From Verrucomicrobium spinosum DSM 4136 = JCM 18804 (GTDB taxonomy: Bacteria > Verrucomicrobiota > Verrucomicrobiia > Verrucomicrobiales > Verrucomicrobiaceae), in the NCBI RefSeq assembly GCF_000172155.1, contig NZ_ABIZ01000001.1, positions 4,373,105 through 4,437,104 of the forward strand: DNA of 64,000 nt. Reading direction: 5' to 3'. Position 1 is the stretch's first letter. Each line of letters begins with the position of its first letter. The notes below the pieces were generated by a model. It did not search any database, had not been told where the DNA came from, and was given only the letters and a program-made list of their open reading frames with translations. Made by a program: the position numbers and the translations under genes. This document shows positions 1 to 64,000 of this stretch, one piece after another.

Positions 1-1
1 C

Positions 2-250
2 ATGTGTGTGCTCAATCAGCTGGACCGTTTCACCCTCATGGGAGACGCACTGAGCCGCGTCACAAGACTAGGCAGCCGTTTGGGTTACATTCTCCAGTTC
101 GTCCATGAGCAACTTCACCACCACCGCGCGTACATCTGCGAGCACGGCGATGATGTACCCGAGATTCGTGACTGGAAGTGGAACGCAAAACTAAACGGTG
201 CAACCCGCCGTGGAGTCCGCCAGGCGGATACTTCCGCCGACAACACTTGA
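2..250 (+). CDS. Phosphoketolase, C-terminal fragment (5' end outside window)
   Basis: The reading frame is open from the window edge, so only the last 82 or so residues are visible. They contain VLNQLDRFTLMGDALSRV, then LGSRLGYILQF, then EHGDDVPEIRDWKW. This order matches the very C-terminus of xylulose-5-phosphate/fructose-6-phosphate phosphoketolase, a thiamine-diphosphate enzyme that cleaves sugar phosphates to acetyl phosphate. Most family members stop soon after the IRDWKW motif; here about 22 more residues follow (NAKLNG to ADNT), a poorly conserved tail. The Met at position 2 is almost certainly internal. The identification rests only on the C-terminal motif; the catalytic part is not in the window. 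Confidence 0.75.
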   Translation: MCVLNQLDRFTLMGDALSRVTRLGSRLGYILQFVHEQLHHHRAYICEHGDDVPEIRDWKWNAKLNGATRRGVRQADTSADNT

Positions 251-532
251 GCACACCTTCCCCTTTCAGTACCGCAATCGCCATCTCACCCCGACTCGCG
301 GGGCTGGCGCTCGATCCTCGAACCTCAAGCAAGATTGATGCTCCCCTGCCCGCCCCCATCACAGAGGCTGCGCAGGACTGACTAGCGCCTCAGCGCATCC
401 GATAGGTGGAGACCAGCACACCAGCCCGCCAGCGCGCACATCTTTCAATTCTCCATAGTTCGCGGTTACTGGCGGGCGTGAACCGCCTCCAGTGGAAACA
501 ACCAAACTGGAAACAACAACACCCAACGAAAC

Positions 533-1180
533 ATGAAAATCGTTCGCAATAGCCTCCTTGCCTGGGCCAGCCTGACCCTCGCGGCATCCAGCTTCGCTGG
601 TACGCCCGTCTCCCCGCCCCCCGCACCACCCGAGCCCGCCCCCGCTGGTGGCCTTTACTTCTCTCTGAATGGCGGTGCCCTCTGGCTCCAGGATTCTGGC
701 GCTTCTGGCGTGAATCTCGACTTCGACACCGGATTTTCTGTCCTGGGAGCGGTCGGCTACTCCTTCGGCAACGGTCTGGCCGTTGAACTGGAGTCTGGCT
801 ACCTCGGCGTGGACGGTGGTGAAGGCTCATTCCGTGGTCGCAGCTTCGACGTGGACGGTGAATTCCGTCAGGTGCCGATCTTCGCAAACGCCGTTTACAC
901 CGTGGACCTTACCGACCGCCTTGGCGTTTACATCGGCGGTGGTATCGGCATCGTGTGGAGCGAGGCTGAAATCGACTCCGTCGCTGGCTACAACCTCGAC
1001 TTCACTTCCAGCGACGAGTGGAACTTCGCCGCCCAGGCCAAGGCCGGTCTGACCTTCAAGGTCACCGATGCCGCCAGCCTGAACGTCGGCTACCGCTACT
1101 ACTACGGCCAGGACGCCGTAGGCTGCCTTGACGACGCCCAGGGCTCCGTCCTGGAAGGCGGCATCACCATCCGCTTCTAA
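533..1180 (+). CDS. Outer-membrane beta-barrel protein
   Basis: This 215-residue protein starts with a signal peptide (MKIVRNSLLAWASLTLAASS, cleavage near SFA-GT), followed by a Pro/Ala-rich stretch at about residues 23-38. The rest alternates aromatic and glycine residues in amphipathic strands, for example YFSLNGGALWL, VLGAVGYSFGNGLAVELESGY, GVYIGGGIGIVW and LNVGYRYYYG. It ends GGITIRF, with the terminal Phe typical of BamA-recognised barrels. The pattern fits the small OmpA/OmpW-like porin-fold family (OMP_b-brl). The start has no Shine-Dalgarno-like sequence. A strong terminator follows 64 bases after the stop, so it is probably monocistronic. No specific ligand or function can be assigned. 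Confidence 0.85.
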   Translation: MKIVRNSLLAWASLTLAASSFAGTPVSPPPAPPEPAPAGGLYFSLNGGALWLQDSGASGVNLDFDTGFSVLGAVGYSFGNGLAVELESGYLGVDGGEGSFRGRSFDVDGEFRQVPIFANAVYTVDLTDRLGVYIGGGIGIVWSEAEIDSVAGYNLDFTSSDEWNFAAQAKAGLTFKVTDAASLNVGYRYYYGQDAVGCLDDAQGSVLEGGITIRF

Positions 1181-1243
1181 TTCACGCACGCCGGGCATCC
1201 GGCGTCTGAATTTACCATTGTTGATTTGTATTGTGTTTGGTGG

Positions 1244-1270
1244 GAGCGGCCTTCGGGCCGCTCTCTTTTT
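1244..1270 (+). terminator. Rho-independent terminator of the beta-barrel gene
   Basis: A perfect 8-bp stem (GAGCGGCC/GGCCGCTC) closed by a TTCG tetraloop is followed by TCTTTTT. It lies downstream of the beta-barrel gene on the same strand. Confidence 0.9.
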
Positions 1271-1352
1271 ACGGAGCACTTACTATTCTCCTCGGCTCAA
1301 GAGGATGATGAAGAGTTCTCGGCGCATCTTCGCCTCCACTGACTGAAGCGGC

Positions 1353-1384
1353 AAAAAAGCCCACGCTGAGACAGCGTGGGCTTT
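1353..1384 (-). terminator. Rho-independent terminator of the mre-rng operon
   Basis: A 10-bp perfect stem (AGCCCACGCT/AGCGTGGGCT) with a 5-base loop has six A on its low-coordinate side, which read as a T-run on the minus strand. It lies 23 bases past the rng stop codon and closes the minus-strand mreBCD-mrdA-rng unit. Confidence 0.9.
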
Positions 1385-1406
1385 GGCAGCGTTGAGCTGG
1401 GCGGAC

Positions 1407-2996
1407 CTACTTGATCTCGTCGCCAGTCTTGGCGTTGGCGATCAGGAACTGCTCGCGCGTGTAGTTCGGATCGGTGCGGAAGGTCATGCGGGCCTGGTAT
1501 TTGCGCTCCAGTTCGACCAGGATCTGGTCATCAGAAGTGCGCAGGCGCTGCATCACATCGGGGTGAATGACCACCAGCACGTCGCGGTCGTGTTCAGGCA
1601 GGCGGGACATGATGGAGGACAACCTGCGTTGCAGTTCAACGCTCATGGTGAGCGGCGTCTTGATCTGCCCATGCCCCTTGCAGTGCGGGCACTCTTCATA
1701 CATGGCGTCGCTCAGGCTCTCGTGGAGGCGCTGGCGGGTCATCTCCATCAGACCGAATTGGGAGATTGGCAGGATCTGCGTCTTTGCCTTGTCCCGTTGG
1801 GTGTGGTCGATCATCGCCTTGTACACCGCCTGCTGGTCCTTGCGGCCCTTCATGTCGATGAAGTCCACAACGACCAGACCACCCATGTTGCGCAGCCGCA
1901 GCTGGCGGGCCACCTCTGCGGCAGCCTCCATGTTGGTATCAAGGATCACCTTGTCCACGTTGTTTCCAGCACCCTTGTTGCGGCCCGTGTTCACATCGAT
2001 CGAGATGAGAGCCTCCGTCTGGTCGATCACAATGTAACCACCACACCTCAGCCACACCTGGCGGTAGAACGCGGAATCGATCTGTCTTTGAATGTGGTAC
2101 TTTTCGAACAGGGAGCCGGGTCCCGGGAAATAATTGATCCGGCGTTGGGCACGGCGTGAGATAGGAGCGACCAGCTCCTTCATCCGCTGCACCACAGCCT
2201 GGTCATCGCAGACAATCTCGTCCAGATCCTCCGTGAGGAAGTCACGCACGGTGCGCTCAAACACATCCGGCTCCTCAAAGCAGCACACGGGAGCCTTTTG
2301 GGTATCACGACGCTCGGCGATGTCCTTCCACTGCTCCACGAGGATGCTCAGGTCCCGGATGATATGGCGGGCCCGCTTGCCGGATGCTTCCGTGCGCAGG
2401 ATCACGCCCATGCCTTCTGGAAGGCTCAGCTTTTCAATAATCCGGCGCAGACGGAGGCGCTCCTTGGGATCGTCAATCTTGCGGGAAATACCGCAGGAAT
2501 CATTCAAGGGCATGAGCACCAGCAGACGTCCCGCCAGGGAGATGTTCGTGGTCACACGCGGCCCTTTGTTACCGACTGGTCCCTTGGTCACCTGCACCAG
2601 GATTTCAGAACCCACAGGGTAGAGGTCAGGAATGTCCTTGGCCGTGATGGCCTTCTTCTTCTTGCCGCTGCCGCCGCGGTTGATCTCCTCCATGCCGGCA
2701 TCAAGCGCTGCTGGAATGGCGTCCCAAAAATGGAGGAACGCATTTTTCTCCAACCCAATGTCAATGAACATGGCCTTCAAGCCCTGCTCAATGTTCTTGA
2801 TGCGTCCCTTGTAGATGCTGCCCACCAGATGGGTCGTGCCCACTCGTTCGACGGAGTACTCCTCGAGCACTCCGTTTTCAAGCAGGGCTACCCGGTTCTC
2901 GAGTTTTTCACAGTTGATGACAATTCGCGTTCCGCTGTTCACATCTTTGTGTCCGGTGAAAAACTCCTTAATTCTTTGCACAAATCCCAAAGCCAT
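1407..2996 (-). CDS. rng: Ribonuclease E/G family endoribonuclease
   Basis: This 529-residue single-strand-specific endonuclease acts in rRNA maturation and mRNA decay. An S1-like RNA-binding domain lies at about residues 55-150. The catalytic domain contains the two Mg-binding aspartates in ISIDVNTGR (Asp334) and VVDFIDM (Asp378). The zinc-link motif CPHCKG is at 436-441. Length and the absence of a long C-terminal scaffold tail fit RNase G rather than RNase E. It is the last gene of the mreBCD-mrdA unit, 38 bases after mrdA. Linkage of rng to mre genes is also known in Escherichia coli, so the context supports the call. The first 20 residues (MALGFVQRIKEFFTGHKDVN) form a short N-terminal extension. 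Confidence 0.95.
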   Translation of the reverse strand: MALGFVQRIKEFFTGHKDVNSGTRIVINCEKLENRVALLENGVLEEYSVERVGTTHLVGSIYKGRIKNIEQGLKAMFIDIGLEKNAFLHFWDAIPAALDAGMEEINRGGSGKKKKAITAKDIPDLYPVGSEILVQVTKGPVGNKGPRVTTNISLAGRLLVLMPLNDSCGISRKIDDPKERLRLRRIIEKLSLPEGMGVILRTEASGKRARHIIRDLSILVEQWKDIAERRDTQKAPVCCFEEPDVFERTVRDFLTEDLDEIVCDDQAVVQRMKELVAPISRRAQRRINYFPGPGSLFEKYHIQRQIDSAFYRQVWLRCGGYIVIDQTEALISIDVNTGRNKGAGNNVDKVILDTNMEAAAEVARQLRLRNMGGLVVVDFIDMKGRKDQQAVYKAMIDHTQRDKAKTQILPISQFGLMEMTRQRLHESLSDAMYEECPHCKGHGQIKTPLTMSVELQRRLSSIMSRLPEHDRDVLVVIHPDVMQRLRTSDDQILVELERKYQARMTFRTDPNYTREQFLIANAKTGDEIK

Positions 2997-3034
2997 AAAA
3001 TTGATCGTAAATTGCTAAAGTTGAGCCCACAAGG

Positions 3035-5248
3035 CTAACCATCCCTCCCAAACAATCTCTTCAGGAAGTTGGCCCGGCGAGGTGGGGGTGCTTGATTTTT
3101 GTTCTGTTTCGTTCCTTCCGCGTCAGCTTCATCGCGAATGGTGGGACGCGCCTTCGGGGCCTCCTCACGCTTCGCACTGCGACGTGGTTCATCATCGTTG
3201 TCCACGGCAGGCTCCTCTTCCTCCGTTCCTGGCTGGAACGCGGTCGCGAGTCCGTCGTACGAGACAATGTCCACAGGGTTGAAGTTGCCTTGCACTTCAT
3301 TCACCTTGGTGAGCTCGACGGAATACCCATTGTCGAGCGCCAGAGCCTGTTCTAAAATCCGTTTGGCCACGGGGGCCGCCGTCACCCCACCCCCTTTGCC
3401 CCCCTGCACGAGAATGCAGGCGGCAAACTTGGGATTCTCATAAGGTGCGAAGGTAATGAAGAGGGTGTGGTTGTCCTTCACGAACTCCTTGCCATTCTTG
3501 CGCCAGTTCTGAGCGGTACCCGTCTTCCCGGCCACATCCACACCGTTGATCTTGGCAGCCTTGGCGGTGCCCCCCTGGTCATTGACCACACGCCACATGC
3601 CCCGCCGCACCAGTTCCAGCTTCTGCGGGGTGAGACCGAAGTCCTTGAAATTCGCACGCACGTCCGGCAACTGCTCGCGGATAAGCTCCGTGCCATCCAT
3701 CACCTTGTTCAGGAGGTGCGGACGGTAGGCGACACCGCCGTTGCCCACAGCTGCGGCCACGCCTGCCATCTGCAGCGGACTGGCCTCCACTGCACCCTGA
3801 CCGATCGCCATGTTCGCAATGCTGGCCTCAGAGAAACGCTCTGACGCCGTCTTGTTCACGCGCCACCAGCGCTCCACAGGCAGGATGCCAGGAGCCTCTT
3901 CTTCCAGTTCAATGCCAGTGCGCTGTCCCAGGCCGAACATGTCGCCAGCCTTGGTCATGGCTGCGTTGCCAGCGTGATTCGCGTAGCGGTAGAAGTAACA
4001 GTTGCACGAGCGCATGATGGCCTCGCTCAGCCCAAGCGTGCCATGGGCACCGCCCTTCTGGCCGATCCAGCACTTCATGAACTTGCCACCAAACTGAATC
4101 CCGCCCGGGCAGTTGACCATGTCTCCTTCCACACCTGCAAGAATGCCGGCGAACGAGGTCATGATCTTGTAAGTGGAACCAGGCACGAAACCGCGCACGG
4201 AGCGGTTCAGCAACGGCACACAGGGATTCTCCAGATAACCGGCGAAGTCCTCCTTGCTGATTGAGGGGATGAACTTGTTCGGGTTATAGGAAGGAACTGA
4301 CGCCATGGCCAGTACCTGGCCGGTGGAAGGATCCAGCACCACCACCGCACCTCGGCCGATCGCGGGAGTCCCCTCGCGGAGGGCCTTCTCCGCGATCATT
4401 TGAATTCGTGCATCAATCGAGAGATAAACGTCATGGCCCTTGCGCGGCTCCTGATAGTCCACCTCCTTGACGAGGCGGCCTTTTTCATTCTGCAACCAGA
4501 TGCGCATCCCAGCCTTGCCCCTCAGATCCTGGTCAAAGGTCTTCTCTACGCCATACACACCGTAGTCGTCCGGCACGAAGAAATCCCACTCGTTGATCTC
4601 CTCTTTTGTGGCACGCTGCACATCAGGTTGATTCACGTAGCCCACCACGTGACAGGCGAAGGAGTCAAAGATGTATTGCCGCACTGGCCGCACTTCCACT
4701 GAGATACCGGGCAGCCCCAGCCGGTGCTCGGCAAACCGGCTGAATTCCTCAAACGTCAGATCGCTGCGATATACCCATGGCACTACCCCACGATTCGTGC
4801 GAAAATGAATGCGAAGCTTGTTCGCGTTGAAGTCCGCAGCCAAGCCGAGCTTATCCAGCGGCTCGATAATGCCCTCCCGAACTATCGCGACGATGTCCGT
4901 CTCGTCTTTGCTCCGTGGAATGCCACCTTCCGTATATTTGTAATTGAATTGAGGAATGGGCTGTTTCTCAGCCTTTGCCTGCTTGGTGTACTCCTCGACC
5001 AGTGTCTTCAGGTTCACACGCACCTCGAACGAGGGCTTGTTGGAAACCAGCACTACGCCGTTGCGGTCACGGATCTCCCCGCGCGAGCCCGGAATGCGCG
5101 CCCGCAGGTTTTTGGTTCCCGGAACCTTGTTCTTGAGTTCTTCGTGGTGGTCGATGCTGAGATTCCACAGGCGCTGCGCCAGCGCACCGAATCCAATCAG
5201 GATCACCAGGGTAAAGAGGTACAGACGGAAGCGATACTTAACCACCAT
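3035..5248 (-). CDS. mrdA: Penicillin-binding protein 2, elongasome transpeptidase
   Basis: This class B PBP of 737 residues crosslinks peptidoglycan during cell elongation. One membrane anchor lies at about residues 7-28, followed by the PBP dimerisation domain (about 50-260) and the transpeptidase domain (about 295-640). The three active-site motifs are intact: STYK with Ser358 and Lys361, SCN at 414-416, and KTG at 575-577. The last 90 or so residues are a charged, probably disordered tail rich in Glu, Arg and Pro. It overlaps mreD by 11 bases, so the two are likely translationally coupled. The usual partner glycosyltransferase RodA does not follow; rng does. Confidence 0.95.
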   Translation of the reverse strand: MVVKYRFRLYLFTLVILIGFGALAQRLWNLSIDHHEELKNKVPGTKNLRARIPGSRGEIRDRNGVVLVSNKPSFEVRVNLKTLVEEYTKQAKAEKQPIPQFNYKYTEGGIPRSKDETDIVAIVREGIIEPLDKLGLAADFNANKLRIHFRTNRGVVPWVYRSDLTFEEFSRFAEHRLGLPGISVEVRPVRQYIFDSFACHVVGYVNQPDVQRATKEEINEWDFFVPDDYGVYGVEKTFDQDLRGKAGMRIWLQNEKGRLVKEVDYQEPRKGHDVYLSIDARIQMIAEKALREGTPAIGRGAVVVLDPSTGQVLAMASVPSYNPNKFIPSISKEDFAGYLENPCVPLLNRSVRGFVPGSTYKIMTSFAGILAGVEGDMVNCPGGIQFGGKFMKCWIGQKGGAHGTLGLSEAIMRSCNCYFYRYANHAGNAAMTKAGDMFGLGQRTGIELEEEAPGILPVERWWRVNKTASERFSEASIANMAIGQGAVEASPLQMAGVAAAVGNGGVAYRPHLLNKVMDGTELIREQLPDVRANFKDFGLTPQKLELVRRGMWRVVNDQGGTAKAAKINGVDVAGKTGTAQNWRKNGKEFVKDNHTLFITFAPYENPKFAACILVQGGKGGGVTAAPVAKRILEQALALDNGYSVELTKVNEVQGNFNPVDIVSYDGLATAFQPGTEEEEPAVDNDDEPRRSAKREEAPKARPTIRDEADAEGTKQNKNQAPPPRRANFLKRLFGRDG

Positions 5249-5864
5249 AGTAACGGTAAACTAGCCCTTCTGTCCGCACCTCATAGTGGACGAGTCGCGC
5301 AAGCGTATGAAGCATGAACAGAAGGAGCGGTGAGACCAACATGGCCAGCAGTGCATCCGTCACCAGCTTCGTCCACAGGCCGGGATGGAATTCAAAACTG
5401 CCCCTCAGGAATGACATCATTAAAAACTCTATCAGAAGACACAGGAGCGTGGCAATGCCAACCATGATAACCGGCAACTCCCAACGCCCCCGTTTGAAAA
5501 GCGGCCGGATGCCCTGCATGAGCGTACCCGTGACGCCAAAGAGAAACATGGAGTAGCCAACCGGCAGCGCGGTCCCGTTGGGCGGCTGCTTCTCCACGGG
5601 CAGTTCCCGCGCCAAGTCTGCTGACTCCACCGCCACAGGCTTTTCCGGCTTGTAAGGCAGGTGCCGGGCGTCCCACACCAGTCCGGTGAAGAGCGCGAGG
5701 AACAGCATCATCGGAAATGACACGGTCAGGGAGGCGGAGAAAAACAGGACGGGGGGCAACAGCACCCGGGCGTTATTGGCAAACTCAATGGCCGGCAAAA
5801 ACTCCTGCGCCCCGAAGCTCAGGGCCACGAGCAGCACCACAATGATGTTGTACAAGAAACTCAT
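5238..5864 (-). CDS. mreD: Rod shape-determining protein MreD
   Basis: This 208-residue polytopic membrane protein sits exactly between mreC and mrdA, overlapping both by a few bases. Hydrophobic segments are seen at about residues 4-21, 30-62, 100-118, 128-152 and 165-190. A polar loop (about 68-97, KPEKPVAVESADLARELPVE) separates the second and third blocks and is longer than in most MreD proteins. Sequence conservation in MreD is low, so the call rests mostly on position and topology. The expected role is linking MreC to the inner-membrane elongation complex. Confidence 0.82.
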   Translation of the reverse strand: MSFLYNIIVVLLVALSFGAQEFLPAIEFANNARVLLPPVLFFSASLTVSFPMMLFLALFTGLVWDARHLPYKPEKPVAVESADLARELPVEKQPPNGTALPVGYSMFLFGVTGTLMQGIRPLFKRGRWELPVIMVGIATLLCLLIEFLMMSFLRGSFEFHPGLWTKLVTDALLAMLVSPLLLFMLHTLARLVHYEVRTEGLVYRYYGG

Positions 5865-6676
5865 GGTTGCACGAGCGAATCCATGTGGACAACAAAGACA
5901 TCTTCGATGAGGCCGAAGTTCACTGCAGGATCAACGACAGCCTCACCAGAAATGTCCTTGAATTCAAACGCCTTGACCTTTCCCAGCGCCAGACCAGCGG
6001 GAAACACGCCACCGTCGCCGGAAGAATAAATATTGGCCCCCGGCTCAAGCTTGAGGGTACGGTCCAGAAACCTCAGACGAAGATCCGGACGCGTCTCGAA
6101 TCCGCCACGCTCACCGCTGAGAATGCCCTTGGCCTGTGTCCCCTCGATGCGAGCCGCGACGCGGCATTCCTCGTCAGTGAGAAGGATCACCTCAGAGGTG
6201 TGAGCCGCCACTTTGCCAGTCTTGCCCACCAAACCTGACTCGGTGATGACAGGGCTGTCCGTGCCGATGCCATCCAGAGAGCCCTTGTCGATGATGACCG
6301 TCGTCCACCAGTTGGAGGCAGAGCGGCGGAGCACATGGGCGGCAGTCAGTTTAAAGGCGGACTGCTGCCGGTACCCGAGCATCGAGCGGAACTTGTTGTT
6401 CTCCTCAAGTGTCATGTGGTACTTCTGCTCAAAGATCATCAGCCGGTTCATTTCCCGGCGCAGGCTCTCATTCTCCTGCTGGAGCCGCTCGGCGTCCACG
6501 GGATTGCTCACCACCTCATGCACCTGGTTCTGGGCATGTGCGCCCATCCGGATGAACGGCGAGAGCACATTCATCACGGAGGTTTGGATCGCCCGCGTCT
6601 GCGGGGTCTTGAGCGTGAACACTGCCACCAGCGCCACGAAAAAGAGCAGCAGGGCGATGACGTTGATCTTCTTCAT
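5861..6676 (-). CDS. mreC: Rod shape-determining protein MreC
   Basis: This 271-residue bitopic protein has an N-terminal membrane anchor (KKINVIALLLFFVALVAVFTL). A coiled coil rich in Glu, Arg and Gln follows at about residues 60-98. The periplasmic beta-domain has the MreC hallmarks NWWTTVIIDKGSLDGI, SPVITESGLVGKTG and VILLTDEECRVAAR. MreC scaffolds PBP2 and activates it in the elongasome. It follows mreB after 87 bases and overlaps mreD by 4 bases. Confidence 0.93.
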   Translation of the reverse strand: MKKINVIALLLFFVALVAVFTLKTPQTRAIQTSVMNVLSPFIRMGAHAQNQVHEVVSNPVDAERLQQENESLRREMNRLMIFEQKYHMTLEENNKFRSMLGYRQQSAFKLTAAHVLRRSASNWWTTVIIDKGSLDGIGTDSPVITESGLVGKTGKVAAHTSEVILLTDEECRVAARIEGTQAKGILSGERGGFETRPDLRLRFLDRTLKLEPGANIYSSGDGGVFPAGLALGKVKAFEFKDISGEAVVDPAVNFGLIEDVFVVHMDSLVQP

Positions 6677-6763
6677 GCTTGCAGCACTCCCCTGTAAAGC
6701 CGCCAGCCCGGGAACGCTGAAGTCTCAGCGCTCACGGGTCTGACCGTTGGTATCCATGACCGC

Positions 6764-7795
6764 CTATTCGTTGGTGCTGACTTTGCGGAGAAACTCAATC
6801 TCGCTCAGCACCCGGCCTGCACCTTCCGCCACAGCGCTGAGGGGATCGTCGGCCACGTGAACCGGCAGAGCCGTCTCCTCCTGTAGAAGCTTGTCGAGGC
6901 CGCGCAACAACGCGCCGCCACCCGCCAGCATGATGCCGCGGTCCACCAAGTCGGCGGAGAGTTCAGGGGGGCAGCGCTCCAGCGTGGTGCGCACTGCATC
7001 AATGATCGTGTTCAGCGGCTCCAGCATGGCCTCGCGAACTTCCTGGCTCGTGATGGTGATCGTCTTTGGCAGACCCGCCACCATGTCACGGCCCTTTACC
7101 TCCATCGTCGTCTCCTTGCCCAGTGGGTAGGCCGAGCCAATACGAAGTTTGATCTCCTCCGCCGTGCGCTCACCGATCATGAGGTTGTACGCACGCTTCA
7201 TATAGTTGATCACGGCTTCATCCAGCTCGTCACCTGCCACACGGACGCTGCGGCTGTACACGATGCCGCTCAGCGAGATGATCGCCACCTCGGTGGTGCC
7301 CCCACCGATGTCCACAATCATGTTCCCAGCCGCTTCTTGCACGGGCAGGCCCACGCCGATAGCAGCCGCCATCGGTTCTTCGATCAGATAGACCTCACGA
7401 GCGCCAGCCTGCTCAGCACTCTCCTTGACGGCACGCTTCTCCACCTCAGTGATGCCCGACGGAACCGCCACCACCACACGCGGACGCACGAAGCTGCGGC
7501 GATTGTGAACCTTCAAAATGAAGTGACGAAGCATGGCCTCCGTCACCTTGAAATCGGCAATAACGCCATCCTTGAGCGGACGAATGGCTACGATATTCCC
7601 GGGAGTGCGCCCCAGCATGCGCTTGGCATCATCTCCCACGGCCACCACTTCGTTGGTGCCCGCTTTCACTGCCACCACGGAAGGCTCACGTAGGACAATG
7701 CCGTGATCCTTCACATACACAAGGGTGTTGGCGGTGCCGAGGTCGATGCCAATGTCACTGGATGCAAATCCGAATAAGCTTCTGAAAAACGACAT
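6764..7795 (-). CDS. mreB: Rod shape-determining actin homologue MreB
   Basis: This 343-residue actin-fold ATPase forms membrane-associated filaments that direct lateral cell-wall synthesis. Seen are the phosphate-1 motif [11 protein letters not shown] (about 14-24), the N-terminal region FFRSLFGF that can act as an amphipathic membrane anchor, the phosphate-2 motif [12 protein letters not shown] (about 160-171) and the adenosine motif [12 protein letters not shown] near residue 292. Length matches the family. It is the first gene of the mreBCD-mrdA-rng unit. The ATG has no Shine-Dalgarno-like sequence upstream. Confidence 0.97.
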
Positions 7796-8118
7796 GAGGT
7801 TGTTGAAATAGAAAGGGTGGAAAAGAGCTAAAAAAGGCAGTCAGGCGTTAGCTTGAGAGAAAGATATCAAAGAAAACCGAAAAATCAGGAAATGAAAACG
7901 ACGCCCAATTCCAAACCGTTGACCTTCAAGTAAAAAACCCTGCTAATTTTCGTCAAGGGAAAGATTTCCAGGGCGGATACCACTACAGGCAACGGGATTG
8001 CGCGACGAATTTTCCCCCCGCCTATCGTTCTCCCTCTTTGGTTTGCAAGCGGAATCCACGGTCTTGTAAAAGAAGGGCCTTTTTTGCCGACGCAGCCAAA
8101 AACCTTATTTCACCCGGA
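7796..8118. other. Intergenic region between mreB and recF (probable mreB promoter region)
   Basis: About 320 bases without a gene. The half nearest mreB is A-rich on the plus strand. A weak minus-strand promoter candidate is TTGACG (complement of 7951-7956) with TTTACT (complement of 7929-7934), a 16-base spacing. No riboswitch or strong hairpin terminator for recF was recognised on the mreB side of the recF stop. Confidence 0.35.
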
Positions 8119-9189
8119 TCATATTCCACCCTCTTTTAGCCGTCCATCCTGAACCTCATAGACCATTCCGCCTACGCCAGTCTCACTGGCCCAATCTGTG
8201 AAGGTGGTGGTGATGATTTTTTGGCCGTGCGCCGGCAGGTAAGCCAGGAGGGCTTGACGCCTGGTTTTGTCCAGCTCGCCAAAAATATCGTCGATCAATA
8301 GCAGAGGGGGTTCCCCCTGCGCCTCCTCCAGCACTCTGGCCTGGGCCAGCTTCAAAGCCAGGCAGAGCGTGCGTTGCTGCCCCTCGGAGGCAAAAGCGCC
8401 TGCTGGCCGGCCGTGAATGGTCAGCGCCAGATCATCCCTATGCACCCCTACCTGAGTGGTCCGGAGCCGGGCTTCACTGTCCCGCACTTCCATGAGGGCA
8501 GCCTCTAGATCCTCCCCGGGGTAACCTGGCACGTAAGCCACCGCCCCAGGCTCCACGCCAGCGCTGAGGCCCAAGTGAGCCTCAGTGACTGGCTCTTGGA
8601 CCCTTTGGACCAGTTCATCCCGGCACCGACGGATCGCAGCACCATGCTCGGCCAGGATGCGACCGTAGGCATCCACCTGTCGCCAAGAAATGACCGCGTC
8701 CCGCTTCAAGAGAAAATTCCGGCTGCGGAGCGCCCGCTCGTAGCTCTTGAGAGCATTCAAGTATTCCGGGAAAAGCTGGGCTGCGGCAAAGTCGAGGTAC
8801 CGTCGGCGGTGCTCTGCCCCGCCGCGGGCAAGATTCATATCAGAGTGATCCATCCACACCACCCGGGCGGACTGAATCAGGTAGTCCCCAGCCCGAGGGC
8901 AGACGGAGTCATTCACCGCCACCCGACGCGCGGTCGGGCTCTGGGCCACTCTCAGCTTCCGCCCCCCTACCACCCCCTCGGTCACGCAAGTCTGGGCACC
9001 AAATCGGATCAGGTCCGAGCGCGTGGAAGTTCGGGGTGATTGCAAACGCATCAGCACGCACGCCGCCTCCAGCAATGATGTCTTGCCCTGCCCGTTTTTT
9101 CCAACCAGCAGGGTAGTCTCAGGATGCAGCGCGAGACGCGCTTCTGTAAAGCAACGAAAATCCCGCACCTGCATCCACTCCAGCAACAT
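8119..9189 (-). CDS. recF: DNA replication and repair protein RecF
   Basis: This 356-residue SMC-like ATPase helps load RecA at gapped DNA with RecO and RecR. Walker A is GKNGQGKT at residues 30-37. The ABC-type signature is FASEGQQRTLCLALKLAQ, and Walker B with D-loop is LLLIDDIFGELD. The start region VRDFRCFTEARLALHP is the usual RecF beta-strand before Walker A. dnaA, dnaN and gyrB, its common neighbours, are absent here. The gene is alone on its strand, with mreB downstream and a divergent small gene upstream. Confidence 0.95.
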   Translation of the reverse strand: MLLEWMQVRDFRCFTEARLALHPETTLLVGKNGQGKTSLLEAACVLMRLQSPRTSTRSDLIRFGAQTCVTEGVVGGRKLRVAQSPTARRVAVNDSVCPRAGDYLIQSARVVWMDHSDMNLARGGAEHRRRYLDFAAAQLFPEYLNALKSYERALRSRNFLLKRDAVISWRQVDAYGRILAEHGAAIRRCRDELVQRVQEPVTEAHLGLSAGVEPGAVAYVPGYPGEDLEAALMEVRDSEARLRTTQVGVHRDDLALTIHGRPAGAFASEGQQRTLCLALKLAQARVLEEAQGEPPLLLIDDIFGELDKTRRQALLAYLPAHGQKIITTTFTDWASETGVGGMVYEVQDGRLKEGGI

Positions 9190-9390
9190 GTGCAGCGATG
9201 ATGCGAGGGTGCAAGCCCTTGTCCAGCGCTCTCTTCACCCCTCCCCATGACAATTCGGCATGGAACATGCTAAAAATACATTCATTGCAGGGGCCTGGCC
9301 CGAATTCAGGCCCAGTGAGTGACAATTTGTTCGATTGGGGTTCCCTAATCTCAGGGCTATCCCCTGAATCCAAAACATTCCACCTATCAC

Positions 9391-9696
9391 ATGAGCACCC
9401 AAGTTTACCTCAGCCGCAACTTCACCGAATTCGGAGCCTTCACCGTCGCAGAGATCCTTGATTTCAAAAAGCGCGGGATTGTTCTGGACGGGGACTTCAT
9501 TCGTGAAGACGGCAGCAGCGCCTGGGTGCCCTCTCTCAACTTCCTGTCCTCCCTCCCGGAGCCCAAGCCAACCACCCTAAAGGCGGCCCCCAAGGCGAAG
9601 GCGGTAAAGGAAGCGAAACCTGTCAAGGAACCCAAGCCGGCCGCCAAGACACCTGCAAAAAAAGCCTCCAAGAAGGCCAGCACTCCGGCCAACTAG
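9391..9696 (+). CDS. Small protein: GYF_2/DUF4339-like domain with a lysine-rich tail
   Basis: This 101-residue protein has two parts. Residues 1-52 (VYLSRNFTEFGAFTVAEIL, then a segment ending AWVPSLNFL) follow the pattern of the GYF_2 domain: aromatic start, G-x-F-T-x-x-E-I, and a Trp-Val-Pro near the end. Residues 55-101 are almost only Lys, Ala, Pro, Thr and Ser (PKPAAKTPAKKASKKAS), like eukaryotic histone H1 tails and some bacterial DNA-binding tails. GYF_2 domains are thought to bind peptides; nucleic-acid binding by the tail is inference. It lies 200 bases from divergent recF and 92 bases upstream of hisS. A short hairpin at 9706-9718 follows its stop. Confidence 0.65.
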   Translation: MSTQVYLSRNFTEFGAFTVAEILDFKKRGIVLDGDFIREDGSSAWVPSLNFLSSLPEPKPTTLKAAPKAKAVKEAKPVKEPKPAAKTPAKKASKKASTPAN

Positions 9697-9788
9697 CCTT
9701 TTGAGCAGCATCCTGCTGGCCACTTGATCGGCCGAAAGCCGCCAATCCATTTGCGCGATCCCGTGCTCTGCTGCATCAGTAGGGTTCC

Positions 9789-11078
9789 ATGTCTGGCTTC
9801 AAGACCGTCAAAGGCTTCCGCGATTTCTTCCCTGAAGACTGCGCTCTGCGCAACTCCATCTTCAAACGCTGGCGCAGTGTCGCCTCACGTCACGGGTTCG
9901 TGGAATATGAGGGCCCCACTCTGGAGAGCACCGATCTTCTGAAGAAGAAGAGCGGGGACGAGATCACCCAGCAGCTTTTTTGCTTCACGACCAAGGGCGA
10001 GGAGGAAGTCTCCATGCGTCCTGAAGTCACGCCTACCCTGGCTCGTATGGCAGCAGCCCGTCAGCGTGATTTCCCCAAGCCCCTCAAGTGGTTTCAGATC
10101 GGTCCCTGCTACCGCTATGAGCGACAGCAGCGGGGCCGTCTGCGGGAGTTCTACCAGTTCAACGTGGACATCCTTGGTGAGGCCTCCCCTGCAGCCGATG
10201 CGGAGCTGGTCGCCCTGGCCATTGAGAGCCTTCGCTCCTTTGCGCTGGAGCCGGGTGATTTCATCATCCGCCTCAGTGACCGCCGTCTCTGGACCGAGTT
10301 CCAGTCCACCTATGAGCTGAACGAAACACAGAGCGGTGAGTTCCTCCAGATCATCGACAAGATGGAGCGCACGCCCGCAGAAGTCACCAATACCAAGCTT
10401 GAGGCACTGGGAATGAGCCTTGAGAAGGTTCAAGCCTTTATCAGCAGCATCAGCGCGGACCATCCCATATTTGCAGAGCTTCGGGAGAATCTCGAAGCCC
10501 GTGATCTCTGGCAGTATGTCAAGATCGATCCCGGCATTGTGCGCGGCCTCGCGTACTATACCGGCACGGTCTTCGAAGCCTTCGACGTCAAACACGGTCT
10601 GCGGGCCATCGCGGGCGGTGGTCGCTACGACAACCTCGTGGGCCACCTCAGCGATGGGGCAGTTCAGATGTCTGCCTGCGGCTTTGCCATGGGAGATGTC
10701 GTTCTAGGCGAGCTGATCAAAGCCACCCCGGCAGCCCAGCAGCAGATGAAGCGGGACATGGACCAGTCCGTATCCGTGGATGTCTATGTCTTGTTGGCGG
10801 ATGAAACCCGACGCCGCGAGGCCCTCCAGACCGTCACCCAGCTCCGCACCGCGGGCTGGCGTGTGGACTACAGCCTCACTCCGCAGAAGGTGAACAAGCA
10901 GTTTCAAGCAGCAGAGAATTCCAAGGCCCGCTTTGCCGCCATCATCGGTGGGGAATACCCCATCGTGGTGCTGAAGAATCTGGCCACCCGTGACCAGATG
11001 GAGATTCCAGCCGCCAACCTTGCCCAGAAGATCGGGGAGCAAATGAGCAACCCGGTGTACAACCATCTGCTGGCCTAG
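9789..11078 (+). CDS. hisS: Histidyl-tRNA synthetase
   Basis: This 429-residue class II aminoacyl-tRNA synthetase charges tRNA-His. Class II motif 2 is FQIGPCYRYERQQRGRLREF. The histidine-binding HisA peptide GLAYYTGTVFEAF and the adjacent AGGGRYDNLV are present near residues 255-285. Motif 3 is represented by SACGFAMGDVVL. The anticodon-binding domain occupies about residues 330-425. The start at 9789 gives the expected N-terminus (MSGFKTVKGFRDFFPED). No Shine-Dalgarno-like sequence is present. Confidence 0.95.
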   Translation: MSGFKTVKGFRDFFPEDCALRNSIFKRWRSVASRHGFVEYEGPTLESTDLLKKKSGDEITQQLFCFTTKGEEEVSMRPEVTPTLARMAAARQRDFPKPLKWFQIGPCYRYERQQRGRLREFYQFNVDILGEASPAADAELVALAIESLRSFALEPGDFIIRLSDRRLWTEFQSTYELNETQSGEFLQIIDKMERTPAEVTNTKLEALGMSLEKVQAFISSISADHPIFAELRENLEARDLWQYVKIDPGIVRGLAYYTGTVFEAFDVKHGLRAIAGGGRYDNLVGHLSDGAVQMSACGFAMGDVVLGELIKATPAAQQQMKRDMDQSVSVDVYVLLADETRRREALQTVTQLRTAGWRVDYSLTPQKVNKQFQAAENSKARFAAIIGGEYPIVVLKNLATRDQMEIPAANLAQKIGEQMSNPVYNHLLA

Positions 11079-11150
11079 ATCACAAGGAAACAGTATCAGC
11101 TTGCAATACAGGGTGAATACCAACCGTAAGCGTTGGGCCACCTTGTAGAA

Positions 11151-12077
11151 ATGCACTTTTTTTCCATCCCCCGACTGATTCCTGCCGCGGCCAGCACTCT
11201 GGCAGCAGCAGCGCTTCTGGCCGCATCGCGGCCCTGTGCGGCCTCTACACTGATTTATTTTCAGTTTAACGGCACCGATGGAGCGGCTGCTTCCGCAATC
11301 ACAGACTCCTCCACCTACGGTCTGAACGGCACCGCCAGCGCCTCAGGCTCCGGCCAGGCACCCAAGTACAGCTCCCAGACTGTCGGCCCGGTTATTACCA
11401 ATGGCATAGGCGGAGAGATCCTCAACGCCAGCAATACCTCGTCGCTGAAGTTTGACAACACGGGGACGGTGACCAGTGGCGATGGCGGACGAATCACCGT
11501 TCAGGATCCCATCGGCAATGATTCACTCCTCGAACCCAGCAGCTTCACCGTCGAGGCCTTCATCAAAGTTCAAGATTCCATTCAATACCCCACTCTCGTT
11601 TCCAAAAGCAGGGTGGACGGGGGTGGCTCAAGCTGGCTCGTGGATACGAACAGCAACAACACTCTGCGAGTGCGCACCGATCACCAGGCGATAGGAATCG
11701 CGACCAGCCCCGCTCCTCCCGGGTTTAACCAGTCCATCAGCAGCACTCAAAACATAGCGGATGGAAACTGGCATCATTATGCCGTCACTTATGACGCCAC
11801 CGGGAAGAGGTTTACCATCTATCTGGACTACGTCTCGATCGGCACTGGTACGCTCAGTGGCGGTGAGCCCGATCTCGTTTACGACGACAATCCGCTGCTT
11901 ATCGGTCAAGGAGGCGGAGGCCGCGCTTTTGACGGTTGGATGGATGAATTTCGCTTCACGGATTCTGTTCTCACCAGCGACCAGTTCTTGAGAGCCGTCC
12001 CTGAACCCAGTCGGGCACTGCTTCTGACGCTCGCCGTCACCTTGATGTTGACGCGTCGTCGCCGTCCGCGTTCTTGA
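11151..12077 (+). CDS. PEP-CTERM-anchored LamG-like secreted protein
   Basis: This protein of about 308 residues has a signal peptide (MHFFSIPRLIPAAASTLAAA, cleavage near CAA-ST). A laminin-G/concanavalin-like jelly-roll domain covers about residues 50-275: SFTVEAFIKVQ, then GNWHHYAVTYD, FTIYLDYVSIGTG and DGWMDEFRF. The C-terminus is a PEP-CTERM sorting signal: VPEPSRALLL, a hydrophobic helix, then RRRRPRS. Such tails are recognised by exosortase, which is not encoded in this window. I chose the ATG at 11151 over the upstream in-frame TTG because it places a normal signal peptide first. LamG domains usually bind sugars; no ligand can be named. Confidence 0.85.
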   Translation: MHFFSIPRLIPAAASTLAAAALLAASRPCAASTLIYFQFNGTDGAAASAITDSSTYGLNGTASASGSGQAPKYSSQTVGPVITNGIGGEILNASNTSSLKFDNTGTVTSGDGGRITVQDPIGNDSLLEPSSFTVEAFIKVQDSIQYPTLVSKSRVDGGGSSWLVDTNSNNTLRVRTDHQAIGIATSPAPPGFNQSISSTQNIADGNWHHYAVTYDATGKRFTIYLDYVSIGTGTLSGGEPDLVYDDNPLLIGQGGGGRAFDGWMDEFRFTDSVLTSDQFLRAVPEPSRALLLTLAVTLMLTRRRRPRS

Positions 12078-12397
12078 ATTCGCTGATGACGAGAGGGCAA
12101 AGGCAGGTACGCAAGCCGCTGCCGCACGCCCCCCAATCCAGCTTACGCCAGGAAGCGCTTCGCGCTGGGCCGGGTGCAGCATGCCCAGACTTGATCTGGT
12201 GAGATGCCGCCCGCCAGCACCCTTTTGCTGCCAGCCCGGCACATGATGAGCATTTGCTGCCTGCCGTAAAAACCTGCGGGAGCTTGGCCTGCCACCTGCT
12301 TGCACATATGACTCCGAGCACTCCACCGTCGTCGTGCAGGCTCTTAAGTGCACACGTTTTAGCAAAAAGGTAACACACTCGAACTGACCCTCTCATC
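12078..12397. other. Intergenic region upstream of the ABC importer operon
   Basis: About 320 bases between the PEP-CTERM gene and the substrate-binding protein. Short self-complementary stretches occur, for example GAAGCGCTTCGC near 12152 and TGCAC near 12301 pairing with GTGCA near 12334. I looked for known leader RNAs (thiamine, cobalamin, guanidine-I) because of the downstream importer and recognised none. It may hold the operon promoter; no convincing -35/-10 pair was seen. Confidence 0.3.
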
Positions 12398-13363
12398 ATG
12401 AAGATCAAGATCCTCTCTCTTCTCGCTGCCCTGGGCTGCGCGCTCCAGCTCCAGGCCGAGCCGCTCAAGGTGGCCTACTCTGACTGGCCGGGCTGGACCG
12501 TGCTGGAGGTCGCCAAACAAAAGGGCTGGTTCAAAGAGGCCGGGGTGGATGTGGAATTGCTCTGGTTCGAATACCTGCCTTCCTTGGATGCCTTTGCTGC
12601 GGGCAAGGTGGACGCCGTCCTGGCCGTGCATACCGACGCCCTGGTCACTGGTGCTAACGGAGCGAAAAGCAAGATCATCGCCGCGACAGACTACAGCAAC
12701 GGCAACGACAAGATCATCGGCAAACCAGGCATCAAGTCCATCAAGGATCTCAAAGGCAAGAAGGTGGGCCTGGAGCTGACCCTCGTGGAACACCTCCTAC
12801 TGTTGAAAGCGCTGGAGATGAATGGGCTCAAACAAAGCGATGTGGAGCTCGTCAATGCTGCCACCAACGACACTCCCCAGACCCTGGCCTCTGGTCAGGT
12901 GGACGCCATTGGAGCTTGGTACCCCATCGCTGGACAAGCCCTCACCCAAGTGGCGAACTCCACGCCGCTGTTTACCAGTGCAGACGCCCCTGGTCTCATC
13001 TATGACGTGGTCGCGGTCAATCCCGTCAGCTTGAATGATCGCAAGGACGACTGGGGCAAGTTCCTCAAGGTGTACTTTCGCTGCATCGACTACATCCTCG
13101 ATCCCAAAACCGAGGATGATGCCGTGAAAATCATGGCTGCCAAAGTCGGTGCCGACCCCGTCGAATATAAGAAGAACATTCCCGGCACGAAGTTCCTCAC
13201 TCTGAAGGAAGCCAAGGCGGTCATGAAGAAGGGAGACGGCCTGGGCTCCCTCTACGGGTCACTCACGATCGGTGACAAGTTCAATGTGGACAACAAGGTT
13301 TACAAAGAGTCGCAGAAGCCAGCTTCCTACGTCGCCCCCAGCCTCCTGCAGAGTCTGGAGTAA
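12398..13363 (+). CDS. ABC importer periplasmic binding protein (nitrate/sulfonate/taurine type)
   Basis: This 321-residue protein has a signal peptide (MKIKILSLLAALGCALQLQA) and a type II periplasmic binding fold of the NMT1/SsuA/TauA group. Family features include LKVAYSDWPGWTVLEVAKQKGWFKEAG and GKVDAVLAVHTDALVTGA (both read as part of longer segments), and a hinge near GLELTLVEHLLLLKAL. It is followed by a permease and an ATPase gene, giving a complete importer. The DWPGW...WFEY signature defines a subgroup in which the ligand is not known to me. Sulfonates, taurine, nitrate and thiamine precursors are all transported by relatives. Confidence 0.85.
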   Translation: MKIKILSLLAALGCALQLQAEPLKVAYSDWPGWTVLEVAKQKGWFKEAGVDVELLWFEYLPSLDAFAAGKVDAVLAVHTDALVTGANGAKSKIIAATDYSNGNDKIIGKPGIKSIKDLKGKKVGLELTLVEHLLLLKALEMNGLKQSDVELVNAATNDTPQTLASGQVDAIGAWYPIAGQALTQVANSTPLFTSADAPGLIYDVVAVNPVSLNDRKDDWGKFLKVYFRCIDYILDPKTEDDAVKIMAAKVGADPVEYKKNIPGTKFLTLKEAKAVMKKGDGLGSLYGSLTIGDKFNVDNKVYKESQKPASYVAPSLLQSLE

Positions 13364-13452
13364 GCCACCACCACCGCCCGGACGTGACCAGTTCCAATCC
13401 GGGACTGGCACGTCCTGTGCGGTTGCTCACTCATTGAATTCCCGACGCACTT

Positions 13453-14577
13453 ATGGCTCTATCCTCACCTCCCCCCAAGCGCGATTCGGACTTTCTCGGC
13501 CTCAAAAAGGAACTCCCGCCCCGGCGGAACTGGCTGCTCGGCGCAGCGTCGTTTCTCCTCCCCCTCGTGCTTTGGGCAATCGTCTCCTACGTCCCTTGGC
13601 TGTGGCACCCTCTGGTGCATGTCATTGATGCGGGCGAGGTGGAGATGTTTTCTGAAGGGATGGACCTGCCCAGGGCTGACTTTGACCGCGCCAACGCGCA
13701 GGCCGTTGCCGAGGGCCTGGCACCTGGTTCGGGAACTCGCGTCAATCCCGTTTACCTGCCCGCTCCTCACGAGGTGGCCCGGGCCTTTTACACAGCCTTC
13801 ACCACCCCTCCTCGTCTTCCAGGCGAGCCCTGGCTTCACCAGAGCCTCTGGCACAGCATCAAGGTCATTGCCTCTGGCTTTTTGCTTTCTTCACTCGTCG
13901 GGGTCCCACTTGGCATCCTCTGCGGCTCCTTCCGCTTCTTCTCCCGTCTCCACGAGCCCTTCATTGAGTTCTTCCGCTATCTCCCCGCACCCGCATTTGG
14001 CGCGCTCTGTGTGGCCATGCTCGGCATCCATGATGCGCCCAAGGTGGCGATCATCTTTATCGGCACCTTTTTCCAACAGGTCCTCGTCATTGCGAACACG
14101 GTGAGGAAGGTGGATCCCGGTCTGATCGAGGCGGCTCAAACCCTGGGTGCCTCCCGGAGGAAACTGGTCACCCGGGTGATCATTCCCTCCAGCATCCCGG
14201 AGATTTTTACGGACATGCGGATCCTTCTTGGTTGGGCATGGACCTACCTCATCGTCGCCGAAATCATCGGAGCCACCTCCGGGCTCACCTGGTTCATCAA
14301 CCAGCAGGCGCGCTATCGGAATTTCGACAACGTGTACGCCGCCATCTGCCTGATCGGCTTCATCGGCCTGGGTACGGACATCCTCCTGGCCAAGCTCGGC
14401 ACCATGATCTTCCCCTGGCGGCGGCGCAATCGCGGCCCCTCCTTCTTGGGAAGCCTAATCTCCCGTCTCATCAAACCGCTGAAAAAATCGATCCATACCG
14501 CGGGCTCCACTGCTTCAGCACCCGCGCCGCCGTCCAAAACTTCCCCGGCTGCTTCTGACATTCCGCCATCCGCATGA
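13453..14577 (+). CDS. ABC importer permease (SsuC/TauC-like) with long periplasmic loop
   Basis: This 374-residue inner-membrane protein has a binding-protein-dependent transport domain at about residues 130-330. The EAA motif contacting the ATPase is [20 protein letters not shown]. The first transmembrane helix is at about 30-50. A soluble stretch of about 75 residues follows, longer than in typical SsuC (about 260 residues total), so the protein is about 100 residues larger than the family average. The C-terminus (about 340-374) is a Pro/Ser/Ala-rich tail. It overlaps the ATPase gene by 4 bases, indicating translational coupling. Confidence 0.88.
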
Positions 14578-15479
14578 ACGCCTCCCCTTTGGCACCTCCT
14601 CCTGACTACCGCACTCAGGATCCAGCAGTGGCAGATCGCTTCAAGCGGCTCTACCAGCGGCCGGTCATCCTGACGGTGGACAACCTGCGCAAGGACTTCG
14701 GGTCCAACGGCAGCACCCGCACGGTGTTCGACAACCTCAGCTTCAACATTCATCGGCGGGAGTTCATCACCGTCATTGGCCCCTCAGGATGCGGGAAGTC
14801 CACCTTCATCCGTATCGCCGCCGGCCTGGACGATGCCTCCGGGGGGCAGATCCTTCTGGATGGTCAACCCGTCTCCGGCCCCGGCCCAGATCGCGGCATG
14901 GTCTTCCAAGGGTACACCCTGTTCCCCTGGCTCTCGGTGAAGCGGAACGTCATGTTCGGGCTGGAGATGCGGGGCAAGGACAAATCCACGGCCGAGAACG
15001 AGGCGGGTCTGTGGCTCGACATGGTGGGGTTGTCCAAGTTTGAGAACTCGTATCCTCATGAGCTGTCCGGAGGCATGAAGCAACGGGTGGCCATCGCCCG
15101 CGCCCTGGCAAACGAACCCCGCGTCCTGATTATGGACGAGCCGTTCGGCGCCCTGGACGCCCAGACCCGGGCTCAGATGCAGAGCTACCTGCTCCAAATC
15201 TGGCGCAAGGTGGACGTCACCATCCTGTTCATCACCCACGATCTGGACGAGGCCTGCTACCTGTCCGACCGCATCCTCGTCCTCGGTGCCAATCCAGGCC
15301 GTGTTGTGGAGTTTATCGAGAACCCCGTCCCTCGCCCTCGCAGCCCGGCGCAATGCACTTCTTCAGAATTTCAGGCACTCAAGTACCGGCTTGAAGAGTT
15401 GATCCATCCTCCTATCGAGATCGAGGAACAGCAGCTCCCCATGGTCCGTCTCACCGAAGCGGGCGATGATGTGGAATAG
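14574..15479 (+). CDS. ABC importer ATPase (SsuB/TauB-like)
   Basis: This 301-residue ATPase powers the importer encoded upstream. Walker A is GPSGCGKST (about 68-76), the Q-loop is [11 protein letters not shown], the signature is [16 protein letters not shown], Walker B is [12 protein letters not shown], and the switch histidine is in FITHDLDEA. About 30 residues precede the conserved domain and about 40 follow it. The overlapping start (ATGA junction) with the permease shows operon structure. A substrate cannot be assigned from the ATPase. Confidence 0.93.
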
Positions 15480-15615
15480 GTAGTGACGACCAGGGGAGGC
15501 ACCGTTGGCGATTTTGAGTCTGAAGAATTCGCCACCTGCTCATTTTCTGGACTTTTTGATCCTTTCCTTCTTGCCAAAGCACGGCAAAATTGGCTAACTT
15601 TCACTTAATTCTTTC

Positions 15616-16035
15616 ATGAAAAATCGTATCACCCTCATGCTTGTCGGTGCCCTCACCTTGGGCAGCCTCGCTTTCGCGGACATTCAGGCTCCTCCCGGGG
15701 CTAAATGGAACTGGAGCCGCAAGCTCTCCCGCTCACTGGCGAACTTGGCTTATGGCGTGACGGAGTATCCCACGACCTGGAGCAAGGTGGAGCGTCAGGA
15801 CGGCGTCAATGCTGCCGCCACCTCCATGGTGGTTGAAGGCACCTCCCGCACCTTGGTGCGCGTGGGCTATGGCCTCTTCGAACTGGTCACCTTCCCCTTC
15901 CCGGCCTACAAAGGCGGCTACAAGCCCCCTTACAACAAGGACGAGCGTTTCGACACATGGTACGGCTATGAGGAATTCCCCCCTCAGCTCGGCTTCACCT
16001 CCCAAGCCCGCTACAGCCGCACGCAGAGCAACTAA
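15616..16035 (+). CDS. Exosortase-system-associated protein, TIGR04073 family
   Basis: This 139-residue secreted protein has a signal peptide (MKNRITLMLVGALTLGSLAFA). The mature part matches the TIGR04073 pattern: KLSRSLANLAYGVTEYP, a middle glycine-poor segment, GTSRTLVRVGYGLFELVTFP, then FPAYKGGYKPPY. The family is known from genomes that carry exosortase/PEP-CTERM systems; its biochemical role is unknown. Two PEP-CTERM proteins lie in the same window, which agrees. A bidirectional terminator follows 26 bases downstream, so the gene is probably monocistronic. Confidence 0.85.
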   Translation: MKNRITLMLVGALTLGSLAFADIQAPPGAKWNWSRKLSRSLANLAYGVTEYPTTWSKVERQDGVNAAATSMVVEGTSRTLVRVGYGLFELVTFPFPAYKGGYKPPYNKDERFDTWYGYEEFPPQLGFTSQARYSRTQSN

Positions 16036-16061
16036 GCTGTCGGTCTGATTTTGATTTCGTG

Positions 16062-16093
16062 AAAAAAGGCGAACCGTAAGGTTCGCCTTTTTT
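16062..16093. terminator. Bidirectional rho-independent terminator
   Basis: A perfect stem GGCGAACC/GGTTCGCC with a GTAA loop is flanked by six A on one side and six T on the other. It can end the plus-strand TIGR04073 gene and any minus-strand transcript coming from 17 kb. Confidence 0.92.
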
Positions 16094-16394
16094 GTTACAG
16101 GTCAAGGAGCGGCGGTTTGTCCTTCAAGCACAACCGCCGATGGTGACAAGAGGGAGCAGTGTCCAAGCAACAAACTCAAGCCGCTACGCCCCTCAACGTC
16201 CAACCTTCACTCCTTTGGTTGGCCCGGGGTGAAAGCATCGCGCGAGGAACGTACAACAGAGCAGGGTTGAAAAAAACCGCCTCCTTTCGCTGGCGCATTC
16301 TTGGCCTACCCGCGCCCAAACAACCTCGAGTTGCCTATCATCTGGGAGTGTTGGCCGAAATGGACGAGCGCCCCCCAAACCCGGAATTCGCTCA

Positions 16395-17030
16395 TCAATC
16401 CTTTTTGTCCGGCGACTTCGCCAAGATCGTCACCGGGGTACCGATCGCCGTGTTGGCGAAAAACTTCTGGGCCATGTAACGTGGCACCCGAATGCAGCCG
16501 TGGGATGCCGTCGCACCAGGGCGCGGGATAGGACCCACGTGGAGTCCTACGCCATCATTGGTAAGGCGCTGGAACATAGGCATGCGTGCGGGGGAAAACT
16601 GGTGCCCCTCCGGCACCTCCTCCTTGCTCAGGTTGAAATCGCTGTCCACCACCTTGCCGTCCACATCCAGCAACTTGCCGTACAGGTTGGAAATCTTGTC
16701 TGGCGTCTTTTCGATGATCCGGAACTTGCCGGAAGGCGTGGGATGCGAAGGCTTCCCGGTGGCCACATAGGTCCATCCCACCAGCTTCTTGCCGCGGTAG
16801 AACTCTGCTTTTTGGGTATCCAGATAGATGACGATGGAGGGCTCCCCTTGCACACCGTCCCCCTCCCAGTGGTACATCACAAACTTGGCGGGCTCAGCGG
16901 CGGGCTTCTGATGCCGATTCCCGGTAGCACAGGAGGAGAGACCAAATGCGGCAGCCCAAACCAGCAGAGCACCGGTTTTCAGTGTCCAGGATGCAGCCAT
17001 CGAGCGGGAAGACAGTATCAGTTTTCTCAT
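16395..17030 (-). CDS. L,D-transpeptidase lipoprotein (YkuD domain)
   Basis: This protein of about 211 residues has a lipoprotein signal ending LSSC-ATG (lipobox), so it is probably anchored in a membrane facing the periplasm. The YkuD domain follows: IVIYLDTQKAEFYRGKKL, GWTYVATGKPSHPTPSGKF, and the active-site motif HVGPIPRPGATASHGCIRV with catalytic Cys in SHGCIR. L,D-transpeptidases form 3-3 peptidoglycan crosslinks or attach proteins to peptidoglycan. I chose the ATG at 17030; ATGs at 17045 and 17000 are in frame and would keep the lipobox. Confidence 0.88.
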   Translation of the reverse strand: MRKLILSSRSMAASWTLKTGALLVWAAAFGLSSCATGNRHQKPAAEPAKFVMYHWEGDGVQGEPSIVIYLDTQKAEFYRGKKLVGWTYVATGKPSHPTPSGKFRIIEKTPDKISNLYGKLLDVDGKVVDSDFNLSKEEVPEGHQFSPARMPMFQRLTNDGVGLHVGPIPRPGATASHGCIRVPRYMAQKFFANTAIGTPVTILAKSPDKKD

Positions 17031-17121
17031 GGGAGTTCGGCGCATCTATAAGCGAGGGCACAGGGGCTGACAAGCCCCATGTGCCCGGCGAAATGGGCCA
17101 CAGGCCCGACTGCCCCGTTCG

Positions 17122-18228
17122 TCAGGGATTGATCCGCAAATGGGCCGCTTTCAGTTCCTCCACCACTTTCTTGGAATCTTCGGACAACGGGTTCCCCCCC
17201 AAGTACAGGTTCAAGTAAGGAGCAAACCGCCGGGCTCCATCGAGGTCTTTTTTAAGCATCCGCTGCAAGGGCAAAAGATCCACCACCTTGTTCCCATCCA
17301 GAAAAATCCAGCGCAACTCCGTCAGAGGCTCCAGGGGGGCCACATCCACGATCTGGTTGTTTTTGAGCGAGAGCATGCCCAGCCACTTCAAGGCACCGAT
17401 GCCGCCGATGCTGGTCAGCTTGTTGTCATCCAGATAAAGGGAGGATGCCTTCGGCAGTTTGAACAGAGGGCTCGCATCAGCGATCTGGTTGCCGGACAGG
17501 TAGATGGAGGTGAGCGCGGGAATGCCCCCCAGCGGCGTGACATCCTTCACCTTGTTGCCGGTGAGTTCGAGGTATTGCAGTCCTTTCAGGGTGCCCAGTG
17601 CAGTGATGTCCTCCACCTGGTTCCCCGCCAGATCCACAAACTGCAGACGCTCCAGGCCTTTGAGCGGTGTGACGTCTTTCACCTGATTGTTGGCCAGTTC
17701 CAGTTGCGCCAGCGCCTTGCACTGCTCCAGGCCGGAAAGGTCGGTGATCTTCATTCCCTTGCCTTGGACAAAGGAGATGTTCTCCACGTCGGTGGCATAG
17801 AGCGGCTCATTGTTGTCCCGCTTGGCGAATACCTGCTTGCGCACCGCTGTTTCCAGATTCCTGTCTTTGAAGACCGGCACTTGCGGAGGAGCGGCAGGCT
17901 TGTCATCCTTTTTCTTTTCGGTCGGCTTGGCCTCCGCAGCCTTGGGGGCGTCCTGCTTCTTTTCGTCTTTCTTGGGCTCTGCGGGCTTGGCTTCCGCAGG
18001 TTTCTTTTCTTCCGGCTTCTTGGCTGGCTCAGCAGGCTTGTTCTCCGCCGCCGGAGCCGCGGCGGCTGGAACTGGAGCCGCTGCGGGCGCAGGAGCAGGA
18101 GCAGGCGAGGGTGCGGGCGCAGATGCCGGTGCCTGTGGAGCAGGCGCGACCGCGGGCGGATTGTCTGCACCACGCGACAATCCTACGATGGACAAAACGG
18201 TGATTCCTGTGAGGAGACGGAAGTTCAT
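17122..18228 (-). CDS. Secreted leucine-rich-repeat protein with Pro/Ala/Lys-rich linker
   Basis: This 368-residue protein has a signal peptide (MNFRLLTGITVLSIVGLSRGA), then about 120 residues made almost only of Pro, Ala, Lys and Glu. The rest has about eight internalin-type repeats of about 22 residues with the pattern LxxLxLxxNxIxDxxPL, for example LAQLELANNQVKDVTPLKGL and LQYLELTGNKVKDVTPLGGI. Such repeats form curved protein-binding surfaces. The start at 18228 is chosen because it gives a signal peptide and leaves room for the divergent phosphatase gene at 18344. No binding partner is known. Confidence 0.82.
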   Translation of the reverse strand: MNFRLLTGITVLSIVGLSRGADNPPAVAPAPQAPASAPAPSPAPAPAPAAAPVPAAAAPAAENKPAEPAKKPEEKKPAEAKPAEPKKDEKKQDAPKAAEAKPTEKKKDDKPAAPPQVPVFKDRNLETAVRKQVFAKRDNNEPLYATDVENISFVQGKGMKITDLSGLEQCKALAQLELANNQVKDVTPLKGLERLQFVDLAGNQVEDITALGTLKGLQYLELTGNKVKDVTPLGGIPALTSIYLSGNQIADASPLFKLPKASSLYLDDNKLTSIGGIGALKWLGMLSLKNNQIVDVAPLEPLTELRWIFLDGNKVVDLLPLQRMLKKDLDGARRFAPYLNLYLGGNPLSEDSKKVVEELKAAHLRINP

Positions 18229-18343
18229 GGCGAAGACAATGGGAGGTTCCTGATTCGTGGCTTGCCAATACGGGATCACACGTGGCAAACTTTCGCCAAC
18301 CAACACAGGAAAGTCACCCGTGAGGCAACGCCCGGCTCCCGCC

Positions 18344-20173
18344 ATGAAAAGACTTTTTCCCGTCCTCGTCACGCTGTTTTTGCCCTCCCTCCTGCTCTCC
18401 GCCGAGTCTCCACCTCAAACTGAGAGTCCGCCGCCCAGAAAACGTGAGCCGCTCATCGTCCCGAATGTTCCACGAAACGAGCTCATCTGCTTCGCGCTCT
18501 ACACCACCAGCAGCGGTATCCTCAAGATGTCCGCGTTCCTCTACCCCCTGATAGACGGCGAGGAGCGCAAGCTGACGCTTGAGGTGATAAGGGATGGCAA
18601 GTGGCAACCTCTCTCGGAAGCGCCCGTGGAGGAGCTGGGGTGGATGGCCCAGTTCCGCGTCTCCCCCTGGGACGAAGCCGGGGACCACCGCTACCGCATT
18701 ACCCACGCGGGCGGTTCCATTTATGAAGGCCTGATCCGGCGCAATCCGGTGGACAAGGACGAGATTGTCGTGGCGAACTTTTCCTGTAATGGCAACAACG
18801 ACCGCGGGCCCCGGGAGGACATCATCCGCAACATCAAGGCCCAGAATCCTGACCTGCTCTTCTTCGCCGGAGACCAGAGCTACGACCACAAGGAGCACTA
18901 TGCCGCCTGGCTGCTCTTTGGCCGGCAGTTCGGGGAAATATGCCGGGACCGCCCCGTGGTGACCATTCCGGACGATCATGACGTGGGCCACCCGAACCTC
19001 TGGGGTGAAGGCGGTGAAATCTCCCGGGTCCCGACCGGCAGCGATGGCGGTTATTTCATGCCCGTGCCCTACGTGAACATGGTCCAGCGGGCCCAGTGTG
19101 GGCACCTGCCAGACCCCGTGGATCCCACCCCGGTGAAGAACGGCATCACCGTGTACTACACCTCCCTCCAGCTCGGTGGCATCGACTTCGCCATCCTCGA
19201 AGATCGCAAGTGGAAGACCGGGCCTGCGGGACTGGTGCCCCAGATGGGCCCCCGCCCGGATCACATCAACGACCCCAACTATGACCGCCAGAGCATCGAC
19301 GTACCGGAGGCCCAACTGCTGGGTGCCCGCCAGCTCAAGTTCCTGGAAAGCTGGACCAGCTCCTGGAATGGTGTGGAGATGAAGTGCGTTCTTTCCCAAA
19401 CCCCGTTCGTGGGTACAGCCCATCTGCATGGTGGAAAAGCGGACCGGCTCCTCGCAGATCTCGATTGCAATGGCTGGCCCCAAAGCGGGCGCAACGCCGC
19501 GCTGCGGGCGATTCGCCGGGGCTTTGCCGTGCACCTCTGCGGAGACCAGCATCTCTCCACTGTGTGCCAGTACGGCATCAACGCCTGGGGAGATGCGCCC
19601 TGGGCCTTCGCCTCCCCAGCCATCGCCAACATCTACCCGCGATCTTGGGATCCGCTTGAAAAGCCGAAGCGACACGACGCAACGTCTGCTCTCCCCGCCA
19701 CAGGCGACTACTACGACGGCTTCGGCAACAAGCTCACCATGCGCGCCTACTTCAATGCCGTGCCGGAGAACAACATGGGCGTGGGCTATGGCATCGCCCG
19801 CTTCCGCAAAAGCACCCGCGAAATCACCTTCGAACTCTGGAAACGCGGTGCAGTCGTCACCAACGACAAACCCGTCACCGGGTGGCCGGTCACGATCCGC
19901 CAGCAGGACAACTACGGTCGCGCACCCTTGGGCTGGCTACCCACTTTGAGAATCTCAGGAGCCAAAGACCCCGTCGTTCGCATCGTGGAGGAATCTTCAG
20001 GCGAGACCGTCTATGCTTTGCGGATTCAGGGCAGCCAGTTTCGGCCGAAGATCTTCAACGCCGGAAGTTACACCGTTGTCGTAGGTGAAGGCGAGCATCA
20101 AGTCACGGTGCCCAATGTCAGTTCCCTGCCACTGGATGCGCCGGAACTGAATCTCGAAATCACTGTACCCTGA
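18344..20173 (+). CDS. PhoD-like secreted metallophosphatase
   Basis: This protein of about 609 residues starts with a signal peptide (MKRLFPVLVTLFLPSLLLSA). The central metallophosphatase domain resembles PhoD: VANFSCNGNNDRGP, DLLFFAGDQSYDHKEHYAAW with metal-binding Asp and Gln/His residues, VVTIPDDHDVGHPNLWGEGG, and AVHLCGDQHLS. Typical PhoD proteins cleave phosphomonoesters or phosphodiesters outside the cytoplasm using Fe and Ca. The first 100 residues form a beta-rich domain as in other PhoD proteins. The start chosen gives a signal peptide; an upstream extension in frame has none. Substrate is not determined. Confidence 0.85.
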   Translation: MKRLFPVLVTLFLPSLLLSAESPPQTESPPPRKREPLIVPNVPRNELICFALYTTSSGILKMSAFLYPLIDGEERKLTLEVIRDGKWQPLSEAPVEELGWMAQFRVSPWDEAGDHRYRITHAGGSIYEGLIRRNPVDKDEIVVANFSCNGNNDRGPREDIIRNIKAQNPDLLFFAGDQSYDHKEHYAAWLLFGRQFGEICRDRPVVTIPDDHDVGHPNLWGEGGEISRVPTGSDGGYFMPVPYVNMVQRAQCGHLPDPVDPTPVKNGITVYYTSLQLGGIDFAILEDRKWKTGPAGLVPQMGPRPDHINDPNYDRQSIDVPEAQLLGARQLKFLESWTSSWNGVEMKCVLSQTPFVGTAHLHGGKADRLLADLDCNGWPQSGRNAALRAIRRGFAVHLCGDQHLSTVCQYGINAWGDAPWAFASPAIANIYPRSWDPLEKPKRHDATSALPATGDYYDGFGNKLTMRAYFNAVPENNMGVGYGIARFRKSTREITFELWKRGAVVTNDKPVTGWPVTIRQQDNYGRAPLGWLPTLRISGAKDPVVRIVEESSGETVYALRIQGSQFRPKIFNAGSYTVVVGEGEHQVTVPNVSSLPLDAPELNLEITVP

Positions 20174-20178
20174 CCTCC

Positions 20179-20505
20179 ATGGGCGGCTTTTCCTGGGCAG
20201 TTGTCATCATGTACTACATTTTGGGTGCAGGCGCTGGGGTATTTCTGGCGCTCTGGCAATGCCCGAATCTCTTCGCCAACTCAGATCGCCTGATCGTCTA
20301 TGCAGTGTTGTTCGGCTTGATCACGCTGGGCGGCGGCATTGGCGGACTGGTCCAGACCATACCAGGCACCACGCCGGATACTTACCTGATCCCTCCTGAC
20401 GAACCGGTGAACAGCCGCGCCAGCACCTTTGTGATGTCCTGCTCCATCGCGCTCGGAGCAGCCTTGCTGGGATTCGCGCTTTACCGCTATCTGGCCCCCG
20501 GCTAA
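20179..20505 (+). CDS. Small membrane protein, three predicted helices
   Basis: I do not recognise this 108-residue protein. Three hydrophobic segments lie at about residues 5-26, 35-55 and 84-103. A polar loop with PGTTPDTYLIPPDEP separates helices two and three. It starts 5 bases after the phosphatase stop, so co-transcription is likely. The start has no Shine-Dalgarno-like sequence, but coupling to the phosphatase stop could supply ribosomes. Confidence 0.65.
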   Translation: MGGFSWAVVIMYYILGAGAGVFLALWQCPNLFANSDRLIVYAVLFGLITLGGGIGGLVQTIPGTTPDTYLIPPDEPVNSRASTFVMSCSIALGAALLGFALYRYLAPG

Positions 20506-20554
20506 AGAACGCCTGCGCACCTGCCTGCGTTTCCCAATCACCACCCACTTCCCT

Positions 20555-20848
20555 ATGATCTCCCTTATTGTCACCGTTGAAGTCCACCCCGAGCGCGTGG
20601 AAGAATTCATCCAGTACATCACGGAGGAAGCCGCTGATGCCCGCACCAAGGAGCCCGGCTGCCGTCGCTTTGAAATCAGCCAGAGCGTGGACAAGCCCAA
20701 CCTCTTCACGCTCACAGAAGGCTACGATGACCTGGCCGCCCTGGAGGCCCATCGCGCCACTCCGCATTTCCTGCTGTTCCGTCAGCGCGCAGATTCCGGG
20801 CTGATTCTCAGCAAGCAGTCTGTCTGCGGCAACATCATCGACGCCTGA
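20555..20848 (+). CDS. Antibiotic biosynthesis monooxygenase-like (ABM) protein
   Basis: This 97-residue protein has the dimeric ferredoxin-like ABM fold seen in YgiN and related quinol monooxygenases. The pattern is a first beta strand (ISLIVTVEVHPER), a helix (VEEFIQYITEEAADAR), EPGCRRFEI, then a strand with NLFTLTEGY and the final helix with THFxxF-like spacing (HRATPHFLLFR). Family members oxidise small aromatic or quinone substrates or degrade haem. Its substrate cannot be read from the sequence. It follows the small membrane protein after 49 bases. Confidence 0.8.
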   Translation: MISLIVTVEVHPERVEEFIQYITEEAADARTKEPGCRRFEISQSVDKPNLFTLTEGYDDLAALEAHRATPHFLLFRQRADSGLILSKQSVCGNIIDA

Positions 20849-20887
20849 TCCCAGGCCGGAGGATGTCCGGCCATCACTCCGTTTTCC

Positions 20888-21625
20888 ATGGGTCAGCCGA
20901 CATTGGATCACCGCTTGGGGGTGCGCGCACGACCGCCGCACCCCCATGTCATGTACCAGACGTGGAGTCACCTGCTCTTCCTCCACTGGGAGTGGGACGC
21001 CGCGGCCATTCAGCGCACACTGCCCTCTGGGCTGCACGTGGATACCTTTGGCGGCAGCGCCTGGGTCGGCCTGGTGCCGTTCTTCATGCGGAACATCCGC
21101 CCTCGATACCTTCCTGCCGTGCCCTGGGTGAGCTATTTCCTCGAGCTCAACGTCCGCACTTATGTGCACGATGACGAAGGCCGCCCGGGGGTCTGGTTCT
21201 ACTCGCTGGACTGCAACCAGCCCCTCGCCGTGTGGACGGCGCAGACTTTCTTCCACCTGCCCTACCAGCATGCCCGGATGACGGCAGAGTTTGGTACGGG
21301 GAAGGAGATTCACTACCGCTGCCACCGGGTCGGCGCTCCCGAGGGCTCTGAATTCCGTTATCAGCTGGGAGCCACCCCCACCCTTGCCGAGCCGGGCACA
21401 CTGGAGTTCTTCCTGGCGGAGCGCTACCTGCTTTTTGCACACACACCACGCGGGATATTCCGCGGTCAGGTGCATCACGAGCCCTACCCCCTTGTCCCGG
21501 CGCAAGTAAATGCCTGGGACGACCGCATCCTCCAGATGCAGGGCTTTGCCAGCCCCGGTCGCCCGCCCGACCACGTCGTCGGCTCTCCGGGGGTGGATGT
21601 CCGGGTCTATCCCTTACAGGGATAA
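20888..21625 (+). CDS. DUF2071 family protein (YqjF-like)
   Basis: This 245-residue protein shows the DUF2071 pattern: WSHLLFLHWEWD near the start, then LPSGLHVDTFGGSAWVGLVPF, LELNVRTYV with a following GVWFYSLD, and FHLPYQHARM. The family fold is beta-rich (acetoacetate-decarboxylase-like), with no proven function. It is the last gene of the plus-strand run that begins with the phosphatase, 39 bases after the ABM gene. It converges on the methyltransferase gene, leaving only 10 bases between stops. Confidence 0.8.
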   Translation: MGQPTLDHRLGVRARPPHPHVMYQTWSHLLFLHWEWDAAAIQRTLPSGLHVDTFGGSAWVGLVPFFMRNIRPRYLPAVPWVSYFLELNVRTYVHDDEGRPGVWFYSLDCNQPLAVWTAQTFFHLPYQHARMTAEFGTGKEIHYRCHRVGAPEGSEFRYQLGATPTLAEPGTLEFFLAERYLLFAHTPRGIFRGQVHHEPYPLVPAQVNAWDDRILQMQGFASPGRPPDHVVGSPGVDVRVYPLQG

Positions 21626-21635
21626 GCCGCGCTCA

Positions 21636-22514
21636 TCAATTGTTGGAAGTGAATACAATATGGCTTTTGCAATCCAGCGGCGTCACGCCCAGTCTCACCC
21701 GGCAGCTCCAGTACCAAGGCCGGACGTTGTTTCCCAGCATCGTCCGGCAGGTCTCGCGTAAGTCGGTGAGCCCTACCTCATCCTCCCCGACACCGAGCTT
21801 CAGCAGGGTCTGCACATGGCCCTGGCTGGTGGCGAGCCCGAAGAGGCGATCCCCCGTGCCGTCATCCACGTGATGCACCAGCACCTCCCGCACGTAGGCA
21901 AAGTTCCCGGAGTCTTTCATGCGTCCCAGGTGCCCCTCCTTCTCCCACTGCCGGAGTTGCTCCGTCACGCCGTGACGTCGCTCCAGATCGCGCGCGGTCT
22001 TCATGCATTGCTCATAAGCCTGGTCCACCTGCCAGACTCCTGTGGCCGGAGGCCAGTCATAGTCAAAGGCGGCGAAGACCCCGCCGGGGCGCAGCAGCCG
22101 GGCCGCTTCCTTAAAGGTCCCTTCCGGCTCCATCCAATGCAACGACTGGGCACACGTCACCAAGTCCGCGATGCCTCCCGGCAACCCCGTCTCATGGGAG
22201 AAGCCCCGGCGATAGCTCACTCCCGGCAGAGACGTCTGCACGGCCTGCTCCCGCATGCTGTCGGACGGCTCCACCCCGACCACCGCATCTGCCTTGCCCG
22301 ACCAGTAGCGGGTGGACAAGCCGGTGCCTGAACCCAGATCGACCACAAGCCGGGGCCGCTCGACGGCCGCCATGCGACACAGCAAGGGTGCCAGTGCCTG
22401 CGGAGGCGAAGGGCGCACCTCATCATAGTGGGCGGAGAATCCCGTGAACCGGGCGATGTTCCCCTCGAATCCCATGTCACCTTTGCCGCCGTCAGGGTCG
22501 TGCGTCGCCTGCAT
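21636..22514 (-). CDS. Class I SAM-dependent methyltransferase
   Basis: This 292-residue protein has a Rossmann methyltransferase core. Motif I is VVDLGSGTGLSTRYW (about 55-70), motif II holds VGVEPSDSM, and motif IV/post-IV is ADLVTCAQSLHWMEP with GGVFAAFDYDW. The arrangement matches the UbiE/Methyltransf_11 group acting on small molecules. The N-terminus FTGFSAHYDEVRPSPPQAL is typical for this group. Its start codon overlaps the stop of the upstream FAD-oxidoreductase gene (TGATG), so the two are translationally coupled. Substrate unknown. Confidence 0.85.
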   Translation of the reverse strand: MQATHDPDGGKGDMGFEGNIARFTGFSAHYDEVRPSPPQALAPLLCRMAAVERPRLVVDLGSGTGLSTRYWSGKADAVVGVEPSDSMREQAVQTSLPGVSYRRGFSHETGLPGGIADLVTCAQSLHWMEPEGTFKEAARLLRPGGVFAAFDYDWPPATGVWQVDQAYEQCMKTARDLERRHGVTEQLRQWEKEGHLGRMKDSGNFAYVREVLVHHVDDGTGDRLFGLATSQGHVQTLLKLGVGEDEVGLTDLRETCRTMLGNNVRPWYWSCRVRLGVTPLDCKSHIVFTSNN

Positions 22515-24136
22515 CAGGGAACGTCCAACACCTGCGCGTCCTTCTCAAGGCGCAGTTTGAGCTCCTGATAGTCCAGCTGCTGCACCGGCACCCCGCTGTC
22601 CATGGCCAGCACGGCAGCTGTGGCCACAGACTGACCCATCACCATGAAGGTCCACTCCAGGCGGATAGCCCCGTACGCCACATAGCTGGAGGAGGGGCAG
22701 GTGGGCGTGAGCAGATTCACGCATTCTGCGGCCTTGGGCACCACGGAGCGATAGCTCACACCAAAAGGAGCCCACTTGTACCCACCAAACACCGTGCCTT
22801 CATTCCAGGCCGCTCCGCCCTTCACGATCCTGCGGGCGTTGTGGAGATCAAACGGCCACCAGACCAGCGCGACAGCGTCCTCCACCGCCACCTGGTTCTC
22901 CTTCCGTCCATGCGCCTCAGTAAGCACAAAGTCGCTAATCATGCGCCTCCCGTTGCGCACGTATAACATGCGCGGCCAGCCGCCGTGATCCTGAAACTCG
23001 TCTTTGCACACGCCCCATTGGGACCAGGCTTGCCGCACATCCTCAGGCACGCTTGGGTCATTGGCGGAGAACCAGCAGAGCCCCTGGATGAAGGTCAAGC
23101 TGCGCTTTAACAACTCCTGCCGGCGCGCGTAGCTGGCCGTGGGCCATTCGTGATTCCAGCCGATCAGGTTGCCGGAGAGATCATGCCAGGAGCCCAGATC
23201 CGTCTTGCCGTTGGGGAGGGCCGGGCCGGGCTTCCAGAGTTTCCCCCCTGCCTTCACATAGCGCCGGTAGATCTCGTAATCCTCGGGGTTGTAGCCAGCA
23301 GGCTTGGCAAAGGGAATGCGGTTGGCGGGATCCTTCGTGAGACAGAGCCTGAAGCAGTAGGCCTGGATGCTCTCATCTCCTGCGCCATGCTCGCCCACCA
23401 CCCCGTCTTGAATGCAGGCAATCAGGCCACTGGATGGGTCCCCAGGCGTCTTGTAAGGATCCACCCGCACGGAGAACTGATTGTAGGTCGTGTTGGCACG
23501 GATGCCGTTCAGCGTCTCCCCATACTTGGCATTGCCCTCCCGGCCTACCGTGGTACTCACGCCAGCCGCCGCCAGCAGGTCGCCTTCATAAGTGGCATCA
23601 ATGAACATCCGGCCCCGAAATTCCTGGCCACCTTCCGCCTTGAGCGCCACAAGACGCGGCCCCTCCTTCACCGCGCCGCCTGCGTCTGCCAGCCGGGTTC
23701 CCGGAAACAGCCGGATCCTTGGGAACTCCTTCATCCAGGTGGAGAACACCTCCTCCGCCACATGCGACTCAAAACGCCACAGTGCCGGTTTCTTTTCCCC
23801 CGTTCTGAGCATTTCATCGAACTCCGCCAGTTTCCCGTATCTGCGCGCCGCCTTACGGTAGAACTGGAGCGTCAGCCCTCCCACTGCAGGACTGTTCTGA
23901 AAGGGCTTGTGGTTGTCGATGTCCGATCCCCCCAGTCCCTCCACACTCATCCCGCCGAAGTGCTGGCCAGGCTCGATCAAGGCCACGCTGCGCCCCATCT
24001 TGGCCGCCTGCACTGCCGCCACCACCCCGGCGCTGGTGCCGCCATAGATGACGAGATCCGTCTGGACCAACTCCTGCCCGGCCAGGGGCAGTACAGACAG
24101 CAGGGTCAGAGCAAGGTAAGCAAGAGGAAGTTTCAT
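22514..24136 (-). CDS. Secreted FAD-dependent oxidoreductase (FAD_oxidored family)
   Basis: This protein of about 540 residues has a signal peptide (MKLPLAYLALTLLSVLPLAG) followed at once by a dinucleotide-binding motif, DLVIYGGTSAGVVAAVQAAK, and LIEPGQHFGGMSVEGLG. Later landmarks are MFIDATYEGDLLAAAGV and VDPYKTPGDP. These fit the FAD_oxidored family common in Planctomycetes and Verrucomicrobia, whose substrates are mostly unknown. The start at 24136 is preferred to an upstream in-frame ATG because it gives a clean signal peptide and avoids the divergent gene at 24279. An exported flavoprotein would need folded export or periplasmic FAD loading. Confidence 0.85.
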   Translation of the reverse strand: MKLPLAYLALTLLSVLPLAGQELVQTDLVIYGGTSAGVVAAVQAAKMGRSVALIEPGQHFGGMSVEGLGGSDIDNHKPFQNSPAVGGLTLQFYRKAARRYGKLAEFDEMLRTGEKKPALWRFESHVAEEVFSTWMKEFPRIRLFPGTRLADAGGAVKEGPRLVALKAEGGQEFRGRMFIDATYEGDLLAAAGVSTTVGREGNAKYGETLNGIRANTTYNQFSVRVDPYKTPGDPSSGLIACIQDGVVGEHGAGDESIQAYCFRLCLTKDPANRIPFAKPAGYNPEDYEIYRRYVKAGGKLWKPGPALPNGKTDLGSWHDLSGNLIGWNHEWPTASYARRQELLKRSLTFIQGLCWFSANDPSVPEDVRQAWSQWGVCKDEFQDHGGWPRMLYVRNGRRMISDFVLTEAHGRKENQVAVEDAVALVWWPFDLHNARRIVKGGAAWNEGTVFGGYKWAPFGVSYRSVVPKAAECVNLLTPTCPSSSYVAYGAIRLEWTFMVMGQSVATAAVLAMDSGVPVQQLDYQELKLRLEKDAQVLDVP

Positions 24137-24278
24137 TCGATGAAGAAGTCGGAAATTCCGGAATTTGGACGGGAGAACCTTGTCCGAGATGAACTCATCT
24201 TCACTTGGGCAGGCAAACGCCGATACCCTGTGATTGCCCCGATAGAGCAACCCGCCACCCCGCCGTATAGCATCCTCC

Positions 24279-25064
24279 ATGAATTCACGCACCCTTCATT
24301 TCAGCAGACCTCTGCTTGCCCTGCCTTTCCTTCTGGCTGGTCTCACCTCTGCATCGGCGGCAGACGCCCCCAAACTGCCCAAGGTCCCTTCCAAGTCGAT
24401 CGCCGTGAAAAAGGAGCTCTTATTCTCGGATGATTTCCAAGGAGCCACTCCGGCCGCCGTCTGGCACAAGGTAGTGCCAACTTTCGCGGTGGAGAATGGC
24501 ATGCTCAAGGGCACCCAGACCCGCGACCAGAACATTCCCGCCGCTGACGGCAAACCGGCGGTCACCGCCCATGCCGCCGTCCACGGCCTGGAGATCCCCA
24601 CCAAGGACAGCGTGGTGGAAGTGAAAATCAAGTTTGAGGGCGCAACCATGATCGATGTTGAGTTCGATGATCGCAAGTACACCGGCGCTCACTATGGCCA
24701 CCTCTGCAGGGCCCAGGTCCGCCTCAATGGTGTGACCATCATCGACGAACGTGATGGAGGCATGAAGAATGAGATCCGTGAAATGCGCAACAGCACCGAC
24801 CCAGCCAAGAAGGCGGAGGCCAACAAACTGTTGGCAGGCCGTCAGGTCACCTACCCAGCAAAGCTTGAGACGGGCAAATGGTACAACCTGGTGGTGGAAA
24901 CCGTGGGAGACGAAATGCGCGTCACTCTCGATGGCGAACCTGCCGCTTACCTGAAGTCCTCTGGCATCGCACACATCACCAAGTCCAAGATCGAGCTGGG
25001 CGTGGCGGGCAAGGATGGGTTCTACGACGACATCAAGGTGTGGAATGCCGCGCCGGCCAAATAA
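24279..25064 (+). CDS. Secreted DUF1080-like (concanavalin-like) protein
   Basis: This 261-residue protein has a signal peptide (about residues 1-28, ending ASAADA). The mature part is a single beta-sandwich domain: LLFSDDFQGATPAAVWHKVV, FAVENGMLKGTQTRD, VEVKIKFEGATMIDVEFDD, KWYNLVVETVGDEMRVTLDG and DGFYDDIKVWNA. The pattern resembles the 3-keto-disaccharide hydrolase/DUF1080 group related to GH16-like folds. Catalytic activity is not shown. It is transcribed away from the FAD oxidoreductase, with 142 bases between starts. Confidence 0.75.
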   Translation: MNSRTLHFSRPLLALPFLLAGLTSASAADAPKLPKVPSKSIAVKKELLFSDDFQGATPAAVWHKVVPTFAVENGMLKGTQTRDQNIPAADGKPAVTAHAAVHGLEIPTKDSVVEVKIKFEGATMIDVEFDDRKYTGAHYGHLCRAQVRLNGVTIIDERDGGMKNEIREMRNSTDPAKKAEANKLLAGRQVTYPAKLETGKWYNLVVETVGDEMRVTLDGEPAAYLKSSGIAHITKSKIELGVAGKDGFYDDIKVWNAAPAK

Positions 25065-25109
25065 GGCGGACCGAACGCATCTTCATAAAAACCCCTTCCC
25101 CATTCGCTC

Positions 25110-25247
25110 ATGAGCCCCTCTCGACTTGCCCCACGTCATTGGATTGCCGTTGGTTCTCTGATCGCCGGAGTGGCCATGATCACCCTCACGCAAGAACCGG
25201 CTCCTGGCAGTCGCCCCGCCGTCCCGCATGAATTCCCAAGTTTTTGA
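25110..25247 (+). CDS. Possible 45-residue membrane micropeptide
   Basis: An ATG-initiated frame of 45 codons encodes a peptide with basic N-terminus (MSPSRLAPRHW), one hydrophobic segment (IAVGSLIAGVAMITL) and a polar Pro-rich end. It starts 45 bases after the DUF1080-like gene and has no Shine-Dalgarno-like sequence. I recognise no family. It could be chance, so confidence is low. Confidence 0.3.
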   Translation: MSPSRLAPRHWIAVGSLIAGVAMITLTQEPAPGSRPAVPHEFPSF

Positions 25248-25426
25248 ACAGGACCTACTCAGGGCGAAGAACGCCGACAAAAAAACCAAGTCCGCACTGA
25301 GTGGCCGCCTCCAGAAGCGATGAGGCCATCCCTGACAAAAACAGCTTTTTCACAAACTGACGGACACTGGTACTTATGTACCCCGTGGTCCTCAGTGGCA
25401 TGCGTCGTGCATGATCCTGCGCCATC

Positions 25427-26221
25427 ATGCGATGGCACTGCCTGCGGTTGTTCCTGATCCCGACTCTGATAGTTGTTTCCACAACCCTCAAGGCGGCCAC
25501 AGTCCTGTACTCCCACGAGGGAGCCACTGATCCTACGACGGAAGGCTGGGCCAAAAGCGCGAGTGGGGCCACCACCATCGTCACCTCCGCCTACACGGAC
25601 ACGGCGGACAGCAACAGGGAGTCCTGGCGCATCTACGATCCGGGTGAGGCATCGGGAGGCACTGGTCTGTACTATCAAGCCGTCCTCACCGCCCCAAAGA
25701 CTGCCGACATCCTGAGCACGGGGTGGGAATACAACGCCACCCTCAAGGTGCCCACGCTTGATCCCAACGAAAACACCGCCTGGAGCACAGGCAGCAACAC
25801 CTGGGTTGGTTTTCTGGCGGCCAATGACGGGCTGGGCAACCGGCGCGCCTGGGCACTGATGTTTGGCCGCAATGCCACGGGCGGCACAGTTGTTTCCCTC
25901 TTTGGAGGCACAAGCAGGACATTGGACCCAGGGTATCACGACTACTCCATGGTGTATGATCCCACCACAAAACTCGCCACAGTCTCCATAGACGGCGAAG
26001 TCTGGCTCACCAACTATGCGGGCAGCAATCAAGGGGCCGCCGCAGGCTCAAACCTGGTCTATTGGGGCGACAACAACTCGCAGTCCGCCAGCCAGACGGC
26101 GCGGGCCGCCTACTACGAATCGGTCGAGTTCATCCAGTATTCCACCGCCCCGGAACCCGGGCGCATGCTCCTGTTCAGTTCCGCTTTGGTGGTCTGGGCG
26201 ATGCGCCGTCGCAGGGGATAG
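25427..26221 (+). CDS. PEP-CTERM-anchored secreted protein
   Basis: This 264-residue protein has a signal peptide (MRWHCLRLFLIPTLIVVSTT, cleavage near LKA-AT) and a C-terminal exosortase signal: APEPGRMLLF, a short hydrophobic stretch, then MRRRRG. The body is beta-rich with motifs of LamG-like jelly rolls, such as GLYYQAVLTAP, GWEYNATLKVP, NTWVGFLAAND, YHDYSMVYDPTTKLATVSID. No catalytic residue set is recognised. It is the second PEP-CTERM protein in the window and is not next to the first, as is usual for such scattered substrates. Confidence 0.8.
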   Translation: MRWHCLRLFLIPTLIVVSTTLKAATVLYSHEGATDPTTEGWAKSASGATTIVTSAYTDTADSNRESWRIYDPGEASGGTGLYYQAVLTAPKTADILSTGWEYNATLKVPTLDPNENTAWSTGSNTWVGFLAANDGLGNRRAWALMFGRNATGGTVVSLFGGTSRTLDPGYHDYSMVYDPTTKLATVSIDGEVWLTNYAGSNQGAAAGSNLVYWGDNNSQSASQTARAAYYESVEFIQYSTAPEPGRMLLFSSALVVWAMRRRRG

Positions 26222-26342
26222 TCCAGATTGCAGTTGGCAGTTGGCGACGCGGTCAGAACACCCCCGCCCCCCCGGCTCCAAGTCTTGTGTCTTGAAGTCT
26301 TCTGTCACTACCCCGTTTGGCGACACGTATCCCTAGGACACC

Positions 26343-27365
26343 ATGCAAATCGGGATCGACAGCTTCGTGGCAACGTCCACCAATACCACCTCCGGCAACG
26401 CCATCTCTCCAGCCGAGAGGCTGGGCAACCTGCTTGAGGAAATCACCCTCGCGGACGAGACCGGTCTGGATGCCTTTGGCATTGGCGAGCACCATCGCAG
26501 TGAGTTCCTGGATTCTGCACCCGCCGTCATCCTGGCGGCCGCAGCCGCTCGCACCCAGCGCATTCGCCTGAACAGCGCCGTCACCGTGCTCAGCGCAGCC
26601 GATCCTGTCCGTGTGTTTCAGGAGTTCGCGACTCTTGACCTCATTTCGAAAGGACGCGCAGAGCTGGTGGTAGGACGAGGCTCTTTCACGGAGGCGTTTC
26701 CTCTCTTCGGTCTCAATGTGCGAGACTATGACTCGCTTTTTGCCGAGAAACTCGAACTGTTGTTAAAGCTGCGTGCGGAGCCCCATGTCACATGGGCCGG
26801 ACGGCATCGCGCCCCTCTCACAGGGCAGGGCGTCTATCCTCGCCCCTTTCAGGATTCCATCCCCATCTGGCTGGGTGTCGGTGGCACTCCGGCCTCCTTT
26901 GTCCGAGCGGGCACACTGGGCCTTCCGTTGATGGTAGCCATCATCGGAGGCGACCCTCGGCATTTCCGTCCCCTGATAGATCTCTATCGGCAGGCAGGAA
27001 AGGAGGCGGGGCACAAACCAGAAGTGCTCAAGGTGGGGCTGCATTGCCTCGGGTTCGTGGGTCAAACCACCGCCGCTGCCAAAGACGATTTCTTCCCCGG
27101 CTATGCGGAGTCCTTCACCCGCATCGGCAAGGAGCGCGGATGGCCCCCAACCACGCGCGCGCAGTTTGAAGCGGTGGCCGGACCGAATGGAGCCCTGCTC
27201 ATCGGCGATCCCGGCACCGTGGCAGAGAAGGTCGTCCGGCTCAGCAAGGATCTGGGCGGAATTTCCCGGCTGAACTTTCAGATGACCGTGGCTGCGGTGC
27301 CCCATGAGAAGATGCTGGAGTCCATTCGACTGCTTGGGACAGAGGTCGCGCCGCGAGTGAGGTAG
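26343..27365 (+). CDS. Luciferase-like (LLM class) flavin-dependent oxidoreductase
   Basis: This 340-residue protein has the bacterial luciferase-like TIM-barrel pattern: GIDSFVATST, TGLDAFGIGEHHRSEF, IRLNSAVTVLSAADPVRVFQEFATLDLIS (read in pieces), GRAELVVGRGSF and IPIWLGVGGTPASF. Relatives use reduced FMN or F420 to oxidise small organic molecules. It starts after an AGGA sequence 7 bases before the ATG, one of few clear ribosome sites here. A repeat element lies 43 bases beyond its stop. Confidence 0.88.
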   Translation: MQIGIDSFVATSTNTTSGNAISPAERLGNLLEEITLADETGLDAFGIGEHHRSEFLDSAPAVILAAAAARTQRIRLNSAVTVLSAADPVRVFQEFATLDLISKGRAELVVGRGSFTEAFPLFGLNVRDYDSLFAEKLELLLKLRAEPHVTWAGRHRAPLTGQGVYPRPFQDSIPIWLGVGGTPASFVRAGTLGLPLMVAIIGGDPRHFRPLIDLYRQAGKEAGHKPEVLKVGLHCLGFVGQTTAAAKDDFFPGYAESFTRIGKERGWPPTTRAQFEAVAGPNGALLIGDPGTVAEKVVRLSKDLGGISRLNFQMTVAAVPHEKMLESIRLLGTEVAPRVR

Positions 27366-27407
27366 GGACTTGCCCATGTCGTGCCGTGAGGGGGCGCACC
27401 CGGGCGT

Positions 27408-27617
27408 CAGCGTAGCGCAGATTGGCAATCTGCTGTGCCGCCGATTGGCAATCGGCATCAGTCGCGGAATCGGAGCGATTGTCTCACACAAAGGCACGAA
27501 GGTGTGAGGATTTCAAAAGAGGCGGGGGTTCCCAGCCCCGCTCACGCATCCAGCGTCCCTTGATCCCCTTCCCGCTCCGGCCACCCTACAGACCGCGGGG
27601 CCGGAGACCCCGCCTCC
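27408..27617. repeat. Solo copy of a dispersed palindromic repeat element
   Basis: About 210 bases in two parts. The leader (27408-27518) carries two small hairpins, CAGATTGGCAATCTG at 27418-27432 and CCGATTGGCAATCGG at 27441-27455. The body (27519-27617) begins GAGGCGGGGGTTCCCAGCCCCG and ends CGGGGCCGGAGACCCCGCC TCC, an imperfect inverted repeat of about 22 bp around 55 bases. The same leader and body occur at 58740-58957, where the body is then repeated in tandem. No coding capacity is supported. Confidence 0.9.
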
Positions 27618-27637
27618 TTTATTCACGGGCAAGCCTC

Positions 27638-27677
27638 AAAAAAGGCTGCTTTGGTCCTCAGACCGAAGCAGCCTTTT
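27638..27677. terminator. Bidirectional terminator between repeat and aminotransferase
   Basis: A 13-bp stem (GGCTGCTTTGGTC/GACCGAAGCAGCC, one G-T pair) with a 4-base loop is flanked by six A and four T. It lies 24 bases past the stop of the minus-strand aminotransferase and is probably its terminator. Confidence 0.88.
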
Positions 27678-27700
27678 CATCGAACCGAAACTGTTTTTAG

Positions 27701-28780
27701 TTACAGAGAACCGAGAGTGTCGTCCAACGCAGCGATCAGCTCGCCGATGGATTCATCGGTCTCGTCACCCATGTTGGAGATGCGGAATGTCGTCCCTTTG
27801 ATTTTGCCATAGCCGCCATCAATAATGAACTTGTGCTTCTTCTTGAGGTTGCTCACGAACGCAGAGACATCGATTTCCTTGTTGTTCTTCACACAGGTCA
27901 GCCCCTTGGTTCGATAGCCCTCTGCGGCGAAGTGCTCAAAACCGTGCTTGGCGACCCAATCATGCACCTGGCCGTTGAGGCGGGCGTGGCGGGCGTACCG
28001 GTTCTCCAACCCTTCGGCGAAGAACTTGTTGAGCTGGTGACGCAGGCCGTAGATAAGCGAGATGCACGGCGTACTGGGCGTCATGCTTTTCTCACCGTTG
28101 GCCTTGAACTCTAGGAAGTCGAAGTAGTAGCCGCGATCAGCGATCGTGGCGGCACGCTCATAGGCCGCTTCACTGGCTGTGAAGAGTCCCAGGCCGGGCG
28201 GCATGGCGAAAGCCTTCTGACTGCCCGTGAGCAGCACATCGATGCCCAACTCGTCGAAGTTCATCGGCACTGTCGTGAAGGACGAAACCGTATCCACAAT
28301 GAAAAGAACATCCGGGAACTTCGCCTTGAGCTTGGCGATCTCTTCCACCGGGCTGAGGACTCCCGTGGAGGTCTCGCTATGCACCAGGGTCACAGCATCA
28401 AACTCGCCGGTGGCGAGCCTTTCCTCCACCTGAGAAGCAAGAATGGCCTGGCCCCAAGGCACTTTGAGTGCCTCTGCCTGCTTTCCGCAACGGAGGGAAA
28501 CGTCGTGCCACTTGTCGGAGAACGCGCCGCAGCAGCAGTTCAGCACCTTCTTCTTCACCAGGTTCCGCACCGCGCCTTCCATGACGCCGAAAGCGGAGGA
28601 GGTGCTCAGAAACACCAGTTGCTTGGTTCCGAAAAGGACCTGCAGCTTCTCATGAATCTCAGCGTACAGATTTTGGAAGTCCTTGCTGCGATGACCAATC
28701 ATCGGAGCGGACATGGCCGCGTAGGTGTCAGGAGAGACTTCTACGGGTCCGGGAATGAAGAGTTTGACGTGGTCTCGCAT
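27701..28780 (-). CDS. Class V aminotransferase (alanine-glyoxylate/serine-pyruvate type)
   Basis: This 359-residue PLP enzyme has the small-subunit class V fold. Seen are LFIPGPVEVSPDTY and IGHRSKDFQNLY at the N-terminus, VTLVHSETSTGVLSP, the PLP-phosphate region FIVDTVSSF, and the Schiff-base lysine in LLTGSQKAFAMPPGL. The C-terminal domain includes FRISNMGDETDESI. Relatives transaminate alanine or serine with glyoxylate or pyruvate, and some act as phosphoserine aminotransferases. The sequence does not settle which. No serine-pathway neighbour is present to help. Confidence 0.88.
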   Translation of the reverse strand: MRDHVKLFIPGPVEVSPDTYAAMSAPMIGHRSKDFQNLYAEIHEKLQVLFGTKQLVFLSTSSAFGVMEGAVRNLVKKKVLNCCCGAFSDKWHDVSLRCGKQAEALKVPWGQAILASQVEERLATGEFDAVTLVHSETSTGVLSPVEEIAKLKAKFPDVLFIVDTVSSFTTVPMNFDELGIDVLLTGSQKAFAMPPGLGLFTASEAAYERAATIADRGYYFDFLEFKANGEKSMTPSTPCISLIYGLRHQLNKFFAEGLENRYARHARLNGQVHDWVAKHGFEHFAAEGYRTKGLTCVKNNKEIDVSAFVSNLKKKHKFIIDGGYGKIKGTTFRISNMGDETDESIGELIAALDDTLGSL

Positions 28781-29249
28781 AGTTGAGGGAGGCCGAACAT
28801 AGGGAGAATTGGGCCGTTGGCCAGAGCTATTTGGATTGGGAATCGTTCATTTCTGACCTCCGGTTGCGGGGCAGCGGGGGCAGGACCCGGGGTGCAGATG
28901 GCCGATTAATGGCTGGTTTTCAGTGTTTTATGCACATTGCCCGGTCTTCCAGGTGCATGGGATTTCGGAGGTTCACTCACCTTCAACCTACCAGATCACT
29001 TCCAGCACCTGAACGCGCAGCGCTTTTGGGGCTGCGGCGAGAATCGCCGCTTTGGCACCCCTCGTGACAAGCTTCAACCCTTCGCCCCCCAGCAGCGCCC
29101 ACCGCGCCCTACCTGGTTGCCTACAAGCGGTTCGATCCCGACGACAAAGCCATGCTCGTTGCTCTGGTCAATCACCACCCCGTCGTGCTTCACGGCGGCA
29201 CGGTGGAATTCTGTGAGCTGCCCTAGTCGTAGGCAGCGTCACTCCCCGC
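28781..29249. other. Intergenic region with possible gene remnant
   Basis: About 470 bases between the aminotransferase and the TPR gene. Most of it shows no coding signal. The last part (29068-29226) holds an open frame that lacks a good start; see the separate entry. No terminator or promoter was recognised. Confidence 0.4.
29101..29226 (+). pseudogene. Possible C-terminal remnant of a protein gene
   Basis: A plus-strand frame ending at 29226 reads YLVAYKRFDPDDKAMLVALV and continues NHHPVVLHGGTVEFCELP before the stop. It looks protein-like: charged and hydrophobic residues alternate plausibly. It has no ATG before codon 18, and an in-frame stop lies at 29065. It may be the end of a decayed gene. 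I recognise no family. Confidence 0.3.
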
Positions 29250-31850
29250 CTATTTGTCCCAGATAAAATGCTCCAGGCGGATACGCGTGCCTTCCAGCTT
29301 GGCAGATTCTGACCGGTCTCCTCCGGCGGAGGCCAGTCGATCAGCAAGTCGGGCGGCAGCTTCCCATTCGTGGCGGCCTTTGAGCACCTCCATTGCAGCA
29401 AAGCCAGCACGATAGAGCCACACATACTCCTGCGGGGTCAGCGCCCGGGAAATGGTGGGATTCAAGCAGGACTCCACCACATCATTACATGCTTCCAGAG
29501 CCTCTGCGGAACGGCCCGCCAGGAGCTGGCACTGGGCAAGCAGGTAGCCAGCCTGGCCGCGCCACGCCCGGGTGGCCGTGGTATCCTGCGTGATATAGGT
29601 GAACACCTCCTTGGCCTCATCCAGATGCTTGGGGTCCTTTTTGGCGAGAAGCATGCCCAGCTCCCCTTTTTCGATTAAAAGGGCAAAGAGTTCGTCGCCC
29701 GCGGGTGCGGGCTTGCTGGTAAGCAGGCTGTTGACCACCAGAAGCGCATCCACCTCATTGCCCTGCCTTCTTTTCGCCAGAGCCTGCTGGCGCTGTGCCT
29801 CGCGGCCCAGCGAGCCATTGCGGTTCACCACTTCTTCCCACAGTGAGATCGCTTTTTCCATGCCCGCCGGGGTGAGCATGGCCAACGCCGCTTTGCCTGC
29901 ATAGAACTGTGCGACCTCCGCGTAGGGAGATTCGGTCTGCTCTTCCACCAATTCCTCGAACTGAGTCCCGGCATTGGTGAAGTCATCCATGCGGTAGTAG
30001 GCCTGGGCCACCTTCATCCTCACTTGATCCCGGCGCTGAGACGTGCGCCATGTCTCGAGATACTGTATTCCCACCTTAGTCAGAGCAGGGAAGTCCTCCG
30101 CAGCCTCGTACAGCCACACGCGAGTGTAGTCAATCTTCTCCTTCCATCCGTCAGCCAGCCCAGGAATTTCCTTTGCAACATCCAGAGCGAGCGATGCGGC
30201 CTTGGCCCGCACCGGGATGTCCAGCAGGCAAAGTTCTGCCAGGGCCAAATGAGCCTCCACAGCCCGAGGATGGGTGGGATGCTCCCGCAAAAAGTCCTGC
30301 AATGCGGCCTCCGCCGTCGGGTCATGTTTGGCAGCCAGATGAAGCGCTTTTTCCAGCAGCAACTGGGAGGCCGCATCGCGTCCCGCTGCATCCATCTCAT
30401 CCTTCACCGGATGCCCGGAGGCTGGCCCCTCAGGATTCGATGCTGCATCCTCGTCCTCCTCCCGAATCTGGGGGGCGGCCAGCTGCTGCAGACACTTCTG
30501 GTAGCGTACCTTGTCCCCCCCTAGAAACGCCGCAGCCGCGGCATTATACATGGCCCGCTGACCCTGCACGGAATCCACCGCAGCTGTCCCGGATTTCTCG
30601 AACAACACTGAGGCTTCACGGTACTCCTTGCGCGCAAAGCGGATCATCGCGGTGAGATAGTCCACCGTGTCCTCCCCACCCGTGCCGAACCTGCTGCGCC
30701 AGACGTTGGCCAGCTCCAGCACGCGGCGGTCAGCCCCCATGGTGCCGTAGAGGCTCATGAGATTCCGCAGGGCTTCTGCCTCACGCACGTGCCCTGGATG
30801 GAGGGACAAAAATGTTTCCAAGAACCCGACCGCGTGCGCTGGCTGGTTGTGATCCGCCAGCCATTGGCCAAGATAGTACAACGCCAGGGCATGCCGCCCA
30901 CGAGGCTGGGGAATGGCAGCCCAGGCAATGAGCCGGTCTCGCGCATCCGTCTCCTCCGGGGCCGTCACATCCAGAAGCAAGGCGAACGCCTGCTCAAAGT
31001 ACCGGCTTTCCGGGGCGTGTTCGAGGAAACGTACCAGCTCCCGCTCTGCCGTGCGCTGGCGTCCTTGCAGTGCATAGGCCTCTGCCAGCCGCACCGTGGC
31101 CGCGTCCTGCAGGTCCTTGTCCAGAGTGGTGAGGGGCAGGATGCGACGCAGCAGGATCTCCCCCTGCTTGCCGTCGCCGGTCTTCAACCAGGCACACGCC
31201 TTGAGGAACTCCGTTTCGACATCCTTCCTCTCCTGGCCGAAACGGCGAAGGACATTCGGTGCGCGGGAGGCTATGATTTCCGACTCATTCCAATACAGCC
31301 CGGCGATCCGCGCGATCCCGGCATTGGGGCTCTCCATCAATTCCTTGAACTCCTTGCGCCCGGGGATCTCCCTACCCTGCGCCACCAGCACCTGCCCAAG
31401 GGCGAGCCGGGCTTCCGCCTCGTAACGGGTGCCGTCTTTCAGGCAGGTCCGAAGCGCCTCCTCGGCCTCACGAAACTTGTGATCCAGGATGAGGCACTGC
31501 GCCTTCCAGAAGTTGGCCTCCGGCACCTTAAAGAGAGAAAGCGCCAGGAGCGCCTTGGTGGAATTCCGGGCCCGCACCAGCGCATCCACCATGCGCTCGC
31601 CTACCTGTGCCTCCTCCTTTTTGCTCAACGACCTGTCCTTCAGCAGGCGTTCATACTTGAGCGCGGCCACGTCATGCAGCCCCTCGCTGGACGCCCTCAG
31701 AGCGGCTTGGTATTCCTCACGCGCTGCCAGATCCACCTTGGCCACAGGAGATGGCGGGGGCGGGGCCGCATTTCCCCACGTCATCCCGCCAGCCCACAGC
31801 ACTGCCGTGCAGGCATAGGGCAGGATGCGGTGCGCGAAGGTTGGGGGCAT
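29250..31850 (-). CDS. Secreted 866-residue tetratricopeptide-repeat protein
   Basis: This protein has a signal peptide (about residues 1-29, ending GNAAP), then helical repeats throughout. TPR-like units are seen in AALKYERLLKDRSLSKKEEA, KFREAEEALRTCL, YEAEARLALGQVLVAQG, EAYALQGRQRTAERELVRFL and AQYKAG-like repeats near residue 640 (VAQFYAGKAALAML). An acidic linker lies near residues 465-485. It is the last gene of the ExbB/ExbD/TonB-like operon, 38 bases after the TonB-like gene. Context suggests a periplasmic scaffold, perhaps with a role like YbgF/CpoB in Tol systems, but much larger. That role is inference. Confidence 0.8.
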   Translation of the reverse strand: MPPTFAHRILPYACTAVLWAGGMTWGNAAPPPPSPVAKVDLAAREEYQAALRASSEGLHDVAALKYERLLKDRSLSKKEEAQVGERMVDALVRARNSTKALLALSLFKVPEANFWKAQCLILDHKFREAEEALRTCLKDGTRYEAEARLALGQVLVAQGREIPGRKEFKELMESPNAGIARIAGLYWNESEIIASRAPNVLRRFGQERKDVETEFLKACAWLKTGDGKQGEILLRRILPLTTLDKDLQDAATVRLAEAYALQGRQRTAERELVRFLEHAPESRYFEQAFALLLDVTAPEETDARDRLIAWAAIPQPRGRHALALYYLGQWLADHNQPAHAVGFLETFLSLHPGHVREAEALRNLMSLYGTMGADRRVLELANVWRSRFGTGGEDTVDYLTAMIRFARKEYREASVLFEKSGTAAVDSVQGQRAMYNAAAAAFLGGDKVRYQKCLQQLAAPQIREEDEDAASNPEGPASGHPVKDEMDAAGRDAASQLLLEKALHLAAKHDPTAEAALQDFLREHPTHPRAVEAHLALAELCLLDIPVRAKAASLALDVAKEIPGLADGWKEKIDYTRVWLYEAAEDFPALTKVGIQYLETWRTSQRRDQVRMKVAQAYYRMDDFTNAGTQFEELVEEQTESPYAEVAQFYAGKAALAMLTPAGMEKAISLWEEVVNRNGSLGREAQRQQALAKRRQGNEVDALLVVNSLLTSKPAPAGDELFALLIEKGELGMLLAKKDPKHLDEAKEVFTYITQDTTATRAWRGQAGYLLAQCQLLAGRSAEALEACNDVVESCLNPTISRALTPQEYVWLYRAGFAAMEVLKGRHEWEAAARLADRLASAGGDRSESAKLEGTRIRLEHFIWDK

Positions 31851-31888
31851 CCAACCAACTTACCCAGCCCGGCGGGAACTTCAACGCA

Positions 31889-32503
31889 TCACTCCAGTCG
31901 AAACGTCACATTCAGCTCATACTCAGCACCGCCGTAGTCCTGAGGCAGGGGCAGAACCTGCCCCACCCTGCTCGCCGCCACCACGATCGAGGAATCCAGG
32001 GCGTCGCTTCCCGAGGGGCGTACAAAATAGCGTCTCTCGACATGGCCATCGCGGCCCAGCACGACACTAAGCACCGCCTCCCGTTGGGAGGCTGGCAGAC
32101 GCGTCACCGGCGGCACCCACTCCTCCATCAGCACTGTTCGCATCCGGTGATCCACGGCCTTCAGCACCTCCTTAAGCTCGGCCACCAAGGACTTCCTTCC
32201 CTGTTCACCCAACGTGGCACCCGGCAGTTGCAGCATGCTGAGAATGCGCTCGTGTTCCGACAAAACCACGGGAGACACCCGGCGGACAACGACCTGTTTC
32301 CGCTCGCGCCCCAGGCCAGCGGACAACGGCAGCATGGAGGAGGCAAAGTCCCCCGGGGAGAACCACACACCCGCACTCGTCTGGGGCACGGCCTCCCGGC
32401 TGTCCACCATCTGGTAGCCCACCCATGCCAGGGCCATCGCGAGATTCGCAGTCAGCACGCCGATGAGCAGTTGCACTCCAGGACTGAGAGCGGAACGGCT
32501 CAT
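31889..32503 (-). CDS. TonB/TolA-like energy transducer
   Basis: This 204-residue protein has one N-terminal membrane helix (LLIGVLTANLAMALAWVGY, about 11-29). A periplasmic region of about 100 residues without the usual Pro/Lys spacer follows. The C-terminal 75 residues match the TonB_C_2/TolA-like pattern: AVLSVVLGRDGHVERRYFVR, SGSDALDSSIVVAASRV, PLPQDYGGAEYELNVTFRL. Its start overlaps the ExbD-like stop by 4 bases. The spacer is probably too short to span the whole periplasm, unlike TonB. Function is inferred from domain and neighbours. Confidence 0.72.
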   Translation of the reverse strand: MSRSALSPGVQLLIGVLTANLAMALAWVGYQMVDSREAVPQTSAGVWFSPGDFASSMLPLSAGLGRERKQVVVRRVSPVVLSEHERILSMLQLPGATLGEQGRKSLVAELKEVLKAVDHRMRTVLMEEWVPPVTRLPASQREAVLSVVLGRDGHVERRYFVRPSGSDALDSSIVVAASRVGQVLPLPQDYGGAEYELNVTFRLE

Positions 32504-32892
32504 GGCTCTGTCCTCACGTCCACTGAGGTCTGCGGCACCGCACTGGCCTTCAGCACGTTCATCACGTTCAAAAGCACCTCCAGATCCAGATCGTGTGGGA
32601 CCCTTACGCGCACGGCAGGCATCCCTCCCTGACCGGCAAGTTGTGTCAGCTGATCTCGCAACTCATCCACCGGAAAGGTGATGTCCTTCAGCATGGCGTA
32701 ACCATCCGCCTCAAGGGTCAGGTCAACCACTGCGGCAGGTGCTGGCAATGGAGCCTTCTGACCGCGTTCCCCACCTGGTACCGCGAGAGTCACGATCCAG
32801 GCCATCAACGCAAACAGCGAAACCGCCCACGCCAGGGGACGACACGTCACGGGACGGAGTCGGAGGTGACAGGGAGTTCGTGGTTCCAACAT
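32500..32892 (-). CDS. ExbD/TolR-like protein lacking the membrane aspartate
   Basis: This 130-residue protein has one membrane helix (about residues 18-38, LAWAVSLFALMAWIVTLAV) and an ExbD-type periplasmic domain: VDLTLEADGYAMLKDITFPV, ELRDQLTQLA, VRVRVPHDLDLEVLLNVMNV. In ExbD and TolR the helix contains an essential Asp (P-F-x-D) that carries protons; none is present in this helix. The segment before the helix is Arg-rich rather than the usual N-V-T-P. It lies between an ExbB-like gene (38 bases upstream) and the TonB-like gene (overlapping by 4 bases), which supports the family call. Confidence 0.75.
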   Translation of the reverse strand: MLEPRTPCHLRLRPVTCRPLAWAVSLFALMAWIVTLAVPGGERGQKAPLPAPAAVVDLTLEADGYAMLKDITFPVDELRDQLTQLAGQGGMPAVRVRVPHDLDLEVLLNVMNVLKASAVPQTSVDVRTEP

Positions 32893-32930
32893 GGCGGCAG
32901 TCCTGGCGTTTCAAGGCATCTTAGGGAGAG

Positions 32931-33773
32931 CTAGGGAGCCGCCGACATCAAGGGAACGGCACGGGAGGTGTCTGAGGGGGGCAACGCAAAAGTGGGCCCC
33001 TCTATGGGCAACATGGAGCCCAGACTCGGCAACGATTCCAACGGTTTGCGATGATCCACAAACGCCCGGTCAAACTGGGTAGCCAGCTCGACGGCAAAGT
33101 CACCCACCTCACCTGAGATGTCCCGCACTCTTTGCACCATGGCATTATGCCACAACATCAGCGGAATAAAGACAACCACCGCCAGGGCCATGGGCGTGAC
33201 AGCAGACACGATCAACTGCGGGCCGGTCACTCCGCCAGAGACATCCACCACCACACTCAACAGTGCGGCCAACAGCCCTAGAAAAGGCAGGATGTCCACC
33301 GAACCATCTCCCAGGCCATCCCCCAGTTCCCGTGAGGTGAAATCCGCCGTACGTTCCTGAACCTTCCGCACAGAATCCATCTGGCTGGGCGAGATGCGCC
33401 CCGCCGCCCGCAGGCGGATGGAGAAGTTCTTGTCCACAGAATCCGAGCCCATCAAATGAAACGCCATCTCCCGTGCAGAGGTCAGGTACACAGCATGTCT
33501 GGGGGCTCCCTCAAAGGTCAGACCAACTTGGAACACCTCCAGACTGTGAGAGGCATCCTGATGCGCTTTCAGAAAAGCATCATCCGCTTTCCGGCATCTG
33601 CGCAACTGTGAAGCGGTGACCAGCATCCGGATCCAGCAGACGAAGGCCCACAAGATGATCACGCCGCAGGCGGTCAGCGCGGGCAGATTCATGGCCTTTA
33701 GATGCGTCTCAAGCCCTGCGGTTGCAGTCACGGAAGACGCCTGGGCAGCAGCGAACGCAGCAAAGATGGGCAT
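32931..33773 (-). CDS. ExbB/TolQ/MotA-like membrane protein with altered channel helices
   Basis: This protein of about 280 residues has an ExbB/TolQ layout. Membrane segments lie at about residues 28-50, then after a cytoplasmic domain at about 175-195 and 202-225. The segment SRELGDGLGDGSVDILPFLG matches the approach to the TolQ channel helices. The usual G-L-x-G-T-V is replaced by GLLAALLSVV, and the later E-A-L-x-A-T helix by SAVTPMALAVVVFIP, so the conserved Thr and Glu are not seen. The start at 33773 gives the best N-terminus; longer frames would run into the divergent protease gene. Confidence 0.75.
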   Translation of the reverse strand: MPIFAAFAAAQASSVTATAGLETHLKAMNLPALTACGVIILWAFVCWIRMLVTASQLRRCRKADDAFLKAHQDASHSLEVFQVGLTFEGAPRHAVYLTSAREMAFHLMGSDSVDKNFSIRLRAAGRISPSQMDSVRKVQERTADFTSRELGDGLGDGSVDILPFLGLLAALLSVVVDVSGGVTGPQLIVSAVTPMALAVVVFIPLMLWHNAMVQRVRDISGEVGDFAVELATQFDRAFVDHRKPLESLPSLGSMLPIEGPTFALPPSDTSRAVPLMSAAP

Positions 33774-33960
33774 GACTCCACATGCTACTGGAAAATTTAC
33801 ACCTGTCTTAGGAAAAATGCGGGAGACGTGCTCGAAGCCTCTATGGAGTCCAAGAATCCATCGACTCAAAGTTTGCCATAAAACCAGCGCCTCCCAACGA
33901 TCCGTCGCGTATGGTGAATAAGCACGCCCTCTTCTTTGCTGTTCCCCATCTACGGAAATT

Positions 33961-36494
<2,534 letters not shown>

Positions 36495-36520
36495 TCAACC
36501 CTCCCCTTCGACGCCTCACC

Positions 36521-36850
36521 ATGTCTCGCGAGGAACCTGAATTCGACGGCCCGGAAACGGACCGGCCGAATTTCCTCGCAAGGCTGGTGAGGCTGAATCG
36601 CTACCTGCTCGCTCTGCTGGTCATTCCCGTTGCGGTGTTGTACTTTCGCCCTCCGCTGAAGGAGCAGAAAGCTGCTCGCGCCAAGCTGGCGGAGGTTACC
36701 ACGCGACGTGATGCCCTCAAAGCCGATGCCGAGCGCCTCCAGCGCAAGCTGGAACTGATCAAGACTGATCCTGAGTATCTTGAAAGCATGGCGAGAGACC
36801 GTCTGAACCTGCAGAAGGACGGTGAAATCATCCTACGGTTCGAGGACTAG
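36521..36850 (+). CDS. ftsB: FtsB/DivIC-like septum formation protein
   Basis: This 109-residue bitopic protein has a membrane helix (YLLALLVIPVAVLYF, about 27-41) and a coiled coil after it (KAARAKLAEVTTRRDALKAD). It ends with the FtsB/DivIC hallmark DPEYLESMARDRLNLQKDGE. FtsB bridges FtsL and FtsQ in the divisome. It follows eno by 26 bases, the same eno-ftsB order found in many bacteria. The symbol follows that order and family. Confidence 0.85.
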   Translation: MSREEPEFDGPETDRPNFLARLVRLNRYLLALLVIPVAVLYFRPPLKEQKAARAKLAEVTTRRDALKADAERLQRKLELIKTDPEYLESMARDRLNLQKDGEIILRFED

Positions 36851-36911
36851 CCTCACCGCACCGCCGCAGTCCGCCCCGCCCTCCCTACTCTCATTGTCAT
36901 TTCGTCAAGGC

Positions 36912-38069
36912 ATGCCCCTCCGCATTTTTGACCGCTACATCTGGCGTCAGGTTTCCTCCTCAACCCTTACGGGTGTCCTCGTCCTTACCGGGGTGATGGT
37001 GCTGGGAAACGTGTTCAAGGAAATGGAGCGCCTACTGGGCGACACCGCCTCCCTCCCGCTGATGGCGGTGGCGCAGTTCATCACCTACGTCATCCCGTAC
37101 TCCCTCATCTTCACGATCCCATGGGCTTTGCTCACCGCCATCCTGCTCGTGTTTGGGCGCATGAGCGCCGACAACGAGATGACGGCCCTGCGCATGACCG
37201 GGATGTCCATGCCCCGCATCTGCGCGGCCGTGTTTGCCCTTTCCATCTTCATGTCTGGCGTCTGCTACCTCGTGAACGTGGAGCTGGCCCCGCTGGCCAA
37301 GACCAAGATCAAGCGCCTGTTCTACGACTTGGCACTGGATGACCCCGCGGTACTCTTCCAGCCCGGAAAGGTGCTCGACCGCTTCCCCGGCTACCGCATC
37401 TTCACTCAGGAGCGCGAAGGCAACAAACTCAAGAACGTCGAGATCATTCAGACCAACCTGGGTCGTGCTGAGCGCTACATCCGCGCCAAGCGTGCCGAGG
37501 TGGTGGTGACCCCGGGCGTTACCGACTTCCAGCTTCACCTGCGCAACGCCACCGTGGAAACAGGGGGCGGCGAGGCTGATGCCGCTTCAGCCGGGGGCGA
37601 GGTCAACATCATGAACGACCTCCAGTTCCTCTACATGGGGGACACCGCCATCACCTTCCCGCTCAGCAAGCTCAAGGAAAAGACGGAACGCGTCACCAGC
37701 AGCATGAAGGACACCTCCGCCCTTTGGAGCGAGGTCAACACCGGCATCAGCAGCGTGGACGGCCAGCCTCTGAGCGAGAAACTGATCTCCGTCTCCCGCA
37801 CGGAACTGAGCATGCGCTACAGCTTCTCCCTTGCAGCCATCGTCTTCACCCTTGTGGGCATTCCCCTGGGCATCACCGCCCAGCGTCGTGAGACCTCCAT
37901 TGGCTTCGCCTTGAGCCTCATTGTCGCCGTCTCCTACATGGTGTTCGTGATCTTCGTCAACGGCCTCAATGAGCGCCCCAGCGTGTACCCCCACCTCCTC
38001 ATGTGGATACCCAACCTCATCTTCATCGGCGTTGGCTCCCGGATGTTCTACAAGCTGAATCGGCGGTAG
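36912..38069 (+). CDS. LptF/LptG-family permease (YjgP/YjgQ)
   Basis: This protein of about 385 residues belongs to the LPS-export permease family. N-terminal features are RIFDRYIWRQVSSSTLTGVLV and a helix set through about residue 120. A periplasmic beta-jellyroll domain follows at about 130-300, including RFPGYRIFTQEREGNKLKNV. Three helices end the protein (IVFTLVGIPLGITAQRRETS, SYMVFVIFVNGLNERP, LLMWIPNLIFIGVG). LptF and LptG form the inner-membrane core of the Lpt pump; only one member is present here, so F versus G is not assigned. The ATG at 36912 is preferred to an upstream in-frame GTG overlapping ftsB. Confidence 0.87.
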   Translation: MPLRIFDRYIWRQVSSSTLTGVLVLTGVMVLGNVFKEMERLLGDTASLPLMAVAQFITYVIPYSLIFTIPWALLTAILLVFGRMSADNEMTALRMTGMSMPRICAAVFALSIFMSGVCYLVNVELAPLAKTKIKRLFYDLALDDPAVLFQPGKVLDRFPGYRIFTQEREGNKLKNVEIIQTNLGRAERYIRAKRAEVVVTPGVTDFQLHLRNATVETGGGEADAASAGGEVNIMNDLQFLYMGDTAITFPLSKLKEKTERVTSSMKDTSALWSEVNTGISSVDGQPLSEKLISVSRTELSMRYSFSLAAIVFTLVGIPLGITAQRRETSIGFALSLIVAVSYMVFVIFVNGLNERPSVYPHLLMWIPNLIFIGVGSRMFYKLNRR

Positions 38070-38212
38070 GAACAACGCGGCCTGACAACTGAGGACGCGA
38101 TAGGCAGTCAGCACGTCCGCCTCATTTCACGCGCTTCCCTCCGCTCCACCAGCCGGACGGCACGCCCTTTGTATGACGCCCTTGGCGTCAGAGCACTCGC
38201 TGGCGACGACCC

Positions 38213-38806
38213 TTACGGCTTCGCGAACCACGCAGGCTCAATACCCGGCTTCCATTTGATATTGCAGCCCGTGCTGGGGCGCTGATTTGCCACCGGAGAT
38301 TCCCCTTTCAGCACCGCATCCACTGCAGCACGCAGATCTTCACCCGTCACGGAAAGCCCGTTCTTGGGGCGGGAGGCATCATACTGCCCACAATAGGTCA
38401 GCTCCAGCTTGTCATTAAAAACGTAAAAATCAGGCGTACACGCCGCAAAATAAGCCTGCGCAACCTCCTGAGTCTCGTCATAAAGGTAGGGAAAAGTCCA
38501 GCCGTACTTGGCAGACATTTCCAGCATCTTCTCCGGGCCGTCCGCAGGATAGCGCTCCACATCATTGGAACTGATCCCGACAAATCCCATGCCCTTGGCC
38601 TCGCAAGTGGCCGCAAAGATGCCCAAGTCGTGAGCCAGATGCAGAACGAAGGGACAGTGATTGCAGACAAACGCCACCACCAGGCCGCGGGGGCCGCGGA
38701 CATTCTGTAGGGCGAGCACCTCCCCCCTTCCGTTGGGAAGGGAAAACGCCGGAGCAGGGCTGCCAAGACTCAAACTGCGCGTGGAGGGAACTTCTGCCAT
38801 GGCCAC
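38213..38806 (-). CDS. Thioredoxin-family protein (AhpC/TSA-like)
   Basis: This 197-residue protein has a thioredoxin fold: SLGSPAPAFSLPNGRGE, VVAFVCNHCPFVLHLAHDL, VGISSNDVERYPADGPEKML, ACTPDFYVFN and YCGQYDASRP. The active motif is C-N-H-C-P-F, where the second Cys (HCPF) is the conserved one of this subgroup. Such proteins are usually cytoplasmic or weakly exported; no signal peptide is seen. They may reduce peroxides or disulfides; the precise role is unknown. Two close starts exist (38806 and 38800). Confidence 0.87.
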   Translation of the reverse strand: MAMAEVPSTRSLSLGSPAPAFSLPNGRGEVLALQNVRGPRGLVVAFVCNHCPFVLHLAHDLGIFAATCEAKGMGFVGISSNDVERYPADGPEKMLEMSAKYGWTFPYLYDETQEVAQAYFAACTPDFYVFNDKLELTYCGQYDASRPKNGLSVTGEDLRAAVDAVLKGESPVANQRPSTGCNIKWKPGIEPAWFAKP

Positions 38807-38902
38807 TTCGTTTAGTTCCAGAGAGTTCCCGAGTCAACCCCCTCCCAACAAACAGTTCTGCCTCAATACCGGGCAGAGCGGTCACGTCGCCCAAAGAAAA
38901 GC

Positions 38903-38932
38903 TTGCACTATCGAAGATTTTGCGAAAATACT
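38903..38932 (+). promoter_or_regulatory. Candidate promoter of the beta-barrel gene at 38973
   Basis: TTGCAC at 38903-38908 and AATACT at 38927-38932 lie 18 bases apart and 40 bases before the ATG. Each matches four of six consensus sigma-70 bases, so the call is tentative. Confidence 0.3.
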
Positions 38933-38972
38933 TTAGGCACCCAAAATATCCCAAAGTCCAAACTAGCGGCTT

Positions 38973-39665
38973 ATGAAATCCATCGTCTCAGTTCTCGCTC
39001 TTTCCTACTGTATGGTGGTATCGGCCAAAGCACAGGGCTACCAGCCGCAATACCCCTACGATCCCTATAACCCCGCCCCCCAGCAACAGCAGAGCTACCA
39101 GACCTACTCCTCTACCGGGTCCAGCTACGGGAGCAGCAACAGCCTTCTGGGTTATCAGTCTCTGGAAGTTCGCTATGTTTACAATGACTTCAAGGGCGAT
39201 GACCGCCTTGAAGGAGACAGCGGATTCGGCGTGGACCTCAAGCTGGAACTGATGAAGCCGCTGTACTTGCGGTTTGGCTTGGAACGCATCACCAGCAAGA
39301 CGCCGGAGGCAGAAGACCTCGACCTCACGACCTTCTCGGTGGCAGGCGGTGCCTTCATCCCTATTGGAAATCGTTTCCACATCTTTGGCGAAGTGGGGGC
39401 GCGGTATGACTATGTTTCCGAGGAGCTGGAAAACATCAGCACAGACGACTTCTACCTCTACATCCGCCCAGGCGTTCGCTTCGCCGTGACCGACAAGCTG
39501 GAACTCGCCCTCAGCCTGCTCTTCACCAACACGGACAACTTGAACGAGCGGGTCATCGAGCTCAACGCCTACTATGCCATGCTCTCCTGGCTTGACGTTT
39601 CCGCTGGCATCGACTTCGGCGATGAGGTCAACTCCTTCCATCTGGGTGGCCGCTGGCGCTGGTAA
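38973..39665 (+). CDS. Outer-membrane beta-barrel protein
   Basis: This 230-residue protein has a signal peptide (MKSIVSVLALSYCMVVSAKA) and a Gln/Tyr/Pro/Ser-rich linker (about 22-55). The barrel has eight or so strands, for example LEVRYVYNDFKGDDRLEG, PLYLRFGLERITS, FHIFGEVGARYDYV and FYLYIRPGVRFAV, ending SFHLGGRWRW. The terminal aromatic suits outer-membrane assembly. It is unlike the barrel at 533-1180 in detail but of the same size class. A terminator follows 31 bases after the stop, so it is monocistronic. Confidence 0.83.
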   Translation: MKSIVSVLALSYCMVVSAKAQGYQPQYPYDPYNPAPQQQQSYQTYSSTGSSYGSSNSLLGYQSLEVRYVYNDFKGDDRLEGDSGFGVDLKLELMKPLYLRFGLERITSKTPEAEDLDLTTFSVAGGAFIPIGNRFHIFGEVGARYDYVSEELENISTDDFYLYIRPGVRFAVTDKLELALSLLFTNTDNLNERVIELNAYYAMLSWLDVSAGIDFGDEVNSFHLGGRWRW

Positions 39666-39695
39666 CAACCAGAACCCTCCGCAACCGAGTTTTCC

Positions 39696-39733
39696 AGGCC
39701 ATGGGCAGACACCCCGTCTCCCATGGCCTTTTT
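39696..39733 (+). terminator. Rho-independent terminator of the second beta-barrel gene
   Basis: A 10-bp stem (AGGCCATGGG/CCCATGGCCT) encloses a 14-base loop and is followed by TTTTT. It lies between the barrel gene and the convergent nth gene. Confidence 0.82.
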
Positions 39734-39740
39734 GTTTTGG

Positions 39741-40394
39741 TCAGGCTTTGCGGGTTTTAACGCTCTTTTTCCGGTCCGGGTAGAGCTCCGTGCAGAGCAT
39801 GCAACTCAATCCGTCACAGGCCCGGGCGCTGCAATGTTCCCGCCCATAGTAGATGATTTGAAGATGCAACTTGTTCCAGGAGGACACAGGAAAGAGACCC
39901 TTCAAATCCCGCTCCGTTTGGGTGACAGAGCTTCCTGAAGTGAGCCCCCAGCGTTGGGCCAATCGGTGAATGTGAGTGTCCACTGGAAAACTCGGCACCC
40001 CGAAGGCCTGAGCCAGGACCACCTGCGCCGTCTTGTGCCCCACTCCAGGCAGCTTCTCCAGCGCATCCAGAGTATCTGGCACTTTGCCGCTGTGTTCGCG
40101 GACGATGATCTTGGAAAGCTCCGAGATGGCTTTTGCTTTCTGGGGCCCCAGGCCACAGGGCTTTACAATGCCAAGAATCTTCTCCACCGGCACCTCCGCC
40201 ATGCCCTCCGGAGCATCCGCGAGGGCAAAGAGGTGTGGCGTCACCAGATTGACCCTGGCATCCGTACACTGAGCTGAAAGCAGCACCGCCACGAGCAACG
40301 TGTAGGGGTCTTTGTGATCCAGTGGTATCGGCGGATCCGGGTACAGCTCCGCCAGTCTGACCAGGACATGATCGGCCCGTTGTTTCTTCGTCAA
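39741..40394 (-). CDS. nth: Endonuclease III-like DNA glycosylase
   Basis: This 217-residue base-excision repair enzyme removes oxidised pyrimidines and cuts abasic sites. The helix-hairpin-helix LPGVGHKTAQVVLAQAFG carries the catalytic Lys, and FPVDTHIHRLAQRW the catalytic Asp. The iron-sulfur loop is unusual: EHCSARACDGLSCMLC spaces the cysteines C-x4-C-x4-C-x2-C, not the normal C-x6-C-x2-C-x5-C, and the last canonical Cys position is Asp. The start is TTG, supported by a strong Shine-Dalgarno sequence 7 bases upstream. Upstream in-frame ATG codons are absent before the next stop. Confidence 0.92.
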   Translation of the reverse strand: MTKKQRADHVLVRLAELYPDPPIPLDHKDPYTLLVAVLLSAQCTDARVNLVTPHLFALADAPEGMAEVPVEKILGIVKPCGLGPQKAKAISELSKIIVREHSGKVPDTLDALEKLPGVGHKTAQVVLAQAFGVPSFPVDTHIHRLAQRWGLTSGSSVTQTERDLKGLFPVSSWNKLHLQIIYYGREHCSARACDGLSCMLCTELYPDRKKSVKTRKA

Positions 40395-40406
40395 AACCCC
40401 CCCTCC
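40395..40406 (-). promoter_or_regulatory. Strong ribosome-binding site fixing the TTG start of nth
   Basis: On the minus strand GGAGG (complement of 40402-40406) lies 7 bases before the TTG start at 40394. It is one of few strong Shine-Dalgarno sequences in the window and supports initiation at a rare TTG codon. Confidence 0.6.
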
Positions 40407-40434
40407 GGCACGTAGATAGACGCTTGCCTCCGGA

Positions 40435-40923
40435 CTAGGAGCTGCGCTCGATGCGCTTCACCATGGCCTGCACATGCGGATTCTTCTTCTCGCGCGGACG
40501 CATGATGGCGAGGCTCTTCGTGAAGGACCCCCACTTCACCACCTTGATGTTCACGTTCTTGGCTCCCCACTGCTTCATGGCAGCCTTGTCTGGACGATAA
40601 AGGTCGATCGTGTTGGTGCCAACCAACGCCGAACCGTAGTCATCCACCTCATAGAGGAAGGGTTCACCTTCGATCTGGAAGACGGTGCCCACCGGATAGA
40701 CGGACCAGTCGGTGGCCGCACTGCGCACGCGACCGTACTTCAGGGTATCCCCTGTGGCCGCCTTCGGACCATACTTAATGTGGTCAGACTCGGTGTGGGT
40801 GTAAGCGGTGGTGCGTACTCCGCTGATCTTCTGACCGCGATTACTTGGCTTGGTGGTCGTCTCGCAGGAGATGACAGACACGCAGCACAACGTGGCAAGT
40901 CCGAGGATCTTAGGGTTCAGCAT
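40435..40923 (-). CDS. 3D-domain lipoprotein (double-psi beta-barrel)
   Basis: This 162-residue protein has a lipoprotein signal with lipobox VISC-ETT. The mature part matches the 3D domain: TAYTHTESDHIKYG, ATGDTLKYGRVRSAATDWSV, YPVGTVFQI, YEVDDYGSALVGTNTIDLYR. The three conserved acidic residues (two in VDDYG, one in TIDLY) are present. 3D domains occur in lytic transglycosylases and cell-wall enzymes such as MltA. No transglycosylase domain accompanies it, so the role may be peptidoglycan binding or cleavage. It is 40 bases from the nth gene on the same strand. Confidence 0.82.
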   Translation of the reverse strand: MLNPKILGLATLCCVSVISCETTTKPSNRGQKISGVRTTAYTHTESDHIKYGPKAATGDTLKYGRVRSAATDWSVYPVGTVFQIEGEPFLYEVDDYGSALVGTNTIDLYRPDKAAMKQWGAKNVNIKVVKWGSFTKSLAIMRPREKKNPHVQAMVKRIERSS

Positions 40924-41117
40924 GGCAGATTAGTTAAGCTCTCCGAAGTTTGCAGTATTTTGGGTGACGAAAGGGGGCTGGTCAACCCAAAATTCGCCCC
41001 CCTGAGGGACGCCCCATTTGCTCGACAGCGCCACCACCACACCCGCTTCCCTCTTGCGCAGTGTCTCCTGCTCTCCACTCTGACGCGATCCACACCGTTC
41101 CCTGATTTTTTCGGCCT

Positions 41118-42065
41118 ATGTCCTCTGCTACCGACCTGCTCAAGCTCCATCTCGCCCAGAAAGCCGCCCGGGGAGTGACGCATGTGGCCTTGACCCGGGA
41201 AGCACAAACCCAATTGCGTCTTGTCAGGCCTGCACCTGCCACCAAGCCCCCCACCCCGCGCAATCAACCAGCCGTCGCGTCGCCCGCCGCCCCCCCCGCC
41301 ATTCGTCGCGTGGAGCAGGCCCCGCTTCCCGCCGCCCCTGCTCCGGTCGCCCCAGCCCGGCCCCTGCCAGAGCGGATCTCCCTGAGCGCCCCCTCGCCAC
41401 TGACCCCGCAGGCCCAGACCCGGGATGAAATGCTGGCCCACTTGGCCCTGGAGGCCGAAAACAACGACAAGGCGCGCAGCTTGGGCACACTAAGAGACAT
41501 CATGGTCTTCGCCACGGGCACACCTGATGCTGAGATCGTCTTTGTAGGCGAAGCACCCGGAGCAGAAGAGGAAAAAATGCGCGAACCCTTTGTTGGCCCT
41601 GCTGGCCAGTTGCTCACCAAGATTATTCAGGCAATGGGGCTGCGCCGCAACGACGTTTACATCACCAACATCTGCAAATTCCGGCCCAAGATCGATGATG
41701 GCCGTTTCCAGGGCGCAAAGAACCGCGCCCCGAGCGTTGGCGAGATGCTCTCCTGCCAGCAGTTCGTGCTCGCAGAGCTGGAGATCATCAAACCCAAAGT
41801 GATCGTCGCCTTGGGGTCGACGGCCGCGACTGGCCTGGGCATTGAAGGCACCGTGGGGAGACTGCGTGGCCAGTTTCACGACTTCCGCGGCACCCCCATC
41901 ATGGTCACCTATCACCCCTCTTATCTGCTGCGCAGGGAACAAGAGGACGGTGGTGGCATTGCTGAAAAACGGCTGGTTTGGGAGGACATGATGAAGGTCA
42001 TGCAGCAGGTTGGCCTGCCCATCACGGACAAGCAGCGGGCCTACTTCAGCAAGGCACGCGGATAG
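41118..42065 (+). CDS. Family-4-like uracil-DNA glycosylase missing N-terminal iron-sulfur cysteines
   Basis: This 315-residue repair enzyme removes uracil from DNA. The N-terminal 110 residues form a Pro/Ala-rich linker. The glycosylase domain has motif A GEAPGAEEEKMREPFVGPAG, YITNICKFRPK, and motif B TYHPSYLLRREQ. In family 4 the cluster is bound by four Cys: a pair C-x2-C before the domain and two in the middle. Here the middle two remain (NICKF and LSCQQF), but the first pair is absent; residues around DKARSLGTLRDIM occupy that site. Cluster-free forms of this family may exist; I am not aware of their activity. Confidence 0.85.
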   Translation: MSSATDLLKLHLAQKAARGVTHVALTREAQTQLRLVRPAPATKPPTPRNQPAVASPAAPPAIRRVEQAPLPAAPAPVAPARPLPERISLSAPSPLTPQAQTRDEMLAHLALEAENNDKARSLGTLRDIMVFATGTPDAEIVFVGEAPGAEEEKMREPFVGPAGQLLTKIIQAMGLRRNDVYITNICKFRPKIDDGRFQGAKNRAPSVGEMLSCQQFVLAELEIIKPKVIVALGSTAATGLGIEGTVGRLRGQFHDFRGTPIMVTYHPSYLLRREQEDGGGIAEKRLVWEDMMKVMQQVGLPITDKQRAYFSKARG

Positions 42066-42186
42066 CGTCTCCCCTCGGGCTCAAAACTATCACTCTTGGG
42101 CAGAAAAAAGAACTGCCCACCTGCGTTGAAGACTACCCTCCGCCCCTCTGGGGTGCGAGGAGCCCCACCTTGCCGTTATTCCCCTC

Positions 42187-42214
42187 TTGCCTCGCGCAAC
42201 ATTGTCGTTACAAT
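42187..42214 (+). promoter_or_regulatory. Candidate promoter of the pyrophosphatase gene
   Basis: TTGCCT at 42187-42192 and TACAAT at 42209-42214 are separated by 16 bases, 70 bases before the ATG. The -10 matches five of six consensus bases. Confidence 0.4.
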
Positions 42215-42283
42215 CGCCCCCTCTTTTGCCCCGGCAAAATGAGTTTTCCCGTTAATTAGCACCGCCTCCATTCACTTCGTCGC

Positions 42284-44356
42284 ATGTCCAGTTTCCTCCT
42301 CAATCAAGGCATCTTGCTCTCCATCATTTTAGGCGCGCTTGGCCTCGTCTATGCCGTGATGCTGATCAAAAAAATCGTCAGCGCATCGCCCGGAAATGAA
42401 GCCATGCAACGCGTCGCGGGTGCCATCCAGGAGGGAGCCAAGGCGTACCTCAGTCGCCAGGTGCGCACGGTGAGCATCATCGCCATCATTCTCACCGCCC
42501 TGTTGTTCTGGTGGAAGAAGAGCCTCCCAGTTCCAGCTGGATTCCTCATCGGAGCCGTCTGTTCCATGATCGCAGGCTACATTGGCATGCGCATCGCTGT
42601 GGTGGCGAACGTCCGCACCACGCAGGCCGCCACGGAGGGCCCGACTCCCGCCTTGCGCATCGCCTTCAATGGCGGCGCGGTCACGGGTCTTCTCGTTGTG
42701 GGTCTGGCCCTTGTTTCCGTCGCCGTCTTTTACATGGTGATGACCGCCGTTCACAGCTCCGCGGCCGCCATTGACTCTCTGGTGGGCCTCGCGCTGGGTG
42801 CCTCGTTGATCAGCGTATTCGCCCGTCTGGGCGGCGGCATCTACACAAAGGCAGCCGACGTGGGTGCCGATCTTGTGGGCAAAAACGAGAATGCTCTGGA
42901 CGAAGATGATCCCCGCAACCCGGCCACCATCGCCGACAACGTAGGTGACAACGTGGGTGACTGCGCTGGTATGGCCGCAGACGTGTTTGAGACCTATGCC
43001 GTGACCCTCATCGGCGCGCTCCTCATCGCCTCCCTTACCCTTCAGGGCGTCGGAGCCGCACTCATTTACCCATTCCTCATCGGTGGCATTTCCATCGTGG
43101 GTGCCGTGCTGGGGATTCTCTGGGTGAACATCCGCAAGGGTGGAGCCACCGCCCTGCTCATGCAGGGGGTCGCTATCTCTGCGCTCGTCACCGCCCTCCT
43201 GGGCTGGCCCGTGACCAAGGCCCTTTTCAGCGGCCACGCCGAGCTCCCCTTTAGCCCTGCCGGACTCTACGGCGCAGCATTGATCGGCCTTGTTCTGACC
43301 TGGATGGTGGTGCTCATCACGAACTACTACACTGCCACCGAGTACAGCCCGGTGCGCAAGATCGCCAAGGCCAGTGAGACTGGCCACGCCACCAACATCA
43401 TCGCTGGCATTGCCATCGGCAACTACGCCACCGCCATGCCCGTCATCCTCATCTGCGCGTCCATCGCAGGCGGTTATGTGCTGGCCGGTCTCTACGGTAT
43501 CGCCATCGCAGTCATGTCCATGCTCAGCATGGCAGGCATCATCGTCTCCCTCGATGCTTTCGGCCCCATCACCGACAACGCAGGCGGCATCGCCGTGATG
43601 AGCGAACTGCCCAAGGAAGTGCGGAACGTGACCGATGGCCTGGACGCCGTGGGGAACACCATGAAGGCCGTGACCAAGGGATACGCCATCGCCTCCGCCG
43701 GGGTGGCTGCCCTGGTGCTGTTTGGCTCCTATTACCTGGAGCTCGACAAACATCTGCACCACACAGGCGTGCTCAAGCTCGCCACCGACACTGTGGACTT
43801 CTCCCTGAAGGATCCCTACGTCATCATCGGTCTTTTCATCGGTGGCTTGATCCCCTTCCTCTTCACCGCCATGAGCATGAACGCCGTTGGCAAATCCGCC
43901 GGTGCCGTGGTGAAAGAAGTCCGTCGTCAGATCGCTGCCAAGCCCGGAATCCTCACTGGCAAGGACACGCCTGAGTACGCCACCTGTGTGGACATTGTGA
44001 CCAAGGCCGCTCTGCGGGAAATGATTCTGCCCGCGCTCCTTCCCGTGGTCGTGGTGCTGCTGGTCGGCTGCACTCCCCTGCTTGGCTACAAGGCCCTCGG
44101 CGGCGTTCTCATGGGCACCATCGTCACCGGACTCTTCCTCGGCCTGTCCATGACCAGCGCTGGTGGAGCCTGGGACAACGCGAAGAAATACATCGAAGAA
44201 GGCAATCACGGCGGCAAGGGCAGCGACGCCCACAAGGCAGCCGTGACCGGCGACACCGTGGGTGACCCCTACAAGGACACCAGCGGCCCGGCCATCAACC
44301 CCATGATCAAGGTGGTCAACATCGTGGCCATCCTGGTGATTCCCCTGCTCTTCTAA
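42284..44356 (+). CDS. hppA: Membrane-bound proton-pumping pyrophosphatase (K+-independent type)
   Basis: This 690-residue polytopic enzyme couples pyrophosphate hydrolysis to ion pumping. The substrate site is in [18 protein letters not shown] and [21 protein letters not shown] second motif is near [16 protein letters not shown]. The K+-dependence segment reads [10 protein letters not shown]: a Lys at the position that is Ala in K+-dependent enzymes, and a Thr three residues later. This matches the K+-independent, H+-pumping subgroup. About 15 hydrophobic segments are seen. A strong terminator follows at 44388. Confidence 0.95.
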
Positions 44357-44387
44357 ACCAGCGTCTTTCCAGGGACTCTAAACTTCC

Positions 44388-44421
44388 AGCCCGGAGTTGC
44401 TCGATGCACTCCGGGCTTTTT
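44388..44421 (+). terminator. Rho-independent terminator of hppA
   Basis: A 10-bp perfect stem (AGCCCGGAGT/ACTCCGGGCT) with a 10-base loop is followed by TTTTT. It lies 32 bases after the hppA stop. Confidence 0.9.
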
Positions 44422-44437
44422 GTTGCAGGGGCCGGGG

Positions 44438-45508
44438 CTATTTCCCGCTTTCTCCGCCACCCACCTCGAGCTTGATGAACTCCTTGATCTCGCAAACGGC
44501 AGGCTTGCCCTTGCGCTGGGCCGACAGCCAGTTCAGCGCCGCCTGGTGCACGATCTCATGCCCGCCTTCGAAGATCGTCACGCGTGTATTCCCAGCGGTC
44601 TGCCGGAAACGCGGCTCCCACGCACCATACACCGCATCCGCCGCTGGCGCGCTCCATTCCGAGGGCAGCTTTTGCGTGTTGTAGTATTCCTCGATCTTGT
44701 CTGGGGCCAGGGCCGCCTGCCCCGCGCCCACCACTGCATTGAACGCCTTGAGCGAGTGCGAGAAAGGCACGCTACCCTTGCGACCATCATGAATGCCGTG
44801 ATTGATGTCCAGAGGGAGCCCTTGGGCAGCCGCGAGCGAACTCAGAGGCGACCGTCTCCAAGCCTCGGCTTTCAGCGTCTCACTCGACGCTGGACTCCCG
44901 CCCAGCGCTGCCTCGATGTGCTTGCCGTAGGTGTCAGGCACGCCGTTCTTCAGATGATCGGTATGCCATTGGGCAATGTCGCTAATGCCACACCAGGCGC
45001 TGACAGCCGCCCACAGTTCCGGATGTTTACCCGCCATCTGTAGCGCCATGTGCCCCCCACCGCTCACGCCAATGAGGTAGATGCGCTCTGGATCCACCGT
45101 CGTCTGTTTCCTTGCCCAAGCCACCGCCTCCACCACGTCCTCCACCGCCCGCTCTGACCCCATAGCCAGGGGCGTGTTGTTGGGACCTCGGAAGTGCGGA
45201 TGCACAAAGGCCCAGCCCTGGGCGATGCACCATTCAGCGTACACAGCATCGCCTCCAGCGGACGCATAGTGGCTGCTCCACGTGTGCAGGCCTACGAGGA
45301 GAGGCTTGGGACCACTTGTTGTCGGCGCATACCACATCGCGGGCTGCACGGCTCCATCGCTGGATGGGATCTCCACCTTCGACACCCCGGTGGGCCATCC
45401 CTTCCTGGCCACCGCAGCCGCGGCCGGGAGCGGTGCCGTTTGAGCCGGAGCGACAGAAGAAATGGCGGCAAGCGCCCCCATGGAAAGGAAGTGGCGTCGA
45501 TCAGTCAT
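44438..45508 (-). CDS. Secreted alpha/beta hydrolase (prolyl-oligopeptidase-like)
   Basis: This 356-residue protein starts with a twin-arginine-like signal (TDRRHFLSMGALAAISSVAPA). The alpha/beta hydrolase core follows: LLVGLHTWSSHYASAGG, WAFVHPHFRGPNN, the nucleophile elbow YLIGVSGGGHMAL with catalytic Ser in GVSGGG, and a likely catalytic His in FEGGHEIVH near residue 313. The arrangement fits the S9 (prolyl oligopeptidase) clan or related esterases. The propeller domain of true prolyl oligopeptidases is missing, so it may be an esterase. It ends close to the hppA terminator, transcribed toward it. Confidence 0.82.
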   Translation of the reverse strand: MTDRRHFLSMGALAAISSVAPAQTAPLPAAAAVARKGWPTGVSKVEIPSSDGAVQPAMWYAPTTSGPKPLLVGLHTWSSHYASAGGDAVYAEWCIAQGWAFVHPHFRGPNNTPLAMGSERAVEDVVEAVAWARKQTTVDPERIYLIGVSGGGHMALQMAGKHPELWAAVSAWCGISDIAQWHTDHLKNGVPDTYGKHIEAALGGSPASSETLKAEAWRRSPLSSLAAAQGLPLDINHGIHDGRKGSVPFSHSLKAFNAVVGAGQAALAPDKIEEYYNTQKLPSEWSAPAADAVYGAWEPRFRQTAGNTRVTIFEGGHEIVHQAALNWLSAQRKGKPAVCEIKEFIKLEVGGGESGK

Positions 45509-45935
45509 GCCGTATGCTCAACAAGAGAGCTCGGGCTTGTCAACTCCGCGGTGAGGGAGCCTGCCTCCGCGGTGTTGAGATTCACTCGCATAACACCATC
45601 AACACCTTTTTCAGGTTCACAGAAAGTAGGAGAGGTGGGCTGTTTGGCGCAACTTCCAAAAGGGTGTTGCTGGCGTTATGCTATGCGAACCAATCTCAAA
45701 AACCTTGATCCCGCTCCCATAGAGCGAGCGCTCCGCTTGCCACGCACGTCCCCCGACTTAGGCAACCGAAGCGGTCGCCCTACAACCCATGTTGTCGGAA
45801 CGCGAGATCCCAACACGACCTCATGGGACGATTGCACGGGAACGCGAAAGGAATATCCCTCCCTCTCTTTACGGTCCGCTCCGCACAGTGTGCTCTCCCA
45901 TGCGACAGCTCAAGTCTTGCGTCTTCTCCACGGGC
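45509..45935. other. Intergenic region with palindromic, repeat-like sequence
   Basis: About 430 bases without a supported gene. Some short inverted stretches occur, for example GAGCGAGCGCTCC near 45722 and CCGCGGTG at 45547 reappearing at 45567. A plus-strand frame at 45683-45967 has low-complexity Arg/Thr/Pro content and would overlap the end of the DUF5069 gene, so I do not call it. The composition resembles the non-coding repeat zones at 56.7 and 58.7 kb, but no copy of those elements is present here. Confidence 0.3.
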
Positions 45936-46367
45936 TCACTCCCCACGCCCCTCATCCACATCCATGAAATCGGCCAGGGTCAAAATATCCACCCTTTCCG
46001 ACAACCCAGCCTCGGCTTTCTGGCGATCCAGCACCTTGGTGGCGATGTCGTTCCAGCCCAATTTCAGGACAAACTGGTTCCAGACGACAATATCCGTGCG
46101 GTTCAAGGACCTGCCTTGCGCCTGACACCATTCCAGTATCTCCTCATCCGTCCCGCCATCTGCCACCCGCTTCTCCAGCTCTGCATGGGACACGCGGAGA
46201 AAATCCGTGCACCAGCCGTCCACACCCTTGCCGTAGTTTTCCTGATAACCGACCCCCAGCGTTCCAGCCGCCTTCAGGCGGATCTTGTCCAGCATGCGGG
46301 GGAAGTATGTCAATCCTCCGGTTTTCTCTTTCGGGCTTTTGGGAACGGTGATGGCAGGTGCAGTCAT
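45936..46367 (-). CDS. DUF5069 family protein
   Basis: This 143-residue protein has the DUF5069 pattern: LTYFPRMLDKIRLKAAGTLG, YGKGVDGWCTDFLRVSH, GGTDEEILEWCQAQGRSLN and IVVWNQFVLKLGWND. The family is found in Verrucomicrobia and Planctomycetes; function unknown. No signal peptide or membrane helix is seen, so it is probably cytoplasmic. It lies 73 bases from the alpha/beta hydrolase gene on the same strand. Confidence 0.8.
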   Translation of the reverse strand: MTAPAITVPKSPKEKTGGLTYFPRMLDKIRLKAAGTLGVGYQENYGKGVDGWCTDFLRVSHAELEKRVADGGTDEEILEWCQAQGRSLNRTDIVVWNQFVLKLGWNDIATKVLDRQKAEAGLSERVDILTLADFMDVDEGRGE

Positions 46368-46440
46368 GAATGCGGTGTGGAGTTGTCAGGTTGTACCGGA
46401 GATCTCAGACCGTTTTTCCTGAATGCGTTCAACCGGCCCA

Positions 46441-47088
46441 TCACTTGAGTTTCTCCCGCAGCCATGCGGTGGTTTCATCGGGATGGCTCAGCATGAAAAA
46501 ACGTCCTCCTCCCGCGATTAGAGAGAAGCCCGCTCCTCCCTTGGGTCTCCTCCTCTGGACTTCCTGCCAACGTCGCCAACGTCCATCCAGAACGAAGGAC
46601 TCCTGATCGCCCGCGAGAAATGCGGCATTGGCCTTGCGCAGTATTGAAGTCTCGACTGCGGCGGGTGGATACGCCGCCAGTACCAACAGCGAACTGAAAT
46701 CGGAAGGACTGCTGTTGAAGATGACGGATGCCCCAAAGCCTCCGGCAGACAAACCCATCAGATCAGGATCTTTCCCGGGTTTCCACCCAAGTTGCGCCTG
46801 GGCCTCCCGCACATAGCCCGCTGGCATGGCTCCCCCGCTGATTCCATAGGCAGGACAGAGGATGACCCGGTCCGGGAAACGCTCTGAAAGATAGTGCTGA
46901 TACCAAAGGAAATTGCCGCCATAGCCGTGAAGAAACACCCACAACTTCGTCGCGGGCGTCAGGCGATCCGGCAAATACACCGTCGCCCGCCCCTTCGTTG
47001 ACTCGATCGCGGCGAAACAGTAGGGAAGCGCACTGGGGACCCGGGCATAGACGGGATCCACCGCAATCGCCTCATATCTCCTGCTCAC
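46441..47088 (-). CDS. Alpha/beta hydrolase (possible continuation of the next upstream frame)
   Basis: The recognisable part, about 215 residues, is an alpha/beta hydrolase: LWVFLHGYGGNFLWYQHYL, FPDRVILCPAYGIS, the nucleophile elbow MGLSAGGFGASVIF, and a late DGRWRRW and LSHPDETTAW with probable catalytic residues. The chosen start is GTG at 47088, which overlaps the stop of the upstream frame in GTGA. An in-frame ATG farther up exists but overlaps the upstream frame heavily. No signal peptide belongs to this start; the upstream frame has one, which raises the frameshift option described separately. Confidence 0.72.
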   Translation of the reverse strand: MSRRYEAIAVDPVYARVPSALPYCFAAIESTKGRATVYLPDRLTPATKLWVFLHGYGGNFLWYQHYLSERFPDRVILCPAYGISGGAMPAGYVREAQAQLGWKPGKDPDLMGLSAGGFGASVIFNSSPSDFSSLLVLAAYPPAAVETSILRKANAAFLAGDQESFVLDGRWRRWQEVQRRRPKGGAGFSLIAGGGRFFMLSHPDETTAWLREKLK

Positions 47089-47399
47089 AAGGGGCAGAGC
47101 CCATTGGCCTGATCCGGAGGCAATCCCAGCAGCGCCGGTTGAGAGAGAGCCAGCGCCACGCTCGCGCTTTCCGGCAGCGTTGCCAGGGCAAGTCGGAAGC
47201 TGGGGAGCCAAGCTTCCGCCTCACGTCCGAGCCCCGTAACAGGGGTTGCGGTGGACCGGCTTTCCCATTCCAGAACTCTCACTTCAGCCGCCAGACCACT
47301 GGACAACCACAGCAGAAAAACCAGCATCCCAAAGACTGCTGACAATGGGGCTTTCGCCTTCAGCCTCACGGTGAAGCTCTTCCTTGAAGGAGTGCTCAT
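47085..47399 (-). CDS. Short signal-peptide-bearing frame preceding the hydrolase
   Basis: This frame of about 104 residues starts STPSRKSFTVRLKAKAPLSA after the Met and has a clear signal peptide (FGMLVFLLWLSSGLAAEV). About 70 residues follow (EVRVLEWESRSTATPVTGLG, LPSFRLALATLPESASVALA). Its stop overlaps the GTG of the hydrolase gene by the sequence GTGA. It may be a separate small secreted protein coupled to the hydrolase. It may also be the N-terminal part of one secreted hydrolase split by a frameshift near 47090. Upstream ATGs at 47420 and 47453 are in frame. Confidence 0.5.
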   Translation of the reverse strand: MSTPSRKSFTVRLKAKAPLSAVFGMLVFLLWLSSGLAAEVRVLEWESRSTATPVTGLGREAEAWLPSFRLALATLPESASVALALSQPALLGLPPDQANGLCPL

Positions 47400-47748
47400 G
47401 ATCTCAATTTTTTGCCGCATGGTGTCAGTCCGCCGTGTCACCGCATCGATCACGTCCGATTATTACAAAAGCCTGACCACTGGGAAAGTTCCGATAGATT
47501 AAGTAAATTGTTGCATCCATTACTCCGGGGATGTTCGATGTGGGGCGACTCCGAGCAGGTGAATTTTTCGTTGCCACCAAACACCATATGGCTATATTTT
47601 TTCGTAACGTCGGAATTCCTCATCCAAGCCAGAAACGCTTCGAGCTAAGAGCGTTGGATGAGGTCTATAGTAGAGCCATGTGATTTTGCTTGTCGCGCAG
47701 GAAAGGTTACACTTCCAAAGCATCGCCCCCCCAAAGCCTCAGGAAAAA

Positions 47749-48153
47749 ATGGAAAAGCTCTTCAAAGTCTGGGTTTCGTTCGAAGCCACCGTGGACACCA
47801 AGTACTCATACGGCACCGTGGAAACTTATGCAGGCGTCACCTGCAACCGCGATGAACTCGAGCGGGAGGACCTGCCCCTCGAAAGCAAAGCTGTCCGTCT
47901 CGCGCAGAAGGCAGTGACGGATGTGCTGGGTCTCCGTGACAATGTCACTATGGGCACCATGTATGCCCCCAGCGTGGTTCCCAAACTTGCCCCCACCATG
48001 AGCGACCGGGAACCCCATGTCGTGTTTGAGCATGGCCGCGTCTGGTTTGGCAAGCGCTCCCTCTCCCCTGAATTAAAGGACAAGGAAAAGCTTCTGGGGC
48101 CCACGGCCAACGGCCCGCACATTCTGATGGCCTCGTCAGTTGGCAACCGTTAG
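47749..48153 (+). CDS. Hypothetical cytoplasmic protein
   Basis: I do not recognise this 134-residue protein. It is acidic/basic mixed, with no signal peptide or membrane helix. Strand-like stretches include LFKVWVSFEATVDTKYSYGT and HVVFEHGRVWFGKRSL. An AGGA lies 4-7 bases before the ATG, a fair ribosome site, and supports 47749 as the start. The nearest gene on its strand is DUF2726, 110 bases downstream. Confidence 0.6.
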   Translation: MEKLFKVWVSFEATVDTKYSYGTVETYAGVTCNRDELEREDLPLESKAVRLAQKAVTDVLGLRDNVTMGTMYAPSVVPKLAPTMSDREPHVVFEHGRVWFGKRSLSPELKDKEKLLGPTANGPHILMASSVGNR

Positions 48154-48263
48154 ACTGCCTTGACAAGTCCACCCCCGCCGATCCGTTGCAGGCCGGAGGT
48201 TCAGTCCACCTAAATCGCACTGCGTTTCGGTTGCGAGGCCGGATATTTTGGACTTGTTAAGGG

Positions 48264-48776
48264 ATGAATTGGGTCACCCAAGGCAACATCGTTCTTGCTG
48301 TCTCCGCGCTCCTGACCGTCCTGATCCTGGCGCGGTTGATCGCCGTCTTTGGGGCGGACAAAACCGGGTATTGCTCAGCAGGCGTACTGCTCACGAGTGC
48401 CGAGCTCAACTTCTTTCGCTCGCTTCAGCAAGTCATCCCACCCGGATGCTACGTGGCCTGCAAGGTGCGCCTTGCCGACATCCTGCTGGTCAGCGCAGGG
48501 GCGAACCGCAAGTCCCAGTGCCGCGCCTTCAACCGCATCAAGTCCAAGCACGCCGACTTTGTGATCTGCGAAGTCTCCACCTTCCGCATCCTCGGCGTGA
48601 TCGAACTCGATGATCGGAGCCACCGTCGTCCAGATCGCAAGGCGCGGGACGTTTTCTTTGATTCCGCGCTGCAGTCTGCCTCCGTGCCGCTGCTGCGGGT
48701 GCCCGTGAAGCGGGATTATGAGCCACGCGAACTGAAAGAAATGCTCTCCTCTAAAATTACCTCCCGCCGTGGGTGA
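48264..48776 (+). CDS. DUF2726 domain protein, membrane anchored
   Basis: This 170-residue protein has one N-terminal membrane helix (IVLAVSALLTVLILARLIAVF) and a cytoplasmic DUF2726 domain: LLTSAELNFFRSLQQVIPPG, VACKVRLADILLV, KHADFVICEVSTFRILGVIE, LDDRSHRRPDRKARDVFFD. The domain is a distant nuclease-like (restriction-endonuclease fold) group: the I-E-L-D-D-x-S-H motif resembles that of vsr/topoisomerase-associated nucleases. Function is unproven. It is not next to any DNA-processing gene here. Confidence 0.8.
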   Translation: MNWVTQGNIVLAVSALLTVLILARLIAVFGADKTGYCSAGVLLTSAELNFFRSLQQVIPPGCYVACKVRLADILLVSAGANRKSQCRAFNRIKSKHADFVICEVSTFRILGVIELDDRSHRRPDRKARDVFFDSALQSASVPLLRVPVKRDYEPRELKEMLSSKITSRRG

Positions 48777-49171
48777 CACGCTCATATTCTGCGCAATGGC
48801 GTTGCAAATTGCCCTGCCATCATCGGCAAATTCTTGCGTCTTGCACGGCCACCATTTGAAGTGCCCGGATATAGGATTCACAAAACTCTCAATTTCAGGC
48901 AGGTTAAATAATTGTAACTAATAGGCACAGAGCATGCGCTCCTATGCGATGCTATGAGCAGCCCCGCCCTCCCTTCGATCCTTCCCCCGGCCTTTCTTTT
49001 CGCCTCGGGCACCTGGTTGAAATCCTGCGGAGTTTGCGAACTGGACAAGCCCTTCCCCCAAACTCGCCCGATCATTGCGCGCAGCCGGAGTCGCAAATCG
49101 AGAGCCTCAAAAGGCGACACGTCGCCATCTCCGCTTGATCCTCAGCGATGAGCGGCGGATAGGGATACAGC
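48777..49171. other. Intergenic region, no supported gene
   Basis: About 395 bases. A 65-codon plus-strand frame at 48954 has a CxxC (CGVC) but is otherwise low in protein-like character, so I leave it out. No terminator or promoter was recognised. AT content rises near 48890-48930. Confidence 0.3.
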
Positions 49172-49822
49172 GTGAAGTATCGACTGGTCATTTTTGATTT
49201 CGACGGCACCCTGGCGGACACCGTGCCATGGATGCTGGGGGTAGCGGATGAAATCGCGGACCGACATCACTTTCCCCGCCTCACCGAGGCCGATCTGGAG
49301 GCCCTGCGGGGACCTCAAGGGGCCAGCATACCCCGCCTGCTAAAGATCCCACGCTGGAAACTCCTGCTCATCGCCCGGGACGGCCGCCGCATGATGGCTG
49401 CCAAGTTGGATGAAATCCGGCTGTTTCCAGGTAGTGAGGACCTCCTCCGCCAGCTTTCCGCAGGCGGAACCCGCATCGCCATCGTCAGTTCCAACTCAGA
49501 AAGCAACATCCGGCAGATCCTGGGAGAGGAACTCTCCAGCCTCGTGGAGCACTATGAATGCGGTGCCTCGTTTTTTGGTAAAAGCCGCAAACTGCGCCGC
49601 GTGATCAAGAAGTGCGGGTTGCCCGCAGAGGCCATCCTGAGCGTTGGCGACGAGATGAGGGATCTCACTGCAACACTGGATGTGGGGCTTCCTTTCGGAG
49701 CCGTATCCTGGGGCCTCTGCCATGCCCACGCGCTGGAAACGGCAGGAGCCACCGTGGTCTTTGAGAGTCTCGCCCAGATCGGTGACCTCGTACTCTCAGC
49801 CCCCGCCTCTGTCAGCCACTGA
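49172..49822 (+). CDS. HAD-superfamily hydrolase (phosphoglycolate-phosphatase-like)
   Basis: This 216-residue protein has the HAD catalytic motif VIFDFDGTLADT (nucleophile Asp and second Asp), motif II in ALVSSN-like IAIVSSNSESNI, a Lys in GKSRKLRRVIKK, and motif III/IV in AILSVGDEMRDL. A cap domain at about 15-90 places it in the subfamily I group. Such enzymes dephosphorylate small phosphates. The start codon is GTG at 49172. Substrate unknown. Confidence 0.87.
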   Translation: MKYRLVIFDFDGTLADTVPWMLGVADEIADRHHFPRLTEADLEALRGPQGASIPRLLKIPRWKLLLIARDGRRMMAAKLDEIRLFPGSEDLLRQLSAGGTRIAIVSSNSESNIRQILGEELSSLVEHYECGASFFGKSRKLRRVIKKCGLPAEAILSVGDEMRDLTATLDVGLPFGAVSWGLCHAHALETAGATVVFESLAQIGDLVLSAPASVSH

Positions 49823-49870
49823 GCATGCTGGCGTTGTGCCCGCGCCCCCTTCCCTCCCACTTGCCCAGTT

Positions 49871-51151
49871 ATGCTCAGGCTCCTCCCTCCGCTACTTTCC
49901 CTCGTCCTGCTCGCTCAGGGAGGACCGGCCCAGGATAGTCGCCCCTTCCCTGCTGCTGACTCCAAAAAAGGACTGCAGGTGCAGATGGTGGACGACGCGC
50001 TCGCCTTGGGCATCCGGCATGCCGGCATCAACGTGAATCTGGCCGCGCTTCTGGCCGACGCAGGCACCGCCCATCGCGTTGGTTTCCGCTCTGAGGATCG
50101 CGAGTACTTCATCAATGAGGACTACGCCCGCAGCCTCGATCGGCAGATCAAGCCCCTCTCCGACGCCGGTGTGCTGGTCTATTTGATCCTCATCCAGTAC
50201 CCCAGCCGCGTTCCAGAGAAGGACGCCGTCTTGATCCATCCCAAGGCCAGAGCCGATGGAAAATACATCATCCCCGCCTTCAACACCGCGACGGAGACGG
50301 GCCTGCGCCACTACCGGGCTTTGATAGAATTCCTCGCCGCACGGTACAGCGGTGAGAAGTCCGTCTCAGGTCAGGTCTGGGGCTACATCGTGGGCAATGA
50401 GGTGAACTCCCAGTTCACCTGGTACAACCTTGGCCACATACCGGTGGCGGAGGCTGCGATGGAGTACGAGAAGGCCGTACGCACCACTCATGATGCCGTG
50501 CGGCGACACTCCCTGCATGCCCGTTGCTACCTGTCGTTTGATCATCACTGGAATGTCTCTGTTCCTGGCATCAGCCCGACAGAGGCCTACAAGACGAAGG
50601 AGTTTCTGGACAACTTCGCCCGCACCGCCCGCGAGCATGGCGACTTCGAATGGCATGTGGCGCACCACCCCTACCCTGATGATCTGGGTAACCCGCGCAC
50701 TTGGGAGGACAAAAACGCGTGGCCCACCGAAGACTCACCCCACATCACCTTCAAGAACCTGGAGGTGGCCACCCGGCACATGAACCGCCCGGACCTCCTC
50801 TGGCAGGGCAAACCGCGCCGGATCATCCTCAGTGAACAGGGCCTGCACTGCCTGGATACCCCGGATGGCGAAACCCTCCAGGCGGCAGGATTTGCCTATG
50901 TCTGGGAAAAGCTGCGCCGCCAGCCGGGTATCGACGCCCTCATCTGGCATCGTCATGTGGATCACACCCAGGAGGGCGGGCTCAAGCTGGGACTCTGGAC
51001 CACCAAGCCTGGCACCATCTCCGAGCCCGGGCGAAAGCGCCCGTTCTACGATCTCTTCCAAAAAGCAGACACGCCCGCCTGGGATGAAGCGGCAAAGTTT
51101 GCCCTTCCCGTGGTCGGCTTGAAGTCCTGGGACGAGCTCAAGGGGCCCTGA
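49871..51151 (+). CDS. Secreted DUF5722 protein (glycoside-hydrolase-like)
   Basis: This 426-residue protein has a signal peptide (about 1-20) and the DUF5722 TIM-barrel pattern: ALGIRHAGINVNLAALLA, GVLVYLILIQYPSRVP, VWGYIVGNEVNSQFTWYNLG, FEWHVAHHPYPDDLGNPRTW, RIILSEQGLHCLDT and ALIWHRHVDH. The conserved Asn-Glu in GNEVNS and Glu in LSEQG resemble the acid/base and nucleophile positions of clan GH-A glycosidases. Substrate is unknown. It starts 49 bases after the HAD gene on the same strand. Confidence 0.83.
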   Translation: MLRLLPPLLSLVLLAQGGPAQDSRPFPAADSKKGLQVQMVDDALALGIRHAGINVNLAALLADAGTAHRVGFRSEDREYFINEDYARSLDRQIKPLSDAGVLVYLILIQYPSRVPEKDAVLIHPKARADGKYIIPAFNTATETGLRHYRALIEFLAARYSGEKSVSGQVWGYIVGNEVNSQFTWYNLGHIPVAEAAMEYEKAVRTTHDAVRRHSLHARCYLSFDHHWNVSVPGISPTEAYKTKEFLDNFARTAREHGDFEWHVAHHPYPDDLGNPRTWEDKNAWPTEDSPHITFKNLEVATRHMNRPDLLWQGKPRRIILSEQGLHCLDTPDGETLQAAGFAYVWEKLRRQPGIDALIWHRHVDHTQEGGLKLGLWTTKPGTISEPGRKRPFYDLFQKADTPAWDEAAKFALPVVGLKSWDELKGP

Positions 51152-51169
51152 CCTCCCCTGGAATCTCCA

Positions 51170-51805
51170 TCAAACCTCCGCCACCGCCCGGATCGGAGAA
51201 CCGTCCCGACCCGCGAAGTTCAAGGGAAAACCGATGAACTGGAACTCCCGGTCGTCCGGCAGCGCGTCCAGGTTGGCCAACCCTTCCACGATCACCATCT
51301 CCACCCCATGCCCGAGCAGCGTGTGGTGGATCTCGTAGTAGTCCTTTCCCGGTGTGGGGGTGTCCATACCGATGAGGCGGAGCCTGCGTGATGCCAGATA
51401 GACAGCCGCCTCCTGTGTCATGGAGGGAGCCTCTTCATAGTACCGCAGGGTGCCGTATTCGCGGTGCCAGCCCGTCTCAAACAGGATCCTGGCTCCGGGA
51501 TAGAGCACCGCTTCGTGCTTGCGGAAGTCGGCCGAGGTAATTTCCTCCCCTGCCCGTTTTGGCACCCGGATGACCCGTGCTGGACCGTAAAACCAATCCA
51601 GTGGCATTTGATCGAGCGTGCGCCCATCCTCCACAAAGTGAAACATGGCGTCCAGATGGGTGCCATGATGAGAGCTCATCGTGATGCGGGACAGATTGCA
51701 TCGGGGACCGGAAGCCGTGGTAAAGTGCGCCTCAATCAACAAGGCGGGGTCTCCCGGAAACGACTGCTGACCCTGGCAGATGGGATGAGAGAGATCGACA
51801 AGCAT
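51170..51805 (-). CDS. Cyclase-family protein (kynurenine-formamidase-like)
   Basis: This 211-residue protein has the metal-binding motif SHHGTHLDAMFHF (about 44-56), followed by ARVIRVPKRAGEEI and ILFETGW. The family hydrolyses N-formylkynurenine (KynB) or other cyclic amides. The later GMDTPTPGKDYYEIHHTLL is a family block that varies with substrate. Which substrate applies is not shown. It is convergent with the DUF5722 gene, whose stop lies 18 bases away. Confidence 0.85.
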   Translation of the reverse strand: MLVDLSHPICQGQQSFPGDPALLIEAHFTTASGPRCNLSRITMSSHHGTHLDAMFHFVEDGRTLDQMPLDWFYGPARVIRVPKRAGEEITSADFRKHEAVLYPGARILFETGWHREYGTLRYYEEAPSMTQEAAVYLASRRLRLIGMDTPTPGKDYYEIHHTLLGHGVEMVIVEGLANLDALPDDREFQFIGFPLNFAGRDGSPIRAVAEV

Positions 51806-51920
51806 GAGATGGGCTGAACGGTCGAAGCGTCGGCTTTCGAGCGATTTCTTTCACTTAAACGCCTGCTTATTGTGATTTTCACCGGTTTACACAACGAGTA
51901 AACGCGAGTCATTTTCTGCA

Positions 51921-54464
51921 ATGAGCATGGGGCGCAACTTGGTGATTCTAGGGATCTGGGCCACGGGCATGGGAGCTTGGGCATGGTGGAAATATGTTCG
52001 GATCGATGACAACCTGTCCCTCCCGGGAGTGGAGACCCATGCCGCAAATCGCAAGCCGCCTGCTCCGGGAGTGGATGTGACGTGGAAGTGGACCTCCGAG
52101 TCCACCTGGCTGGTGGATCAAGTCGCACGCGACATCGCCGAGATCAGCCTCTTTGCCAGCAACCCCAAAGCATCTGCGGAAGACCTCGCTTCCTTGGAAG
52201 TGAAGGTCGAGTCCGTCTCGAACAGCGACACTAGCTACCTGGTATCTGCCTCGGCTAATCGCGCCAAGAAGGATAAATGCAGCACCACTCTGCCCCTGGG
52301 TCACCATCTCTGGGCTCCAGAGAACTTCGTCCCCTGGGCCCAAGCCGTGCAGAAGGGATGGAAGATCACCCACCAGAAGGGCAAACCAAGCAACCCACCA
52401 GCGGCAAGCGGCCTGGAACTCGCCAAGAAGCTCCTGGAACCCACCAGCACCGTTTTGATGGGGGAGTCCAACCGGCTGTCCAAGGAACTGAACCAAGCCC
52501 CCCTGGATGCAGGCCTGCATGATCAATCCGCGCTCCTGGCGGGAGCATTGGCATTGCGGGAGGCCGCGGGCGCGTTCTCCGATGCCCGCCCAGCTCTCTG
52601 CCGCATGACCGCCCATCTGGCCCTGGCAAAATGCCTTGCGCCGCAGTCAACCCCCGAGCGGGAACTGGCCGAAGCCATCCTCCTCACCCTGGCATGCCGA
52701 CAGGTGGATGCATTAGAGCGCATCGAGAAATTCCCCCCGGAACTCGCCGCTTGGCAAACAGCCCTCAAGCTCCGCAATACCAGCGACTGGCGCCTGGTGG
52801 AAAAGCCCGGCCAGGTCACCCTGCTGGAACGTCGGGAGCATGCCCGGGCGCTGATCACCTGCCGGGACGCAAGCGCGCTCATCAAGACATTCGAGGAAAC
52901 TCCCCCCGCAGATCTGCCGGACTGGAGCCGCATCGCCACCGAGCAGAACTTCAGCGTCGGTGAAGGTCATGTCCTCGCCAATGGCTGGCTGGAGCGGGAG
53001 ATAGCCGATCTGGCGGAGTCCTGGAAGGCCTGGTCCGGCAAGGATCTGAAGACGGACAACCTGGTCGTGATCCTCAACGACCCACCCACCCGCTGCCTGG
53101 GCAGGAATCAGAACGGGAAACCCGCCCTGGAAGTGCTCGGATGGGGACTCGTCGCCGCCGGGCACCAGCGTCATCTCTGCCATGCCATGGACCGCACCCA
53201 GGCCTTTCTGCGAGACATGTGGGGCGTGCCGGATGCGGCAGCGGGCTTTGAAAAACAGGTGCTACAGCACTTTGCCGGCATGCGGCTGCTGCCCTTCGCC
53301 CTCAAGCGCATCGCCACCTCTGAAAAGCTCTACCGCACGGCGGTTGAGGATGCCAGTGCCCTCTGCCGGAAGCAGCCAGACCTCGTCACCTGCTGCAACT
53401 GGGCCACGCTGCGGCAGAAGGGGAGGTTCTCTGCGCAAGCCACCTCCCTGCCCCGGGCCCAGGCGTGGTTTACCCGGGAGTTGGCTCTCGGAACCGCATA
53501 CGATTTTCGCTCCCGCTACATCGATCTCGGCACGCTTTACAATGCCAGCATTGGGTTCTGGGACAAACTGGCCGCCATCGCCCCCTACCACTATGATGTG
53601 ACCCGGTCCTATCTGTACAAAAAGCATGGCAACTCCCCCACCCTGGAGCAGTTTCACCAGGTGTACGCCAAGTTGGAAGAGTACCACCTGCCTGTGATGG
53701 AGCACATCAGCACGAACCTCAAGGGGGACCCCAAGGCCTACATGGCCTACATGACCCGGATCTGCCAGCTCAACCCGGATGAGTTCATCGACCTGGGCCA
53801 GTATCTGGTGGAAAAAGGGTTCAAGGAAGATGCCGCATTTGCCTATCAGGCGGCGTTTGAAACGGCAACCGACCGCGTAGCATGGGCCAATCATGCTGAC
53901 TGGCTGGTGAACTACTACTTTGACAACGGGCGCACCGACGATGCCGTGAAAATAGCGACAGCCGCCGCGGAGGTTTACTCCTACCGCGGTCTGGAGACCA
54001 TGGCCAGGCTCATGGAGCGCATGGAAAAGTGGGAGGATGCCGCCAAGCACTTCGCAGCCATCGGCGAACGGTACAATGACAATGCTCCCCTCATCGCGTT
54101 CCTGGAGCGCAATCAGGAACGGGATCCCAAGCTCGCGGAAGCCTACAAACAGGCCCTCGCCCCCATCTTTCCAGATGGAATAAAAGACGCAACCTTGGCA
54201 GACTTCAAGGATGCCCCGGTCGATGGGGTAGAGTTCACCTCTACCAGCCAGTTGCTGGTCCGCAGCGGGTTAAAACTGGGGCACATTGTCGTGGCACTGG
54301 ACGGGCACCGTGTGCAAACGCTGGAGCAATACCTTGTCCTCCGGAACATGAAGTCCGAAGCCCCTCTCGACCTGATTGTGTGGGACGGCTCAGCCTACCG
54401 CCAAGTGATCGCCCAGGTGCCCAAACGGAAGTTCGGCTGCGACATGGAATCCTACATCAAGTGA
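51921..54464 (+). CDS. Large membrane-anchored TPR-like protein, unknown function
   Basis: I do not recognise a family for this 847-residue protein. One membrane helix lies at about residues 6-24 (LVILGIWATGMGAWAWW). The middle is mostly helical. TPR-like units appear toward the C-terminus: FIDLGQYLVEKGFKEDAAFA, ADWLVNYYFDNGRTDDAVKI and ETMARLMERMEKWEDAAKHF. The last 80 residues (LLVRSGLKLGHIVVALDGHR, VQTLEQYLVLRN) resemble a PDZ-like peptide-binding fold. Such a layout would suit a scaffold facing the periplasm. This is inference only. It is transcribed alone. Confidence 0.65.
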   Translation: MSMGRNLVILGIWATGMGAWAWWKYVRIDDNLSLPGVETHAANRKPPAPGVDVTWKWTSESTWLVDQVARDIAEISLFASNPKASAEDLASLEVKVESVSNSDTSYLVSASANRAKKDKCSTTLPLGHHLWAPENFVPWAQAVQKGWKITHQKGKPSNPPAASGLELAKKLLEPTSTVLMGESNRLSKELNQAPLDAGLHDQSALLAGALALREAAGAFSDARPALCRMTAHLALAKCLAPQSTPERELAEAILLTLACRQVDALERIEKFPPELAAWQTALKLRNTSDWRLVEKPGQVTLLERREHARALITCRDASALIKTFEETPPADLPDWSRIATEQNFSVGEGHVLANGWLEREIADLAESWKAWSGKDLKTDNLVVILNDPPTRCLGRNQNGKPALEVLGWGLVAAGHQRHLCHAMDRTQAFLRDMWGVPDAAAGFEKQVLQHFAGMRLLPFALKRIATSEKLYRTAVEDASALCRKQPDLVTCCNWATLRQKGRFSAQATSLPRAQAWFTRELALGTAYDFRSRYIDLGTLYNASIGFWDKLAAIAPYHYDVTRSYLYKKHGNSPTLEQFHQVYAKLEEYHLPVMEHISTNLKGDPKAYMAYMTRICQLNPDEFIDLGQYLVEKGFKEDAAFAYQAAFETATDRVAWANHADWLVNYYFDNGRTDDAVKIATAAAEVYSYRGLETMARLMERMEKWEDAAKHFAAIGERYNDNAPLIAFLERNQERDPKLAEAYKQALAPIFPDGIKDATLADFKDAPVDGVEFTSTSQLLVRSGLKLGHIVVALDGHRVQTLEQYLVLRNMKSEAPLDLIVWDGSAYRQVIAQVPKRKFGCDMESYIK

Positions 54465-54483
54465 TGCCGTGGGAACCCTGACC

Positions 54484-55455
54484 TCACACCAGCTTCATGC
54501 GGGTGAGGTCCTGGGTGTCCACCAGACCCACGGGTTGTCCCGTTTCATTCAGCACCACCAGATCATCCACCCGGTGGTGCTCCAGCACGGCCAGGACCTC
54601 CGCAGCCAGCTTGGACTCCGCAATGCTGACCGGATTTCGCGTCATGAAATGCGCCACCGGCCGCCCCGCGATATTTGGATCCGCCTGGAAGGCTCGCACA
54701 AAGTCTCCATGTGTGAACACCCCCGCAAGCATCCCTGCCGGGTTCACAATCACTGCGGCACCGCAGCGAGCTCGTGTCATGGCTTGCAGAGCCTCCTGGA
54801 TCGTCGATTCCTCTGTAGCCAGCGCCAGGGAGGTGCCGGTACGCATCACATCGCCCACTTTCGTGAGCAGGGCGCGGCCCAGCGATCCACTAGGGTGATA
54901 CTTCGCAAAGTCATCCTCGCGGAAGCCACGCGCCTCCAGCAGCACCATGGCCAGGGCATCGCACAGCACCAGCATCGCCGTCGTGCTGGAGGTGGGTGCC
55001 AGATTCAGCGGGCACGCCTCCCGCTGCACGTGCACGTCCAGCACCACATCGGCATTGCGTGCCAAGGTGCTGCTGAGCCCGCCGGTGATCGCGATCAGCG
55101 TCACCCGATGACGCCGCAGATGCGGCAGCAGATCCACCAGTTCCTGTGTCTCCCCACTGTAGCTGAGCAGGACCACCGCATCACCATCATCCAGCACGCC
55201 CAAGTCCCCATGCAGGGCATCCTGGGCATTCAGGTTCACGCTCGTGGCCCCCGTGCTGTTCAGCGTCGCCACGAGCTTCCGGCCAATGTTTCCACTCTTG
55301 CCCACACCGCACACCACGATCTTGCGGGTGGCCGTCAGGCAGCCCAGCAGGACATTCACCGCCTCGGTGAAACTCTCCCCCACGCGGTCCCGCAGACGGT
55401 TCAGTTCTTCAATTTCCAGCTCGATGACGCGACGTGCTTTCTCAGGAAAATTCAT
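54484..55455 (-). CDS. kdsD: Arabinose-5-phosphate isomerase (KdsD/KpsF type)
   Basis: This protein of about 323 residues converts ribulose-5-phosphate to arabinose-5-phosphate, the first step to Kdo in LPS. An SIS domain (about 1-190) has KIVVCGVGKSGNIGRKLVAT and LNAQDALHGDLGVLDDGD. Two CBS domains follow (about 200-323, VMRTGTSLALATEESTIQEA and HFMTRNPVSIAESKLAAEVL). I chose the ATG at 55455; one at 55473 is in frame. It is divergent from the glycosyltransferase gene. The symbol is by function; a GutQ-like role is possible. Confidence 0.92.
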   Translation of the reverse strand: MNFPEKARRVIELEIEELNRLRDRVGESFTEAVNVLLGCLTATRKIVVCGVGKSGNIGRKLVATLNSTGATSVNLNAQDALHGDLGVLDDGDAVVLLSYSGETQELVDLLPHLRRHRVTLIAITGGLSSTLARNADVVLDVHVQREACPLNLAPTSSTTAMLVLCDALAMVLLEARGFREDDFAKYHPSGSLGRALLTKVGDVMRTGTSLALATEESTIQEALQAMTRARCGAAVIVNPAGMLAGVFTHGDFVRAFQADPNIAGRPVAHFMTRNPVSIAESKLAAEVLAVLEHHRVDDLVVLNETGQPVGLVDTQDLTRMKLV

Positions 55456-55522
55456 GGTGACAGGGGCCAGCATTCAACTAGGGATGCCTCCCGCCAAACT
55501 AGAGAATCCCCACCCGCCCGCA

Positions 55523-56686
55523 ATGCCGAAAAAGCCTGTGATTGCCAGTTACGTCTCTGACTTCCTCAAGTCTGACATGCTGCATGTGTATCGGCAGGTC
55601 ACAGGATTACAAAATCTGGAGCCTTGGGTGTTCACCCACAAACGGGAAAACGAAGCCCGGTTCCCCTTCCCCAAGAAGCGTCTAGTGGTGCTGCCCAAGC
55701 CGAAACTACGCTGGTGGAGGCGCTGGGTGCACAAGAACCTCAAAAAAGCCCCCTGGCACCTCTACACCTGGGAGGTACGCCACGCCCTGCTGGAGCTTGA
55801 GCGGGCAGAGGCGAAGTTGCTCCACATCTATTTTGGCCACACCGCCATCCATTTCCTGCCCCTCATCAAGGCCTGCCCCCACCCCGTGGTGGTCTCCTTT
55901 CACGGAGCCGATGCTGGCGTGGACGTGCACAAACCATCTCACCTTTCCCCCCTGCGGGAGGTGTTCGCCGCCGCCGATCTCATCCAGGCACGGTCGCAAA
56001 GCTTGGCGGATGACCTAATCAAGCTGGGATGCCCGGCGGAGAAGGTTCGCGTGCAACGGACCAGCATCCCCCTTGAGGAATGGACCTTCACTCCACGCGA
56101 AATTCCCGCAGACGGTGTCTGGCGTCTTTTCCAGAGCTGTCGTCTCATTGCCAAAAAGGGCCTGGACCTGACACTGGATGCCTTCGCGACCGTGCATCGG
56201 GAGTTTCCCAATGCAACGCTGACGATCGCGGGAGACGGTCCGCTCAAGGAGGAGCTGGAAGCTCACGCGGCCCGCCTGGGAGTGGCGGAGTCCGTGAGAT
56301 TTGCCGGGTTTTTAGATCAAGCGGATTTGAGGAAAGAAGTCGCCGCCTCGCACTTCTTCCTGCACCCCAGTCGGACGACGAGCGATGGGAATCGCGAAGG
56401 CGTACCCAACGCCATGCTGGAGGCGATGGCCAGCGGGGCGACCGTCATTGCCACAAAGCACGGCGGCATCCCTGAGGCGGTCGAGTCCGGCGAAAGCGGC
56501 TGGCTCGTGGGGGAGAACGACGGCGCGGGTCTCTCGGCTGGATTGCTCGCGTTGATCAAAGATCCCCAAAGAAGCCAGGCCATGGCGCTGCAAGCAAGAG
56601 CTCGCGTCGAGGCGATGTTTGACCGATCGACGAACATCAAGGTGCTGGAGGACTGCTATCGGGGGTTGATGGAAGGGGCGAGTTAG
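55523..56686 (+). CDS. Family GT4 glycosyltransferase
   Basis: This protein of about 387 residues has a GT-B fold. The N-domain has LHIYFGHTAIHFLPLIKACP and VVSFHGADAGVDVH. The C-domain has LFQSCRLIAKKGLDLTLDAF, TIAGDGPLKEELEAHAARLG, FLHPSRTTSDGNREGVPNAM and the signature EAMASGATVIATKHGGIPEA with the E-x7-E motif. Such enzymes transfer a sugar from a nucleotide sugar, often in polysaccharide synthesis. An ATG at 55484 is also in frame; 55523 gives the more typical N-terminus. The divergent kdsD gene suggests an envelope-polysaccharide role. Confidence 0.88.
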   Translation: MPKKPVIASYVSDFLKSDMLHVYRQVTGLQNLEPWVFTHKRENEARFPFPKKRLVVLPKPKLRWWRRWVHKNLKKAPWHLYTWEVRHALLELERAEAKLLHIYFGHTAIHFLPLIKACPHPVVVSFHGADAGVDVHKPSHLSPLREVFAAADLIQARSQSLADDLIKLGCPAEKVRVQRTSIPLEEWTFTPREIPADGVWRLFQSCRLIAKKGLDLTLDAFATVHREFPNATLTIAGDGPLKEELEAHAARLGVAESVRFAGFLDQADLRKEVAASHFFLHPSRTTSDGNREGVPNAMLEAMASGATVIATKHGGIPEAVESGESGWLVGENDGAGLSAGLLALIKDPQRSQAMALQARARVEAMFDRSTNIKVLEDCYRGLMEGAS

Positions 56687-57570
56687 GAGTTATGGGTTAT
56701 GAGGCGGATGTGATGGGCGGGAGTTCGAGGCAACGCGTTGCATCGCCACAGCGAAATTCATGGGGACCGCACGCATCCTGCGTGCCGCCTTCCGCATCCT
56801 GCGGAAGGCATGCGCCGGGTGATCGCACGACCAAAGCAGGCTTCGTATTTCCTCTCCCCTGACTCCCGCGCTACGATGCACATCGCATCGGGGAGCGCGG
56901 TGCCGACTGCGGCCTAAGTGTCCTAACAACCTGCAACGTCACTGACGTTCCCGGCAAGACGCCGGAAACAACACGCAGGATGCGTGCGCTCCCCGTGCTT
57001 CCCTGACCGCCTCCGCATAGCCGAAGCTTATCCCTCATCGGGAAGTTGGCTTGTCGACTTTGATGATCTGATCGTGTTCCAGCCCGGATTGCCCGATGCC
57101 GGAGGCATCAAAGCCATTAGACGGACGGTTGAAGGAGCGTAGCGACTGATACCTCCGGAACATCAGATTCAGTATTGCATCCCGGAGCGGATGCCAGCGA
57201 CGTCGCCTCCGGCATCTCGACTTCCCTGGAACACTGTTCCGATTTTAATCGGTTATTGACGCTGTAGGGGATATCTACCTCCGCCCAGGGTTGGACGAGC
57301 CCTAAGCGAGTCACACCCTGGGGTTGGTATGGGGCAGAGCATCAGGTGTGGAGGCCGCCACACATCTCTTCCTCCCCATCGTCATCAACACCCCCACGAT
57401 CGTCACCCGCATTCTCCCGCGCAACCAAGAGCCGGGACGGCTCTTCTACAGTCCCTCCAGCTCATCGAATCTCGTTTAAGACCTACTTCCCGCCAGTGCG
57501 CCCCCCATTGCAAGCAGCCCATAACTTCTAACCCATTACTCTTAACTCTTAACCCCTAACTCCCCCCCCC
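56687..57570. repeat. Non-coding intergenic region rich in small palindromes
   Basis: About 880 bases between the glycosyltransferase and RlmM-like genes. It contains many short inverted repeats: GCACGCA-TCC-TGCGTGC at 56769-56785, CCTTCCGCA-TCC-TGCGGAAGG at 56788-56808, CACGCAGGATGCGTG near 56972, GATGCC-GGA-GGCATC at 57095-57109 and CCCAGGGT/ACCCTGGG at 57284-57322. Several share the core GCATCCTGC or its complement. No coding frame is convincing. I regard it as a cluster of REP-like elements. Confidence 0.6.
57284..57322. repeat. Inverted repeat CCCAGGGT/ACCCTGGG
   Basis: An 8-bp perfect inverted repeat with a 23-base loop. It lies in the palindrome-rich region and has no T-run, so it is not a normal terminator. 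Confidence 0.6.
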
Positions 57571-58641
57571 TCACACCGCCCCCAGCCCCCCCGCCACCAC
57601 GCACACCTCGCGGCGGTTGGCAGGCAGTTGAGTTGCCTTCAGAGGCGTCGGCACGAACCGGCGCAACGAGCCCAAGATCTCCCCCACTTTGCTTTCCAAT
57701 CGCTCGTCGGTCATCTTCAGGGTGAGGATGAGCAGCGCAGGACGATGGCGGCGGCACAAGTTCTCAAGATACGGGATCACCACCCCGGGAGCGAGATTCA
57801 TGTCAGATACCAAGACATCCACCTCCGGCGGCAGGTGATGCGGGGCCAGGGTGCCCACCGCCATACGCAGGTGTTGGAACCTCGCACCCGTCGTGGCATC
57901 ATGGAAACCCAGCACATCCGGATCCATCACTCCGGTATCGACGCCATAAACTTGAGCGCCATGTTGGAGGAGAGAATAACTGGCTCCGCCCGGCGCGCTG
58001 CCAAGTTCCAGCACGACCTGCCCTTGCAAGGACTGCTTTCCGTCCAGGCCCGACCAAGCCAGAGCCTGCTCCATCTTCAGCCACGCCCGTGAGGGAGCCT
58101 CCAGGGGCAATTCCAAACGCGGCAACCCGCCTGCGAGTGGGTGATGACTGGCACTGTGAAGATGGCGGCCAAAGAAGAGAGGTTCCGTGGCCTTGTCTCC
58201 CACCATGACGTCAAAAATAAGATCACCACGGTTCGGCCGACTCTCGGTTGGAGCGGACAACCCCGCCCCGAGGGCGAGACCGACCAACCGGGCGCGAATC
58301 GCATCCATATCCGCCCACTGCAAGGTGGACACCCCGTCCTCATGACAATCCCTTGGGAACACATGCAGGTGATAGGGGCGGCCATCGGCAATCTCCCCCA
58401 ACTTCTGGACCAGCGCTTTCTCCTCGGGGAACAACCCCACCGAAGTCCCGGACGCCCGGCCAAACACGCAGCCCAGCTCAAAGCCCGGAGGCAGTATTCT
58501 TGTGGCCTTCCACGTCACGAATTGTGGCCGCATGAAAGCGGGCGTCAGCAGCCCCTCATGCCGCCGCGCGACCTCCGCCTTCAAGAGGCGTTCAGAACCT
58601 TCACGACAGGTGGAATAGACGAATTGGGCAGGAACAGACAC
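57571..58641 (-). CDS. RlmM-like rRNA 2'-O-methyltransferase (FtsJ domain)
   Basis: This 356-residue protein has an FtsJ/RrmJ-like SAM domain in its second half: VVLELGSAPGGASYSLLQHG, QVYGVDTGVMDPDVLGFHDA, VDVLVSDMNLAPGVVI and LLILTLKMTDE. The Lys in ALAWSGLDGK-upstream KMEQ, Asp in SDMN, Lys in TLKM and a late Glu fit the K-D-K-E catalytic tetrad. The N-terminal half (about 1-190) is a THUMP-like RNA-binding region typical of RlmM, which methylates C2498 of 23S rRNA in E. coli. The start is GTG. Target is inferred. Confidence 0.83.
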   Translation of the reverse strand: MSVPAQFVYSTCREGSERLLKAEVARRHEGLLTPAFMRPQFVTWKATRILPPGFELGCVFGRASGTSVGLFPEEKALVQKLGEIADGRPYHLHVFPRDCHEDGVSTLQWADMDAIRARLVGLALGAGLSAPTESRPNRGDLIFDVMVGDKATEPLFFGRHLHSASHHPLAGGLPRLELPLEAPSRAWLKMEQALAWSGLDGKQSLQGQVVLELGSAPGGASYSLLQHGAQVYGVDTGVMDPDVLGFHDATTGARFQHLRMAVGTLAPHHLPPEVDVLVSDMNLAPGVVIPYLENLCRRHRPALLILTLKMTDERLESKVGEILGSLRRFVPTPLKATQLPANRREVCVVAGGLGAV

Positions 58642-58739
58642 AGTAGAGAGATCGGCGTGAGAATGAGGATGCGGAGGAAATCGAACTTTCGACGATTCTG
58701 GCGAAATGACACGAAAAAAGGAGGGCCGTCACGATGCGA

Positions 58740-58857
58740 CAGCGTAGCGCAGATTGGCAATCTGCTGTGCCGCCGATTGGCAATCGGCATCTGTAGTGGC
58801 ACCGGAGCGATTGACTCACACAAAGGCACGAAGGCACAAAGGGCTGAGCACTTCAAA
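58740..58857. repeat. Leader of the repeat element, with two small hairpins
   Basis: This segment matches the leader at 27408-27518 closely. It contains CAGATTGGCAATCTG at 58750-58764 and CCGATTGGCAATCGG at 58773-58787, and CACAAAGGCACGAAGG before the array. It directly precedes the first repeat unit at 58858. Confidence 0.88.
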
Positions 58858-59973
58858 GGAGGCGGGGGTTCCCAGCCCCGATCACCCGCCAAACGTCCCT
58901 TGATCCTCTTCCCGCTCCGCCCACCCCACAGACCGCGGGGCCGGAGACCCCGCCTCCTTTATCCTGCGGCCAAGTCAGCTTGAGACTTGTTCGTGAGTAC
59001 AGGAGGCGGGGGTTCCCAGCCCCGATCACCCGCCAAACGTCCCTTGATCCTCTTCCCGCTCCGCCCACCCCACAGACCGCGGGGCCGGAGACCCCGCCTC
59101 CTTTATCCTGCGGCCAAGTCAGCTTGAGACTTGTTCGTGAGTACAGGAGGCGGGGGTTCCCAGCCCCGCTCACCCGCCAAACGTCCCACGATCCCCTCCC
59201 CGCTCCGCCCACCCATCAGACCGCGGGGCCGGAGACCCCGCCTCCTTTGTTCTGCGGCCATGTCACCCTGAGACTTTTTCGTGAGTACAGGAGGCGGGGG
59301 TTCCCAGCCCCGCTCACCCGCCAAACGTCCCTTGATCCCCTTCCCGCTCCGCCTACCCCACAGACCGCGGGGCCGGAGACCCCGCCTCCTTTACTCGCAG
59401 CCACGTCACCTCGAGGCTTGTTCCCGGGGTACAGGAGGCGGGGGTTCCCAGCCCCGCTCACCCGCCAAACGTCCCACGATCCCCTTCCCGCTCCGCCCAC
59501 CCCACAGACCGCGGGGCCGGAGACCCCGCCTCCTTTATCTGCGGCCATGTGACCTCGAAGCTTGTTCCCGGGGTACAGGAGGCGGGGGTTCCCAGCCCCG
59601 CTCACCCGCCAAACGTCCCTTGATCCTCTTCCCTCTCCGCCTACCCATCAGACCGCGGGGCCGGAGACCCCGCCTCCTTTATCTGCGGCCATGTGACCTC
59701 GAAGCTTGTTCCCGGGGTACAGGAGGCGGGGGTTTCCAGCCCCGCTCACCCGCCAAACGTCCCTTGATCCCCTTCCCGCTCCGCCCACCCCACAGACCGC
59801 GGGGCCAGAGACCCCGCCTCCTGTATTCCGCGGCCAAGTCACCTTGTAGCTTGTTCCCGAGTAAAGGAGGCGGGGGTTCCCAGCCCCGCTCACGCTCCAA
59901 ACGTCCCTTGATCCTCTTCCCTCTCCGCCTACCCCACAGACCGCGGGGCCGGAGACCCGCCTCCTTTGCTCCG
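58858..59973. repeat. Tandem array of eight about 144-bp palindromic units
   Basis: Units begin GGAGGCGGGGGTTCCCAG at 58858, 59002, 59146, 59290, 59433, 59578, 59722 and 59866, a period of 143-145 bases. Each unit has an inverted repeat of about 22 bp: the start GGAGGCGGGGGTTCCCAGCC pairs with the segment CGGAGACCCCGCCTCC about 75 bases later. A 45-base linker joins units. Linkers of units 1 and 2 are identical, as are those of 5 and 6. The last unit lacks one C in its right arm. Frames stay open across the array only because the period is a multiple of three. Confidence 0.93.
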
Positions 59974-59984
59974 CATCCACACCA

Positions 59985-60016
59985 CAAAAAAATGGAGGGC
60001 ATCATGCCCTCCATTT
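59985..60016 (-). terminator. Rho-independent terminator of the carboxynorspermidine synthase gene
   Basis: An 11-bp stem (AAATGGAGGGC/GCCCTCCATTT) with a 5-base loop has a run of A on its low-coordinate side, a T-run on the minus strand. It lies 37 bases past the stop of the polyamine gene. Confidence 0.87.
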
Positions 60017-60052
60017 CTCAAAACGATCTCTGTCAGAACTTGGACCCGCCCC

Positions 60053-61258
60053 TTACACCGCCAGCGACTCGGTCGGGAAGGTTTCCACCCAGGGCAGACC
60101 GTACTTGTTGAGGTCTTCCATGAACGGATCAGGATTAAGCTGCTCGACGTTCCACACGCCGGGCTGGCGGTACTCCGCCGGGTTCGTGAGCAACTGGCGG
60201 GCGGCGATCATGGCAGGGACGCCGGTGGTGTAGCTCACACCCTGGGAGTTGGTCTCGCGATAGCACTCCTCATGGTCGCAGATGTTGTACACGTAGTAGC
60301 GGAGGAGCTGACCGTCTTTGCCAGTGCCTTCGATCCAGTTGCCGATGCAGGTCTTGCCCTTGGTGTCTGCGCCCAGCGTTCCCGGCTCAGGAAGCAATGC
60401 CTTGAGGAACTGGATGGGGACGATGTCCACCCCCTGGTACTTGATGGGCTTGATGCCCGTCATGCCCACGTTCACCAGCACTTCCATGTGCTTGATGTAG
60501 TTGTCCGAGAAGGTCATCCAGAAACGCGCACGACGGATCGGGATGTGCTTCGTCAGGCTCTCCAGCTCTTCGTGGTACAGGCAGTAGATCTTCTTGGGAC
60601 CAATGCCCGCCGGGAAATCAAAGGTACCCCCGATCTCAAGCGGCTTAGTTTCCACCCACTTGCCATCTTCCCAGTAGCGCCCGTTGGCGGTCACCTCGCG
60701 GAGGTTGATCTCAGGGTTGAAGTTGGTCGCGAAAGCCTTGCCATGGTCGCCCGCGTTGCAGTCGATGATGTCGAGCGTGTCGATCTTGCTGAAGTGATGC
60801 TTCAGCGCGTACGCGGTGTACACGTTGGTCACGCCGGGGTCGAACCCGCAGCCCAGCAGCGCGGTCAGACCAGCGTCCTTGAACTTCTGCTGGTAGGCCC
60901 ACTGCCAGTGGTACTCGAACTTGGCCACATCTGGCGGCTCGTAGTTTGCGGTGTCGATGTAATGCACCCCCGCCTCAAGGCAGGCGTCCATGATGGTAAG
61001 ATCCTGGTAGGGCAGTGCGACATTGATCACCACCTCAGGCTTGAACTCCTTCAGAAGGGCGACCAACTGGGGCACATTGTCGGCATCCACACCGGCGGTC
61101 TGAATGGGGCGACTCAGCTCGGCAGCGATGCCGTCGCACTTTGACTTCGTACGGCTGGCAAGCATGATCTCCCCGAAAACTTCCGGAAGCTGGGCGCACT
61201 TGTGGGTGACGACACGGCCGACACCGCCGGCACCAATGATGAGGACTCTGTGGGACAT
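60053..61258 (-). CDS. Carboxynorspermidine synthase-like saccharopine dehydrogenase
   Basis: This 401-residue NAD(P)-dependent enzyme has the Rossmann motif VLIIGAGGVGRVVTHKCAQL and a segment AGVHYIDTANYEPPDVAKF. It matches the Lys1/carboxynorspermidine dehydrogenase group: LLGCGFDPGVTNVYTAYALK, YYVYNICDHEECYRE and GVSYTTGVPAMIAARQLL. In that pathway it condenses aspartate semialdehyde with putrescine or diaminopropane. It is 69 bases downstream of speA on the same strand, which fits polyamine synthesis. A decarboxylase partner (NspC) is not in the window. Confidence 0.87.
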   Translation of the reverse strand: MSHRVLIIGAGGVGRVVTHKCAQLPEVFGEIMLASRTKSKCDGIAAELSRPIQTAGVDADNVPQLVALLKEFKPEVVINVALPYQDLTIMDACLEAGVHYIDTANYEPPDVAKFEYHWQWAYQQKFKDAGLTALLGCGFDPGVTNVYTAYALKHHFSKIDTLDIIDCNAGDHGKAFATNFNPEINLREVTANGRYWEDGKWVETKPLEIGGTFDFPAGIGPKKIYCLYHEELESLTKHIPIRRARFWMTFSDNYIKHMEVLVNVGMTGIKPIKYQGVDIVPIQFLKALLPEPGTLGADTKGKTCIGNWIEGTGKDGQLLRYYVYNICDHEECYRETNSQGVSYTTGVPAMIAARQLLTNPAEYRQPGVWNVEQLNPDPFMEDLNKYGLPWVETFPTESLAV

Positions 61259-61327
61259 GATGGGAAAAAGAAGAGAAGTTAAAGGAAATCACAGCGGCGA
61301 ATCACTCCGCCGCCCGTCCGGAATCAG

Positions 61328-63256
61328 TCAGGACTCGAAATACGTGTAGCCACGCAGGCCGTTTTCATACGCTTCCATGATGGAGAAGCGCTCCTTCGCT
61401 GTGATGCGTTTTTTCACCACCGCGTCCTCAGCGAGCACGCGGAAACGGCGCACCATTTCCTTGGGATCGTATTCCACGTAGCTCAGCACTTCACTGACGG
61501 TGTCCCCCTCAAGCTCGCGGGTGTACTTCAGCTTGCCGTTCTCCATGCGCACGCTGACCACGTTGGTATCGCCCAAGAGGTTGTGCAGGTCGCCCAGCGT
61601 CTCTTGATACGCACCCACGAGGAAGATGCCGAGCATGTACTCGTCCTCTACCTTGATGTCGTGGAGGGGCAGGCTGGACTTGATCTCGCGGTCATGAATG
61701 AACCGGTCGATCTTGCCGTCACAGTCGCAAGTGATGTCGCTCAGAACCACCGTGCGTGTGGGCTTCTCCTTCAGCCTGTGAATGGGCATGACCGGGAAAA
61801 GCTGGTCGATGGCCCAGAAGTCAGGCAGGGACTGGAAGACGCTGAAGTTCCCGTAGTAAAAGTCTGTGAGGACCGCATCCAGCCGGGCCATCTGCTCGGC
61901 GGTAAAGTTGCCCGATTTCACGTGCTGGGCGATCCAGGCGAGGATCTCCCAATAGAGCTCCTCACCCTGTGCACGCTGACGGAGACTGACCTTCCCGGAG
62001 CCGAACTCGGAGCGGATCTTGTCACGATAGTACACCGCATCGTTGTAGATCTCCTGAAGGAACTCTGAGGTGAGCTTCTGGCCGTTCTTGCGCACGCGTT
62101 CACAGAGCTCGAAGACATTCTTCAGCAGCGGCGGCGACTTGGCCGGGAGCTTCTTGATGCCGGAGGCCTCGTAGCGGTTGATGTCCAGCACGTTGATGAC
62201 GAGCACGGAATAGTAGGCCACGATGGCACGACCGGATTCCGAGATGATGTTGGGGTGCGGGATGCCAGCCTCATCGGTGACTTCACTGATGGCCTCGATG
62301 ACGTCCGCGCAGTACTCCTTCATGCCGTAGTCGGCGCTGCTGGTCTCGTTGGACTTCAGTCCGTCATAGCTGATGGCCAGACCGCCGCCGAGGTCCAGGA
62401 TGCCCATCTTGGCACCTTCCTGCACCAGGCCGACATAGACGCGGGCAGCCTCCACCGCCGCGTTACGAATGGCGCGAATGCTCGGGATCTGGGAGCCCTG
62501 GTGGTAGTGAAGCATCTGTAGGCAGTCGAGCATGCCCTTCTCGCGCAGGACGTCCACGGTCCGCATCACCTGGCTGATGTTCAGACCAAAGACGCTCTGG
62601 TCCCCACCGCTCTCGCTCCAGTGACCGGCGCTCTCCGTGGAAAGTCGAATGCGCACACCGAGCTGCGGCGTGATGCCGAGCAGCCTCGATCGCTCCAAAA
62701 TGAGATCAAGCTCACTGGGCATCTCCAGCACGAGGATGACCTGCAGGCCCATCTTCTGCGCACGCAGGGCGAGATCAATAAACTCCTCGTCCTTGTACCC
62801 GTTGCACACGATGTAGGCCTCTGGATCCTGCATGTAGGCCAGGGCGGCGATGAGTTCCGGCTTGCTGCCAGCCTCGAGACCGTAGTGATACTTGCGACCA
62901 TAGCGGGTGACTTCCTCAATCACCTCCTGCTGCTGGTTTACCTTGATGGGATAGACGCCACGATAGACGCCCTTGTAGTTAGCCTCACGGATGGCGTTGT
63001 TGAAGCTCTCGTTGAGCTCCTCAATCCGCCAGCGAAGCAGATCACCAAAACGGATCAGCACGGGAAGCTGCATGCCACGCTCGCGCATGCCGCGAACGAT
63101 GTCGGGCAGACTGACCGGTTTCGTCTTTGTCCCATCCTTCAGATTCACCACGACTTCGCCTTTGGCGGAGACGTCAAAGTATCCATTGCCCCAGTCGCGA
63201 ATGCCGTAGGTGGTGGCGGATTCCTCGATGGACCACGGGGGGAGTTTTTTGCTCAT
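61328..63256 (-). CDS. speA: Biosynthetic arginine decarboxylase
   Basis: This 642-residue PLP enzyme makes agmatine from arginine. The PLP lysine is in YRGVYPIKVNQQQEV (about 97-111). Other landmarks are LEAGSKPELIAALAYMQD, HYHQGSQIPSIRAIRNA, LDLGGGLAISYDG, and the C-terminal EDEYMLGIFLVGAYQETLGD with LLGDTNVVSV. Length equals the SpeA family. It precedes the carboxynorspermidine-synthase gene, so agmatine-derived putrescine is the likely substrate of that enzyme. No signal peptide is seen. Confidence 0.95.
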   Translation of the reverse strand: MSKKLPPWSIEESATTYGIRDWGNGYFDVSAKGEVVVNLKDGTKTKPVSLPDIVRGMRERGMQLPVLIRFGDLLRWRIEELNESFNNAIREANYKGVYRGVYPIKVNQQQEVIEEVTRYGRKYHYGLEAGSKPELIAALAYMQDPEAYIVCNGYKDEEFIDLALRAQKMGLQVILVLEMPSELDLILERSRLLGITPQLGVRIRLSTESAGHWSESGGDQSVFGLNISQVMRTVDVLREKGMLDCLQMLHYHQGSQIPSIRAIRNAAVEAARVYVGLVQEGAKMGILDLGGGLAISYDGLKSNETSSADYGMKEYCADVIEAISEVTDEAGIPHPNIISESGRAIVAYYSVLVINVLDINRYEASGIKKLPAKSPPLLKNVFELCERVRKNGQKLTSEFLQEIYNDAVYYRDKIRSEFGSGKVSLRQRAQGEELYWEILAWIAQHVKSGNFTAEQMARLDAVLTDFYYGNFSVFQSLPDFWAIDQLFPVMPIHRLKEKPTRTVVLSDITCDCDGKIDRFIHDREIKSSLPLHDIKVEDEYMLGIFLVGAYQETLGDLHNLLGDTNVVSVRMENGKLKYTRELEGDTVSEVLSYVEYDPKEMVRRFRVLAEDAVVKKRITAKERFSIMEAYENGLRGYTYFES

Positions 63257-63379
63257 TTCTGGATTGTAGGGAACTGGCGAGGGTGACTGGCTCTAAAGAG
63301 GGCCGATTGTGGACACATTTTGCCGGATTGGAAAGTGAACTTTACGGAAACAAATAGCGGACGGACGGGGTCATTCCCA

Positions 63380-64000
63380 TCATTTGCCAATGCAGAAACG
63401 GCTGAAGATGGCTCCGAGGATTTCCTCAACGTCCACCCGACCGGTGACTTCGCCGACCGCCTCCATCGCTTCACGGAGAAAAACCGCGACAAACTCGGGG
63501 GCCTCTCCCCGCTTCAGCGCCGCAGCTCCATGCACCAACGACTCCGCCGCACGCTGGAAACAAGCCTGATGCCGGGCATTGATCGCTACCATCTGGGAAT
63601 TACCCGCCCCTGCCCCGGTCCATACGGCATCGCGCATGGCCGCACGCAGAGGATCAAGCCCCTCTTGGTTTTCACAGGATAAGAGAATCGCCCCGCGCTC
63701 CACATCAGGCAGCCAGCTTGGATGAAGTCCCAGATCGCTCTTGTTCAAGATCAGCAGATAGCCACGGCGATCCTCCAGCCCCGGCACGCGGCGGGCAGCG
63801 TCGCGAGGAAGACTGCCATCCACGACCTCAAGGATCACATCCGCACGAGCCATTTCCCGGTTGGTCCGGTCGATCCCGCTCTGCTCGATGCTGCCAGCGC
63901 CCTCGCGGATGCCGGCAGTATCCACCAGCACAAACGGCAGCCCGTGAATATGGAGCACTTCCTCGATCGTGTCCCGTGTCGTCCCCGCTTCGGCACTGAC
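63380..64000 (-). CDS. mnmE: tRNA modification GTPase MnmE, C-terminal part (5' end outside window)
   Basis: The frame runs from the window edge. It contains G-domain motifs GTTRDTIEE (G2), LVDTAGIREGAG (G3) and LLILNKSDLG (G4), then the helical C-domain ending RFCIGK, the invariant MnmE C-terminus. MnmE with MnmG modifies wobble uridines of tRNA. The Cys in FCIGK is present. The N-terminal domain and G1 lie beyond the window. It is 123 bases upstream of speA, on the same strand. Confidence 0.95.
   Translation of the reverse strand, partial: VSAEAGTTRDTIEEVLHIHGLPFVLVDTAGIREGAGSIEQSGIDRTNREMARADVILEVVDGSLPRDAARRVPGLEDRRGYLLILNKSDLGLHPSWLPDVERGAILLSCENQEGLDPLRAAMRDAVWTGAGAGNSQMVAINARHQACFQRAAESLVHGAAALKRGEAPEFVAVFLREAMEAVGEVTGRVDVEEILGAIFSRFCIGK

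Follow-up and report, generated by a model that had tools for sequence, protein, structure and literature searches.

A tandem array of GGAG-footed REP pairs in Verrucomicrobium spinosum: a probable RAYT-linked REPIN cluster with an apparent replichore bias of orientation

The window, that is the whole stretch of DNA that was analyzed, comprises 64,000 nucleotides of the 8,220,857-base chromosome contig (C1) of Verrucomicrobium spinosum DSM 4136; its own positions are given without prefix below, and loci elsewhere in the genome are given as positions of C1. Within the window, a tandem array of hairpin-bearing units sits downstream of a minus-strand gene pair, arginine decarboxylase and saccharopine dehydrogenase-like, and before a gene for an FtsJ-like methyltransferase (Table 1). 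The two genes of the pair are neighbors, the saccharopine dehydrogenase-like gene not being part of the element, and since a terminator-like hairpin followed by a T run intervenes, the array need not belong to their transcript. Immediately upstream of the array lies an element of a second, GTAG-footed REP family. The same composite order, a second-family element first and a GGAG-footed element after it, is common to the array and to a single dispersed copy of the array's REPIN situated between convergent genes elsewhere in the window.

Table 1. Features of the array, its neighborhood and the single REPIN copy (positions in the window).
Feature	Position	Strand	Basis or remark
Second-REP-family element, immediately upstream of the single REPIN	27404..27480	+	
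Single dispersed REPIN copy (same as the array's), between convergent genes	27518..27617	+	same strand as the array
FtsJ-like methyltransferase gene, flanking the array on the other side	57571..58641	-	PF01728
Second-REP-family element (GCAGATTGGCAATCTGC / GCCGATTGGCAATCGGC, GTAG foot), immediately upstream of the array	58731..58812	+	
REPIN of the first unit: GGAG-footed L REP (58858-58884), linker, inverted R REP (58931-58957)	58855..58963	+	
Tandem BIME/REPIN array, 8 x 144 bp	58858..59973	+	strand expected for its replichore
Unit 2, equal to unit 1 in 144/144 bases	59002..59145	+	direct comparison
Terminator-like hairpin and T run, between the array and the minus-strand gene pair	59986..60014	-	sequence inspection; not listed by the terminator scanner
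Saccharopine dehydrogenase-like gene	60053..61258	-	PF16653, PF03435
Arginine decarboxylase gene	61328..63256	-	PF02784, PF17944, PF17810

A first-pass annotation, made from the sequence alone, had described the array as eight tandem copies of a 144-bp unit, and this description is borne out by Tandem Repeats Finder (58857-59967, period 144, 7.7 copies, 91% matches, score 1724) as well as by a scan with the consensus sequences of the two hairpins of the unit, L and R, which finds 16 hairpins in strict L,R alternation. As the spacings of these hairpins alternate between 73 and 71, the units begin every 144 bp exactly (58858, 59002, 59146, 59290, 59434, 59578, 59722 and 59866), so that the spacing of 143-145 bases given at first was close to the actual one. 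Each unit is composed of a 27-bp L hairpin, a 46-bp C-rich linker, a 27-bp R hairpin and a 44-bp join to the next unit. L and R are hairpins with 6-bp stems, each immediately preceded by GGAG on its own strand; every unit pairs two REPs that differ from each other and stand in inverted orientation, which is the BIME/REPIN arrangement. The outer inverted repeat of the unit, put at about 22 bp in the first reading, is perfect over 13 bp (AAAGGAGGCGGGG/CCCCGCCTCCTTT) and continues beyond that with interruptions, and the DNA of the first REPIN folds better than all of 200 shuffles (z -3.19 and -3.56 for the two strands, 0/200 as good). The single long hairpin per unit that had been proposed is just one possible fold: at several array starts in the genome L is replaced by an unrelated hairpin, T (GTAGTCCGGTTGTCCCAACCGG, with a GTAG foot), which cannot form the same outer stem with R. 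Because T can replace L, the short hairpins are the constant feature, not a long fold of the whole unit. Units 1 and 2, whose linkers had been noted as identical, are identical throughout, which is the mark of a recent duplication; units 5 and 6, noted likewise, share an identical inter-unit join and yet differ at 7 of 144 positions.

The array is not a product of chance, since its unit recurs at no fewer than 37 loci of the chromosome, into which at least 122 matches to a single query unit cluster (40 of 85 first-look candidates were scored, so that weaker copies could have been overlooked). The core of L occurs 114 times in the genome with up to two mismatches, against 0 for its reversed control. 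In the sampled sequence, 57 L-R and 76 R-L hairpin pairs were counted, and 13 loci are tandem arrays with at least five hairpins on one strand, apart from a cluster at 4774878 in which the strands are mixed. The period is about 143-145 bp at nine of the 13 arrays; the others repeat at 264-265 bp (11 kb), 205-207 bp (2.09 Mb), 316 bp (4.179 Mb) and 339-340 bp (4.171 Mb), with extra DNA inside the repeated unit. At the last two (C1:4178895-4179692 and C1:4171099-4173236) the R-join-L segment is kept and other DNA is co-amplified with it. Among the small loci, those at 4053936, 4400622 and 8005562 have the canonical REPIN order L-linker-R, GGAG being at each outer end or close to it, and those at 462999, 1604652, 4738188, 5818204 and 6908144 are R-join-L with the recurring 44-bp join. 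The hairpin anatomy and both spacers, linker and join, thus recur at dispersed loci with unrelated flanks. The earlier remark that such arrays are uncommon may hold for bacteria at large; it does not describe this genome, with its 13 arrays, and tandem REPIN clusters are already described in the available portion of PMC3116915. The unit was found in three of 38 sampled genomes, all of Verrucomicrobium, and none was found in a fourth member of the genus, represented by a 76% complete genome. The mixed-strand cluster lies in a stretch, C1:4768000-4787999, that is a mosaic of L, R, T and other hairpins, several of them spaced by about 178 bp, with a coding density of 0.49 according to the simple gene finder used here. 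Another sampled stretch, C1:1200000-1219999, has a GC content of 51% against about 60%, a strong skew and no called genes despite long frames, and is probably a genomic island.

The size of the array differs between close relatives. At the window-array site, which one contig spans with both flanks in each of the two relatives compared (draft genomes G001 and G003), the 16 hairpins of V. spinosum face 4 in G003, three of these with 3-6 mismatches, and 2 in G001; at the 3177 kb site there are 12 hairpins against 4 in G003, and at the 5886 kb site 6 against 3 in G001. As draft assemblies can collapse arrays, the numbers in the relatives are minima. G003 appears to be Verrucomicrobium sp. BvORR106, which gives the best named match to the protein of the neighboring gene (98% identity) and whose sequence at the locus agrees with that of G003. 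Identity is higher within arrays than between them, both for the REPINs (0.930 versus 0.875) and for the joins (0.906 versus 0.849), and identical or near-identical joins recur at non-adjacent places of one array, which together point to local block duplication combined with spread between loci. A scar of repeat amplification, one of the three functions or origins first suggested, is therefore right in part, in view of the identical units 1 and 2, the shared internal joins and the 4 and 2 hairpins of the relatives against 16.

No clean empty site with a defined insertion boundary was found at the two sites examined, the single REPIN of the window and the locus C1:8005562; at the latter, both relatives carry unrelated sequence. 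At the former (compared over 27290-27700 of the window), both relatives carry a different GGAG-footed REPIN (GGAGCGGCGGTTTGTGC...), whose hairpin is also present beside a RAYT-like gene of G001. This convergent intergenic site looks as if it has been re-used by different REPIN families across the relatives.

The genome contains 39 matches to Y1 transposases, some of which are two parts of one gene, and among the 37 unit loci listed only one, at 1.98 Mb, has such a match within it. Here, a RAYT-like frame (C1:1981000-1981632, with an uncertain start codon) lies between two blocks of the same REPs as those of the window, 1980012-1980907 and 1981620-1982078, which constitutes the REPtron arrangement of a Y1 HuH gene flanked by the same REPs. 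The last codons and the stop of this gene fall in the end of a linker and the adjacent L REP (C1:1981600-1981650); since these supply the C-terminal codons and stop, the gene apparently stands where one R-linker segment would otherwise be. The same site in G003 holds a short T-R-L-T element in the opposite orientation and no RAYT gene.

The encoded protein reaches the cut-off of the Pfam Y1_Tnp model (32.3 bits, cut-off 23) and stays under those of the NCBIfam models REP_Tyr_transpos NF047646 (67 bits, cut-off 80) and transpos_IS200 (23.8 bits, cut-off 55). Its sole solved relative by sequence in the PDB is TnpArep (4er8, E 1.3e-4), with whose HMH and Tyr its own HVH and following Tyr align, as does a WQ...R stretch. 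In E. coli TnpAREP, the foot-recognition region includes W94, Q95, E100, H101 and R104, and in some subclasses E100 is replaced by D and sometimes H101 by R, as given in the accessible part of PMC6006769; at the aligned places, the protein considered here has W, Q, D, R and R. The predicted product may thus be called RAYT-like, as the gene arrangement and the catalytic residues fit.

Relatives of RAYT occur in 33 of the 38 sampled genomes and the unit in three, a distribution that is expected if each RAYT has its own REP. Sixteen RAYT-like genes (the one at C1:1981000-1981632, 11 in relatives and four others of this genome) were examined for hairpins at their flanks: matched, inverted hairpins with a G[GT][AG]G foot are present on both sides of six, all of them with GGAG, against 2 of 240 mismatched flank pairs, and the other ten genes do not pass this strict test; under a looser test with no fixed foot the numbers are 11 of 16 against 21 of 240, some of the 11 not being GGAG hairpins. 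The second REP family (GATTGGCAATC hairpins, GTAG foot) has at least 40 matches in the genome, where the search scored 40 of 71 candidates and may have missed weaker copies, and two of its elements flank, in inverted orientation, another RAYT-like gene, C1:589857-590441.

Taken as a whole, the array is probably a locally amplified REP/BIME cluster of the REPIN type and the non-autonomous partner of a RAYT-like Y1 HuH transposase. It belongs to a known kind, because its units are REP pairs and a RAYT-like gene resides inside an array of the same unit; short palindromes follow a conserved tetranucleotide foot, and inverted REPs with a spacer exist in many extragenic copies. The closest descriptions concern the REPINs of Pseudomonas fluorescens SBW25 (Bertels and Rainey 2011), which, in the part of PMC3116915 consulted, are likewise inverted REP pairs, form tandem clusters that include flanking DNA and cluster next to RAYTs. 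Pseudomonad REPs nevertheless have other sequences and GTGG or GTAG feet (PMC3686654, in part), and here the two REPs are unlike and footed by GGAG. Similarly, E. coli BIME-2 and its REPtron, as far as excerpts of PMC6006769 and PMC8266576 describe them, combine unlike, inverted REP subtypes, tandem copies and a transposase gene amid REPs; the present system differs in its GGAG rather than GTAG foot, in its more distant protein (below the cut-off of the REP transposase model, as noted above) and in the stop codon inside a REP. REPs with GTAG feet have been reported from Opitutus terrae, in the same phylum, and resemble those of V. spinosum by their description in a portion of PMC3733652 as REP dimers, the same paper giving tandem clusters with flanking DNA for GTAG families; their foot differs from the GGAG of L and R, GTAG being found here in the T hairpin. 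As L and R are footed by GGAG, they fall outside the GTAG super-family, whose foot is GTAG or GT[AG]G. The letters GGAG have no occurrence in the text of PMC2817692, PMC3733652, PMC6006769 and PMC8266576, and in the portion of PMC3686654 at hand they occur within sequences beginning with GT[AG]G. The IS200/IS605 family (IS608, ISDra2) shares the Y1 HuH enzyme, the hairpin ends with a tetranucleotide guide and the action on single-stranded lagging-strand template, according to a part of PMC6006769. By comparison, the RAYT-like gene here is surrounded by REPs and the units themselves lack a transposase gene, so that the system does not qualify as an IS200/IS605 insertion sequence, in which a transposase gene and the hairpin ends on either side of it move as one unit. 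The variant features of the system are thus the GGAG foot and the unlike REPs, and its marked replichore polarity is the part worth following.

The layout of the chromosome was deduced from GC skew and parS-like sites. In the samples, GC skew is mostly positive from about 0 to 4.09 Mb and mostly negative beyond, some samples being weak or opposite, and parS-like sites are found at 486 and 1343 (the search also listed 2.87 and 4.07 Mb); the origin is thus probably near 0 and the terminus near 4.09 Mb. The dnaA gene was discarded as an origin marker: the only dnaA-type match, C1:5085813-5086295 (5.09 Mb), lies well away from both the skew minimum and the parS-like sites close to 0. An E. coli-type dif was sought near the terminus and not found with up to 10 mismatches in 4.000-4.185 Mb (minus 3,144 bases), nor with up to nine in 1,354,799 other sampled bases. 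Relative to this layout, a rule of orientation emerges: minus strand for units in the first half of the chromosome, plus strand for those in the second. It is followed at 30 of the 37 listed loci when no cut-off is applied (binomial p 1.9e-4), at 26 of 28 loci scoring at least 55 bits (p 3e-6) and at 23 of 24 scoring at least 80 bits (p 3e-6), whereas called genes are nearly balanced in the samples, with 420 leading and 369 lagging. Among the 36 loci with a gene context (4783183 is absent from the gene-finder table), those between convergent genes follow the replichore in 12 of 12 cases when restricted to scores of at least 55 bits, and in 15 of 18 when all are counted, and those between divergent genes in 2 of 3 (3 of 5 without cut-off). 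Between co-directional genes, the replichore predicts the orientation at 12 of 13 loci and gene strand at six of 13, so that an orientation set by transcription is rejected.

The bias is seen for the complete unit in this genome. L REPs outside the unit, picked by eye among the best 100 of the 114 L-core matches, follow the rule at three of nine places, or at one of seven once 3874217 and 4775267, which lie within 3 kb of weak unit loci, are set aside; if anything, they run opposite to it. Six L hairpins without a linker (C1:260684, 424666, 2216004, 6462895, 8072279 and 8088021) are all against the rule, too few to judge. A GGGATCTCCGGTCCC sub-type, assessed by eye among the best 100 of 136 places (reversed control 20), follows it at two of five loci, two of the five being also among the 37 unit loci. 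The second REP family is without replichore bias, at 16 of 35 loci grouped by eye from its best 40 matches. In the drafts of G001 and G003, a test against local skew finds agreement at 28 of 37 loci, most of which are matched to a unit locus of V. spinosum (38 stretches were chosen from unit matches; five of less than 9 kb, of which two agree, are left out of the 37); at the loci unmatched to any unit locus of V. spinosum the figure is 6 of 11. The replichore bias hence belongs to the complete unit in this genome, over separate sites, and is not replicated at the non-shared loci of the relatives. There is precedent for such polarity of arrays, since the GI-GIII arrays of SBW25 are mirrored, running forward around 2 Mbp and in reverse around 4 Mbp (PMC3116915); in contrast to SBW25, the replichore is followed here by single loci too, not by arrays alone. 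An open-licence literature search, covering papers in part, returned none testing the polarity of REP-family arrays against gene direction.

An unlikely alternative is that the element has been recruited by the host to act on transcripts or DNA, as a 3'-end mRNA stabilizer, a terminator, or a gyrase or IHF site, as for the BIMEs of E. coli, and that its copies are kept for that purpose. The extragenic location is compatible with this: no called gene extends across any of the 36 loci (the simple gene finder flags only genes spanning a whole locus and missed some genes, including the RAYT-like one), half of them, 18, lie between convergent genes, and terminator-like R hairpins are called in five of the eight units of the window array. 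Orientation nevertheless ignores the strand of the flanking genes, as the co-directional loci show, the one site compared is occupied by different REPIN families among the relatives, hairpin number varies from relative to relative, and R has no strong T run after it.

It is also doubtful, and rather improbable, that the polarity arose by later selection, with an insertion that is not strand-specific and a fork-related polar motif in the linker that is tolerated only in the direction from origin to terminus. The motif in question would be the FtsK-orienting GGGNAGGG, which we take to be KOPS-like on the model of E. coli and which may not be the KOPS of this organism. All 14 loci with GGGNAGGG are oriented from origin to terminus and none of the seven exceptions to the rule holds it; counted over the 37 elements, all 38 of its occurrences are in the leading sense; and L REPs without linker do not obey the rule. 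Outside the repeats, 72.6% of its occurrences are leading, with a z-score that ranks 4 among 12,848 similarly shaped patterns. Patterns of equal composition, however, are 64-73% leading, so that the skew of GGGNAGGG matches the expectation from its G content, and 12 of the 14 loci that reach 55 bits but lack the motif keep the orientation. A KOPS-driven polarity is weakened on both counts.

It is improbable that the array is nothing but a plain tandem repeat scar, in which slippage or unequal recombination multiplied one palindromic segment and ordinary duplication carried it elsewhere, a transposase playing no role. The identity of units 1 and 2, the joins repeated at several places within one array and the locus-specific periods (about 144, 206, 264, 316 and 340) do point to local amplification, but slippage explains neither the dispersed copies with unrelated flanks, nor the recurring hairpins, nor the presence of a RAYT-like gene in the family, and it leaves the replichore polarity unaccounted for. 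Finally, a cluster of structured non-coding RNA genes, another of the early suggestions, is scarcely credible: the first REPIN does fold better as RNA than shuffled sequences (z -3.92 and -3.13 for the two strands), but inverted REP pairs explain such folding, no Rfam family reaches its gathering score in 58600-60100 (three microRNA models come at E 0.80-0.87 and 21.6-22.9 bits, against 80-99), no sigma-70 promoter-like site is found in 58500-60200, and the terminator-like hairpin of Table 1 stands between the array and the gene pair.

As for the REPIN cluster and its RAYT-like partner, the analogy of IS608 has led to the proposal that REPINs, too, are transferred as single strands at the replication fork. 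On this model, the RAYT enzyme would bind the GGAG-footed hairpin in DNA that the fork has left single-stranded; the target strand would be the lagging-strand template, carrying the complement of the unit; cutting and joining of the hairpin DNA by the enzyme would seed copies in one orientation; and a seeded element would then expand or contract in tandem by recombination or slippage. In the orientation of the rule, the lagging-strand template does carry the complement of the unit, matching in sense the coding strand of the RAYT-like gene at its own locus, and the polarity of the unit would fit an IS200/IS605-style action on that template. As E. coli TnpAREP acts on single-stranded REP and not on its inverse (PMC8266576, available in part), activity might be confined to one strand in an element whose ends are unlike. 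The hairpins, as REPs, are putative RAYT targets, and the early suggestion of a protein-binding array is plausible in this form; any benefit of the array to the cell, which is unproven, would be secondary. By extension, and more tentatively, it is possible that a GGAG-footed class of REP/RAYT systems in the Verrucomicrobiaceae works on one replication strand, the asymmetric pair being captured on the lagging-strand template, in which case the copies would be a chromosome-wide record of single-strand mobility coupled to the fork.

For the question of how REPs and REPINs spread, an unlike-ended element whose strand tracks the replichore and not the genes is a testable footprint of a single-strand route at the fork, and the second REP family of the same genome, being free of the bias, serves as an internal comparison. 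With GGAG as foot, the range of guide sequences in this group of enzymes becomes wider, and the arrays, which differ in size between close relatives, offer sites for measuring turnover.
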